DNA of 64,000 bases from Siphonodentalium dalli (lineage: Eukaryota; Mollusca; Scaphopoda; Gadilida; Siphonodentaliidae): positions 120,952,126 through 121,016,125 of the forward strand of contig CP136069.1 in assembly GCA_032622095.1 (NCBI GenBank), given 5' to 3'. The notes beneath the pieces were generated by a model that was not told where the DNA came from, ran no database searches, and saw nothing but the letters and a program-made list of their open reading frames with translations. A program made the position numbers and the translations under genes. Below, one piece after another: positions 1 to 64,000 of this stretch. Positions within the stretch are counted from its first letter, which is position 1; every line of letters starts with the position of its first letter.

Positions 1-228
1 CAGCAAAGGTGATCTGATTCATATGTCTATGACAGTTGTTAAAGCAACACAGCCTGTTCAGCATGATATATCGCGGAAACTCAGCTGCGGAGACAGTGAC
101 ATGTTCATATCGCAGGAGATTAATTGTAGGGTATAACCTCGCTAATCAATTAAAGTCATCCTTGCACTGTATGTACTCGTAAAGGTACATAAGAACGGAC
201 TTCCACTCGAGTGTGCACTTACACCAGA

Positions 229-505
229 CCCGGGAAGTGTCTCACCCCAACTTTGTTAAATTTGGGAATTTCATGCCTTACACTACATCAGTTGAAAATT
301 TACACCACATGTATATGTTGAAATTCGTCTCATTATTTAATTTTCAAATCTTTAATTAGTTGGGATTTTTGTTTTGTTTTAAACCAACAGTAGCATGTTT
401 TCTACTTTTGGTCAAAATGTTGGTCTGAAATGGCCTTCAGTTGGAAAGTTTCCAACCTTAGGGAAACACCCCAAAAGGAGACCCCCTGTTCACGCCGCTG
501 CACCT
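229..505 (-). repeat. Dispersed TTCCAACTG-family repeat, partial copy
   Basis: Reads on the minus strand as the 3' half of a repeat family found at least seven more times in this window. Its hallmarks are repeated AAATTTCCAAC and GTTGGAAA words, a central run about three AACAA words, and a terminal GACCAAAGTTGG-like sequence. The Gypsy element's left TSD directly adjoins this copy, so the retrotransposon probably landed in or beside it. Non-coding. Confidence 0.55.
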
Positions 506-511
506 ACCGGA

Positions 512-706
512 TGTATTGTATTGGTCTATGAATGGAGTGTGTTGCTTGAACAGAAAAGCAAACCACGAACTTCCAGTTTGGTTAGAGTGATTTCCCTTGA
601 TATAGTTTTTATGAGTTTGAAATAATCAAGAAGTTGAAAGTTAATCTTCTATTTAAACCCAGCATCTTTGGGGAATCCAACCATCACGATACTCGTAGAC
701 ATGGCA
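512..706 (+). repeat. 5' LTR of Gypsy element
   Basis: Matches 4625-4804 almost base for base from the TGTATTGG word through CGTAGACAT, including the shared 20-mer CAGAAAAGCAAACCACGAAC. It starts with TG, ends with CA and is preceded by CCGGA. The short length of about 195 bp and an uneven left edge against the 3' copy suggest a small deletion in one of the two LTRs. Confidence 0.8.
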
Positions 707-707
707 A

Positions 708-723
708 TGGCGACGAGGATGGG
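708..723 (+). promoter_or_regulatory. Primer-binding site of Gypsy element
   Basis: TGGCGACGAGGATGGG lies one base after the 5' LTR. A TGG-initial stretch here is the expected complement of a tRNA 3' end that primes minus-strand DNA synthesis. Which tRNA it matches was not determined. Confidence 0.55.
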
Positions 724-769
724 ATTCAGTAAAAGATATTTTTCTGACATCAATTGAATTATCTGATTT

Positions 770-1505
770 TTGACTGTAAATATGGCGGCAATCTCTCTAC
801 AAATTTCCCAGCGTTTGACCTTTCCGAAGAATCATGACCATTGGCCGAAATATTTGGACAGACTCTCCAATTTTCTAATAGCGGCTGCGATTACAAATCC
901 TAAAAGAAAAAGCCCTACTTTTATAAGCATTATGCAGATGCAGATGTCTATGCCATTCATGAGACTATAGAAATTGAACTAGCTGCTCCACTTGTTCAGG
1001 CCGATGGATAAGGTAATGCGCAATTGCTCAAATCGATGTATAATTATGCAGTATGTGTACAGACTCTCAATGATTATTTTGCGCCTAAAAAGAATTTCGG
1101 TGAATCTATGGACTCGTATCATACACGTTTACGAAAATCCGCAAAGACGTGTGATTTTCATGATGTAAACGATTAACTCCAGTCACAGATAGTGTTCGGA
1201 ACGACATCGAGTAAAATAAATCATCGAGTGTTCACTGTGTAAATCAAAATCGCAATGAAGATGTTGATGAAGTTTTCAGTGGAGATCGTTCTCATCGTTC
1301 AATGTATCGGTCCTTCAATCGGAAGGCTCCCCATTTTCAGTCGAAATATGTTCGATCGTGTTATTTTTGTGGAGGTTCATTCCCAAATGAAAATCAAGTT
1401 TGTCCTGCAAAAGGTAAAACGTGTATATAGTGGAAAATCATCTTGAAAAAGTCTGTCATTCGAAGAATTTTCCGGCAAAGCCTCCGACCAAACCAAAATT
1501 TAATC
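770..1505 (+). pseudogene. gag remnant with zinc knuckle
   Basis: Broken gag reading frames. The recognisable part is at about 1356-1465, where the +1 frame shows CYFCGG, then CPAKGK, then a disrupted CGK..H...VC block. This is the double cysteine knuckle typical of Mag-like Gypsy gag proteins. A one-base shift near 1420 splits the second knuckle. The upstream part (770-1250) is low-identity nucleocapsid/capsid sequence interrupted by stops. Confidence 0.6.
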
Positions 1506-1507
1506 GA

Positions 1508-1685
1508 AATGTGCGCAGTAACGGGGTTAAAATGTGCGCAGTGACGGGGGGGGGGGTAAAATGTGCGCAGTGACGGGGGTAAAACTGTATCGCAGTCAAA
1601 ATGTGCGCAGTGACGGGCGTAAAACTATCGCAGTCGAAATGTGCGCAGTGACGGGGGTAAAATTGTATCGCAGTCGAAAAGTGCC
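1508..1685 (+). repeat. Minisatellite inside gag-pol
   Basis: Five to six copies of a unit containing AAATGTGCGCAGTGACGGG plus GTAAAACTGTATCGCAGTC, of irregular length (roughly 27-50 bp), with a run of twelve or more G at about 1548. It lies just after the gag knuckle, where the protease linker should be, so it expanded inside the retroelement after insertion. Confidence 0.75.
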
Positions 1686-1772
1686 AATGCGGTAGACTAT
1701 CAGTCTCAATCGTCTGACGATGAATACGTTTTTATCAAACATAGATTCTAAAGTAGACTCTCGCCCCAAGCA

Positions 1773-2033
1773 AACATACAAATTACCGATGTCATAGTAA
1801 ATTGTCTGCTTGATTCTGTGGCATCTGTAAATATCATGAACATGGACTCATTCAAATCGATCAATCCGATTCAGAAGTTGGAAAATGTTCGCATGGCCGA
1901 TAATCGTATTTTCGCATACAATTCGGAAACACATTTAATAATTCATGGTAAATTCACTGTGGCAGTGGAATCTTGTAACCAAACAGCTGCGCGACATTTT
2001 ATGTTGAGAGAAATTGTGAACCGGTAATGTGTT
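1773..2033 (+). pseudogene. Retropepsin (aspartic protease) remnant
   Basis: An open stretch contains LLDSVASVNIM, followed by a SF..I....KL block and an RIFAYNSETHLIIHGKF block. These match the active-site loop, the mid region and the AY-S-x-x-L-x-x-x-G-x-F segment of Gypsy retropepsins. The active-site triplet is normally D-S/T-G; here it is D-S-V, so the enzyme would be inactive even if expressed. It precedes the RT in the expected position. Confidence 0.6.
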
Positions 2034-2139
2034 ACAAAACATGCCAACATATTGTACTCATTCAAATTGTGTACAATGTACTATATCTGAACAATGATCA
2101 TCTGACAAAATCGTCCATAGCTATGAACATTTGTTCTCG

Positions 2140-3260
2140 GGTGTAGGCAAGATAAAGAACTATGAAGTAAAACATCACATCGATGATAAAATTCCCCCAG
2201 TCGCACAGCCATTCAGGCGAATCCCATTTCATAAGCGAAAGATATTTGAAAAGGAACTGTATGATCTCGAAAAAATTACATTATCGAAAGGATAAGCGAT
2301 TCAGCCACACCGCCGGTCAGTCCAATTGTGGTCGCTCCAAAGCCACATGACCCACACAAAATTCACCACTGCATTGATATGAGGTGTCCGAACAAAACTA
2401 CTCTCCGTGAGAGACATGTTTATCCAATACTCGCCGATATCTTGTATCAATCAAGTTAAAGTGATGTGAAACACTCCGGTAGGGTGATCAGATATAAATG
2501 GAGAATAATCTTGCTAAAAGTAGTTATATTAGCAAATATATCCAAATTGACAACACACATCGTCATTCTTACATATTAATTAAATACAGTGACTCTCGAT
2601 GACAAAATGGTTTTCGTTAGTTTATCGCCTTTAGTTGCGTCCCGAATCGAGATCTAAATATTTACAATTCAGCGTAGTTCTAACGAGGTTTCTATGGAAT
2701 AGTATGTAGATTTACTTGAGATTTTCGGCTATGTAATAGAATGCTACATTCCTCCTATTGGCAAAGTGCCTGAATACTAACTCATCAGTTTCTCGTACAC
2801 GAACAAGTCCATAATATGTCTTTAACGGTTCATGTGTCTACTCCATGCAAACTGGATCGTATTCAAGGTGTTCAATCAACTTATTCTGCACCCGGATCAA
2901 CTTTTGCGGCACATGTTGGTTTGTGGAGATATAAACGTTTAAACTTCGAGAGTTCTAGAGCGCCTGAGAAATTCAATTATATTGTGCAACAAGTACTTTC
3001 TGGTATCCCAGGGGCAATCAGCGTATCCGATGATATATTGATTCTTGCAAAATCAGAATCGATTCATGATGAAATATTGCTAAAAGTGTTCAAAATGTTG
3101 GACGAACATCAGATCAAAGTGTCAAGATAGAAAATCCGAGATTAAATTTTTCGGAATGATATTCACTCGTGATGGCACAAAAATGCACCAGGACAAAATC
3201 GAGTCGATTCGTGCGCCACACTCGTTGATAGAATTGCGATCGTTTCTTGGTATGGTTACA
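2140..3260 (+). pseudogene. Reverse transcriptase remnant, interrupted by a MITE
   Basis: The N-terminal part at 2160-2455 shows PVAQPFRRIPFHKRK and, across a frameshift, DMRCPNKTTLRERH, both standard Gypsy RT blocks. The reading is then broken by the TTAA-flanked insertion at 2460-2821. It resumes from about 2845 with a KLD..QG-like block, HVGLWRYKRLNF, APEKFNY and SDDILI (the catalytic Asp pair), then HQIKVSR. Several frameshifts lie between these blocks. The fragment is clearly RT, and not functional. Confidence 0.82.
2460..2821 (+). mobile_element. TTAA-flanked MITE inserted in pol
   Basis: This 362-bp block is flanked by TTAA on both sides (2456-2459 and 2822-2825). It recurs in opposite orientation at 11305-11672, also flanked by TTAA. 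Shared words include AGTGATGTGAAACAC, AATCGAGAT, GAATGCTACATTCC and AAGTCCATAATATGTCT. The TTAA duplication is the signature of piggyBac-like or Kolobok transposons. It splits RT at a conserved block, so it inserted after the retrotransposon did. No coding capacity. Confidence 0.8.
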
Positions 3261-3399
3261 TATGCATCCAAAGACAGTTGAAATTTCGCCACAATCAGTG
3301 AACCGTTACAACAACTGACTCGTAACAAGGTACAAAATTCCGTGGAACGCCGATCATCAGGAATCATTTGATGAAATAAAACATTGTTTAACTAGAAAG

Positions 3400-3590
3400 A
3401 GATGTTTGGCGTATTTCGATCCTGACGCTGAACCTGGTATCGTCTTGGATGGTATCCCAGTTGTTATTGGGGCTCTTTTGGTTCAAACACAGTCGGGCCA
3501 AATGGAAGTAGTCGCATATGCCAGTGACATTCTTAGTGACACCGGGATACGATATAGTCAGTTTGAAGACGAAGCAATGTATTTGTGAGA
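3400..3590 (+). pseudogene. RNase H remnant of Gypsy pol
   Basis: Contains LAYFDPDAEPGIVLDG, GALLVQTQSGQ, VVAYASDILSD and RYSQFEDEAM. These are the standard Gypsy RNase H landmarks between RT and integrase. The first catalytic Asp environment (normally V-D-A-S) reads LDGIP, so that region has drifted. The frame ends in a stop just after the EA motif. Confidence 0.78.
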
Positions 3591-4424
3591 AAGTATGGTT
3601 TTGATGTGAGGGTTGAGGCATTTATCAGAAATTGTTTCGCGTGTCAGTCTGTTGGAGTACAAATTCAACAAGTTCCTCTTCGTATGAATAAGCTCCCGGA
3701 GAATGTGTGGCAGATTGTTGTGGCCCTCTACCTGAAGGAGGCTATCTTCTTGTCGTGGTTGATGAGTATTCCAGATATGTGCAAATTGAGCATATATCAT
3801 CAGTGTCATCGGCTTGTGTGATTCCGAATTTCACAAAAATCTTCACATTCATGGTAATTCTGCGGGAGTCCGTTCCGAAGCGGCAAATTCAGTCAGTTTG
3901 CTGAATGTCTAGGGCTCGTACATGAAAGAATCACACCTGTGTGGCCTCAGGCAAACGGAACAGTGGAAACATTCATGTTCAACATCAAGAAAATGCTTCA
4001 AACGGCTATCATTGAACAGAAACCTTATCAACAAGTATTATTCCAATATCTTCGGAATTACTTTCTACACCACGTGCTGCAACTGGAGTGATAGCAGATA
4101 GCAGATTGCATGTGTTCGGCAAAGCACAGGGACATTAAATTTGGTGACTTTGTGATGTTAAAATAAAGTTCAAAAGGGATGCTGGTTTCCAGATATGGAC
4201 CGAAACGCGTTATCGAGTTGTGGGTTTTAAATATCCAGTGGTGAAAGCTGAACCGGTGAAAGGGGGGACATAATGTGACTAGAAATATATCACATTTCAA
4301 AGTGATTGGTGAGAATTGTGGAACTCTTGATTCAGACTCGGAATGTGAAGAGTCCTATTATTTACCAGACAATGACGGAGAAAATGAGAATGAATCTGAT
4401 ATCGTGCAACTTCCAACGCCATAG
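3591..4424 (+). pseudogene. Integrase remnant of Gypsy pol
   Basis: The C-x2-C of the zinc-binding domain is seen in NCFACQSVG. The core begins with GPLPEGGYLLVVVDEYSRY and continues to RITPVWPQANGTVETF, which keeps the region of the catalytic Glu. The second Asp motif, normally DNG, is not recoverable and seems lost in a small deletion near 3855. The C-terminal ...TRNISHFKVI segment and an acidic tail end at the stop near 4422. At least three frameshifts are present. Confidence 0.75.
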
Positions 4425-4624
4425 ACTATAATCGATATCCGAGAGACATCTACCCAAACGACTTGTTCAGGAAATAGACGTATAATTTAAATGGAGTGAG
4501 TGTTTTCAACTGAACTCTAATTGTGTGCCCTTATAGTCATATATATATATAGAAGTAATTGCGAATTAGTGAGGCTTCCTAAGTCTGGACTGTGGTGTAT
4601 AAGTTTAATTCCGTATTGGAATTC

Positions 4625-4804
4625 TGTATTGGTTTATTAATGGAGTGTGTTACTTGGACAGAAAAGCAAACCACGAACTTCCGGTTTGGTTAGTGTGATT
4701 TCACTTGATAGAGTTTGAAATTATCAAGAAGTTCAAAGTTTATCTTCTATTTAATCCCAGCATCTCAGTGTAATCCAACCATCACGATAATCGTAGACAT
4801 GACA
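4625..4804 (+). repeat. 3' LTR of Gypsy element
   Basis: Direct repeat of the 5' LTR with only scattered mismatches. It ends in GACATGACA and is followed by the TSD CCGGA. The left edge is uncertain: homology starts at TGTATTGG, but the LTR could extend about 30-120 bp further left if the 5' copy has a deletion. I could not find a clean polypurine tract. Confidence 0.75.
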
Positions 4805-4809
4805 CCGGA

Positions 4810-5554
4810 TATCTCAATTCAACTGAAATTGTTACTCCGATTGTCATTTGCAGGCCAACATTAAATATCAAATTTTAATTAATAAAACATCACTACATAA
4901 CATGGACACAAGAAACTACTGAAACAATAGAAAGAAGCAAGCAATAAATACATAAACTTATTACATTTACATGTATTGGTGAGGTTTCACCATGAATTTG
5001 AGCACCAACTTATTGGGAATATATTATATTTTATGTGTATTTATTTATTTAAATATATTTTTAATATATTTTTAATTTTCTTACATGCATTGAAACTAAC
5101 GCATACTATTTATGAAACTATCATTAGAACAATTATAAATTATTTTCATGTTCTGCTAGATTCAATACCCAACACCATGAACATAACACCAAGGTTTACT
5201 TGATGATCATCCATTAATATCCTGATGAGGATTGAATGAGGCTTAACTCCATGAGTGATTCAATGAGAAACTAGCTAATTATGTCTACCGATGTACACCA
5301 CACTTGATTTGTTCAGATAATTAGCCATATTGTACCAGTGTGACTCTACAGCCATTGTCTACAGAAGTGTATTGCCATACATTCTGTATTCAACATTTCA
5401 GCAATTGTATGTTATCTGCGTCCACTGCCAGAATGTACAGTGTACCACATGAAAAAAAAATAACTGTCTGATATGCTGTTTGTATCTGTGCACTATCTAC
5501 AATGTGAGACTATGAGTATCCAATAGCAATCTGTATGGATATTTTAGTAAAAGT
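4810..5554. other. No recognised feature
   Basis: AT-rich sequence with short open frames of low-complexity composition (isoleucine- and asparagine-rich). I see no splice-bounded exon, RNA gene or repeat boundary here. Confidence 0.4.
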
Positions 5555-5716
5555 AATAAAACAGTAATCAAAAGGTAATAATGATTACAGGTACATTTGA
5601 AAGTAATCGATTACGATTACTTGTAATAAAAAACGTCATGATTACTGATTACAGGAGATTACTCCAAATTTTGTAACCGATTACTTTGATTACGATTACT
5701 GATTACGATTACCCGT
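5555..5716. repeat. GATTAC-rich simple/degenerate repeat
   Basis: Dense, irregularly spaced copies of GATTAC and its complement GTAATC, including two GATTACGATTAC words near the right end. The spacing is not a constant period, so this is better described as a degenerate motif cluster, possibly the interior of a palindromic MITE, than as a microsatellite. Confidence 0.6.
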
Positions 5717-5878
5717 GTTGTGGATCTGATGTTGTGCGATGCTGTGTGGCGCTTGATTACTTAATATATTATCCCAAATGGAACGGTCCATTCTCTCTGT
5801 ACGTGGATGTCCAGGTCATATAAGCAGATGAATACAGAAAACCCCAGTTTGGAGTCAAGTATAGCGAGGTGCAGCTAA

Positions 5879-6059
5879 TACAGTAATGCTCTAATTAATC
5901 GACTTCTTAACCACAGCAGAATTATGGGTAACTTTTCAGGATTTAGTCGGCGATAGCTTTCCGATGAATGCCAACAAGACATATTTCCGACTAAATCCTG
6001 AAAAAGTTACCCATAATTCTGCTGGGGTTAAGGAGTCGATTAATTAGAGCATTACTGTA
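5879..6059. mobile_element. Palindromic Tc1/mariner-like MITE
   Basis: A near-perfect palindrome of about 75-bp arms around a short loop near 5960. The termini read TA-CAGTAATGCTCTAATTAATCG and its complement ending CAGTAATG-type sequence plus TA. CAGT-initial inverted ends beside a TA dinucleotide are characteristic of Tc1/mariner. The arms differ at only a few positions, so the copy looks young. No coding capacity. Confidence 0.8.
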
Positions 6060-6282
6060 CAAGATTAACATATATTCTAACAGGATTCTTTAATATATAT
6101 ATTTTTTTCCAATTTCTGTTCAAGAATATACCATGATAAATGCACGCATGTCACAACCGAGTTCCTTTCAGTGGAACTTAAACTGTCTAAAAATCTTTAG
6201 ACGGGGATAGTTCTGTGATACTGACTTACATGCACATGTACCGATGGTTGCTAACATACGGTGCCTAATCTATTAATTATAC

Positions 6283-6735
6283 CCCCACAACGAAGTTGTG
6301 GGTTGGGGTATACTGGAATCAGCTTGTCCGTCGGTCGTCCGGCGACTATCCGTCGTCCGTGGACACAAATTTGTCTGGAGTTTTTCTCCAGTCGTTTTTT
6401 GATCATTTAATCATTTTCCTTGAAACTTGGCACAGACAGCAACCACCATGGAAACCTGTTTCACCTGTGAATTATGACGTCTGTCGAACTTTTTTTGGTG
6501 GATTTATCCCCCTTTTTCGACTTAGAACATTTTCGCAACGTGCACAGTTTTGTCCATGCTTTTATTCCTACATGTTTCGGTCAATATGTTTAGGATTAGT
6601 GTTAGGGGTTTGGGTTGTGCACCTGCAATGAAAATCTGGTTTAAAAAAAATTATTTTAACTAAATGTTTACTGACATGTGAAACAGCTTAGTGTTTTAAA
6701 AATACGGGTGGTGTATCCTTAGTCCCATTAAGACA
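6283..6735 (+). repeat. Dispersed repeat with hairpin head (CCCCCACAACGAAGTTGTGGG)
   Basis: It starts with an ACCCCCACAACGAAGTTGTG hairpin, continues GGGTATACTGGAATCAGCTTGTCCGTC, and has CCGTC/GTCCG-rich sequence after it. I recognise this as a repeat type common in marine invertebrate genomes, from general knowledge rather than a search. The 111-residue open frame inside it (6296-6631) is most likely spurious. Confidence 0.5.
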
Positions 6736-6949
6736 GTCACACCTCTAGTTATATCCAGCAAGCCTATAAGTTCGTACCTATCTTGTGGTGATATTGGTGG
6801 TATATTTTGTTACAATATATTAAAATGCCCCTTTCCTTACATAGTTCTTACTACATGTATACAATGCAATAGACGATACATATCGGGTGCACGTTGACTT
6901 CGAAAAATAAAACCGATGGTTACAATGTACATTATATATGATGCCTTAC

Positions 6950-7183
6950 CGCAAATGGCAACACTTTCGTCCCTTCCGTTGTTACATTCGCTAATTCCGT
7001 TGCAACTTCTGTCCCCCGAAATACATTGTTCTGGCGGCGTGCCATCGGCAACATTCTCGTCACACACAAATGCGTGTTCTACGTCACAATTTATGTCGGC
7101 AGAGGCGGTAGTCTTGGATTCTCTGTCGACTACAGCTGTAATGAAAACAATGGCTATGAATTCACCTCTGGACAGTGGTCCAG
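6950..7183 (-). CDS. LDL-receptor class A domain exon
   Basis: Read on the minus strand, this open segment encodes one LDL-A repeat with six cysteines in the correct order: C-DVEHAF-V-C, then Q-C-I, S-C-NGI, E-C-NNGRDE and the last I-C. The NGI..C...RDE arrangement matches the calcium-binding region, though the usual D-G is N-G. It ends at a good donor (G|GTAAGG, 6944-6949 on plus) and a possible acceptor (CCCTAG) lies at 7184-7189. Both boundaries are phase 1, as usual for LDL-A exons. A hydrophobic FIAIVFITAVV stretch precedes the domain. LDL-A domains bind ligands in secreted or membrane proteins; the parent protein is unknown. Confidence 0.62.
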
Positions 7184-7199
7184 CTAGGGTTTGTTGAAT

Positions 7200-8060
7200 A
7201 AAATATATATATTTGCATGTAGCTATTGTGTTTGGAACATCAAGAGGATTATTTGGTGAAAATGGACTTCAGTTGTTTCCCGTATTTATGCAAAACGTGT
7301 TATGCATTGAATGCGACTATATCATATAGATATATGTAATTGCGATGAAGATTGGACAAGAGTTCTCATGGACATTTTGGGGACATTTTGGGTGCATGGG
7401 TATTGGGTACTGTTTATAAAGGGCAGCAGGAAGACGACCACCTATGTCATGCTGCTCCTGTGCAATATAAGATAATTATTTTTGATATTTTTGTTTATGA
7501 TTCATTTTATAATGGTGCAAATAAACATATTACAATGGGTCATGGTGCAGGATGCAGAGGCTAGAAGCTTGGGAAATAATTTTCGGTTGCTCATTTGAAG
7601 TGCGAATAATAGCTCAGAATTGCAACAAGTTCGTTGTCGTCTGCAAATACTAATTTCCTTCAGCACTACATTGAACGCATTAATTGGAAATGTTTGAAAT
7701 GGTTTCAATGAGACTGACCCTACGCACGGTGCCAAATAAGGACCCTAACCGAATACTTCATGTGGTATTGGTTTGACTGATGGGATTTCACACGAAGAAG
7801 TGGGCGCATATAATATGCCAGGAAACTTGGAATCGCCAGAGGCTGTCTTCACGTGGACCAACGGGTGGCGTTATTAAGACATTATACAATTTCCAATAAC
7901 AACCCGCTCCTTGGTCCTCACACTTGGGTTTCAAATTTAAACAAATTTGGTTTTAAATTTTGACCTGTTTGCAGAACAATTTTGAGAACAGATCTGAACT
8001 GATGTGGCTCTTCGCATAATACGCGAAAATACGCGAACTATATCATACAGGGAGAGAAAC
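7200..8060. other. No recognised feature
   Basis: Intronic or intergenic sequence. Short frames on both strands show no domain I recognise, and no repeat boundary is evident. Confidence 0.4.
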
Positions 8061-8064
8061 TGAT

Positions 8065-8353
8065 AATTAAGCACCATGTTCCTAAAATATTGCAGACACC
8101 GGGGAGACCTAATCGAAACATACAATATAACACATGGGATGTGCAATATTGAAATCAGCAGTCTATTCAATGAAGCACACGGGAAGCGAACTAGAGGCCA
8201 CAAATATAAACTGCAACCAGGAAATTGCTCACAGAACATATGGCTATTCTTCTTCACGTAGAACCTTGGAACACACTTTCTCAATATGTTATTGACGGTG
8301 ATAATCTAACACCATTCAAAGAACGATTAGATGCTCACCGATATATGACATAA
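8065..8353 (+). pseudogene. LINE reverse-transcriptase C-terminal fragment
   Basis: The plus strand encodes LKYCRHRGDLIETYNITHG, then EISSLFN and HGKRTRGHKYKLQ. After a frameshift near 8255 it continues EPWNTLSQYVIDG and FKERLDAHRYMT, followed by a stop. This is the conserved tail downstream of the RT domain in CR1/L2-type LINEs (LKYRR.RGD.IETYK, RTRGH, W-N-x-L and F-K-x-R-L-D). Nothing upstream was recognised, so this looks like a 5'-truncated, broken copy. Confidence 0.72.
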
Positions 8354-8359
8354 ACGATA

Positions 8360-10400
8360 TAACTATGATGGGTAGACTCCACGTTCACCACTATTATTCA
8401 ATTTTTATTTCATATTCGGACAAAAGGCAATGTCATTTACTTCCGATATTTATATGATATGATGATGATATGATATAAAACCAGAAAATAAAACAAGATA
8501 CATATTTCTTGATTTGGCTCCTAAAATTTGGTCGTCAATTTTGGTTGTGTAATGATGGAACCACTTTTATATTAGTGGGGGTTTTTATGCGCTATAACGC
8601 TTTATTATATGATCATAAGTTGCTTTCCCCAATTCCTATGTTGAAAAGTAACGAAAAAAATTGAGATATCTAACGATGCTCACCTCATTAATGAAACAAC
8701 TGGGCAATAACAGTTCTGAGTGACGTCAGATACTTCAGATGTTTAACATAACTTATTATCAGACCTGAAAATAGATCAGGTTTTCCTAGCGACGCTCAAC
8801 GCGTCGTCCTACAATCAGTTTTTTGTGGTACAACTGGACCATACACACCGATACACCGTGTATTTATTTCTTTTGTAATACGACTGAAAGTTTATGGTCA
8901 CAATTCGACTGAATAGTCAACGAAATACTGCGCTTTTTCGGTCTCAGGTGAGAAAACATTTCGTGGTGTAATTCGTATTGGGCGTACACGATTTCTTTGC
9001 ATGGAGTACTCCGGTAATCTTGTCTTGTTATGAAATTCCCCCGTTGACTTTTCGAGGCACCTCGTCTAGAAAATAATCGTTGTGATTGGCTAAAAAACGA
9101 TGTGTTTTTTAAATTGTACAGGAAATACGATGGCGGTCATTTCTGTGTTGAACGTTGTTGTGACAACATGAATATGATCATCGACTATGGACCATTTTCC
9201 TTACACAAAGCGATCTAAATGATCTAGTTTACTAAACTAATCTTATCCCCCTTCTGTACTGGTGAACAAACGCTTTCATTTTCAACTTGATTCCGAAATA
9301 TCGAATATGATCGAGATTCCAATCGACGAATGCACAGCCCGGCCCCATGGATTTATTTTGTCATTTAATATACTTATTAAGTAACTTTCTTTGGTCGTAA
9401 CATATATCAATATACCATAACATCATTTGGACCATATTCATTGGCAACCAAACTGGTTTCAAGCGACAAATCGCTAGAAAATTCGCAAGATTGTCAAGAT
9501 GTAGCAAAATTCAAAGGGTTACGGGTGCGGGTGTACTCCGTTGATGCCCCGTTTGCGCGGAGTTAGAAAAGACGGGAAAAGTCGCGTGCGGCGATCTGAA
9601 ATAACCGATTTTTTTCGTGGTACAATAGGAAAAAGTAGAATTGTACCACAAAACTGGAACGAGATAGCCATGGTAACTCGGGCCACTGGCCAATCAGAAC
9701 ATGGCTTTTAAGCATAGTTAGGCAGGGTCGTATTACAAACATAATTATAGCTATTGAGGACAATACTTGACGACGGGTTACTCATTCCAAAAAAATCATT
9801 CCCAGCGGTGTGACAATAATTTCGACTATACTATCCAATATATAGTTCTTCATCCCTTCAAAATTCTACATATACCAGGAACAGATTCAGACTTTATATA
9901 GCCATATCGTTTCTTTCGTATTCGTTTGCCAGATATTATATAGGTTCTGGCGCCCATCACCAAGAACTTGGCGGCAGAGGGTTTAGTGGTGTCTCATTTT
10001 GCTTGCTTTAATTATTAAAGCTGCAAATTAATACAGAACACGGATATATAGATATACAATATCGAATCTTCAAACATGATATCGAATTTGTTTAGATTTT
10101 CTCGGTGAAAAAGACAAACCTCTTTCGAGTTATCACAAACTCGCAATTGAAATTGGTGGGTGCATGGACTGACACTAATCAGAACGTAAGTGTGTGTAGA
10201 TTGTGCGATGAGGGTATACCCCCATCGCACACATTTAAGAAATTAAACGGACATGTCACATTGGAGCTTCCAAATGTTGTCTATACGCAAGTTAGAAGGA
10301 CGTATACAATAGGTTGATAAATACACGAACTATTGATATATATATATGTATTCTCTCAAATTTACTTGCCATAGTCACAGCCATTATCCAGCTGTTTTCA
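8360..10400. other. Mostly unrecognised AT-rich DNA
   Basis: No supported gene. One short hairpin lies at about 9617-9652, where GTGGTACAAT pairs with ATTGTACCAC. A consensus-like donor (AAC|GTAAGTG) occurs near 10187, but no convincing exon leads into it. Confidence 0.4.
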
Positions 10401-10402
10401 GT

Positions 10403-10456
10403 ATTTCGCACAGAAGTGAAACAAACGCTCTTTATTTCTACCATATCAGGAATAGA
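10403..10456 (-). repeat. TAAAGAGCG dispersed motif, copy 1
   Basis: Minus-strand reading has CTGATATGG, then AAATAAAGAGCGTTTGTTTC and ACTTCTGTGCGAAATACTG. Nearly the same block of about 50 bases occurs at 45362-45416, and degraded forms occur near 42600, 53095 and 57530. Confidence 0.6.
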
Positions 10457-11304
10457 CTAACACGGAACGCTCTTGTCTGTTCCATGCCGTGCACATCGCC
10501 CCTGTTTGTTTTATTTTTTAAGACTTCAAAACGTCTTTCTGTGACATATATAATTCCCATAGAAAGGTAGTTAAAGTATTTATCGACCTATTTTGACACC
10601 GGGAAAAATTCAAAAGCGAATATTAATACGGGTATTTTGGAGCGCAAATCGCCATGTGGCTTTAATGTAGAGTAGTTTGAGTGTGTTTTATATCGAAGGG
10701 TATATATAGCGATGTAGTCGTTGTGCATATTCAACAAAGACCACAGCCATATAATTAAAAAAAATAATGAACAGTTTATGTGAGTTATTGATGGGTATAT
10801 ATATATAGCGCTGTGACCTGTGCACCAACGACCACACGACCACAGCGATATACTTCTCAATAGCATACACTCAAACTAAACTCAATTGTTATATTTACGA
10901 AGCCTTTTCTTATTAATTTCGATGATTTATTTTACTGAAATATATCTGCAGTTTGGATATTATATGCAGCATGCCGTACTGTAAGTTAGACCAATATTAT
11001 AACTGTGAGTTAACGATCGATTTGCCTGTGGTGGTGCACTTAAATAAACACGTGTTCAATATATATCACTTTTAGTCACACAGGTTAACAAGATATGACG
11101 CCGGCTCGTGTTACGGTATGTTTGCCTGAGATATGAAACTCATGACCCAATTAACAGTTTTGCGAGGATTTTGAGAATACATTGCTCAGTTGGCAAATGT
11201 CATATCAAACTAGGCTAAAATTGTCCTGCTATTTGATTATCCAATCAGCATTTGGGGCGATTTTGTTCAGACAAAATGTCGCATGTGTTCATACTTTCGG
11301 TTAA

Positions 11305-11672
11305 AGACATATTATGGACTTGCTCGGGTGCGTGAAACTAATCAGTTAGTACGCATGTGCTATGCCGTCTGTGGGAATGTAGCATTCTACTAACATCGCC
11401 GAAAATCTCAAAGAAATTGACCATACCACTACATATATATCGCCGTCTAAACTACGTTTCATTGTAAATATTTACATCTCGATTCGGGACGCAACAATCG
11501 GCTATACACTAACGCAAACGGTTTCGCCATCGAGAGTCAATGCATTGAATTAATATATAAGAATGACGATGTGTATTGTAAATTTGGGTTAATATTCATA
11601 AAAAATAACTACTTTGAGCAAGATTATTCTCCATTTCTATTTGTTCACACAATCGCAGTGTTTCACATCACT
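11305..11672 (-). mobile_element. TTAA-flanked MITE, second copy
   Basis: Inverted relative to 2460-2821 and matching it over its whole length, with TTAA at 11301-11304 and 11673-11676. Similarity is moderate, with many substitutions and small indels, so the two copies are old. No coding capacity. The short open frame 11571-11813 only overlaps its edge. Confidence 0.78.
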
Positions 11673-11734
11673 TTAATATTTGAGACTAAATTGGGCATCA
11701 GACGACAGCCTCCAATCTTAAGAGGTGCTGTCAG

Positions 11735-11873
11735 GTTGCAAATGTCTACAGCTGGAAGGCTTGTAGTACCAATTGGAAAATTCCCCACCCAACGGGGAAG
11801 GGGGCACAACTGAAATTTCTCTGCAGATGTAAATTGGAAATCCCATGTTGGAGACCCCTAGCCACGTCCATGC
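11735..11873 (-). repeat. TTCCAACTG-family repeat, 5' part, minus
   Basis: Minus-strand reading begins GGACGTGGCTAGGGGTCTCC and continues into AATTTCAGTTGTGCCCCCTT and a TTCCAATTGGTAC block. These match the heads of the copies at 12284 and 45633. It is truncated after about 140 bp. Confidence 0.6.
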
Positions 11874-12283
11874 TGAGATATATGCCCTGGTGCCCATTAC
11901 GAGCTTTCCTACTTGTCACCAAATAATTTCCTATTTGTGCGAAGCACAAGCAACTTCATTAATGCGTTGATTCATCGAGCGGAACTTTTAGACAGCGAGA
12001 AACACTTTTTGTAACACTGGAAGCATGTCTAACCTCGATGCTTGAAAGTTTAATGAGAATTGCTATCTTTGCAACACTTTCTGGCGAAAGATAATTCCAC
12101 GTTCTTCCACTTCGTTACCAGTGTGGTTGCACCCACGTGCGCTTTCAGGCGATATTCTAGAAGTAACTACAAGCAGCGCATTTTCTTTTGATGAGATATG
12201 CCGGTTGGTTTAAAAGTCTTAATTTAGTTCAAAATACTGTGGTATATTAATTCAAAAGTTTATGCAGAAAAAATTTCACATCA

Positions 12284-12801
12284 GGGACGTGGGTATAGAG
12301 GGTTTCCGTTTGGGGGTGGGTGGGTGTCCATTCACCTTGATATTTCCAACTGCACCCTCTCCTTGATCCATACCAAATGTTCGCGAGATACAATTTGCAG
12401 CCCCGCCCTCCTTGGGTTACAGCCCCACCCTCCTTTGGTTACAGCCGCACCCTCCTTGCAGCCCCACCCTCCTTGTGTTACAGCCCCACCCTCCTTGCAG
12501 CCCCACCCTCCTTAGGTTGGAACTTTCCAACTGGTACCTCAAACTTTCCAACTGTAGAACATTTCCCATAAGGTTCAAAATTTCCAACTGATTGCCATTT
12601 CAGACCAGAAAACTATATTATACTGTTGGTTTAAAAACAACAAATTTCCCACTAATTACTTATTGGAAAATTGAGAACAATGTTAACCTATACAAGCATG
12701 TGGTGTAAAATTTACAACTAATTTTATGTGAGGCATAAATTTCCAACAATTGAACATTTTGACCAAAGTTGGCCGCACCAGCGTCCCCCCCCCCCCCCCC
12801 C
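12284..12801 (+). repeat. TTCCAACTG-family repeat, near full length
   Basis: Head CAGGGACGTGGGTATAGAGG; then a tandem block of CAGCCCCACCCTCCTTG words (12403-12515), several TTTCCAACTG words, AACAACAAATTTCCC, and a tail GACCAAAGTTGGCCGCACC, ending in GCGTCCCCC and a C-run. The head and tail form a short imperfect inverted repeat (CAGGGACG / CGTCCC), so this may be a DNA element. The best-preserved copy in the window. Confidence 0.65.
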
Positions 12802-12959
12802 GCCCAACATATCATCGAGTCCATGTTCCCCACGGTGAACTTCTACGTGTAAGTCAGTAAATAAGGTGCTTGTCCAAAACATTTTTATTTTAAATATTTT
12901 AACCTATTCTATTCTAAATACATTTCCCCCATCAGTTAAACAACTATACATTTGAATGG

Positions 12960-13260
12960 TCTATTAATCATTTGGGGGGGGGGGGGGGGTGTTCAGGATA
13001 ACTTAGCAGAAGGCAGTATGATGAACAGATAATACAATGGCAGATGGATTCATATTCTTTGGTGGGAAATGTTCAGATAATAAGTTTAACAAAACGACAA
13101 TGAACATATTATCAGAACATTTCCTAAGAGAGCTACTCATCAACGAGTATTTAGCACAGGCCCCTGGGGAAAATTACTAAAATACCAATATAGACTATAC
13201 CAGTGGTATTTAGTAACTTTCACCGGGGGCCTGTGGTATTTAGTATATAGAAAGGATTAA
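12960..13260. repeat. Two small palindromic elements
   Basis: A G-run lies at about 12975-12991. At 13063-13124 a hairpin pairs GGGAAATGTTCAGATAATA with its near-complement; related hairpins lie at 33597 and 19142. At about 13148-13245 a second palindrome pairs TATTTAGCACAGGCCCC with GGGGCCTGTGGTATTTAG, and its inner arms AAATTACTAAAATACC pair with GGTATTTAGTAACTTT. Both look like MITE remnants. Confidence 0.6.
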
Positions 13261-13264
13261 AACA

Positions 13265-15150
13265 GACTCCCAACATTTCCGGTTACAATGTAACACTGGT
13301 GACTCTGGTCTGTCAGTGTGTGATTTATTAATTTCCGACTACGTGCATGTATGTTTGCCTTTTATGACAGAACTGTATGCATAGCAGGCTCTCCATATAC
13401 AATGTCGAATAAGTAACTAAACCATGTCTATAATATGCATATAAATTATATCCTGAAATAAACCGGATAAAATAGACTAGACGTGTCAGTTTACTCATAT
13501 CACTTTGGCGAAATGATCTGGTTGAGTTGTCGTAAAATTCAAAATGACAATTTCAACATCGACCAAGACGTCATTGTATAGACGGGGGAAATAACATGCC
13601 GACTTCTTCACTTATTTATATTGATACGCGATATCAGCAGGACCTATGCTCAAATAAGGCAAACACAACCACAAATAGTCTGACTATATTACTACTACAG
13701 GATAAATTTTCTGGCTAATTTTGTTTTAAAGCATTCCTTTCCGAAAACCGGAAACATGAATTCAAGTTAATTAAAAATTCCCTTTTCTCTTATATTACTG
13801 GAAATGGCCAATTTAAATGATAAATACTGATTTCTCTGGTAATACTCTGGTGTTTTTGTTTGTTTTCTGTTTAAAAAAAATAAATTAGCAATTTTAGTAC
13901 TTGATAAATAAAATTTTAGCTGTTTTCAGTTAGGTATTTTAACTATGATTCAACTTATTTTAATTTGCATAAAATTGGTATGTTACCCTGTGCTATGTAT
14001 GTGTTTATTTATATATGTATTTGTTTTACAGTCCGTCAAAAGCTCTTCAGAGCTTGTGTTTGTAATATGTTTAAATACCTCCGAATTCAGAAATGGCAAA
14101 AAAAAATTCTCTGGTTAGCGCGAACCATGATGGCCATGCGCACATGCTGTTAGAGATTTCCACAAAGCGCACTTTATGAACGTGAGCTCATTCGCTATGC
14201 ATCATTCTCCTGATCATTCACGTACGATCTATGCTGTACGATATAGTCAATCAACTGAATAGATAACGTCAGTAACCACGAACAAGCAAGCGTCAAATAG
14301 GATCCACGCTCTCGCTGAATCGCGCACTCTCCCACGCAACTAAGTACTCTTTGTGATGCAAACTTATTCAAACGAGTTTCTTTGATCACAAGAAAGTAAT
14401 AAAGTTCTTGCAGAGAATATGGACCGCGCCCTGTGTATGAAAACCATGTTTTTGTGAGCTATGGCGCTTGTTTCGCGTGAGTGCTTTGTTGTGCACAAGA
14501 AATGTCGTTTATTCCGAGAATTCCGTCTCAGTCTTATCAAGATATCTCATTTTCTCCGAGTGCTTAATACTGTTCAACGCCACAACACTCGATCGGACAA
14601 TCCGATGCATCCTGGTAAACTTGGCATTAGGATGTTTTTGTTGTAAGTTATCGAGTGGCGAACACGTAATTAAAATACAGGGATCGTCGTTAGTCGTTTT
14701 TTCTACTTCTTTGGGTGGTGATGCACACAGAGAGTTCCGTGTTGTGCAGTTCGTGGCTATGGCTATAATATTAATGAAATATGGTATGGAGATTCGCCGT
14801 CAAACAGAGGCACCATTACGTTCGCATTTCATCAGGAAATAATCATGGTGTTCTGGCTTTCCGCGCATATATCTATGCAATGGTTCATCAGATCTTAATG
14901 AAGTTTGATATGGATGTTCGCCATCATAGTATTTTCAAAAAAGTGCCTAATTTAACATGACATATGAATTTTCCAACAAAGATTTATCTTTATTTATATC
15001 TAATTTTTCACAATGTTTCAGAAACTTTCAGTTAGATTAAGACGGAATCACAGATTAAACAGTATTAAACTGAAATACAATGACCACTATGCCCAAGTAT
15101 TTGATGATACAAACGCCGTTATAGAGATTCACGTCTGAGCAAGTCCCTCT
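13265..15150. other. No recognised feature
   Basis: The sequence contains a 124-codon plus-strand frame (14468-14842) with two overlapping alternatives, none resembling a known domain. I do not call it a gene. No repeat boundary was found. Confidence 0.4.
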
Positions 15151-15157
15151 GTCAAAG

Positions 15158-15593
15158 CCAGGGGTGTAGCAAACAAATTTTATTGGGGGGGGTATAACGA
15201 TTCATCGCGGGGGAGTGCACGAGAGGGGGTCGCCCCCTCTGGTTGGGGGGGTCGGGTGGTCCTCCCCCGGGAAACTTTTCTGACATTGGAAGCTTAAAGT
15301 GGCTCTCTGGTGGCTTCTGACCCATCTGACATTGTTTTCCCACCCACTACATTATCATAGATTAGATCAACCACCCCATCCCGCCACCCATGTTATCTTA
15401 TGCGCCGCAAGCGCTCGTATATAGGTAGTACCCATGCACCCACCATCCCATCCTGCCACCCATAGTACCGTATGCGCCGCGATCGTCGGCGATACTTCAT
15501 TAGTTTGCCAAATATTTTTACTAACCTTTGGAAAATATTGGGGGGGGGGGGTAAATACCCCCATGCCCCCCCCCCCGGTTCCTACGCCCCTGG
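15158..15593. mobile_element. MITE with CCAGGGGYGTAG termini
   Basis: Left end CCAGGGGTGTAGCAA and right end CTACGCCCCTGG are inverted. AAAG adjoins the left end and TTAAAG the right, so an AAAG-containing TSD is possible but not clean. The interior is C/G-homopolymer rich and holds two copies of a roughly 70-bp block (CATCCC.CCACCCAT...TATGCGCCGC) at 15370-15480. Confidence 0.55.
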
Positions 15594-15599
15594 TTAAAG

Positions 15600-17480
15600 C
15601 CATAACAATTTAATGAGGTTCCTCATATAATTTAATTCAATATAATGTCATTACCACGTGGTTTACCATGAACTGTCCCACATACCCCAAGGGGAGTCCA
15701 TACTTCCATCAGTGACTCTAAGCTAACGAAAAGGCAAGATGTCCCGAAACCTGTATAGCTGTATGTATTAACATGTATAATTGTCTAATAACTATTCAAC
15801 AATGAGTGGATAAACTTCTTAATTTTCAAACTATTCAACAGTCACATACCTCAGAGGTGAATTTCTTCTTTTTTAAAATATATATACATATATTTAAATA
15901 AGATTTATATTAGGCACGGACTAGTGTGAGTGCTCAATGCGTGAACTAAGTTTCATTTCCGATCGAAATGGCCATGCATCGATCAGAATGTCACACAAAG
16001 ATGTCCATCAACTCAAATCAAATTTGACAATCGTCGAGAGTTGGGAAGCGTCTAAATATGGGTTCGATTATAATTGACATAAAACGAATCAACCATTATA
16101 TTGGAACAGCATAACATACTTCCTCCAAAATTGTCTCTGTGCATGGTCATACGATTACTGGCGTATGTCTAATGGCATGGTTCAAAGAAAGCAAAGTGGC
16201 CCTATTCGAGGCAGTGCATGGGAGGGGCAAAACAGTGCTTGCACCAAATCGTGTCGCTGATTTGCACCAAACTTATATAATCATCATCTATACATGGAAT
16301 ATAATGGTGTGGCGCCCTAGGAGCCAGGGATTGCATGGAGGGCACCAACATGCCGGGATGAAACATTAGCACCAATTATTACCAACTTAGATATACATGC
16401 ATGCATCACCATGAGTATAATGGTGTGGTTCAAAGTTGGCAGAGCCATACATATGTCATAATTTGCTCTAACTGTCAGCATTCATTCACGAGCAATCTAT
16501 ATATTTGAGCAATGAGCTCCCCCAATAACTCGTCGTTGATATTTAAAAAAAAAAAAAAAAAAAAACCAGATATCATACAGATTCGTTTTAATAATATATT
16601 GGCGTTCAAAGTTCACAACTTCGAAAAATTGTGACCGGAGTAAGTAACTCGAACACTTATATCATCTATATATATATTGAGTTATTTATATAAGTTAAGA
16701 TAACGGCGCGAACTCACTTCGACGTGAGACATCTTGCTGCCATTTTCGAGCAATTTATGACGTAAGTTATCGGTCCTGAGTGACGGTGGGGACGGGGTGC
16801 TATAGTGACACCAAATTATGTCAAACAGAGTTGGTTACGATCTAATTTATATTAGGCGTTTACATGATGCGAGGTATATACTTGTGAGGTTTGTGTATGC
16901 TTTTAAAAGGCAAACTGTGTGTCAAATTAGTGAATCAACACATCTTGAGTACTCAGGCATTATACAATCTGGAAGAATGCGACAATCTTCTCCTATTGCC
17001 GAGATTATACAATTTACTCGGGAAGTAAATACATTGCGCATGACCCTATAACACTTACACAGATATACCTGTAGCCCTTGACTCACTTGTCCGACCAGCC
17101 GACCATGAATGATTCGTAAAACTCAGAATGAAAGGTCTGCCTGAGGCCGGATCATAACACTCGTTTCCTGCATACACAGTGAATTGTCATAGTTATCGTT
17201 TATTGAAAGTATTATATCTTCTGGAAGCCACAGTCTTGCGACATCGCCCGCCTAACATCATATCGTGCGATAATCAGCACACATATACAATCCATGTAAT
17301 GTCATTCTATCTTTACTACTCTTACCTTTCTCCTTTGGGGCCATGTGGCCCAGGTAGGGTAACCTGACTCAAGTAGATGGTCAAATGTCTCAGTTGCTTC
17401 GGGGGTTCGGTGCATGTTGCCTACATGTATATATATGTACAATATATTGATTTGTCGCCCTGTGCGATCTCACCCGTAAA
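15600..17480. other. No supported gene; A-run and weak internal repeat
   Basis: A run of about 22 A lies near 16543. Around 16120-16460 the phrase TATAATGGTGTGG and a nearby CATGGTTCAAAG-type phrase recur, suggesting an ancient imperfect duplication. No exon or domain was recognised. Confidence 0.4.
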
Positions 17481-17639
17481 ACTCACAAAGTCATGATATG
17501 GCATGACGGTGGAAACTACGACACACCCCAGTAAACCAAACCAACCTTTCTTGTTTGTATACGTCAGATATGGGACACCCCACATCTGCCTCAAATGAGG
17601 TGGCCCTTATCGGTGTATTACCAAGTTCACGAGTCTTAC

Positions 17640-17768
17640 CTGTTATGCATTGGTTTGTTCCTCTTTTTTGTTGGTACTCACCAATTTGTTCACAACGAGC
17701 TGCTGTGGCAAAGAGAAACAGAATAACGAGATGAGAACCGATAAGTCTTCCCTGCATCATAGCGGGAC
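17640..17768 (-). CDS. Signal-peptide exon of a secreted protein
   Basis: Minus-strand exon with a polypyrimidine-AG acceptor (TATATTTCAG) just upstream, eight bases of 5' UTR, then ATGATG at 17760. The first 23 residues form a classic signal peptide: MMQGRLIGSH, the hydrophobic core LVILFLFATAA, then RC. About 17 polar residues follow, ending at a strong donor (CAG|GTAAGA, 17634-17639 on plus). The exon ends in phase 1, so it could splice to the phase-1 LDL-A exon at 7183, but 10 kb of intron would lie between and there is no direct proof. Protein identity unknown. Confidence 0.55.
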
Positions 17769-18159
17769 CTGAAATATATATAACAGAGACAACCTGTGAA
17801 ATGGTTTCAACGACCATAATGAGTGAATGAGTGGTTCACTGTGGTTGTATAGTCAAGAGTTGGTCAGTGTGATAGTGATCGAGTCTCGATCAGATTTCTG
17901 AGTGAATGTGTATGCGCATGGGCGGTTTTTAATTAGAATCGCGTAAACAATAGTGTGTTAGTGGTTAGTCAATGCATGACATGAGTGAATGCATTAATGC
18001 GTTGGTATGCGAGTGAGTGAACGCATGAGCATGAAAGAGGTTGTGTTTCACTCACTTTCTATTAGAATGAATTTGAGAGGCGTGAGCTATAGTGGGAGAT
18101 TTGGTGCATGTAAGTGAGTATGTGTGAATATGCCTTCGTTTATTGTGGAACTAGGAATA

Positions 18160-18330
18160 TTCCCCATCACTATATGAAAATCAAATTAAGACATTTAACG
18201 TATTGGGAAAGATTGTTACGAATGAACTGCAATATGCTTCCTTTTATATTTTATCAAATATTAATCACTTATGACAACCATCTAACATCAACAGCCCATG
18301 CATGGATTGCAACTGTACATAAAATGTCAT
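18160..18330 (+). pseudogene. LINE C-terminal fragment
   Basis: The plus strand encodes MKIKLRHLTYWERLLRMN, then LPFIFYQIL and WIATVHKM. This matches the tail region found after RT in many invertebrate LINEs (K-x-R/N-x-x-x-Y-W-x-R-L-L, then L-P-x-x-x-Y and a W-x-x-x-V motif). It is cut off by the MITE that begins at 18331. Family assignment by pattern only. Confidence 0.55.
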
Positions 18331-18334
18331 TTAA

Positions 18335-18762
18335 AGGTACTAAATCCGACCAGACGGTCCCCATGCCATCAAAGTACAACAACAACAACAACATTCTTCA
18401 AAATACGCTTTAGTTATCAGAATCTATTTATTGCAACAAAATAATGCTAACCACTGGTCAACTATGTTATCAAATTTCCCAAAAATTGTTATTTATCAAC
18501 ATTTTGTTCAACAAAATTTGACCGTATTATCACGAAAGTATCACGAAATTTGACAGTATTATTACCACTTGACTTTAGAGTCATCCATCTTCATCCGCAA
18601 TTTTGTCCGAGATCCTCAGTTTGATCGCGTGTTTCTGGGCCACATTTTATTACACATCTCTATAAATAACAAACTTCAAAAATCGATATCTGATCACTCA
18701 GATGGGTGGGTTACCCCCGAAGCCAAAGAAATAGTACTCTAGGAGCGTCTGATCGAGTACCT
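18335..18762. mobile_element. TTAA-flanked palindromic MITE (AGGTACT family)
   Basis: TTAA at 18331-18334 and 18763-18766 flank inverted ends AGGTACTAAATCCGACCAG and, complemented, AGGTACTCGATCAGACGC. A third end of the same family occurs at 35727 (TTAAAGGTACTCAATCTG), again next to TTAA. It inserted into the LINE fragment at 18160. TTAA duplication points to piggyBac-like or Kolobok mobilisation. Confidence 0.75.
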
Positions 18763-18774
18763 TTAAATGAACTC

Positions 18775-19375
18775 ACAGTCAATATATATATGATCGCCGT
18801 CAAATGCCCTTGATTTGACAATCCTATACCGCGGCAATGATCAACGCCCGGTATAAACCACCCTGACTATATATAAACCCAGTTGGGATATACGAGCCCG
18901 GATCTCAGATTATAGTCCGTGTGGTTTACAGCGAGCGAGACTGACCACCCAGGGTATTCATATGGTCGCTGCTCACGATAAGAGACGCACAATTAATAAC
19001 CTTATCTGTTCGATGCGATTTTTATATAATAGGGAGGTTTCGCAAGTGCGAATAGGGTAACGGCTACGTTTAGTTATTCGTATCCGTAAAATTCACATAG
19101 GGCTAAACAAAAATGAGTAGTTCCCTAGCCTACCCTATATAGGAAAATGTTCAGATAATATTATGGGAACATTTCCCACCAATGAGTATAAATCATTCGA
19201 CAAGTGTATTAACTGTCGTTTGTTTATATTTCCGGAACACCACTCCAGATGAATAATAAACCAATCCAATGTCTATACCTTTATATTATATTGGGGGAAG
19301 AAAGGGTTAAGACACACAATCATAAAGGCCCGAAATGAATATTGACTGAATGTGATTACCATAAAGTAATTCGTA
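18775..19375. other. No gene; short hairpin remnant
   Basis: A compact copy of the GGAAATGTTCAGATAATA hairpin lies at 19142-19178, beside ACCAATGAGTA. Otherwise nothing was recognised. Confidence 0.4.
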
Positions 19376-19382
19376 CTCAGTA

Positions 19383-19873
19383 ACACCCCTGGTCAAGTGG
19401 TCCTGCTAATGTGCTATGATGCGGTTGGGTCCTGCTGAATTGCTATGATGCTGTTATGACAAACTGATATTGTTAACAAAAAGTACCGTTATATTTTTTG
19501 TATTTGTCTCTTTCGATGTGTTCCTATAATCTGAACATATCCAGAAAAAGCCATTATGCGTATCAAAACATTCAAAAACATATTTATTGCGAACTATATT
19601 TAATACTGGTTGTATTAGTTGTTGAAAATCGACTATAATCAAGATGGTTATTCATGTCGTTTTAGAAACACCAGCGAAGGCATTATTATATTTTTCAAAA
19701 TATATATATGTTCTTGAATGTTTCATATACACACTTGATTTTTCTCAAATCGCTGGGATTAGTCAAACACCGCGAACATGACAACTTTAGAAAATAACGG
19801 TACTTTTTCGTAACGGCATCAGTTTGCACTACCCGCATCATAGCAATTCAGCAGGACCACCTGGCCAGGGGTG
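19383..19873. mobile_element. Palindromic MITE, CACCCCTGGTCAAGTGG family, copy 1
   Basis: Long inverted arms: CACCCCTGGTCAAGTGGTCC at left against GGACCACCTGGCCAGGGGTG at right, and further in TGCTATGATGCGG against its complement. AGTA borders both ends (379-382 and 874-877). A second copy is at 40238-40746. Confidence 0.78.
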
Positions 19874-20054
19874 AGTATGGATATGTAACACATGCCGTGA
19901 CATTTTATCTCGGTACTCTGTATACGGACGTACTTATATATAGAACACAGACGACGTAAACGGGGCTACACATCTTAACTTCCATTTAGTTTAATACCAA
20001 AAGTTCAAAACCTCAGCGCAGAGGTTAAGACACGATTTGTCTGCAACGTGATAC

Positions 20055-20195
20055 CTTTTCGGCGTAGCAAATTAAATCGATAGTTAATGGGTTCTACACG
20101 TTTGTAATTAAACACACCCATTGGTAATGGTTTATGCATATTGTTTCCAATGAATTTCCACCCTTTCTCGTGTGACTGTGTATAAAACACGCTTC
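20055..20195 (-). CDS. Candidate symmetric phase-1 exon, unknown domain
   Basis: On the minus strand a strong acceptor (TTTTTGTCTCCAATTTTCAG) precedes a 141-bp segment that stays open and ends at AAAAG|GTATCA, a moderate donor. The peptide includes YTQSHEKGWKFIGNN and GVFNYKRVEPINYRF, of ordinary globular composition. Both boundaries are phase 1, as in extracellular modules and as in the two other minus-strand exons here. I do not recognise the domain. The open frame continues past both splice sites, so it could be fortuitous. Confidence 0.35.
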
Positions 20196-20465
20196 CTGAA
20201 AATTGGAGACAAAAATCAGTACGATATATCTTGCATTTCATTAAGCATTTCGTCGCGGTTTGTTCCAGAAACTTCATTTAAGGATACAAACACTCACTCA
20301 ATTAGTTGTTGTATCATAAATATATCACTTATCAAGCCTCGGACGACTACATTGTATCATCAATTGGCCGATTAAATTAAGGATTATTGTGTGCGGTTTG
20401 CTTAATCTTGAGGAATGTGCAAAGCGAATATTTCAATGCAAATGATTGTCCATACATTGCGTGGA

Positions 20466-20555
20466 TCTTTCGGCACTTGTGGTTTGCAGTTCGGCACATA
20501 GACGTTTCGGCACCCGATTTTTCGGCAACTTCGGACGTTTCAGCACCTGCATTGC
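20466..20555 (+). repeat. TTCGGCAC motif cluster
   Basis: Five near-copies of TTTCGGCAC/TTCGGCA occur within 90 bp, at irregular 10-25-bp spacing. Degenerate minisatellite; no coding sense. Confidence 0.45.
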
Positions 20556-20599
20556 AATTTTGGGACCAACGAAAATATCAGTCATGACTAGATATTATT

Positions 20600-23500
20600 T
20601 TTATTTCCATTCTTCATTTGAATAATATGTGACAAATCAAGTAACATTGTGGATATTAGAGAAAAACAAATATAGGATAGAACAAATGGCGGTGAATATA
20701 TAAAAGCACGAGTCATATACACTGAGCTACGAATATATGCTGCTCCGAAGTGCGCACTAAATAATAGTACACCTCGTGCAGACTCGACCACTTAGCGCAT
20801 GAAACAATAAAGAGCGTTAAATGCTATTAAGTCTAAAATTCATGATAATTGAGACAATAAAGAGCCTGTGTCGTCCGACATGTTGTAATATACTGATACA
20901 AGCTTTCCTGTGGTATTGACAATCCGCATATGAGTATAGCAATAATGTATTTACTGTTATATTGATAACTACATGTACGTTTGTATTCAAAATTACCAGC
21001 TCAGCATGTCTGAATATTCTTCAAGACCAGATATCAAACGGCATGCATTTGAAGTGGTTACTGAGACGGTGGTGTCACTGGTGTGGTATCATGACAGATG
21101 CAATGACCATAATTTGTTTATTATATATTATAGAGCATAGATCACATCGAATTTGAGAATTTTCATATTTCCGGTCATCATGGCCTGAGGTGAAAGTAGC
21201 TCATTATGTATCCGTCGGTGAGAGGAAAACTGGTGCGATTCCCCATAATCGTCATTTCTGCATGATTCACGCAAATTGACGAAAACCATAATCGTATATC
21301 TGTCGGATATCTGGGCAAGTATATTATTTTCTTTTTGACGTTCGGTGGTTTCTGGGTGTAATGAAGTGATTTCTAGTGAAATTAACTCTACGCGTTGTCA
21401 ATCAATAAAACTGATACATAATGTCGTGACAATGTCTTAGATGGCGATAACTCTTAACCCTTTCATGACTGCGAGCTTCCAGAAATTTTGCGAAAACCCT
21501 ATGCCACTCTTATATGCGAGGTACCACATGGGATACTCGCATATATAAGATAATGCTCTGCTACATTGTATTTAATGCTGTACCAGCGCAGCTCCCATCA
21601 ATAGATGCGAGAGATGAAACATGTGTATACACACTCATATGAATGATCGAGTCTGATGGTAGATGCATACAGTCATTGTAAGAGAAAACAATGTTCGCCT
21701 CCATTGGGGACAACGTCGTTGGTTAGCTAGAAATAATGGTGTCTGGCAATTCTCACGTTGACGTAACGTACCAAAGGGAACCAAGATATTACCGCCATTA
21801 TTGCCTCTAATCGGACAGCTTCTCCGATGACGTCACTTAGTTGTACAACGTTACGGGAGATCGATAGGAGAATTAGACACAGTGATGATAAGTCTGTCAA
21901 ACAAATTAATCCCAACTGTCATTCGATGACCGCTGGTTTGTGAATCAGGCGCGAAGAGCCCGAGATGGTCGAATAGGTCAAACGGCCATCTCTTTAATAT
22001 CAGCTTGGGGGTTATTTCAGGACTGTCGGACGAGCATTACAGGTACGTTATTTTGGTTGAATTGACACCTTATTGCAGCTGGCAAGAAGTTTGTACCGCA
22101 CTATATTTTCTCACAAGAGGACACGTATAGTCGTTCATTCTGCGAAAACAGGTTTTTCGACCGTCGGAATATTTACGAGTACTATTTAATAGCTATTCGT
22201 AATTCTTATCAGTAGTATAGTTCATTGTGCAAATTACAATGACGGTAAGACGACGTGAGATTGAAACATTACAGTAGATCATCTGGTTGGTTGGATTATA
22301 TCATTGGGGTTATCGTCGTTTTAGATGCTATGTCATGAGAAGTTGTAGTAGGAGCGAAGCGCCCAGGATGGTCGAAAAGATCGAGAGATCTTCTCGTTCA
22401 CCCCCAATTTGTTGTTTTGATGAAATCTTGCAAACAAAAGATCATATGCTATGTCATATCATGGCGTTGCCAGTTTTATGAGTTAAGGAATGACCACTCA
22501 AAAGGTAAGTTTTATTCGGAAATCGCTCCACTGCACGTAGCAATCACCGATCCAGGTAAGCAACCCGCAAACATGCCTATATACACGAGTCTGGTCTCTT
22601 TCTTCTTTCCGTAAATGCGTTGATTACAAACTCGTGAGTATTTAGAACCAGCTCCGCCATTGTCAACCGCTAATGAGCATACAATGTCACCCAAATACAT
22701 GTAGCACATACATCCATTTAGTATATAGAACAGGTTAACAAACTTAATTAGTACCAACCAAGAGAGGCTTCTTTTGAAATTGAATACCGTAGAACCGGAA
22801 CTATCTCCCTATCCAACTATGATCGAATGAGCCTGTAGTAATGCTATGCCATCTGACGTATCTGTGTCTATATAGTTACATGTATTGCTGATTGAGGAGG
22901 AAGGTGAAATGACCAATTTTGAATGCGGTTCCCATGTAAATCTCTTGAGCCAAAGTGATATATACATGTGTAAATCAATTTCTTGGGAAAAACATCGGGA
23001 ATGCCATTGGACAGTCATCAAATTTAACTGGTGGGTCGGCTAGATCAATTATTAATTATCACTGAAATATTTGTGATTACGTGAAATAGTATCGGACGCG
23101 TGCCGCTCAGTTGAGTTGAGCACGATTTTTGACAGGGTTCGCCTGATCCTCACCTAGTACACAGGATTTACTTAATGTGGACATGCGCTTGATGCGATGG
23201 GGCTTATTAGCAACAAGGTCTCTGTCAGTTTATTTGTAGTCATGCTTTATCCTAAACATCACTATTCGAATACACACACAACCTCGATTTCAAGTTATAG
23301 GATGATTAAAACATACCAGACTTTATCCATACGATATATATATTTTTCAAATTCAAACTTATGTCTGTAGCTCATGTGCCCCATCGTCTCAAGTCAACAT
23401 TTATACATTTAAGTATATGCATGTCGCTATGACAGTATTCCTGTGTGAATGACGCGAGTGTATCAAATAAATAGATAGTCTGTATATAGAAACGGGCACA

Positions 23501-23690
23501 TCCACCCTGGCTTGCATGGTCTTTATCTTTTTATTCAATGATTTGTTTCTATTTTTATTATTATTTCCAATGATCCCATGTCAATAACTAAACGTTGCGA
23601 TATTCACAGTATTGCCGAATAGGGAAGAGTCTCATTCGCACTTAAAGGTTTCATAACATAAGCTTTGGGTGGATGTGCCTTCAGTGAATA
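20600..23690. other. No supported gene
   Basis: Contains short frames on both strands and two consensus-like donors (AAG|GTAAGT at 22504, CAG|GTAAGC at 22556), but no exon with a matching acceptor and recognisable domain. A phrase GCGAAG.GCCC..GATGGTCGAA occurs twice (about 21953 and 22353), an unexplained short duplication. A CAATAAAGAGCGTTAAATG word is at 20807. Confidence 0.35.
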
Positions 23691-23832
23691 CATTAATATT
23701 ACATATACTATTATATAATTATGTATATACCTGTTAAATGAGCTTTTGTTATGTATTTGTATTTAAATTTGTATATCTCAGATGCCATGTATTGGTTTAT
23801 TGAGATTAAAGAATTGAATTGAATTGAGATTT
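23690..23832 (+). repeat. LINE 3' tail (ATTGAATTGAATTG end)
   Basis: Ends GATGCCATGTATTGGTTTAT followed by GAGATTAAAGAATTGAATTG. A stretch with a terminal GAATT-type microsatellite is typical of the 3' end of CR1-like LINEs. 5'-truncated; no coding remnant seen. Confidence 0.45.
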
Positions 23833-24105
23833 TTGTCATGAAATTACAATACTTGACCTAAATGTGACAAATCACAATAAAGTTCGACATAAAACACGAA
23901 TATTTACCAGATAAATATCCATGCATTCAATACTGCATCAGACCATTATCCAGAAATATTTTGCCAATTTTCTTCCCGATAGTTGCATGGAAATCTCCAT
24001 ATACCGTTAACACTTAATTTAACCGTTGCCCATAACCATGATGTTAACTGACAGACCGATGGTAAAAATTGACAATTTGTTCAAAATAACCATACTGTAA
24101 GTAAT

Positions 24106-24430
24106 GCTGAAGGGGTCACTCTCACCAAAAAAAGTGCTGAAGGGTACACAGGGTTTGAAAATGTGCTGAAGGGTACACATGGTTTGTGATCGGCACGAAC
24201 ACCATTACTTAAATTGTGTTTATGAAAGTCTGGCGCCCATTACAAGTTTGTTTTCAGTACATTTTGATATTCATTGGAACGTAAACAATTATTCTCTAAC
24301 AGAAATAATGGCAGATACGAAGACTGAATGTCCTTTAGAATGACATTTCAAACCATGTGTACCCTTCAGCACAGTTTGAAAATCCGGTGTACCGTTCAGC
24401 ACTTTGTTTGGTGAGAGTGACCCCTTCAGC
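24106..24430. mobile_element. GCTGAAGGGGTCACTCTCACC MITE, copy 1
   Basis: Inverted arms of about 80 bp. Left: GCTGAAGGGGTCACTCTCAC, then AGTGCTGAAGGGTACACAGG. Right: the complement, ending GTGACCCCTTCAGC. GTAAT adjoins both ends. It matches 36756-37069 at high identity, including the interior GAACGTAAACAATTATTCTC. No coding capacity. Confidence 0.85.
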
Positions 24431-25153
24431 GTAATTATACTATCTAAATTAACAATATCATTACATAACTATACTCGGTTACGGTTGCAGGCTTGTATAT
24501 ACGGGGCATGAAAATGGTCCAATATGTCTCACGAGTATGACGAGGCCTAGCTACATGGCTTGGTTTTCATAAAATGCCATATTTGTGCTACAACAAACAC
24601 ATCTTATCTTAAGTACTGTTGTTGAGCGATTGGCAATAGCCACCAACAGTGATTTGATAAACATCCAATATGCATGTACGTGTAGACCATTTAATTCTGA
24701 CACTAGACACATTGTCTTGAAACATTAAGCAAAATATTCTAAATATCAGGAATAACACTCAATATTTTTGTTATTGTTCATAAAGTTTTGAGTTCATAAA
24801 AAGTAATCGTCACACATTTATAAAATAGTATTAAATCGACCACATTCCAGACACAAGTCGAACTGGATTATTAATCAAGATTGTTTGGGGATTTGACCCA
24901 GTGTGATGTTTTCCATTTGTTTACTCTCGGTATGTTTACAATTTAACGGCATATACGTCATGCATGCATGCTATGGGGATATTTATAGGGGTTCGGCTTC
25001 TATTTAGTCACCGTTAAAATTAAGCGCCTGGGTTTGTTGTGGTTTTAGTAGTCAGGATTAGATAAGGTATTGCTGAGTGGGAATGCTATTTGTAAAATTG
25101 AGAAGATATATAAACGAAATGACGAACTGACTAAATTATAATGTCTTTAGGAG

Positions 25154-25345
25154 AAGCGGTTCAATTCAATTCTTTATTCTCATCACCTAATGCATACAGG
25201 TATAGAGAAACAAATTTACAATATATACATTGTTTACAATAGTATGAGGACTCTCCGTGATCAATTTCAATTACTATATATTTACTATAATACGGAATAC
25301 AATCAGTATAATCACACAATAGTCCGTGGATGTGTATAACTAATT
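25154..25345 (-). repeat. LINE 3' tail, minus
   Basis: Begins with TTCAATTCAATTCTTTATTC on plus, the complement of the tail at 23810. AT-rich 3'-UTR-like sequence follows. Between here and about 25500 are TACATA/TATACA simple repeats, and at 25563-25610 a piece of the AGATAATAAGTTCAATAAACG hairpin family. Confidence 0.4.
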
Positions 25346-25699
25346 TAACATATATATGTATCTATATCGTATTGTATACAATCAAGTGCCCACATATACA
25401 TGTATATACATACATATATACATACACATACATATACATACATACCCGCACTTGCTCATACGAACATTTATATATATATTATTTTATATTATATTTTTTG
25501 GAAGTCGATAACCATTTATTTATTAAATGCTCATTGACGAGTAGTTCACGTCGGAATTTTTTTTCAGATAATAAGTTCAATAAACGACCGTTTATTGAAC
25601 TTATTTGAATATTACTCACAAAGGATAATGAGATCTTCTGCATATATTTCCTGAACATCCCTCCTATTGAATAACAGATCATTCCAATATATACTTGTA

Positions 25700-26695
25700 T
25701 AACTGAATGAGATAATTCAGTTGGTATAACGAGAGGGTTAAAGAATCCGGTGTTTGGTGTGTAGTTGACTTTTCATGGACAAACCCTTGGAAGTATATAG
25801 GGCACATAAATAGTCGAGGCAATTGATATGCACATCGTTATGCATGTTTCTCAAAATAGGTTGATGAAACATGCCAACGGCAGATAATATAACGATATAA
25901 TATCACTTCGTATTGCTTCAATCATTATACATACTGTGCCATGAATCAACCACAAAGCCATGGACAGACATGTTCAATTGCGTATACATATAGTATATGA
26001 AGGGAGGCGTTTGGAACTATCTTAATGAAGGCTACTATCTGGGCAAGTGCTTACGTGTCATGCAGTCCCTTACTGTAGTTAGTAAAATAATGCTTTATTA
26101 TTCTCAGCCATTATACATGAGAAAACGTATATATACACTAAATACAAATTAGAACGTTCAATGGTTTGTATTGAACTTACTGTAATTACAAGTATACATA
26201 AATCAAATACAATGGAAACAATAATCAGTTACGATCCAATATTGCATTGCCATGTCCAATTCGACACACCTATCTAAAGATTCTAAGCGATTCAAAAATG
26301 AAATTACATTTCGAATGTACATTATGAACAATCAATAGACGCTACAGTGCTGTTTTGTCATTGTTTTTGAAGCCAAGATGTTGTAAAAAATATAGGGTTA
26401 CATCAATTACGTTAAACTATTAATTCATATACGTGGTGATGTACTAATATTACGTACATGATTATTATCTGTAATGCAAATGAGTTATATACTATATATA
26501 TATATTGAATGGTTGAAAGTTCAAACGTACAGTTTTATATATAGGTAAGATGTGAACAAACATAAACACATTTTTTGGCTGTATAACGTTAACCTGAAGA
26601 TCGGCCAAAAGCCGTGAAAGGCCTCGTTATATTCACCATCTTCGCTGGTGTCGACATGTAGTGGCACTCTATGTGGCTTTACTGCCACCCACACA
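25700..26695. other. No recognised feature
   Basis: AT-rich flank of the large foldback element. No exon, RNA gene or repeat boundary seen. Confidence 0.4.
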
Positions 26696-26698
26696 ACC

Positions 26699-29600
26699 GG
26701 TGTGACTAAACACCGCCCGGACCAGCCCGGACCAGCCCGGACAAGCCCGGACCAGCCCGGACCATCCCAGTCCAGCCCGAACACCCAATATGAACTATAT
26801 GAGTGATTTTAAGGGCAATATAAGTGCAGGGGTGTCATGGAAACCCACTCAGGGTCGCTATTAATCCTCAAAATGCCGGCATCGGCGAAAATATTCGCCG
26901 TGAAATGAAGCTAACAGCCCGGACCGCCCCTGCTGCGTCCAGGTATGATTTTAGTATCCATACATGTGCGAGGGTGTTAATGAAACCCAAATACGCACGG
27001 AGAGTGGTCAAGGTCAAACGGAAGTGCCGCTTATTAACCCCTAAACTTCCCAGATTCAGCCAGAATAAAAAAATTGCGCCCCCAATAAACAAATTCACAG
27101 CCCGGACCCCCTTAATGTCCTCGTACTTCTAATAACTCCTTACATATGTGTTGTGGAACTACCCTCGACTACAATCACGAAGATACAAGGGCGAGTCGCC
27201 CACGAATGCCTGGCAATTAACCCCCAAAATGCCGCCATCGCCGATTATGTTTACCGATAACGACGCTGACAGCCCGGAACAGCCCGGACCATCCCAGTCC
27301 AACCCGGACCCCCCATATGGACTATATGAGTGATTGTAAGGGCAATATAAGTGCAGGGGTGTCATGGAAACCCACTCAGGGTCGCTATTAACCCTCAAAA
27401 TGCCGTCATTGGCGAAAATGTTCGCCGTGAAATTAAGCTAACAGCCCGGACCGCCCCTGCTGCGTCCAGGTATGATTTTATTATCCATACATGTGCGAGG
27501 GTGTTAATGAAACCCAAATACGCACGGAGAGTGGTCAAGGTCAAACGGAAGTGCCGCTTATTAACCCCTAAACTTCCCAGATTCAGCCAGAATTAAAAAA
27601 TTGAGCCCCCAATAAACAAATTCACAGCCCGGACCCCCTTAATGTCCTCGTACTTCTAATAACTCCTTACATATGTGTTGTGGAACTACCCTCGACTACA
27701 ATCACGAAGATACAAGGGCGAGTCGCCCACGAATGCCTGGCAATTAACCCCCAAAATGCCGCCATCGCCGATTATGTTTACCGATAACGACGCTGACAGC
27801 CCGGAACAGCCCGGACCATCCCAGTCCAACCCGGACCCCCCATATGGACTATATGAGTGATTGTAAGGGCAATATAAGTGCAGGGGTGTCATGGAAACCC
27901 ACTCAGGGTAGCTATTAACCCTCAAAATGCCGGCATTGGCGAAAATGTTCGCCGTGAAATTAAGCTAACAGCCCGGACCGCCCCTGCTGCGTCCAGGTAT
28001 GATTTTATTATCCATACATGTGCGAGGGTGTTAATGAAACCCAAATACGCACGGAGAGTGGTCAAGGTCAAACGGAAGTGCCGCTTATTAACCCCTAAAC
28101 TTCCCAGATTCAGCCAGAATTAAAAAATTGAGCCCCCAATAAACAAATTCACAGCCCGGACCCCCTTAATGTCCACGTACTTCTAATAACTCCTTACATA
28201 TGTGTTGTGGAACTACCCTCGACTACACTCACGAAGATACAAGGGCGAGTCGCCCACGAATGCCTGGCAATTAACCCACAAAATGCGCCATCGCCGATTA
28301 TGTTTACCGATAACGACGCTGACAGCCCGGACCAGCCCGGCCCATCCCAGTCCAGCCCGGACCCCCCATATGGACTATATGAGTGATTGTAAGGCCAATA
28401 TAAGTGCAAGGGTGTCATGGAAACCCACTCAGGGTCGCTATTAACCCTAAAAATGCCGGCATCGGCGAAAATGTTCGCCGTGAAATGTAGCTAACAGCCC
28501 GGACCGCCCCTGCTGCGTCCATTTGGGATTTTAGTATCCATACCTGTGCGGGGGTGTGAATGAAACCCAAATACGCACGGAGAGTGGTCAAGGTCAAACG
28601 GAAGTGCCGCTTATTAACCCCTAAACTTCCCAGATTCAGCCAGAATTAAAAAATTGCGCCCCCAATAAACAAATTCACAGCCCGGACCCCCTTAATGTCC
28701 TCGTACTTATAATAACTCTTTACATATGTGTTGTGGAACTACCCTCGACTACACTCACGAAGATTCAAGGGCGAGTCGCCCACAAATGCCTGGCAATTAA
28801 CCCCCAAAATGCCGCCATCGCCGATTATGTTTACCGATAACGACGCTGACAGCCCGGACCATCCCAGTCCAGCCCGGACCCCCAATATGGACTATATGAG
28901 TGATTTTAGCGGCAATATAAGTGCAGGGGTGTCATGGAAACCCACTCAGGGTCGCTATTAACCCTGAAAATGCCGGCATCGGCGAAAATGTTCGCCGTGA
29001 AATGAAGCTAACAGCCCGGACCGCCCCTGCTGCGTCCAGGTATGATTTTAGTATCCATACATGTGCGAGGGTGTTAATGAAACCCAAATACGCACGGAGA
29101 GTGGTCAAGGTCAAACGGAAGTGCCGCTCATTAACCCCTAAACTTCCCAGATTCAGCCAGAATAAAAAAATTGAGCCCCCAATAAACAAATTCACAGCCC
29201 GGACCCCCTTAATGTCCTCGTACTTCTAATAACTCCTTACATATGTGTTGTGGAACTACCCTCGACTACACTCACGAAGATTCAAGGGCGAGTCGCCCAC
29301 GAATGCCTGGCAATTAACGCCCAAAATGCCGCCATCGCCGATTATGTTTACCGATAACGACGCTGACAGCCCGGACCAGCCCGGACCATCCCAGTCCAGC
29401 CCGGACCCCCCATATGGACTATACGAGTGATTTTAAGGGCAATATAAGTGCAGGGGTGTCATGGAAACCCACTCGGGGTCGCTATTAACCCTCAAAATGA
29501 CGGCATCGGCGAAAATGTTCGCCGTGAAATGAAGCTAACAGCCCGGACCGCCCCTGCTGCGTCCAGGTATGATTTTATTATCCATACATGTGCGAGGGTG

Positions 29601-30361
29601 TTAACGAAACCCAAATACGCACGGAGAGTGGTCAAGGTCAAACGGAAGTGCCGCTTATTAACCCCTAAACTTCCCAGATTCAGCCAGAATTAAAAAATTG
29701 CGCCCCCAATAAACAAATTCACAGCCCGGACCCCCTTAATGTCCTCGTACTTCTAATAACTCCTTACATATGTGTTGTGGAACTACCCTCGACTACAATC
29801 ACGAAGATACAAGGGCGAGTCGCCCACGAATGCCTGGCAATTAACCCCCAAAATGCCGCCATCGCCAATTATGTTTACCGATAACGACGCTGACAGCCCG
29901 GACCAGCCCGGACCATCCCAGTCCAGCCCGGACCCCCATATGGACTATATGAGTGATTGTAAGGCCAATATAAGTGCAGGGGTGTCATGGAAACCCACTC
30001 AGGGTCGCTATTAACCCTCAAAATGCCGGCATCGGCGAAAATGTTCGCCGTGAAATGAAGCTAACAGCCTGGACCGCCCCTGCTGCGTCCAGGTATGAAT
30101 TTAGTATCCATACATGTGCGAGGGTGTTAATGAAACCCAAATACGCACGGACAGTCGTCAAGGTCAAACGAAAGTGCCGCTTATTAACCCCTAAACTTCC
30201 CAGATTCAGCCAGAATTAAAAAATTGCACCCCAATAAACAAATTCACAGCCCGGACCCCCTTAATGTCCTCGTACTTCAAATAATTCCTTACATATGTGT
30301 TGTGGAACTACCCTCGACTACAATCACGAAGATACAAGGGCGAGTCGCCCACGAATGCCTG
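26699..30361 (+). repeat. Forward array of 527-bp units
   Basis: Seven head-to-tail units, the first shortened at the terminal 10-bp repeats and the last cut after CACGAATGCCTG. Differences between units are single substitutions and a few 1-10-bp indels, many shared by neighbours, as expected from unequal exchange. Several frames stay open in every unit on both strands, a consequence of repetition and GC content rather than evidence of a protein. Confidence 0.9.
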
Positions 30362-32338
30362 TAAGGAGTTATTAGAAGTACGAGGACATTAAGGGGGTCC
30401 GGGCTGTGAATTTGTTTATTGGGGGCGCAATTTTTTAATTCTGGCTGAATCTGGGAAGTTTAGGGGTTAATAAGCGGCACTTCCGTTTGACCTTGACCAC
30501 TCTCCGTGCGTATTTGTGTTTCATTCACACCCCCGCACAGGTATGGATACTAAAATCCCACATGGACGCAGCAGGGGCGGTCCGGGCTGTTAGCTTCATT
30601 TCACGGCGAACATTTTCGCCGATGCCGGCATTTTGAGGGTTAATAGCGACCCTGAGTGGGTTTCCATGACACCCCTGCACTTATATTGGCCTTACAATCA
30701 CTCATATAGTCCATATGGGGAATCCGGGCTGGATTGGGATGGGCCGGGCTGGTCCGGGCTGTCAGCGTCGTTATCGGTAAACATAATCGGCGATGGCGGC
30801 ATTTTGGGGGTTAATTGCCAGGCATTCGTGGGCGACTCGCCCTTGTATCTTCGTGAGTGTAGTCGAGGGTAGTTCCACAACACATAATTATGTAAGGAGT
30901 TATTAGAAGTACGAGGACATTAAGGGGGTCCGGGCTGTGAATTTGTTTATTGGGGGCTCAATTTTTTAATTCTGGCTGAATCTGGGAAGTTTAGGGGTTA
31001 ATAAGCGGCACTTCCGTTTGACCTTGACCACTCTCCGTGCGTATTTGGGTTTCATTAACACCCTCGCACATGTATGGATAATAAAATCATACCTGGATGC
31101 AGCAGGGGCGGTCCGGGCTGTTAGTTTCATTTCACGGCGAACATTTTCGCCGATGCCGGTATTTTGAGGGTTAATAGCGACCCTGAGTGGGTTTCCATGA
31201 CACCCCTGCACTTATATTGCCCTTAAAATCACTCATATAGTCCATATGGGGGGTCCGGGCTGGACTGGGATGGTCCGGGCTGTCAGCGTCGTTATCGGTA
31301 AACATAATCGGCGATGGCGGCATTTTGGGGGTTAATTGCCAGGCATTCGTGGGCGACTCGCCATTGTATCTTCGTGAGTGTAGTCGAGGGTAGTTCCACA
31401 ACACATATGTAAGGAGTTATTAGAAGTACGAGGACATTAAGGGGGTCCGGGCTGTGAATTTGTTTATTGGGGGCGCAATTTTTTAATTCTGGCTGAATCT
31501 GGGAAGTTTAGGGGTTAATAAGCGGCACTTCCATTTGACCGTGACCACTCTCCGTGCGTATTTGGGTTTCATTAACACCCTCGCACATGTATGGATACTA
31601 AAATCATACCTGGACGCAGCAGGGGCGGTCCGGGCTGTTAGCTTCATTTCACGGCGAACATTTTCGCCGATGCCGGCATTTTGAGGGTTAATAGCGACCC
31701 TGAGTGGGTTTCCGTGACACCCCTGCACTTATATTGGCCTTACAATCACTCATATAGTTCATATGGGGGTCCGGGCTGGACTGGGATGGTCCGGGCTGGT
31801 CCGGGCTGTCAGCGTCGTTATTGGTAAACATAATCGGCGATGGCGGCATTTTGGGGGTTAATTGCCAGGCATTCGTGGGCGACTCGCCCTTGTATCTTCG
31901 TGATTGTAGTCGAGGGTAGTTCCACAACACATATGTAAGGAGTTATTAGAAGTACGAGGACATTAACGGGGTCCGGGCTGTGAATTTGTTTATTGGGGGC
32001 GCAATTTTTTAATTCTGGCTGAATCTGGGAAGTTTAGGTGTTAATAAGCGGCACTTCCGTTTGACCTTGACCACTCTCCGTGCGTATTTGGGTTTCATTA
32101 ACACCCCCGCTCAGGAATGGATACTAAAATCCCACCTGGACGGAGCAGGGGCGGTCCGGGCTGTTAGCTTCATTTCGCGGCGAACATTTTCGCCGATGCC
32201 GGCATTTTGAGGGTTAATAGCGACCCTGAGTGGGTTTCCATGACACCCCTTCACTTATATTGGCCTTACAATCACTCATATAGTCCATATGGGGGTCCGG
32301 GCTGGTCCGGGCTGGTCCGGGCGGTGTTTAGTCACACC
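30362..32338 (-). repeat. Inverted array of 527-bp units
   Basis: Starts abruptly with TAAGGAGTTATTAGAAGTAC, the complement of the forward unit's GTACTTCTAATAACTCCTTA, and runs as about 3.7 units to the right terminus. The first and last inverted units share CCCACATGGAC/CCCACCTGGAC and ACCCCCGC variants with the forward unit at 28519-28560, so sequence has been exchanged between arms. Confidence 0.9.
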
Positions 32339-32339
32339 C

Positions 32340-34060
32340 CACATACTTTGAAATTCAAGCTATTCATATTTTTGGGACAGTTCTATGATAGTGATAACTC
32401 TATATATACATACAAATATCGGTTTAGAAACAAAAGGCGTATATTATATAAGACATATATTACACATGCACAGAATCAAAATTTACATGAACACGATGAA
32501 GATTTTTGCACAAGTCACTCACTATAAGTATTTGCACCCAGTCAGATTGATCTAACAGGCTGCATGTCAACTGGAAGGTCGATGTATATTATGTTTCACT
32601 CTATCAATCTTTTGCATACTATCTCCAATTTATATTTTTCGATATCCATGTATGTACATTGGATCAGAGAATAAAGCATATCTGAGAACATTTCCACGAT
32701 AGTTGGCTAGAATGGGTGTAGTGTTTAGGTACATAGTTCGTACGGTCGTGCGGTACTAAGACATTTCCCCACTCACTCCAGTTTCCACTAATTATATATG
32801 CGAAAACAATTCAGATCACCGCAGATTTCAATTTAATGGAAAACTGAGCAAAGTTAATTAAAACCCACCACGAATACCGTTGAACGGCTCTGTGATTCGT
32901 CCCTGTAGTATATCGTTCACAAAATCAATGCAGTACTTCAAACGATAAGATGGTATTGTAGTTCGTGTTATCAATGCCTCAAACGCACTTGTTTAAGGAA
33001 TGCTTCTCTGGAACATTTAGAAATTTGACTCTCGAGTCTGCACTTAAAGGTGCAACCACGAAAACCTTAAGTGAAAACATATCTACCTTTAAAATAGTTC
33101 AAAAATTTATAACTATGACAGAACGTTTTTCCAACTAAAATTATGATATGACAAGCGACATCGAAGTATTAAGTGCATTAATTACATATATTGCTCTCAT
33201 TGTTCTCATTCAATTCAAATTAACACATGAAAAATTAACGTATAAATTCCCTGCCTTTAAGAAGCACAACTGAGTCAAATTGAGATATGGTCACTCGTGG
33301 ATACGTCAAATATAAGCCTTACAGGCTTACAGCCGAATCCACTTCACCCTCCTACACAAGGAATTATATGCTATTGTATTATACATGATGTGGTTTGACT
33401 GGAATAAAATATTATTAAACTAAACGTACTTGTTTCAAGCTTAAGGGTACACATCATCTTCAGTAATTGCAAATGTATGTAATTACTTGGATACATACAT
33501 GTGTCAATTTTTGTGATAAACGTACACGTACACACACATACTGTGTGTGTTAACCCTCTATAAACAAAAGCATAATTGATGAGTAGTTATCTCATAGGAA
33601 ATGTTCAGATAATAAGTTCAACAAACGACCATATTATCTAAACATTTCCCTCAACAAATAGGGCTCCAACTGCACTTTTGTGTATATGTCGTCTGTTTAT
33701 ATCACCTTAACACCCCAACAAATTAATAATATACCTTTCCTGTATACAATTTTAACTTATTGGGATAATTAATTTATTATAGAAAGGGTTCATGGTAAGG
33801 TTCTTGCGGCCACTTGCCAAATTTGCCGTTTGTATATACAAATTGGCATTTGACAAATATGATTTCCGTTTGGCAAATGTTTTGGGCAAGAGACTCATCA
33901 ATTCCCCAAGAAAGTTGTTGAAATAAGTGTTTGCTCAATAACATTTATTTCAGAGAAGTCTCACAATTATGGCACGTTCACATGACAGGCAAGACAATAT
34001 CAGGTATGCCCCATGCGACTTACTTGATCAATGTAAAAAAAATAATACAGGAAAATTGTA
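32340..34060. other. No gene; small palindrome
   Basis: Only a GGAAATGTTCAGATAATAAG hairpin at 33597-33650 was recognised, with TATTATCTAAACATTTCC as the other arm. GATGAGTAG lies just outside, as it does at 13128 (complement) and in part at 25542. Confidence 0.45.
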
Positions 34061-34069
34061 TGTGTGTGT

Positions 34070-34520
34070 AGGGATGTGACTAGAGGGTTTCCCTTGACTG
34101 AGGATGCCCACCTGGGCTTTCCAACTGTACCCTCCCCATTGAACCAGGCCAAACTCCCAAGATAGTAGAATTCTATTTGCAGCCCCTCCCCTCGGCTTTG
34201 AATTCCCCCTGGTACCTCAGATGCCTTGTTTTTTGTTTCTTTTAATTGAATTTTGACTGGATACGGAAGAGGGAGAGACCTATATATAGGAAATCTCAAA
34301 CCAATATTTTGACAAAAAGTAGGAAGATATACAATTGTTGGTCTAAAACAACAAACTCCACATGCCTTACTGGTTGGAAAATCAGACTATCGTTTCAGAA
34401 CAATTTCAACATATTTTTGGTTTGAAATTTCCAACTAATATTGAGCTAGGTATGAAATTTCCAACTGTTGAAAAATTTGACCATAGTTGGAGGGGGTACC
34501 CATGTCGCAGCACCCCAGTA
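34070..34520 (+). repeat. TTCCAACTG-family repeat
   Basis: Head GGGATGTGACTAGAGGGTTTC; then TTTGCAGCCCCTCCC, TTGGAAAATCAGACTATC, three AAATTTCCAACT words and the tail TTTGACCATAGTTGGAG. Same order as at 12284 and 45633. Confidence 0.65.
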
Positions 34521-34905
34521 TATGTTTGGTAACGTTATATACACCACAGCCCCACGAACCAAACCAAATCCACAATTATTAAAAACGTCCTATGGGGTCT
34601 CAATGGAGTGGGGTCATCCAATATGGCAAAAACATAATCACTTTTGCCACCCCATATATGCATGTACTATTACATTATAACATAGATGTGCATGCATCTA
34701 TTTCCAAATAACGTGACTGGTGTTTCACCTCCACACCAACTACGGTAAAAAAAACTTCGTATGGAATTCGAAAAGAGATGGAGTCATTCGACGACAGTAA
34801 CTGCTGTGCAGTAATGTGGAGTAGATGCAAGTAGATAATTGAATCTTATTTCATCAAGTGATTGTTTTATTTCCAGAATAATGTAAGAGTATACTATCTA
34901 ATTGA

Positions 34906-36440
34906 TATGGAATCCTATTAGGGCCACTTGCTAATGGCGCCATTAGCGTTGTTTCGGCGCGCGCCGAAAGCGACAAAACATGCGCCATTACGGCGCACTT
35001 TTTGTCGCTTTCGGCGCTTTCGGCGCACCGCGCCGAAAGCGACAAAATATGCGCCATTAGTGCAATCGGCGCGGTGCGCCATTAGTGCATTCGGCGCGGT
35101 GCGCCATTAGCGCGGTGCGCCGAAAGCGACAAAATATGCGCCATTAGCGCATGTACAATTAAGTATGTGATCACCCCAGCAGGGGTGCCGGAAGAATGGG
35201 GCAGGTGGGGCAGCTGACCCCCTGTCCTTGACCAAGGGGGGCGAGCGGGGGCAGGACTTGCCCTTTTTCTGGAGAAAGAAAATGCTTTTTGTGTGTTTAA
35301 TCTCGTGTTTTTACAGTAAAATGTTACTTTTTTGGTCCAAATACCACCAATTTCACAAGGAATATTAATTTTTTGTCAATTTTGTCACAAAACGGCCATA
35401 AAAACCGACAAATACCTTTAAAATAGGGATTTTTGCCACAATGAATTTATGGTTATTTTTTCGAGTTTGCGGAGAAAATGCCCTTTTTTTGGGCAGAAAA
35501 GTGCCCTTTTTGTAGGCTCTGCCCCCCCCCCCTGCCCTTGGATGCTTCCGGCGCCCCTGCACAGATCGGGCATGGCCATATGTACAATGTATAGGCCTAT
35601 GTATCAATTTTAAAAGGGAGGGGCTGAATTTTGCTGTAGATAGACCTCCAAATGCTATAATTTGTCATTATTCAGATTTAAAATTATTGTGGCCGTGTGG
35701 TCCTGGTCCCTCCTTTGTGGGTAGTTAAAGGTACTCAATCTGATCAGACGGTCCCAGGGATGTGGCTAGAGGGTCTCCGTTGGGGGTGTCCACCTTGGGA
35801 AATTCCAACTGCACCCCCTTGAATCAGAATCAGACAAAACACAAATTTTACATAATTCCATTTGCACCCCCCCCCCCCTTGCACCTTAGTGCTCATGCCT
35901 AATATCCTAACATCTAGTGGTCTAAATCCAGACAAATGCACACGGCTATGGACAAGAGACCAGGACACACCGGGCTGACCATTGTTGTTCAACGCAGTGT
36001 GAGAATTTTTTTTGAAAACTGTACAAGAAAATCACAAATCCTAGCATCTAGACTGGCCTCAACTGAAGCTTGGGTCAGCTGCCCACTCTGCCCCCTCTTC
36101 CGGCACCCCTGCTGGGGTGATCACATACTTAATTGTACATGCGCTAATGGCGCATATTTTGTCGCTTTCGGCGCACCGCGCTAATGGCGCACCGCGCCGA
36201 ATGCATTAATGGCGCATCGCGCCGAATGCACTAATTAATGCGCTAATGCCGGTGCGCCGAAAGCGCCGAAAGCGACAAAAAGTGTGCCGTAACGGCGCAT
36301 ATTTTGTCGCTTTCGGCGCTTTCGGCGCGCGCCGAAACAACGCTAATGGCGCACATTTTGTCGCTTTCGGCGATCGCGCCGAAAGCGACAAAAAGTGCGC
36401 CGAAAGCGCCATTAGTAAGTGGCCCTAATAGGATTCCATA
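34906..36440. mobile_element. 1.5-kb foldback with GCGCCATTAG/GCGCCGAAAGCGAC arms
   Basis: The termini TATGGAATCCTATTAGGGCC and their complement are perfectly inverted and flanked by a 6-bp TSD, AATTGA (34900-34905 and 36441-36446). Inverted arms of roughly 300 and 360 bp are built from GCGCCATTAG and GCGCCGAAAGCGACAAAA words. They share CATGTACAATTAAGTATGTG and CCCCAGCAGGGGTGCCGG further in. The middle (about 35225-36070) is not inverted and includes fragments of two other repeats. Confidence 0.85.
35727..35895 (+). repeat. Nested MITE end plus TTCCAACTG-family head
   Basis: TTAAAGGTACTCAATCTGAT is one end of the AGGTACT MITE seen at 18335. Directly after it come GGGATGTGGCTAGAGGGTCTC and a GGAAATTCCAACTGCACC block, the head of the TTCCAACTG family. 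Both lie inside the foldback element, so they inserted into it or were captured by it. Confidence 0.55.
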
Positions 36441-36755
36441 AATTGAGACTGCTTATGTGCCGCAATAATATGCTGTGTACTCTGAGAGGAGACAACGGTG
36501 GTTTTGTGAGTGTCTCGACTGAATCATTGAGTGAATTGTCAACAAATTGAAATAGCCCGCCTCAAACAAGAACGCTTGAACATTTTAATCTGAACCTGGG
36601 TGCTATATATCTACAAGCCTGCATCCTTGATGTGCACCAACACTTCCCGCAATCCAACGATATTATCTTCGGCGTACCACTACATGCAGTTATCGTTGGT
36701 AGATTGTATAATGATTCATGATCCGACGATTCATCGACATATAGCACATACTACC

Positions 36756-37069
36756 GCTGAAGGGGTCACTCTCACCAAAAAAAGTGCGGAAGGGCACACA
36801 GGATTTGAAAATGTGCTGAAGAGTACACAGGGTTTGTGATCGCCACTAACATCTTTACTTAAACTGTGTCTGGTGCCCATTAGCAGTTTGTTTTCAGTTC
36901 ATTTTAATGTTCATTGGAACGTAAACAATTATTCTCTAACAGAAATCATGACAGATACGAAAACTAAACGTCATTTATAACGACATTTCAAACCATGTGT
37001 ACCCTTCAGCACATTTTCAAATCCTGTGTACCCGTCAGCACTTTTTTTGGTGAGAGTGACCCCTTCAGC
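36756..37069. mobile_element. GCTGAAGGGGTCACTCTCACC MITE, copy 2
   Basis: Full-length second copy with a perfect 9-bp TSD, CATACTACC (36747-36755 and 37070-37078). Nine-base duplications are typical of Mutator-like elements and also occur in Merlin; I cannot choose between them from the ends alone. Confidence 0.88.
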
Positions 37070-37644
37070 CATACTACCACCCCTACTCCGAATTTTTATT
37101 TAAAGCAATCTTCATACTATACATAACTCATGTCTGCATTTTCCCGAAAATGTGAAACGCAAATTGTTCACTGTCTGACCGCATATAACCAACATTAAGG
37201 GATAAACGAAACTTTTCGGTCGAACATATCCCATACAAAAACAGGACGCCGTGACCTTTTCGCCTGGAATATTTTGACCCCTAGTTACGGTCGTACCGAA
37301 CAAACCACGAGGGAGGACTACGATTGATCGAAACTATCACTAAAATTATTCATCAGAAAATTGCAAAATGATCAGTAAGATCTATCGTCCCTTCTCGGTT
37401 CGACACATTAGCTTAGATTATGTCAATTTCTAATGAAACTAGGCCTCCAATACATTTCTTTGACGAACGTCTAACGTACCACTACCGCGGACATATTTGC
37501 CGTTGAACACGAGCTTGTTAATCGGTGGCATGACTCGCTCAAGATCTTATATCCGGTAAGCGTATTCGATCAGCTACTCCGGTCAGCCGCGGTCAAACCG
37601 GTCAGGAAGCTAATCACTCCGTGTGTGGTGCCACATCCCCAGAG

Positions 37645-37738
37645 CTCGATGATATAGTGGCATAGATCAGCAAAGCGACTTATCGCCCTATGGCTATATT
37701 GCTGTGTTGAGTGATGGGGATTCAAATCTTATCCCCAG
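37645..37738 (+). ncRNA. Possible tRNA-like (SINE head) sequence
   Basis: An A-box-like TGGCATAGATC (about 37658) and a B-box-like GGATTCAAATC (about 37718) are spaced about 60 bp apart, and the B-box is followed by a partly pairing CCCC. This resembles an internal Pol III promoter of a degraded tRNA or tRNA-derived SINE. I could not fold a full cloverleaf, and no A-rich tail is obvious. Confidence 0.25.
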
Positions 37739-37924
37739 TGCATTGGTTGGTCAATTCAAGCCACGGTTCGGCATCGAATCGAACGAGGGTGAACTGTCGG
37801 GGTATATAAACCCCTTCAACAAGTTAGTTACGCCTCATAATACCCTGTATCTCTATGTTATTCACCCGATCGTTTTGAAATTTTTAACGAATTGAGAACA
37901 TGGGAAATGCAGAATATCTGGGAG

Positions 37925-38245
37925 TTAAATATCCCGATGGTTTTCTAACCTTCTTATGAATGGCGCTTGATTGGAAAATTTGCCATTTTCAAAAGTCACG
38001 CTTTCAATGTTAACGCTCTGCGTGGGATTTTCTTGAACTGAACCAGGTGTTACTATGTGGGAATTTAGGGGCGCGATTTTGAACCACCCCATTACTGCTT
38101 CACTGCGCGCATACACTTGAAGGGATCCCTGCCACATATATATGACGGACCAAGTAGGTGTTATCGCCATCGAATTATTGAAGACAAACAACCCGTGTAT
38201 ATAATGCAGGATGCTCGAAGGATGCAATAAGAAAATAATTTTCAA
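37925..38245 (-). other. Open segment of a duplicated element, left copy
   Basis: A 106-codon frame on minus with plausible protein composition (GSLQVYARSEAVMGWFKIAP among others). It has a truncated, inverted relative at about 39430-39590, which shares TCTTCAATAA, CTTGGTCCGTCATAT, GGCAGGGA and GGTTAGAAAACCATC. The right copy lacks about 120 bases present here. The duplication makes a repeat-derived frame more likely than a host gene. Confidence 0.4.
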
Positions 38246-38300
38246 GAAACTGCATGGCTATGCATGTGAAGATTGTCCTGATTTGAAGCGTTCTTTCGCT

Positions 38301-38420
38301 AAAGGTTGTTCCACACCGGGCGCGAGCGAGCGATTATAACGGCCGTTTTCTAACGTCCGAAAGGTTGTTCCACACCGGGCGCGCGCGAGCGATTATAACG
38401 GCCGTTTTCTAACGTCCGTA
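38301..38420 (+). repeat. 59-bp tandem duplication, GC-rich
   Basis: AAAGGTTGTTCCACACCGGG starts at 38301 and again at 38360. Each copy ends in ACGGCCGTTTTCTAACGTCC. Further CGCGCGA-rich sequence runs to about 38490. Two copies only. Confidence 0.75.
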
Positions 38421-38573
38421 GCCGTTCAAAGCGCGCGATTTTTATGTCCGCACCGCAAGCGACTGAAACGCTTCGTCGCGCGCGATAGTCAGGTTATTAT
38501 TTTGTGTGTACGCTAATTTCAGGGGAGTCAGGTGGCTGCATGGGGGGATACCCCCACCCCACACACTTATGAC

Positions 38574-39348
38574 TAATGTGTAGGGTTTCTACAAACAACG
38601 TGTAGCCCTTCTACACAACCATTATTCATTTTTTATCTTAAACATATTTTACACAATAAATGGGTCAATTTATACACATGTATACACACTGGTGTGCATA
38701 CAATCAACACATTTGCCTTACACATGTTGTGTAAATTCTTACACATATATATCGTAGACAAGAATGTAAAGTTCAGTATTCCGAACTGTGGGTATATAGT
38801 ATTCATGGCAAATGGAGATTTATATGTTAAAACTTTCATGGCGTACAATGGTACGTAATATTTTGCTCTGTCATGTGTGAGTTTTCGTTTTAAATTAACA
38901 AACCATGGTCGTGGTGTGGTTGCACGTGATTAGTATTAGCGTATTACAACAATCATATAAACAAGAGTAAGAGCAGTATTCTTCATGAAAGTTTTAACAA
39001 ATATATCCTCATATATCATTAATACAACACTCACAAGTCGGAATTCTAAACTTACATTCCTTGTCTACAATTTGTTTATTCTCGTCACTCAAAATTACAT
39101 GGGTATTGAGACAGTAGTAAATTGTATTCCAAAACATATATTCAAACAATATCGTCGTCATGTAGCAGACTATGAACCTGAAGGCACGCAATGCGCACGA
39201 ATATACATTCTTACACAAGTGTGTGTAATAAAATGTACACATTATGTGTAGAACGGCACTTGGTCAATGTATTTGTATGTAGAACTACACATTGCTATGT
39301 GTATTAACCGGGTTTACACATTTGATGTGTAATCGTTTCTACACATTA
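38574..39348. mobile_element. Foldback rich in TACACATNTGTGTA palindromes
   Basis: The ends TAATGTGTAGGGTTTCTAC and (complement) TAATGTGTAGAAACGATTAC are inverted. Both arms contain many ACACAT/ATGTGT palindromes. Towards the middle, AAAACTTTCATG and AGTATTCCGAACT pair with CATGAAAGTTTT and CGGAATTCTAAACT. It sits between the two inverted copies at 37925 and 39430. Confidence 0.7.
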
Positions 39349-39424
39349 AGCAAGTTTCTTGACATGTGGCGTGTTTTCTTGTCGCATTCGGCGAAACACA
39401 AATTCTTTGAGCGAAAGGCATTAC

Positions 39425-39595
39425 GGGCAGTTACGTGGATGTTTTTCTTCAATAAATCGATGGTGCTAACAGTGCCTAACACCCGCTTGGTCCGTCATAT
39501 GGGGCAGGGAGCCCTTCGAGTGCATGCAATGAACCAGATATGGGGGAATGGTTCAGAAAAAGGTTAGAAAACCATCTGGATAACTAAGTGCCACA
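39425..39595 (+). other. Inverted relative of 37925-38245
   Basis: Matches the minus strand of the left copy through TTCTTCAATAAATCGATGG, CTTGGTCCGTCATATGGGGC, ATGGTTC and GGTTAGAAAACCATC, with an internal deletion of about 120 bp. It shows that the segment is a dispersed or duplicated unit. Confidence 0.5.
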
Positions 39596-40237
39596 ATGTT
39601 CTGCAATTACCAAGCTCTCAATTCGGTAATTATTTCAAAACGATCTGACGAATAACATAGGAGATATAGGGTATTATATGAGGGGGGAACTTACGTTTTT
39701 TTAGGTGTTTACATGTAGTAATGGTGAGTCTATAGATCCTTCAATTTACAGAGGGTTACATGGAGCAAAACGAGCGTTCGCTGTTAGTGTAATCCCGATA
39801 TGCGCCATGATAAAGACCGTGTATTACAATTCTATGCGAAAGTCTATTTTACATATATTACTAAATTTGGATTTTTTTCCCATAGTATAATAAAGCCTGC
39901 TACTCTTTTTCGTGTATTTGTAATACAATTACAAATAGATATTTATATATATTTGTATATTAGGTTGTATCTTTATATTGTATTCCGTATTCCTACCAAC
40001 AAATTTCGCAGAATTCTTTGGGAGGCATGATCCATGTCCGTTTGAGATGAAAAATGGAATAAAACTGTTCATTCGACATACGATTACAGTTAATGATGTT
40101 TGCACGAAAAACATCAGCTAATTTTCAATCTGGTCGATAATGAACATTCCAGAAACAAAGCTCAGTTTTCAAAAACGTTCCATGTCGAACATTTCAGTGA
40201 TAACTGACATAAAGAACTACGATAAGATTTACGAATA

Positions 40238-40746
40238 CCACCCCTGGTCAAGTGGTCCTGCTAATGTGCTATGATGCGGTTGGGTCCTGCTGTATTTAAT
40301 TGCTATGATGCTGTTAGGACAAACTTATGCTATTAACAAAAAGTACCGTTATATTTATATTTGTCTTTATCACGGAATTTCGAAACTTTGAACGTACATG
40401 TATACAGGAAAAGCCATTATGCGTATCGAACATTCAAAAACATATTTAATGCGAAATATTTTTAATACTGGTTGCATTAGTTGTTGAAATTCGATTATGA
40501 TCAAGATGGTTATTCAAACCAGCGCAGCAATTGTTATTTTTTTCTTTAAAAAATATATATGTTCTTAAATGTTTCATACACACTGGCTTTTTCTCGCTCG
40601 GATTAGCCAAACGCCGCGAAAATGACAACTTCAGAAAAAATAACTGTAGTTTGTCTTAACAGCATCAGTTTGCGCTAACAACATCATAGCAATTCAGCAG
40701 GACCACCAGTAGCATAGCACATTAATAGGACCACTTGACCAGGGGT
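40238..40746. mobile_element. CACCCCTGGTCAAGTGG MITE, copy 2
   Basis: Flanked by GAATA on both sides (40233-40237 and 40747-40751). Arms and interior match 19383-19873, including AACAAAAAGTACCGTTATAT and GAAAAAGCCATTATGCGTAT-like sequence. Each copy has its own indels. Confidence 0.82.
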
Positions 40747-41131
40747 GAATAAATGTAATTAAGACGAGCCAAAAACCTTTTCTCAGAATTGATGACTGTG
40801 ATTCCGTTTGCGAGAAAATATTTTCGTTCTAACTTCTTCGCAGTAGGGTGATATGGTTCTGTTCCATGATTAGGTTGTACTTTATAATGTTGTCGCCCGA
40901 AATTACTGAAACTGTAAAAGCGAGAAAATGCACGCTTGCGACGTATTGACTCAGTGCAGCATTGTGCTAGTGAATCACAAGTAATGTGTCTTTAGTAATC
41001 GGATTACAAAACAGTTGTTGCTCTTCTTCTCGGGAGAAATTGAGCTCTGACACCGGCTCGATAACGGAATGACATTCCGTTGAGAAATCGCAATGTCACC
41101 CTCGAAATCGGGTGACAACTGTATATTTACG

Positions 41132-43426
41132 GGTCCTACTAAAACCCGACCGCACCCGACCGCACCCGACCGCACCCGACCGGACCGCCCACAGGGGTCC
41201 GAGCGAGATGGGGTTTGCACTATCGTGTAGAATGGACCCGAATGTACCAAAGTTCCAATCCCCAAGTCGATAGCTCGAGCGGACACGGCACTGTTAACCC
41301 CTGACTGACGGCAGTTTCCGCCAGGTACGGGAAATCCAAAAAGGCGCCGACCGCACCTCCCCTGACTGCCTGACCACGGAAATGGACATTATATCATGAA
41401 GTGAATACCCATATATGCATCCATGGGCGATCGGACAATTCGCTAGCTGCAGCGGAAGTGAATAAATTAACCCATACGCTGCTGCCGAATTCGCTATAAA
41501 TGTACGCAAAAACGCCGAAATTAACACCCGCCGACCGGACCGCCCCTAGGGGTCCGAGCGAGATAGGGTTTGCACTATCGTGTAGAATGAACCCGAATGT
41601 ACCAAAGTTCCAATCCCCAAGTCGATAGCTCGAGCGGACACGACACTGTTAACCCCTCAGGCTGACTGGCGGCCGTTTCCGCCAGGTACGGTAAATCCAA
41701 AAAGGCGCCGACCCGCACCTCCCCTGACTGCCTGACCACGGAAATGGACATTATATCATGAAGTGAATACCCATATGCATCCATGGGTGATCGGACAAGT
41801 CGCTAGCTGCAGCGGAAGTGAATAAATTAACCTATACGCTGCTGCCGAATTCGCTATAAATGTACGCAAAAACGCCGAAATTAACACCCGCCGACCGGAC
41901 CGCCCCTAGGGGTCCGAGCGAGATAGGGTTTGCACTATCGTGTAGAATGAACCCGAATGTACCAAAGTTCCAATCAACAAGTCGATAGCTCGAGCGGACA
42001 CAGCACTGTTAACCCCTGACTGGCGGCCGTTACCACCAGGTACGGGAAATCGAAAAAGGCGCCGACCGCTCCTCCCCTGACTGCCTGACCACGGAAATGG
42101 ACATTATATCATGAAGTGAATACCCATATGCATCCATGGGTGATCGGATAAGTCGCTAGCTGCAGCGGAAGTGAATAAATTAACCCATACGCTGCTGCCG
42201 AATTCGCTATAAATGTACGCAAAAACGCCGAAATTAACACCCGCCGACCGGACCGCCCCTAGGGGTGCGAGCGAGATGGGGTTTGCACTATCGTGTAGAA
42301 TGGACCCGAATGTACCAAAGTTACAATCCCCAAGTCGATAGCTCGAGCGGACACGGCACTGTTAAAGACACGGTTGGCCTTGGCGGTGGGTATCCTGTGA
42401 AAATATCTCAACCCGTTAAAAACCGCCACAAACAGAAAGAACGTCAAAATGTAGATAGACTTTGTCCGTATACAAATAAGAAATATCGCATAAACAGTAT
42501 GTTATGGTCATATGTTTGACCATTGTTATCTAAACAAAAGCATAAAAAGTTACTTTTCTGGTGTTTGTTTATATTATGATGGTAAACATAAAGAGCGTTC
42601 TTTGTTGGTGAATACCTGATATGGAACTAATAAAGAGCGTTTATGTCATTTGTGTGTGATTAGCCAGTAGCATTGTGCTGTCTTCTGTAACACAATCAGG
42701 CTCTTTCTTAGGTAAAATATAGTAGGTCTTTATGATAACATGCTGTTTACGCGATGGTCATGGTATATATGAACGGAACTGTATGCGTTTTAATGTTTTT
42801 CTGTTTACGGTGTTTGGAACAAATATGAATATTTTCGACAACTAAGGCCGCACTTGCCTTTAACCCGTACCTGGCGGAAACGGTCGCCAGTCAGGGGTTA
42901 ACAGTGCCGTGTCCGCTCGAGCTATCGACTTGGGGATGGGAATTTTGGTACATTCGGATCCATTCTACACGATAGTGCAAACCCCATCTCGCTCGGATCC
43001 CTAGGGGTGGTCCGGTCGGCGGGTGTTAATTTCGGCGTTTTTGCGTACATTTATAGCGAATTTGGCAGCAGCGTATGGGTTAATTTATTCACTTCCGCTG
43101 CAGCTAGCGACTTGTCCGATCGCCCATGGATGCATATGGGTATTCACTTCATGATATAATGTCCATTTCCGTGGTCAGGCAGTCAGGGGAGGTGCGGACG
43201 GCGCCTTTTTGGATTTCCCGTACCTGGCGGAAACGGCCGCCAGTCAGGGGTTAACAGTGCCGTGTCTGCTCGAGCTATCGACTTGGGGATTGGAACTTTG
43301 GTACATTCGGGTCCATTCTACACGATAGTGCAAACCCCATCTCGCTCGGACCCCTAGGGGCGGTCCGGTCGGGTGCGGTCGGGTCCGGTCAGGTGCGGTC
43401 GGGTGCGGTCGGGTTTTAGTAGGACC
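41132..43426. mobile_element. 2.3-kb foldback element with ~360-bp tandem units
   Basis: Inverted termini GGTCCTACTAAAACCCGACC with a 10-bp CCCGACCGCA tandem behind them. The left arm (41132-42363) holds about 3.4 units with anchor CACTGTTAACCCCTGAC-like sequence at about 41283, 41644 and 42004. The right arm (42859-43426) holds about 1.5 inverted units. A unique spacer (42364-42858) separates them and contains two TAAAGAGCGTT words. Units carry TTAACCC sites, CCGGACCGCCCCT and GCTAGCTGCAGCGGAAGTG. The design parallels the 26.7-kb element. No TSD is obvious. Confidence 0.85.
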
Positions 43427-43861
43427 GATAAAGAGCGTGATGCCTCGAAGCCCAATGCTGAGACAAAACTTAAAGACAGTTCTTGACAACCTGCTTTATA
43501 TGTATTCTCACCGTATTATGTGATGCTTTTGATATGTTATGATATTTTTTTTTGCGACAGCAGGCAATCTATCCCACGATGTATAATGGAAGTAATTTTT
43601 TTCCGTAGATCGAATGTTTTAATGTCTAGATCTGATGAACTTGCATTCAAATGCGGGTCTAATGCGGGAAGATTAAATACAAGGAGCTACTGAAACGAGA
43701 AATAACTAATCAAATATTTGAAATGCCATTTTATTGACACTGAATCCAAATTTGTCTCAAGCTAATTTCCGGGTTGCATGAACCTTAGTATCATCGGTTC
43801 GTCTCAAATCATTAGTGTCATTCAGTTGTTTAGACAATATCGTACTGTCGAGAATCCGAGT

Positions 43862-44152
43862 TCATCTATCAATCAAGTTAAACCTGACAACGTTTACTGT
43901 GAACGGTCGTGGAATATGTGCTCGTCTTAAACAACGGGAAATGAAAAAGGAAGGTTTGTCTAGCGTTCGTTGAATGCACTGGTGGAACTGCGACGTGGCA
44001 AATTGTTCGCGTCCGATAAATTCTACGTGCGCGTGTGCAAAGCTCCGGTGCAGTTCCGGTAAACAGTTTGTGTCTACGATTTTATGAAGAGAACAAACAC
44101 GAGCCAGTACCACACACTGAATAGTGACGACTACTGAAAGTATTACTTCCAT
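43862..44152 (-). CDS. Possible small secreted protein (96 aa)
   Basis: Chosen start at 44152 (MEV...), giving a hydrophobic MEVILSVVVTIQCVVLARVC signal peptide and then a body with cysteines in TNCLPELHRSF, FHQCIQ and SRCLRR. The spacing of the hydrophobic, Q-C and C residues loosely recalls a PAN/Apple exon, but the family's second helix cysteine is missing, so I do not assign it. An upstream in-frame Met extends the frame to 44284. No intron evidence either way. Confidence 0.35.
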   Translation of the reverse strand: MEVILSVVVTIQCVVLARVCSLHKIVDTNCLPELHRSFAHAHVEFIGREQFATSQFHQCIQRTLDKPSFFISRCLRRAHIPRPFTVNVVRFNLIDR

Positions 44153-44514
44153 AATATAATACCTGTGTACTCTGAGAACGCACTGAAGCTGGAATATCAA
44201 GTCTTTGTTCCCCGTCGGTTTATCGTCACATGTGTATAGGCCCCGTGTAATTTCTTCGGGATAAAAACTATCTAAAACTATCACAATTACCTTGTTGATT
44301 AGTTATGCCAATTAATCAATCTTAACAATTCACATTATATAAGCTGTCCACTTGGTTTAATTTATCATTTAGGCGTAGCATACATCGTATCGGACGCGAA
44401 CAAGTCATCATGTCGCCGTCCCCACAGTAACAGCATTAATTGGAACTTTCGCACGGTCACACCAACAATATTATAGGTTGATATTGTTCTCGTAGTTTGA
44501 TTTTCCAACAATTA

Positions 44515-44860
44515 TTAATTGTTTTTGGAATATCATTTGCACATTGTCCTATTTTACGACCTGAGGGTGGGGGGGTCTCAGGTTGGAAATTTCCAACAAT
44601 TGGAATTCTTGAGGCCAGTCTAGATGTTAGGAGTTTGCTATTTTCAGGTTCGGATCTCAAAATGTTCTCAGTGTATTCCGTTCCTCTTCTGGTTGTGGCA
44701 ACAATACTACTGATCCATTTAGAATAATGCTAACATCCAGGCTGTGAGAGGCCAGTAACTTTTGGGGAAATCAAACCCCAAAGTGGGGCGGTGCAGTTGA
44801 AAATTCCAAGGTGGATGCACCCCTCACCAACGCTGAAACCCACCTAGATACGTCCCTGTC
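44515..44860 (-). repeat. TTCCAACTG-family repeat, minus
   Basis: Minus-strand head CAGGGACGTATCTAGGTGGG, then TGCATCCACCTTGG, TTTTCAACTGCACC and, near the far end, GTTGGAAATTTCCAACC. Tail not identified. The overlapping short frames on both strands are spurious. Confidence 0.6.
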
Positions 44861-45361
44861 GTGGATTTCCATGGATAATTAAGTTCACCCTACGACAGTG
44901 GACACCTTTCCACTTTCAGTTGTATACCCGAATATAGGCTATTATGCTTATAGCTGTTGGGGGGTGTACGTGTACTACCAGAATAGGAATTTACGATTGC
45001 ACCACCCCCTTTCGTTGAATAAAATGCTCAAGCTGCAAACCAGAGTTCAGTCCCCTCGCTACGGTGTCTGACGCCCTGTTATGTAGGAGATTGATTTATG
45101 CATGGAGTTTGCCAAATGCTAAGTAACTATATTCGAACAACCTCCCCTTAATTCGGTATTTTCCAACCGGTACCTTAAATCCACTCGTCGGTTTGTGCTC
45201 CAAAATACACCTAATAATATTCTCTTGTGGATTTTTCCCTCTATCGAAATAGGTCGATAAATAAATGTCACAGAAAGATGCATTGAAGTCATAAAAAATA
45301 CAAGATTGAACACGATGTTTGGGTCCCAACCAAAAATCAGCTATTTACACAGAGCGTAACT

Positions 45362-45416
45362 ATTCCTGATATGTTATAAATAAAGAGCGTTCGTTTCACT
45401 TCTGTGCGAAAAATTT
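45362..45416 (+). repeat. TAAAGAGCG dispersed motif, copy 2
   Basis: CTATTCCTGATATGTTATAA, then ATAAAGAGCGTTCGTTTCAC and TTCTGTGCGAAAAATT. This is the plus-strand equivalent of the copy at 10403-10456, with about 85% identity by eye. Confidence 0.6.
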
Positions 45417-45632
45417 AAAACAGTGACAATGGAAAGTACTTACCAGAGCATATGACGCCAATGTATCAATATTTTGTCAACCAGGCCATTATTGTGTGAT
45501 TACCAGTACATACTTACTCGGAGAGGGGGTTATATTGAGATGTGAAAGGGTCTATCTGCTCTTTCGAGTATGATTCCCGGGGAAGTTTTTAGTTTCTGAA
45601 ATATGTACATGTACCTATTTATGGTATCCGAA

Positions 45633-46075
45633 TCAGTGACGTGGCTACATGGTCTTTGAATGGTGTGTCAACGTTGAATTTCCTCTTGAACCAGACACGT
45701 AACTCCTTCGCGGGTTTCCATTTGCACCCACCCCCCCCCGCTTTGCATTGAAACTTTCCAACCGGCACCCATGCTTTTCAACTGTTGGCAATTTCCAAAT
45801 TGAATAAGACTGGAACATTTCCAAAATGGTGTTCATTTCAGACAACAATTTTTACTAAAAGTTGAAAAGATATGATACCGGAGGTGTAAACAAAAATATT
45901 CCTACTGATTGTTGGAAAATCAGACAAGAAAACTCGTACTTAAAGTTACGAAGTAATGATGTGTCAGACATGAAATTTTCAACTCTTTTCTACAATGACT
46001 CACGTCACAGGGGTTTGAAACGCGCTCCGCTGCCCAGCAATGGGCATACACCCATAGTTGCAAAACAATAATTTC
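45633..46075 (+). repeat. TTCCAACTG-family repeat
   Basis: Head CAGTGACGTGGCTACATGG; then TTTGCACCCACCCCC, CTTTCCAACCGGCACC, CAACTGTTGGCAATTTCC and TTGGAAAATCAGACAAG. It ends near CACGTCACAGG, giving a weak inverted pair with the head. Confidence 0.6.
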
Positions 46076-46237
46076 ATTTTACAAACTTTACATTACGTGC
46101 GTATCATTTTACATTGTTTACGTCAAAGAAGCACGTCATATTGATGCGTTGTGTCAATGTTCACTTGACTGGAGCTGTTGGGAGGAAGTTATTACGTTGT
46201 CACAATAATAATTTCAGCTGTAGTGTAGGCCTATAGT

Positions 46238-48060
46238 CACTGGTGCTCAACTGCTTCCATGCGATCACTTCTTAGCAGTTTTATGTGACATTTCTTAGCT
46301 GATTTTTGTTGACAGTCATAGTCGATTTTTGTACAAAAAACGGTAAGTTTTATCACAATATATCACAATTTGACCGGCTGCCGTTTGCAGTTATTAGCTA
46401 CGGTTAACACTAAACGCTAATGTACTGAAATTGGTATGACAAATATATTTGTTTACACTAAAAGAAACATTGATCACCAAAAATTCACACCATTTTGCGC
46501 AGTTGACTGACAAAATCGTTATTTTTTCTAAGATAAAATAGTTTCGCGACCACCCCATGTGAAATAATACTACACAAGAACGTCCAGTAACGATTTATGG
46601 GTGTTATGTTTCAGATGTTACAAGGATATATGCTATATAGCCAATTTTCGGGCTAACACGTGGGTTTCACTTCTTAGTATCCATGGTTCCACATCTTAGA
46701 TCTGGAAATCATGCAGGTACGGTCCGCGTCTTTGTAATTTCATGACTAAATCCTTTAGCACGTATTACAGGTCGTAACTTTAGTCTGATCATCATAAAAT
46801 TTGTCATGGATGTTAACAATGACATGTAGATGGGAACGAGTCATTTTGAGGTCATTCGGCCAAAAAACATGGCTGCCAGCAGCCATCTTGGATTTTACTC
46901 TTTGCATGACTAGATCCTTTAGCACGGGCTACAGGTCGTACCATTAGTCCTATTCATCATGAAATTTGTCATGGATGTTAACAATGACATGTAGATGGGA
47001 ACGAGTCATTTTGGGGTCATTCAGACAAAAAAAACAAGGCCGCCAGCGGCCATCTTTGATTTCAAAATTCAATCCATTAGCACCAGCTACAGGTCGTACT
47101 GTTCGTCTGATCATCATATAATTTGTCATGGGTGTTAATATTGACATGTAGATGGCAACGAGTCATTTTGGGGTCATTCAGCCAAAAAACATGGCCACCA
47201 GCAGCCATCTTGGATTTACTCTTTGTATGACTAAATCCTTTAGCAAGGGCTATGGGTCGTATCTTTAGTCTGGTCATCATGAAATTGCTCATGGCTGTTG
47301 AAATCGGAATGTAGATGGGAAAGAGTCATTTTTGGGTCATTCGGACAAACAACATGGCCGCCAGCGGCCATCTTTGATTTCAAAATTCAATGCATTAGCA
47401 CGGGCTACATGTTATACTGTTGTAATCGCAATTTAATTGACAACTAAACCGGGAATATCGGCTTATATATGTATCAAATGTTACGTAGAATATTGCTGAA
47501 GATCCTAGTGGTCGTAGAAAATCATACAAAGTAACTAGCGCCTTAATGTGACACGAATTTGGCTGTAGAATAGCAATAGATAGTTTGTGAATCAGCTGAG
47601 AAATGAAACCACTAAGAAGTGATCAGAAACTGAAAGTCGGCTAAGAAATGGAACATTTTGGAGTGAATTTACAAGCCAGTTTATGCTGTTTGTGTGTATG
47701 TATAATTAGGGCTACCTGGCGAAGATTTTCCGACAGTTTCAATTTAGTATACTGAATGGTTCGGAAGCAAAATGACTCGATAGTTCCCCATTGGATTAAC
47801 ATGGGAATACAGATAAATGTCAGAAATAACGTATAAAGGTAATCATAAACCATCTATCCACATTGCAATTTCATTACGGGGTTTCCAACGATTGGTTGAA
47901 CGGTCGCGAACTCACCTTTTCGCCATTATTTTCACTTTGCCGCTCTTTTAAACTTCTAAAAAAACAATAAAAAATCGATATCGCTGCGGAACCTAATCGA
48001 AACGAAATGGCACATAAAACTGCTAAGAAGTGATCTCATAGGAGCAGTTGAGCACCAGTG
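46238..48060. mobile_element. 1.8-kb DNA element with CACTGGTGCTCAAC termini
   Basis: Terminal inverted repeats of about 48 bp: CACTGGTGCTCAACTGCT... at left and ...AGCAGTTGAGCACCAGTG at right. ATAGT is duplicated outside both (46233-46237 and 48061-48065). The subterminal motif CACTTCTTAG occurs twice on the left (46266, 46668) and twice inverted on the right (47612, 48023). The interior is the tandem repeat described separately. CAC-initial ends with 5-bp TSDs recall Transib-type elements, but no transposase is encoded, so that is inference. Confidence 0.78.
46741..47425 (+). repeat. ~160-bp tandem repeat, four copies
   Basis: Units are marked by ATCCTTTAGCAC/ATCCATTAGCAC at about 46750, 46914, 47070, 47237 and 47390. 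Each contains TTTGTCATGG.TGTTAA, ACATGTAGATGGGAACGAGTC and CATGGC.GCCAGC.GCCATCTT. Copies are diverged by about 10-15%. It lies wholly inside the CACTGGTG element. Confidence 0.85.
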
Positions 48061-48639
48061 ATAGTCGTAACGTTGAGTAATATTAGGATTTATGTATTTG
48101 GTTGGGGTCAATTTGTGTATTGATGCATCCCCCACAAACGACCAATGACTACACAATGGACGTTGTCACTGTATTAAATGCCGCGTGTCCCTAAAACACC
48201 CCCCATAATAGACATGATTAGTTATTATTGGGCGGGTTATTTAACTGTTTGGGGATATGTGGGACGTGGTGGCATGGGGTGGCGACATGCACCACTTTTG
48301 GAAATTTTTAATAATTTTGGCGATACATATGGGGCATTTTTAACCAATAAACAAATATTACCCATTCCATATTTTGTCTGAGGTATTCATATCAATTAAT
48401 TACTTGGCTTGGGGCTCACCAAGCTACCAACTGAAATAGTTTGTTGTTCTAACCAATAGGCCTACATTTAGAGCAGTTTGACAGAAAGGTGGTCTGCTAT
48501 CAACATGCTGTTGTCAAGCCCCCACCCCCGTTGTCCGCACGCCCCTGACAGTAAGGATTTAATATCTGTGACAATGTGGGTTGGAATAAATATGGTAATG
48601 TGTGCAAAAATGGATGTGGCGACAGGGGTTTGAACATTG

Positions 48640-48800
48640 TGGTGTTACCACCCCTCCCCAATTTTTGTCAAACTTTTCAACATTTTGGAATTTTCAATAA
48701 CTTAAATTAATGTCGTGTCAGTCATGAAATGCCTAACTGTTGAACATTTTGGTCAAAGTTAATGGGGCGGGACAACCTTACCCGTATGCTGTCCCTGACA
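48640..48800 (+). repeat. TTCCAACTG-family repeat, 3' part
   Basis: Contains CAACATTTTGGAATTTTC, a GAAATGCCTAACTGTTGAAC stretch and the tail TTTTGGTCAAAGTTAATGG, ending TGCTGTCCCTGACA, which is the complement of the family's CAGGGACG head. Confidence 0.5.
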
Positions 48801-48804
48801 TGAC

Positions 48805-51280
48805 ATTATAGCTATTAAATGGTAGTGTGTTGGATTTCAAACTCAGCATCGAATGGGAGAACAGATGAAACTTGGTCAAGTTGGGAAAACAGATTGGTTC
48901 ACGGGTGGTTGCAATTTACTAGCAACCCCTCAACAAAAGACTTTCTGTCAAAGTCCCTGACGTATTGCCCCCCCCCCCGTTCTCAAACCCCGTTCTGCAT
49001 ATCCATTCCGATCTGTCACCAAATGCTGAGATTTATTATAAAGCAAGTTTTCAAACCGCTGATTAATATTCATCGTACTAGTAAATGGGCATTGAAACAC
49101 AAACGGTCTTTATCGTTGATGATACTGCTGACAACAATTCAAAACCTGCTAAAATAATTACTCGATATCTTGCGAATTTACTAATATGTTCGGTCTCATA
49201 TTTGCTGGGGGAAATTTCCAATGAGCAGAAACTTACCATGCACTGGGTCTTGTGGGATCTGTGCAATTTTATTTATGAACTGATTGACAGTTTTGCTAGA
49301 AATTGACACCGACGAGAGTGAGCAGTACGTAGGCTTAGCGAGTTTTGAGAATCCGTGACCAATTGGTTGATTGAGACGATCCTGGGTATTGGGTATATAA
49401 GATACCTGCTGTTCTCAGAGATATTCATGAGTTGAGAAAAACTTCGCGCGCGCATAGCACCTCCGCCTACCGGCGTCGGTGTCATCAGCACGTGCTCAAG
49501 TCCTTCCAACTCACGAATTCCTCGAGACCAGTATATGTAACGATTACGTACCACGTGCAAAGGTATGGTACCTATAGATACTATCGGGAACCGTTCGAAT
49601 AATTAAAGCACCATATGCATACATATTTTATATATATTATTGGCAACCGGTCAAATAATTAAGGTACTTTCGTGCATGCAAATGCATGTAGGAATTTCCC
49701 GGATTGGTCTGGTTCTTATATATCAAGATGTGTACAGTATGTGACAATGTCAAGCTGCACACATAAAATGTATTGGGCTAACGTTATTCTGTTTCTTTCA
49801 GGACTTATTTACTTGCTATCCTGTTTCTGAATCTGGTTATTTTGTGTATAAGCTACGGTACTATATACAAGCGGATTCGATCAAAGATTACTCGTATGTC
49901 GAAACCATCAACGGCTTGGGGATATGAACTTACATGTACAGTATTCCAGCATGGTCTATATCGTGTTGCACATCGTTATATTGTGAATATTATTGCACGA
50001 CTGACACCATCGCGACCGACATAACACCATGTACGACATGAATTAGTCAGTTTATGGTTATTCACTTGGATGGAAATTCTTACTTGTCCTGTGTTGTGCA
50101 TTCAATCAGATGCACACAAAAAACTCGGCATTCATCGGTTTATCGATAATCGACACTGAAATGATGATGTGTGTTAATCTTGTTGTGGCAGTTATACATC
50201 TGATACATCAGTTATTAATAACGTAATGATAACCTATGAAAATGGTAAATTCCAGATATTCAAGGAGGTGAATATAAAATGGTTTCTCTCGCGATATGAT
50301 TTCTTCAGAAGAATTGTCAATCAATGTCCTACAAAACAGTTGCTTCATACAAGCCAAGTTCATGCATACATATATGCATGAGCCATGAGTACACTGAATC
50401 CAGTTCATGACGGATCATGGAATGGTGGAAATATTATATTTCATATAATATGTTGGGTTTTGTATACATAAATTAATCTTTATGGATCCATGGGTTTAAT
50501 TTCTCCCAGATAAATCATTCCAACATATGCAACAAGCGGCATACATATGTGCATAGATACAAATAAGCTTAGTAATTGCTCATTTCATAATATGTCAACA
50601 GATAAAATTAATTGCTGTACATGCATGTATTGAATTTATATACTCAGAATCTACCATATCATGGACTAATTAGAAAACGGATTGCAAAAACGCGATATTC
50701 TTTCTTATGTGACATTTTATATCACCATGCACAGAGTTCCCTCTATATAATAGCACTGGTACGTAAATGAGCAATTACTAGGTTTAATTGAATCATATGT
50801 ACTTTGAGCCGTATCAAATTTTGCACATCTACATCAGATCACCCTCCAGAATAATGATGTTCGAAGAAGATATAACCTGACCAAAATTTAAAGCCACATA
50901 ATGTTTGAATATTTTGTTCCCAACATTATCGAGAGCACAAAATCGCAAATTAAGCTGAAATAAACACATTTCTTTTGTATGGTAAAGGGATATATAAGCT
51001 AACAAAAATATGTAGCATTTTCGATAACTTTATTCAGGAGACCAATAACAAATATTTTTCTTTAGAGTGAGTAGATGGTCAAGATTCTTAAAATCAACAA
51101 CTAATGACATGTCATTTTGTCTTTATTTAAATCGGCATACAATTTTTTTCTATATATGTTTCATTTTCTTCTGGTTTTATATTTGTGAATTTGAATGTTA
51201 TTTCCAATTATAATACTTTGAAGTTGCAAACATTGTGTGGGACTTTAAATTTATTGGTATGTTGTATCTCATCGGATGTT
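48805..51280. other. No supported gene
   Basis: A 112-codon frame at 48819-49157 is interrupted in composition by a C-run and matches nothing I know. 49085-49306 has a plausible-looking but unrecognised frame. No splice-bounded domain or repeat boundary was found. Confidence 0.35.
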
Positions 51281-51344
51281 AATTTTATAAGGACGCCCTA
51301 ATGTGAGGGGAATCGTCCCTACGAATGGAGCCTCGATCCGTCCC

Positions 51345-52025
51345 TGTCAATGCCCAAACACAACGTTGGCCCAACGTTGCCCCAACGTCGTATTGTTAGT
51401 GGAATTCACCGTTGATTCGACGTCGTTTCAACGTCGGGTGCCCGACGGCGCACCAACGTCGGCTCGACGTCGAACCACCGTCGAGTCGACGACGAGATCC
51501 GACGCCGAGCCAGCGGCAACAGCCATAGTTGGCACAACGTTGGATTCCAACTTTGATAGAAATGACGTTGGCCCAATATTGGCCCAACGTCGTATTATTA
51601 GTGGAATTCACCGTTGGTTCGACGTCGTTTCAACGTCGGGTGCCCGACGGCGCACCAACGTCGGCTCGATGTCGAACCACCGTCGAGTCGACGACGGGAT
51701 CCGACGTTGAGCCGACACCGAGCCAGCGGCAACAGCCATAGTTGGCACAACGTTGGATTCCAACGTTGATAGAAATGGCGTTGGCCCAACGTTGGCCCAA
51801 CGTCGTATTATTAGTGGAATTCATCGCTGGTTCGACGTCGTTTCAACGGCGGGTGCCCGACGGCGCACCAACGTCGGCTCGACGTCGAACCACCGTCGAG
51901 TCGACGACGGGATCCGACGTCGAGCCGACACCGAGCCAGCGGCAACAGCCATAGTTGGCCCAACGTTGGATTCCAACGTTGGCCCAACGATATAAATGAC
52001 GTTGGCCCAACGTTGGCCCAACATA
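51345..52025. repeat. AACGTTGG-rich ~213-bp tandem repeat
   Basis: About 3.2 units. Each has TTGGCCCAACGTTGGCCCAA, CGTCGTATTATTAGTGGAAT, many ACGTCG words and GAGCCAGCGGCAACAGCCAT. The middle unit starts about 213 bp after the first, and similarly for the third; the first unit lacks 12 bp. Self-complementary AACGTT and TCGACG words make it hairpin-rich. Open frames on both strands reflect the repeat. Confidence 0.85.
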
Positions 52026-52039
52026 GGTGTGCTATATGG

Positions 52040-55000
52040 ATAGGTGAACAGCATCTGGGGTCCGTACTATTACTCACTAAGTTTGTAATTTCAGCGTTCT
52101 TTGGTAATTTCCTAAGTTTGTAAAGCGGGAATTGTGTTCTATAGTATACTCGACTAGATATATCTTACGAAATTAGTTGCACGTGTATTGGAATTTAACA
52201 CCATAGTCGATTTCTTTGCTTACATCATACGTCGACGTGAAATGACTTATTTGTGAACGTCTCGGTGAGTCATCATTAGCATAGATCTATGTCGAGGGTG
52301 AACCGCTTGCTTTTAGGGGCGAATGGAGTGCTCGAAAACTCCATCCTTTTGTTATTCTATAGTACTAGAATGATCTACCTTGTCCAGTCTGTATTACCAT
52401 GGTATATAGTGATTATAAAAAATATAAACTTGGGGGCAATTGCAAAACAATTCAGGTGCATATTATGACGACAAGAACCCCAAATAAATATGTCTACGAC
52501 ACCGGACAGCCCCCGAAGCAATCGCAAGGGAGAATACTCAAGAAGGATGTATCAAGAAGGACGTGTCTCAACTGGTCAATCGATGGCGATCGTAGCATTA
52601 CGTGTACATCGAATACATCCCGGCGGGAGTGGATATGCGCAAATGAGTAATCGGCTTTATATTCCAGTATCACGTTGCGTCCCGCGGGGACCCGTTGTGT
52701 GGACCACAGACATGGTTATTGTTAGACACATGTTAGAAACCCGCATTGGTTAATTTGTTAACAATAAATATGACTTCTTGGTCTGATTTGCCATCTCTAA
52801 TTTAAACCCGGGTTCCAGAATTCCCTCGGTATTGGAACAAATGAATTTGAAAGCCATTGTGTTTTGAATGTTTAATGGTACACTAGGCGCCAATGACACT
52901 CTTAAAAATAGAACTTAAAGATCGCTTTAAGCATACATTGGAACGATTGAACTTCAAAAAGTATGTTTTATATGCGTAAGTTGGTAGTATAGGGACACCA
53001 TAAGTCAATACATACAAGAACTACCGTTATACATACAATCCGTATATGGACGATGAAAAAACTCACTTACCAGCTGTTCTCGATAGTCCGCACACAGTTG
53101 AGCAAAACGCTCTTTATTTTCACCATATCAATACTATATTGACCATTTAAATTTCATGACTTCAAAACCTTTTTCCGTGAGATATAAGTCCGCATATATA
53201 ATATAAAACTATTGCATTTATTTATAGTCTAGACGTGTTTACTTAAACATTATTTGTGCAGAAAAGCAGGAGTCGGGGTGATTTTACATAATATAACAAT
53301 ATGAACCAGGGTATCTGGCCATTTTTCATGTCTTTGACCTTAAAAAATGCTAAATAAAATGGCTGCCAGAGGATTCATAATGTCACAAATAAATCGCTGT
53401 TCGCCAATTTAAATCGGGAAATGTTTACACATTTAAACACATGTATGTATTTTTATTATGAAATGACATTATCTGACTTTTTGATGCCACACTTGTTACT
53501 CATTATCAAAGGAGCCTTCCAAATTGGCGACAGCAGTGGAACATTTCATTATCTTCTAACTCGTATCTACCGGTTCAGCGTTTGGTGTTTTGAAATGGTG
53601 GCAAATTTTTAATTATATATCATATAATTGATGAAAACCACAACCTAAAAAAAACGCCATGTGTTAGAATCCAGAAGAGGTGTAAGAGGATAGGAGCAGA
53701 GGTTGAAGAACTCAAGTAGATAGATGAGAAAAATTATTGCTGAAGAAAGTTGCGTCGCAGCTCGACCAGACATGATAGCTCTGATCAAGAATGGGTGTCA
53801 ACATGGCGCCAAGATATAGGAAATGTTAGATTATTCATGACATTATCCTGTCTTGTATTGTGATTGATGCTCATAATACCATAATTACACCCCCGTATTC
53901 TTTAACAAATGCCTTGTTCGCTACAACACATTTTGCGATTTTAGTGCTCCTTCGCCAAGAAATATCGGAATTATTTTCAGGAATTGGATCTAAATATGAA
54001 AAGCTTTTGAAATAATTTTGCATGGTATTTGGTGTCAGAGGTGACTGTTGTTTCGTGGTGAACTATTATCAATGTGTCACAGGGGAAATTATTGCAAAAG
54101 TCCAACACTTTTGCTTCCAAAATGGCAACCGGAATTTGAAACATTTGCTAATTATTTTACTTACACTCCGGCATTGTGTGAAACAGGTAGCATACTGTGA
54201 TCAAGTTATTATACCAATCACCAATCATTATGTCTAATAATTCAAACAATTATTCACGATATCACTGGAGTATCAGCCTAATACAACTGAAACTAAGGGT
54301 GGATGTAACTCCCCCCACAATATTTTTGGTTTCTCGCAATATTTGACTAGGTTAATTTTTTTATTTCAGTTCAACTCGGTTAAAATATGACCAAAGAAGT
54401 TACGATCTCAAATGATAACCCAAGTCAAGTCCATTCCAATTATTAATATCAATATCATAACTGATTATTTGTATCCAATAACACCGTCAATATTGTGGAT
54501 ATAATAGATAGTCAACATAATATAATCTGAACCATTGACTCAGCTGCGACTAGGGTGTATTATGGATATATAGATGAATGGACGTAGATTTTGTCCATTG
54601 TTTATTTAAATTCAGAACAGTTCCTTTGTATTTGCCATTTCGGCGCATGGTATTACTGAAAGTGAAATCGAATATTGTTCAGAATGGATTTTTGAAGTTA
54701 TAGTAATATATTTAAGAGAAATTAAACTAGACACCAATTGCTTTCATTTGATCCTGGTCGGATATATGCAGTTCACCGGAACAATAGATGACTGGTATGA
54801 CAGGAAGAAGACTGCAACGGAATCCAATCGATGTTTAGTGATCCACTTTTTCTGGATATTTTATGATGCGGATACAATTGCGATGTATATTCATGTCCGT
54901 TTACACGTTTTACGACAAAGGGTGAACTTGGCAATGAATGTATATCCAATACTGGAAGCAACGAGCGGTGTTCAAAATGGGATTTAATTTTGCCATAAGA

Positions 55001-55900
55001 CCTTTCACTATTGGATGACACGTCTATGCAAACAAATTATGCAGTCAACATGAAAATGTTGTAATATACAATATATCAATAGTTGTTACAGAGGTTATTA
55101 TGATACACAATAATGCCAAAGATGTACTGGAAAGTCCAATGGCAGCGTTTATTTTTCCAGCGTACACTTAACAGAGAAATGTCCCTGACATTGAGTATAT
55201 ATAGTGGGAATTGCTCATAAATTTTCTCGCTGAAACAAATAACTCCAGCATAGCCGGAGTAAGATGATAACGGAGGCATATTTATTAGCAATAAAATAAC
55301 ATATGTCATGTGCGGCATGAAACATTATAACTACATATTCATAAACAGACACAAATGAATAACAAAACAGACCTGAATTAGAATAAAACATCTGGCATTA
55401 ATATTTTCGAATCGGAGTAAAGAGTATCCCCAAAATCCTCACTATTTTCTCACCGGGTGTACCTGATTTGTATCATGCTCATTAATTCCGATTCAATTTC
55501 AATTTATTGGTATTCTGATCATCAAAATATATATAACATAAACACATTGCAGATATCGATGCAAATATAAATTGTTGCATGCGGATGCACATGTGGATAT
55601 AATATATAGTTGTGTACAGCAATAGGGTCTTGATCTGTATATAATTATATTTATCTGATAAATATATAGGGTTATTGTTATTGAGCGACGTTATTGGTTT
55701 CGTGTTCGGTTATTGGATATGGACATTGAATAGTTATATAGGAATTAAACCTCAACATGACTCAGATTGTAGTACTTTTGGCGCATTTCGTATGCATAAT
55801 GATAATTTTCTCAATGTTTTCTTGTTGTGAATTCTGAAAAGTGTGGCTAATTTCATTACATTTTCCCCTCTTATAGAAATATGGCTAAAGATACGTTTCT
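52040..55900. other. Mostly unrecognised DNA
   Basis: A TAAAGAGCG-motif copy is present on minus near 53075-53135 (AAACGCTCTTTATTTTCACC on plus). No gene is supported. The short frames at 52399-52753 and 54748-54987 show no recognisable domain. Confidence 0.35.
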
Positions 55901-55913
55901 CGCAGTTATCTAA

Positions 55914-56716
55914 AGCCCCGGTTCCATATCCCCGATTTCCCACCCCGAATGTTCCCGAATGACTCCCGAATCATAATTTTGCAAAAATCGTGGAGTAAGT
56001 TCGGGACAAGTCGGGACAGTGAATTTTTACCCCCGAACATGATCGGGGATATCGGTGCTATCGGGATCGATTCGGGACAATTCTGGACTCGCTCCCGACA
56101 GTTTTGAAATGTTCAAAACTATCGGGAACCAAGCCGAATCGCTCCAGAATTGTCAATCATCGGGAGAAATTCGGGAGCAATTCGGCACCTATTCTGGAGT
56201 AGTCGGCAGTATTCGGCAATATTCGGGTGGATATTCTGGAGTAGTCGGCAGTATTCGGTATGTTATTCCCGAATTCGCCATGTGTGGCTGCTTTTATACT
56301 GAGATCCGGTGTATCTGCAAAATTCGGCATCGATTCGGGACGTTCGGCAGAAATTGAATACCAATTCGGTATTTATTCGGCATCAATTCGGTACCAGTTC
56401 GGCATTGATTCGGGGTATTCGGCAACAATTCGGTGTAAGTCGGTAGTAATCTGGGCAATTCGGCAGCCACTCGCACGAAATTTCGGTATCAGTTCGGGAT
56501 AATTCTTGATCATTCGGGAAGAAATTCGGAAGCATTCTGGAATACACGGCAATGTTCGGGACGATTAAATTTTGTCATAATCCGGCATCAGTTCGGCGGC
56601 TTTTTGGAATAAAACTCGTCCAGAATTATCTCGAATGCTGCCGATTTGGTCTGGTCCCGAATTGGTGCCGAATATACTAATTCGGGACAGAAAATCGGGA
56701 ATATGGAACCGGGGCT
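55914..56716. mobile_element. PIF/Harbinger-like element filled with ATTCGG repeats
   Basis: Inverted ends AGCCCCGGTTCCATATCCCC (left) and, complemented, AGCCCCGGTTCCATATTCCC (right), about 27 bp with two or three mismatches, are flanked by TAA on both sides (55911-55913 and 56717-56719). Three-base TWA duplications are the PIF/Harbinger hallmark. The interior is a dense field of ATTCGGGA/ATTCGGCA words and their complements, with no transposase. Confidence 0.85.
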
Positions 56717-56724
56717 TAAGTTCG

Positions 56725-58615
56725 TTGCAGTGTAAAATTATGTGGTACCCTTGTGAGAAAACCAAAGGCCGTATACCATATAGCTATAGTTAGATGTGTA
56801 AGTTACAATGTGTGGAAGCACACAGGCATATACTGTCCATATCCTGACTATATTACTTTCTATCACATTCAGACACTGGGACACGGCGCTTGCATTCCCT
56901 CTTAATTAATTAATTCGGTATTTTAGCTGGCAGTTTATCACTTATAGGATATCTGGGCTGGAAAACCAATGGATAATTTTCCTTCTCATTTCCGCCACAA
57001 GGTTCCGCCCATTAGCTTCTGGAAATGTCACTAGAATCGCAGAAGCCATTTACATTAAAACATTATATCAATTCGGGTTAGTCCACACGGAAACGCAGCA
57101 CTGAAGTAATATATACATTAGCCCAATTTATCTTAAGTTAGGAATATATGTTAAAAATCGACAATTTTGGTTGTGATTACACAAGCGTTAATTTTTGAGA
57201 CGTACACAGCAAACTTAGCATGTCTCGTTCATCAAATTCAACTTGTGAGCGATTACAGGGCCAAATTTAACAATTCGTGTGTTCCGGTCGTAATTGCTAC
57301 GGACATGTCAGATAAAGAAATTAGTTCTGATCGTTTTGAAATGGATTTAACGTTGGCGGTAATTCATTCCACCAGACTGTTTTAAACTGATAAGTTATGC
57401 TACTTTTTTCAGCGTAATTAGTTTGAGCCCATAATGTTCTTTGTGAAATGTAATACCATATGCTTTGAAATCATATGTATGTTGTTCAGACGAGCCAGGG
57501 GGCCAAACGATTGTGTTTATTCGTTGATAGTAAAGAGCGGGTCATAATTTGTCACCATGACCACACAACAATAATTGATCTAAGAGTGAAAGATAGTTCG
57601 TTTTAACTTCAGGTCGCCATTTTCGGTCGCAATCTCTGTAGCGAATACCAACTAACCCCTAACAGAAGCAGTGTCATATAGTTTCACAAACATTTACAGC
57701 ACATACATGTATACACTTCACCCCGATAATTTATAGACTAAACAGACTTACTACTTATCAGAGAACTACGGCCATATTTGACGCCATTATTGCCAAGTAT
57801 TCCATGTTAACATTGTATGATCGCTGGCGGCATTATAAAGGATAGAATGAGTGGAGTTTAATTATATCCAGTACAGATGCAGGGTGTCCTAACAGTCATT
57901 GAACTATACCTGTTCTGTGTTGATTTTAATGACAACCGAATAGACATTGGTCTTCTGATGTAGCCAATTTAGGCTGAACGTGTGGTAATGACGATAAATT
58001 ATCAACATTGAGAAACAGTCCCCCTCGTGGTAATTTGGTTGCTTGAAATTACCCATAAACTTGTTGAATAAAAAAAACCTTTGGTGGCCAATCAGTTGTG
58101 AAATTTGATGCCGCGTTCTTTGGTGAATCAGAAGGGGTTGGAATCCAATATTTTGGCATCTAAATACATAAATAAGTAGTTAGTTAACATTGCCAGTTGA
58201 AAACAAATCCAGAATTTACCATAAGTTCAAAATAGAAAAGTTCGATCTTTGAGATATGAGTGAGAAAAAAAGTCGTTTCTGCCAAATCCCGGTCGCCATT
58301 TTGGACGCCATCTTGGGTTGAGAGTACCAACTTCCTTCACAAGAGGTAACATATTGTCATACCATCACATACATTATACCAGTGTATACAGCTGACGATT
58401 CAATTTGCGCGAGAAACGATATATTCCTGGATTTTTAAATCTTCAATCTTGCCTTTTTGGTTTCGCGATTTTCAAGATCAAAGACACTGAATCGGTATGA
58501 CAACTCTGGCTCATTCAGTTTACCTGAATTATGTGAATTAACCTTACTTTTCTGCGAAAATGCCGTTAAATGTCTTATTTTTGAGAACATTCGTCTGGAC
58601 TAGTATAGGCCTATA
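56725..58615. other. No supported gene
   Basis: One frame at 57167-57385 contains YTANLA, a word also found in ionotropic glutamate receptors, but nothing around it fits. A TAAAGAGCGGG word lies at 57530. The rest is unrecognised. Confidence 0.35.
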
Positions 58616-58618
58616 TAT

Positions 58619-58622
58619 ATAG

Positions 58623-58655
<33 letters not shown>
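58619..58655. repeat. (TA)n microsatellite
   Basis: A run of TA dinucleotides directly before the higher-order tandem array. Confidence 0.9.
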
Positions 58656-58658
<3 letters not shown>

Positions 58659-58659
58659 T

Positions 58660-60533
58660 CTAGCCGATGAGCCCGACGTTGTCCGGGCTATTCAAAAACC
58701 AAATTTCAAGTCGATAGCTCTACCCTTTTCCGAGATCTGGTCTGCGCATGCGCGAAGCTGGCGTCGCACGGGCTCGGCGACCCGATAAAATTCGTATCCG
58801 GGGCAAGATACATTCACATACCAAATTTCAAGTCGATAGCTCCCCCCGTTTCCGAGATTTCGTCTGCGCATGCGCGAAGCTGGCGTCACACGGGCTCGGC
58901 GACCCGATAAAATTCGTATCCGGGGCAAGATACATTCACATACCAAATTTCAAGTCGATAGCTCCACCCGTTTCCGATATCTCGTCTGCGCATGCGCGAA
59001 GCTGGTGTCGCACGGGCTCGGCGACCCGATAAAATTCGTATCCGGGGCAAGATACATTCACATAGCAAATTTCAAGTCGATAGCTCCACCCGTTTCCGAG
59101 ATCTCGTCTGCTCATGCGCTGCACGGGCGTCGCACGGGCTCGCCAATACGACGGTGAAGACCGCCTGGTCAAACTACACACACGTACCAAGTTTCGTCCC
59201 AATCGGTCGAGAATCGTAGATTTGTATAAATGACATACATACAGACAAACATACCGACAGACAGACAAACAGATGTCTTCAAAAATATATATGAGACTAG
59301 CCAATGAGCCCGACTTTGTCCGGGCTATTCAAAAACCAAATTTCAAGTCGATAGCTCTACCAGTTTCAGAGATCTGGTCTGCGCATGCGCGAAGCTGGCG
59401 TCGCACGGGCTCGGCGACCCGATAAAATTCGTATCCGGGGCAAGATACATTCACATACCACATTTCAAGTCGATAGCTCCACCCGTTTCCGAGATCTCGT
59501 CTGCGCATGCGCGAAGCTGGCGTCGCACCGGCTCGGCGACCCGATAAAATTCGTATCCGGGCAAGATACATTAGCATACCAAATTTCAAGTCGATAGCTC
59601 CACCCGTTTCTGAGATCTCGTCTGCGCACGCGCTGCACGGGCGTCGCACGGGCTCGCCAATACGACAACAACGACCGCCTGGTCAAACTACACACACGTA
59701 CCAAGTTTCGTCCCGATCGGTCGAGAATCGTAGATTTGTATAAATGACATACAGACAAACAAACAGACATAAAAACAAACAGACAAAGGTCTTCAAAATA
59801 TATATGAGACTAGCCTATGAGCCCGACGTTATCCGGGCTATTCAAAAACCAAATTTCAAGTCGATAGCTCTACCCGTTTCCGAGATCTGGTCTGCGCATG
59901 CGCGAAGCTGGCGTCGCACGGACTCGGCGACCCAATAAAATTCGTACCCGGGGCAAGATACATTCACATACCAAATTTCAAGTCGATAGCTCCACCCGTT
60001 TCCGAGATCTCGTCTTCGCATGCGCTGCACGGGCGTCGCACGTGCTCGCCAATACGACAACGACGACCGTCTGGTCAAACTACACACACGTACCAAGTTT
60101 CGTCCCGATCGGTCGAGAATCGTAGATTTGTATTAATGACAGACAGACAGACAGACAGACAGACATAAAAACAAACAGACAAAGGTCTTCAAAATATATA
60201 TGAGACTAGCCTATGAGCCCGACGTTATCCGGGCTATTCAAAAACCAAATTTCAAGTCGATAGCTCTACCCGTTTCCGAGATCTGGTCTGCGCATGCGCG
60301 AAGCTGGCGTCGCACGGACTCGGCGACCCAATAAAATTCGTACCCGGGGCAAGATACATTCACATACCAAATTTCAAGTCGATAGCTCCACCCGTTTCCG
60401 AGATCTCGTCTTCGCATGCGCTGCACGGGCGTCGCACGTGCTCGCCAATACGACAACGACGACCGTCTGGTCAAACTACACACACGTACCAAGTTTCGTC
60501 CCGATCGGTCGAGAATCGTAGATTTGTATTAAT

Positions 60534-60585
<52 letters not shown>

Positions 60586-60622
60586 AACAGACAGACAGAC
60601 AGAGGTCTTCAAAATATATATG
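58660..60622 (+). repeat. Higher-order tandem repeat, 122-bp units in four blocks
   Basis: Blocks begin ATGAGCCCGACGTTGTCCGG or a variant and end with CGTCCCGATCGGTCGAGAAT, ATTTGTAT.AATGACA, a CAGA/GACA microsatellite and GTCTTCAAAATATATATGAG. Within blocks the 122-bp unit (CCAAATTTCAAGTCGATAGC ... GGGGCAAGATACATTCACAT) occurs 4, 3, 2 and 2 times. The last two blocks are almost identical and 396 bp apart, a recent duplication. The unit's AAATTTCAAGTCGATAGCTC and the GACA tail are typical of a repeat class in marine invertebrates. Open frames here are repeat artefacts. Confidence 0.88.
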
Positions 60623-60839
60623 AGATATCTTGATCTATGGAATCGGCCTGGACATGTGATATGAGTAAGCCGTGACATCACCGCTGAGTACAATTCAATG
60701 TTTCAACTACAATACCATTAGTCCGGGAGCTAATAGGGGTACCCTTGCACCCCCCCCTGGGACTTAACTTCACCCCACTCATTTTGTTCCTTATTATGTT
60801 CTTCAACTTTTAAGCAATGTTAACAAGAAAAAAAAGTGG

Positions 60840-62100
60840 CCGTGTAGACCCCAGACAAGATGGCGTCCATCATGGCCGCCGTTTTTCAGACCAGACCCTT
60901 AGTCAGTTTTATGCAAATTATAGCGAGAAAATCTGGTAAAGTGTACACAAATGTATATATTTTCGTGAAGCTAAGACATAATGACACTTTTTTGGACCAA
61001 AACTGAAACTCACCATCCAAGATGGCCGCCAAAATGGCCGCCTGAAGTTGAAAATATGACATTTTTTCACATATATCTTCTAGATCAATTCATGCTGTTT
61101 GGAACTGGTTGAGTAGTATGACTTTATTTTGTGTTTTGTATATTAACTGATCATCGGAGCAATTAAATATGCTATTAATTGGGTCCTAGTCCCTTCCGAT
61201 CCCTCAAAAAATCGATTTTACAGAACGCGGTACAAAATTTTACAAAAAATCACAATTGGGATTCTAGTCATATTTCAACAAGAAATGAAAAGAACATTGT
61301 AATGTAAGTGAGGCATATCATTAGCTATGAATATTCCAACTCTCTGGAACCCAAAATCTTACCTTGGCTCAAAATGGCTGCGAAAATGGCCGCCAAAATA
61401 TGGAAAATGGTAAATATTGCCCCAGGGTGTCCTGCAATCGCTTACAAGTTGTGGTTGATGTATACAATTGGCTAATCTGTATTATATACACTGCATACTA
61501 ACATGACTGATGCACCTTGGATCATTTTTACTATTGTCACCACTGACATCACCAGAAATATTGGATTTTTCTCTCACAAACTTGACATAAATATCGGCAA
61601 AAATTCACTTTTCAGGGTTCGACCATTTGTTCAAGTAAAATACAACTTTTTTTGGTATCAAAGGTGTTTATTGTTTTGGTCTATCTTAAATGTGTCACAC
61701 TACGGTGTTTATAGACTAAATTGCTCAAGATGGCTTCCAAAATGGCAACCAAATTTGTAAAAAGTTAAAAGTTAACATATCCCGAACATTATTCTCTGCG
61801 TTATCCGAAAAAGGCAGCCAATTGTGACTCACTTGCTTATTGTACGTGTTAGTTAATTAACTGACAACTACGTTCTATTGTGTTTGTCTCAGTTCCGTAT
61901 GGGGCATGACAAATTCATTTTAAAGTTGCAGTATGGAATTTTGCGAAGAACCTCTTTTGTGATTCTGGCCATATTATTGAAAGGAAATGGGCAGCACTTT
62001 GAGACGGAACTGAGATGAACCATGATATGTGGGTATTCTGGCCCATTGTGATAAAAATGTATCAACTGGAAACAGGGTGGAAGCCAAGATGGCAGCCAGG
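60840..62100 (+). repeat. Diverged repeats with AAGATGGCCGCCAAAATGG
   Basis: A phrase like AAGATGG(C/T)..CCAAAATGGC recurs at about 60858, 61019, 61375, 61729 and 62086. It is usually followed by sequence resembling a response phrase GAAAAT/ATATGAC, and spaced 160-350 bp. Looks like an old, diverged tandem series. No gene. Confidence 0.5.
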
Positions 62101-64000
62101 GAGTTACTCTATGATCATAGATGAGGATAATAGGTATACAGGGAGTTATTGTATGGTCATGAATGATACGTGGGTACATAGCGAGTGCCTTGTTGGTAAC
62201 GATGTGACGTATATTTATATATGTTGTGGATGTGTTATCATTTGTGATGTATGGGTAGTAGATGTATGATCATGGATGGCGTGTATGAGTATGGCAAGAA
62301 TGGAACTTATGAGTGGTCGTATGTGCGGGTATTGGTATATCTGGAAGGGCTCACCATTGGTGATATGCATGTGTATACCTGGATTGACTCTATGGTCATG
62401 GGTATGGCGAATATGTATAAATGTAGTGGTTGTATGGTCCATGGTGATGTGAATATTTATACAATGAGTGACTGTATGATCGTGAATGTAGTGAATGTGT
62501 ATACATAGAGTGACTATATGGTCATGTGTCGGGTGTATGTGTATACCTGGTGTTCATGCATGGTGACTCGTGGCTGTATCTTCATTTGTGGTATGTACGG
62601 GTATAACCAAGTATGGCTGTATGGTCAGGTGTATGTGTATAAAGTGGGTGATTATGTTGTCATTTGTGTGGTGTTTATGTACACATGGAGTGGGTTGTAC
62701 ATGTGTATCTTGGGTGGCTATCGCTTTCCAAAATAACTCAATGATATGTTAATCAATAGAGAGGTCATGTCCGAGAGTCATATCGTGGAAAGCGATAGCC
62801 ACCCATTATCACACAGTCATTACATATATACATAAACGCCACAGACATAACAATATAGTGACCCACTGTATACATGTACACCTGACCCATGACCACGGAT
62901 GGCCATACAGCCACGCATCACAATGCAGGAACACCGGGTATACTCCTAAACATGACCCATAACCATATAGTCACTCCTTGTATACCCATTCATCTCACCA
63001 TTGGCCATACGGTCGTCCCCTGTATACCTATTCTCCAAACGCATGGTCAAATAGACAATCAATATATACATCAACACCACAACAAAGTCACTCCGGTATA
63101 CATATGCACCTCAGCAATGGCCATATAGCCATCCGCTTCACACACATACCCTCACCCATGTCACCTGGTAGACTCCTTCGCATGACATATGGCCATATAG
63201 TCACCCCGTGTGTACCTATTCAAAACATTCATACATGATCATGGTCAATCCTTGTATACATATTCACCTCAACATTGGCCAGGTCACTCCCTGTATCCCT
63301 ATTTGTCACACTACAGCCGAATAGCCACTCAAGATATACGAATACACCACAGTCATGTCAGAATAGTCACTCCATGTATACATATGCACCTCATCCATGG
63401 CAATATAGCCACTCGCTATATACACATATCCCTCGCCCATGACAATAAAGCAACACGTGTGTATACTGGTATAACCTACACATGACCATACCACCACGAG
63501 TCACCAAACAGGTACACTCATACGCCTGTCACATGACCATTTAGTCAGCCCATGTATAGATGTCCATTACATTTATGATCGTACAGTCACTACTTGTATA
63601 CCTACATGTACTCATCTCACCATTAACCATACAGTCACTACATGTATACATATTCGACACACATAGTCATATAACCACTCGATATGCATATGCAGCCCAC
63701 CCTAGACCATAGATTCACTCCAGGTATACATGTAAACCCCACTAATGGACATTCAGCCCTTCCAGATATACAAAAATCCCGCACACACGACCACTCAAAC
63801 AATCCATACCTGCATATACACCTTACACATTACAATTCAGCAATTCACTATATAGTCATACACGCCATCCATGATAATACAGCTAAGCCATATACACCCA
63901 CCAATGATAATACATACACGAGATATATAAATATACATCCCACCCGTTACCACAAGGACACTCCCTCTATACACACACGCTCGATAATGTCCACCCAGAT
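62030..64000. repeat. Inverted minisatellite array with central hairpin
   Basis: Left of 62710, about 45-bp units read GTATGGTCATG...GTATA.ATGGAGTGACT. Right of 62806 the complement repeats, CATGACCATATAGTCACTCC.TGTATACATA, to the window end. In the middle, TGGGTGGCTATCGCTTTCCA (62711-62730) pairs perfectly with 62786-62805 around a 55-base loop. Units are diverged by 20-30%. The right side is longer (1.2 kb or more, truncated by the window) than the left (0.7 kb). No protein is supported despite many open frames. Confidence 0.85.

Follow-up and report, generated by a model that had tools for sequence, protein, structure and literature searches.

A foldback element with satellite-like arms in Siphonodentalium dalli, very probably a core-less Mutator-like transposon

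Introduction

A stretch of 64,000 nucleotides from Siphonodentalium dalli (hereafter the window) contains a block in which direct units of about 527 bp are followed by inverted ones. The question is whether such a block is a satellite array that underwent an inversion, or a mobile element, and in the latter case to which superfamily the element belongs. The initial annotation favoured mobility and could match the block to no named family. Our analysis leads us, with high confidence, to place it among the Mutator-like (MULE) transposons, as a foldback that is non-autonomous and has lost its core.

Structure of the window copy

The element is a foldback of 5,640 bp, whose ends are mapped by its termini, and its parts are as follows.

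26699..32338, no strand: whole foldback element, from the terminus coordinates and arm mapping
26699..30360, plus strand: left arm, about 6.9 direct units of about 527 bp, 3,662 bp
30361..32338, minus strand: right arm, about 3.8 inverted units, 1,978 bp
26699..26742, plus strand: left terminus, 44 bp, a perfect inverted match to the right terminus
32295..32338, minus strand: right terminus, 44 bp
26715..26779, plus strand: 10-bp tandem repeat GCCCGGACCA, 6.5 copies, left end
32294..32322, minus strand: 10-bp tandem repeat, 2.9 copies, right end
27439..27965, plus strand: example unit, used as the reference unit, a trimer of 182-, 171- and 174-bp monomers
30360..30361, no strand: arm junction, unit position 301 against 233, with a 2-bp overlap
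26690..26698, no strand: left flank, CACACAAC plus the end base C, without clear target-site duplication
32339..32347, no strand: right flank, the end base C plus CACATACT, without clear target-site duplication

The annotated coordinates, both arms, the sharp junction (placed at 30361; the arms meet at 30360/30361), the perfect 44-bp inverted termini and the 10-bp repeat are thus all present in the sequence. The first 16 bp of the left terminus (GGTGTGACTAAACACC) form an imperfect palindrome. At both ends a C lies immediately beyond the 44-bp terminus and breaks the inverted match, so that the edge of the element is sharp. Near-complete units taken from opposite arms are 95.2 to 98.5% identical. 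The terminal inverted repeats (TIRs) have the features of a foldback, being internally repetitive, variable in length and making up most of the element, as well as those of a MULE, since they exceed 100 bp and carry subterminal tandem repeats.

The three monomers of the 527-bp unit are diverged, and the motif GCCCGGA, from the 10-bp repeat, also opens each of these monomers of about 175 bp. A second foldback family, made of 353-bp units that are dimers, is found within the window and is probably a relative of the 527-bp-unit family. Its 499-bp centre (42366-42863) was considered as a core common to both families, wrongly: this centre resembles an independent element that went into a TTAA site, and it is also present in one copy of the 527-bp-unit family (L034). 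Two reading frames of the window were compared with Pfam; one resembles an LDL-receptor A domain below the cut-off (E 0.029), and the other had no match.

Termini, target sites and empty sites

A satellite array with an inversion, rearranged locally and not mobile, would account for several features of the locus: the 527-bp units resemble a higher-order satellite repeat, the window copy has no clear target-site duplication, and its junction is unique, a 39-mer that spans it occurring once in an exact search of the genome, at the window copy itself. The initial annotation had held that mobility would become doubtful if the terminus were found here only, or solely within long satellite arrays. 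Instead, an exact search for a 24-bp terminus returned 596 dispersed matches in the 2.23-Gb genome (308 forward and 288 reverse). The same pattern read backwards gave none in either orientation, so that this abundance is not due to chance. Counting paired termini, as the annotation had proposed, we found 27 inward-facing pairs of neighbours at most 35 kb apart (54 termini) and no outward-facing pair among the first 100 of the 596 matches listed.

Twenty-one copies were examined, and in 15 of them both termini lay inside the DNA read; in three (L034, L040 and L043) the right end is broken or missing. A comparison of flanks, in line with the annotation's proposal, showed target-site duplications of 8 to 10 bp, as words shared beside the ends, in 13 of the 15 copies with both termini, while 210 mismatched flank pairs, taken as a control, shared words of at most 6 bp. 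When one end base per side is allowed, four of the 13 duplications measure 9 bp and one measures 10 bp. The two exceptions are L031, without target-site duplication, and the window copy, where the best shared word is 5 bp, a length that 33 of the 210 mismatched pairs reach or exceed. An inversion or exchange partner was sought for the window copy, but neither of its two flanking 8-mers was found beside another terminus (0 matches each in exact genome searches, which diverged partners would escape).

Related empty sites were also found. Among the joined flanks of these 13 copies, those of L044 and L046 align across the join with related window sequence (74% and 78%) and clear it by 15 bp, the margin fixed beforehand; those of L033 are marginal (74%), as they pass the join by 13 bp only, with a 1-base gap at the join. 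Taken with the duplications, with the terminus counts and pairing, and with the transposase cores joined to the arms (see below), these sites make an immobile satellite very unlikely.

The annotation had also predicted that a transcript would form double-stranded RNA nearly 2 kb long, which is consistent with the 1,978 bp of the shorter arm. Arms of at least 2 kb at about 97% identity could indeed form such RNA, and one may imagine a hairpin-RNA locus of the host, which would retain the long inverted arms for the production of small RNAs. Nevertheless, the copies are dispersed, carry target-site duplications and vary in their arms, which suggests selfish spread, and we hold a host locus to be exceedingly improbable.

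A MULE transposase in related copies

Some copies enclose a core that codes for a MULE transposase. In L051, an open frame of 412 aa matches the Pfam family MULE (PF10551) with 30.1 bits, against a curated cut-off of 27.6, and also Transposase_mut (E 0.0013), at 18.1 bits and under its cut-off of 21. Reading by motif, and not by alignment or mutation, we placed the DDE triad of this frame at D92, D168 and a candidate E286 (spacings of 76 and 118), with C189xxH192, a CxxH motif, between the second D and the candidate E. E286 is the residue that, from the motif, we take to be the third of the DDE triad. An upstream frame of 453 aa in L051, which may stop short of the true coding start, gave no Pfam match with an E-value of 1 or lower, including to FLYWCH, the N-terminal domain of Phantom-clade MULEs.

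The core is physically joined to the arms and termini. L053 contains a left terminus, 0.6 unit and the core; L055, which adjoins L051, contains the end of the core, about five units and a right terminus; no arm or terminus was seen within about 5 kb upstream of the L051 core. In L032 and L038, arms flank the core on both sides. For L032, a right terminus lies about 1.6 kb past the DNA examined, and the right arm of L038 stops after 646 bp, the next inward terminus being 23 kb from its left terminus. Because these two copies have a common left flank, they do not count as independent; in both, the coding frame is split into shorter pieces. Two of the 21 copies keep only remnants, 98 to 99% identical to the 3.76-kb core (868 bp in L031 and 911 bp in L045), and 16 are without core. 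The centre of L050 (3.6 kb, with simple-sequence runs) showed no similarity to the core of L032.

The assignment of the family to the MULEs is supported by these copies, in which the same arms and termini accompany a transposase gene, and it is through them that an element left without a named family can be placed in the Mutator superfamily, as a foldback type. A foldback of another superfamily, with arms acquired by convergence, was considered. Duplications of 8 bp alone would also suit hAT. Galileo, of P type, shares the body plan, two-TIR-only copies included. However, the duplications are not fixed at 8 bp and the core codes for a MULE domain; the Pfam search of the 412-aa frame returned MULE and Transposase_mut alone, without P-type signature. 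Duplication length and transposase together disfavour both superfamilies, and we judge such an origin extremely unlikely.

Arm junctions and proposed loss of the core

In 15 copies the arms meet with 0 to 19 bp between them, and 13 different junctions are found among these 15. Two pairs share a junction (L041 with L043, and L035 with L040); the members of each pair lie on different contigs, and the flanks compared do not resemble each other. The 19-bp filler of L041 and L043 has no more than an 11-bp match to the reference unit, but the window contains two occurrences of its first 18 bp.

These junctions bear on whether the palindrome of the window copy is an assembly artefact, as its junction, found once in the genome, might suggest. 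Against this, the other 20 copies examined, across all nine contigs, have the same plan of direct units followed by inverted units, two junctions are common to unlinked loci, and the window copy has both termini and matching end bases. An artefact is thus highly unlikely for the window copy and, like the satellite-only reading, it is disfavoured for the family by terminus counts, pairing and duplications. For the family, the annotation's preference for mobile DNA over an ordinary satellite is borne out by dispersed termini, inward pairs, the 13 duplications in 15 copies, related empty sites, and shared junctions with unlike flanks. Transposition of the window copy itself we infer from its relatives, given that it shows no clear target-site duplication and that its junction occurs only once.

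How might a core-less MULE foldback of this kind arise? The transposase of core-bearing copies would recognise the palindrome at the terminus together with the subterminal 10-bp repeats, then cut and paste the element, leaving a break behind. Incomplete repair of the break may sometimes lead to loss of the core, the arms being joined at arbitrary unit positions, and unequal exchange or slippage could then lengthen or shorten the arms by whole units. One such core-less product would be the window copy. The finding of 13 different junctions in 15 copies is what one would expect if the core had been lost repeatedly, each time through imperfect repair of the gap. The copies form a series, in which the core is first present, then partly deleted and finally absent, with arms alone remaining, and may be used to study the repair of transposition-induced breaks, as well as the origin of higher-order tandem repeats inside mobile DNA.

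A broader scenario is offered tentatively, as possible rather than probable. Two related foldback MULE families would each have built their arms from an ancestral, roughly nucleosome-sized monomer of about 175 bp that opens with the transposon's short repeat, as 527-bp trimers in one and 353-bp dimers in the other. The arms would then act as a satellite that is mobile and has higher-order repeats, with exchange or spread of its units across the genome, and the numerous unique junctions would be a record of transposon gap repair.

Comparison with known foldback elements

Sea-urchin Tu elements, FARE and Drosophila FB/NOF are further elements suited to comparison. Four systems are compared here, on the basis of parts of the reports cited. 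Galileo, of the P superfamily in Drosophila, has long internally repetitive TIRs and almost TIR-only copies, explained as deletion products, but its transposase is of P type, and not MULE as here (PMC3573991).

Tm1, a Mutator/foldback element of root-knot nematodes, resembles the present family by its composite TIRs of variable length, by asymmetric outermost motifs that lie outside the inverted match, and by the existence of both transposase-coding and non-autonomous copies; it differs by a 13- to 15-bp tandem motif, 9-bp duplications and a Phantom-type transposase (PMC3169594).

Muta1 of Aedes aegypti, a MULE and type 2 foldback, shares with the present family a terminal motif that is an imperfect palindrome, short tandem repeats next to it in subterminal position (12 bp, against 10 bp here), duplications of 8 or 9 bp, a MULE transposase with DDE and CxxH, and many non-autonomous derivatives (PMC5225508). 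The positions given for Muta1 correspond to DDE spacings of 69 and 136, compared with those of 76 and 118 in L051. Its TIRs measure 145 bp, whereas the arms here reach about 5.8 kb among family copies by means of 527-bp units, and core-less copies here have arms that meet directly (PMC5225508).

Tetris, a foldback of Drosophila virilis, is the closest structural analogue, likened here by its description: its TIRs consist of a terminal domain and a variable number of tandem repeats of about 220 bp, and its duplications are of 8 to 10 bp (PMC4079207). The TIRs of Tetris extend up to 1,735 bp; in the present family, three monomers of about 175 bp make up each unit. Its authors suggest the Mutator superfamily and, in the part of their report used here, found no transposase copy; in S. 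dalli, a foldback with satellite-like arms is now linked to transposase-coding relatives. The class is a known kind, that of Tm1, Muta1 and Tetris, and what is less usual here is the arms of up to about 5.8 kb, the trimeric units, the second family of 353-bp dimers and the diversity of junctions.

Structure of the foldback element

The initial annotation had described a sharp arm junction, perfect 44-bp inverted termini and a 10-bp tandem repeat, and all three are present. The arms are joined at 30360/30361, the termini enclose the element at 26699-32338 of the window (C9:120952126-121016125, in a genome of 2.23 Gb and nine contigs), and the terminus opens with a 16-bp imperfect palindrome, GGTGTGACTAAACACC, directly followed by the tandem repeat. 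This arm junction occurs once in the genome.

Arms of the window foldback
26699-30360, left arm, 3,662 bp, about 6.9 units
30361-32338, inverted right arm, 1,978 bp, about 3.8 units

The 527-bp unit consists of three diverged monomers (182, 171 and 174 bp), and CAGCCCGGA stands near the start of each. The monomers are alike beyond chance, their score being reached in 0 of 200 shuffles in each of the three comparisons.

Dispersal and insertion sites

A 602-bp query from the left end has at least 226 matches in the genome, with all nine contigs represented among those listed. The exact 24-bp terminus is found 308 times in forward and 288 times in reverse orientation; the control, the same pattern read backwards, is found in neither (0 and 0). 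Two checks suggested at the outset, for paired termini and for target-site duplications, both gave positive results. Among the first 100 places listed (C1 and part of C2), and taking neighbours at most 35 kb apart, 54 termini form 27 inward-facing pairs, none form outward-facing pairs and 46 stay unpaired. The pairs are between 178 bp and 32.7 kb long, those at the upper end perhaps not being single elements. At C2:53122345-53123336, five exact termini lie on the same strand at spacings of 121-426 bp, in contrast to the usual inward-facing pairs.

Both termini (at most two mismatches) lie within the DNA read in 15 of 21 copies, namely the window copy and 20 fetched from the genome (L031-L050). 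A word of 8-10 bp stands beside both ends in 13 of these 15, the longest shared word being 8 bp in six, 9 bp in six and 10 bp in one; in 210 mismatched flank pairs, used as a control, it never exceeded 6 bp. Because the ninth base in two copies with 9-bp words (L033 and L047) may be the end base of the element itself, we read the duplications as 8 bp in eight copies, 9 bp in four and 10 bp in one. Neither L031 nor the window copy shows a duplication beside its ends. In all 15 copies one letter (C or G) stands between terminus and flank, identical at both ends, and the element therefore seems to finish in an asymmetric base. Tm1 similarly bears asymmetric motifs beyond its inverted repeat (PMC3169594).

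Of the six other copies, L032 is still in its right arm where the fetched DNA stops, with a right terminus listed about 1.6 kb beyond. The right arm of L038 is cut short at 646 bp, and 23 kb separate the left terminus of this copy from the next inward one. L050 continues to the end of its stretch, and the right end is broken or missing in L034, L040 and L043. Some 10 bp from its terminus, the left flank of L036 (512-541) contains TTAGTCACACC, which by eye looks like a family member's outer end.

The flanks of the 13 duplication-bearing copies were joined and searched for empty sites, with a preset margin of 15 bp past the join. Those of L044 (74%) and L046 (78%) align across the join with related window sequence, which marks related empty sites. 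For L033 (74%) the alignment extends only 13 bp past the join, with a 1-base gap there, and for ten copies no match across the join was found in the roughly 210 kb compared.

Transposase core

L032 and L038 carry a 3.76-kb core between their arms. The two cores are 99.7% identical, and since the left flank is common to both, the copies are not independent insertions. Their coding frame is fragmented into a 200-aa piece, a 180-aa piece and others. Relatives of the 200-aa piece at 94-100% identity lie at six genome places, L032 and L038 included, and more distant ones, at about 80% or lower, are among the 150 reported matches. Against Pfam MULE, the L032 piece alone scores 22.2 bits, below the cut-off of 27.6, and a 412-aa open frame in a close relative, L051, scores 30.1; the latter also matches Transposase_mut with E 0.0013, below that family's cut-off. 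In this frame D92, D168, C189xxH192 and E286, the last a candidate chosen by motif, follow the order described for MULEs, as in Muta1 (PMC5225508).

Two further stretches tie the core to the arms and termini of this family: L053 contains a left terminus, about 0.6 unit of arm and core, and L055, which adjoins L051, contains the core's end, some five units and a right terminus. No arm or terminus was found within about 5 kb upstream of the L051 core.

Proposed core loss and the arm junctions

The core is present in 2 of 21 copies (L032 and L038); remnants of 98-99% identity persist in two (868 bp in L031, 911 bp in L045), L050 has a different 3.6-kb centre, and 16 have no core. One core-less copy, L034, has a 180-bp centre, and in 15 the arms meet with 0-19 bp between them, at 13 different junctions in unit coordinates. 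Ten simple junctions were examined: five have an exact arm overlap of 0-3 bp and five a separation of 1-8 bp, which also counts base differences from the single reference unit. In L046 both arms end at one and the same unit position, making a perfect palindrome at the centre. Excision would leave a break, and its incomplete repair would repeatedly lose the core. For Galileo, truncated copies are attributed by the authors to break-repair errors (PMC3573991).

One junction is common to L041 and L043 (in opposite orientation) and another to L035 and L040. Within each pair the partners lie on different contigs and their arms are of unequal length, yet they are about 98-99% identical across the junction. 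No similarity was detected between the partners' compared flanks (on the left of L040 just 53 bp). The simplest reading is that the foldbacks were themselves mobile, with arm length changing after the move; conversion between copies may instead have produced these shared junctions. L035 (6932-8184) and L040 (5419-6671), on different contigs, also share a 1,253-bp insertion in the right arm, 99.5% identical and with its own inverted ends.

We compared 134 near-complete units, each aligned over 510 bp or more of a single 527-bp reference unit. Their mean identity reaches 97.5-97.6% inside an arm, 97.4% across the two arms of an element and 97.1% across elements. Two units from different elements thus differ hardly more than two from the same one, which points to a recent burst or to exchange on a wide scale.

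A second foldback family and neighbouring repeats

41132-43426, second foldback, termini GGTCCTACTAAAACCCGACC, 10-bp tandem repeat, 353-bp units

The 353-bp unit may be a dimer, with monomers of about 176 bp (score reached in 0 of 200 shuffles). In six cross-family monomer comparisons, each with 200 shuffles, A-D and C-E beat all shuffles, the A-E score was reached once, and three showed no similarity. The termini of the two families look alike (GGTxxxACTAAA), and a common origin is likely on these resemblances, though not proven. By eye, no clear duplication is visible at the ends of the second foldback. L044 lies in DNA resembling an arm of it.

An element of about 499 bp, apparently inserted at TTAA, is nested in both families (42366-42863 and L034:3599-4097, 97% identical). 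The window also holds the following repeats.

34906-36440, another inverted-repeat structure, with tandem repeats of about 25 bp (GCGCCATTAG...) in both arms
51363-52022, 213-bp tandem array built from short words of the ACGTTGG/CGACGTCG type
58690-60603, tandem arrays with units of 122 and 396 bp, next to runs of GACA

Comparison with known systems

No comparable family was found among the titles and abstract openings listed by literature searches, which were general rather than host-directed and do not prove absence from print. We compared the family with Tm1 (PMC3169594), Tetris (PMC4079207), Muta1 (PMC5225508) and Galileo (PMC3573991). Its closest functional relative is Muta1, a MULE whose terminal motif is palindromic and which has tandem repeats in subterminal position and duplications of 8 or 9 bp, and the closest arm design is that of Tetris. 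The family is of a known kind, with a striking build.
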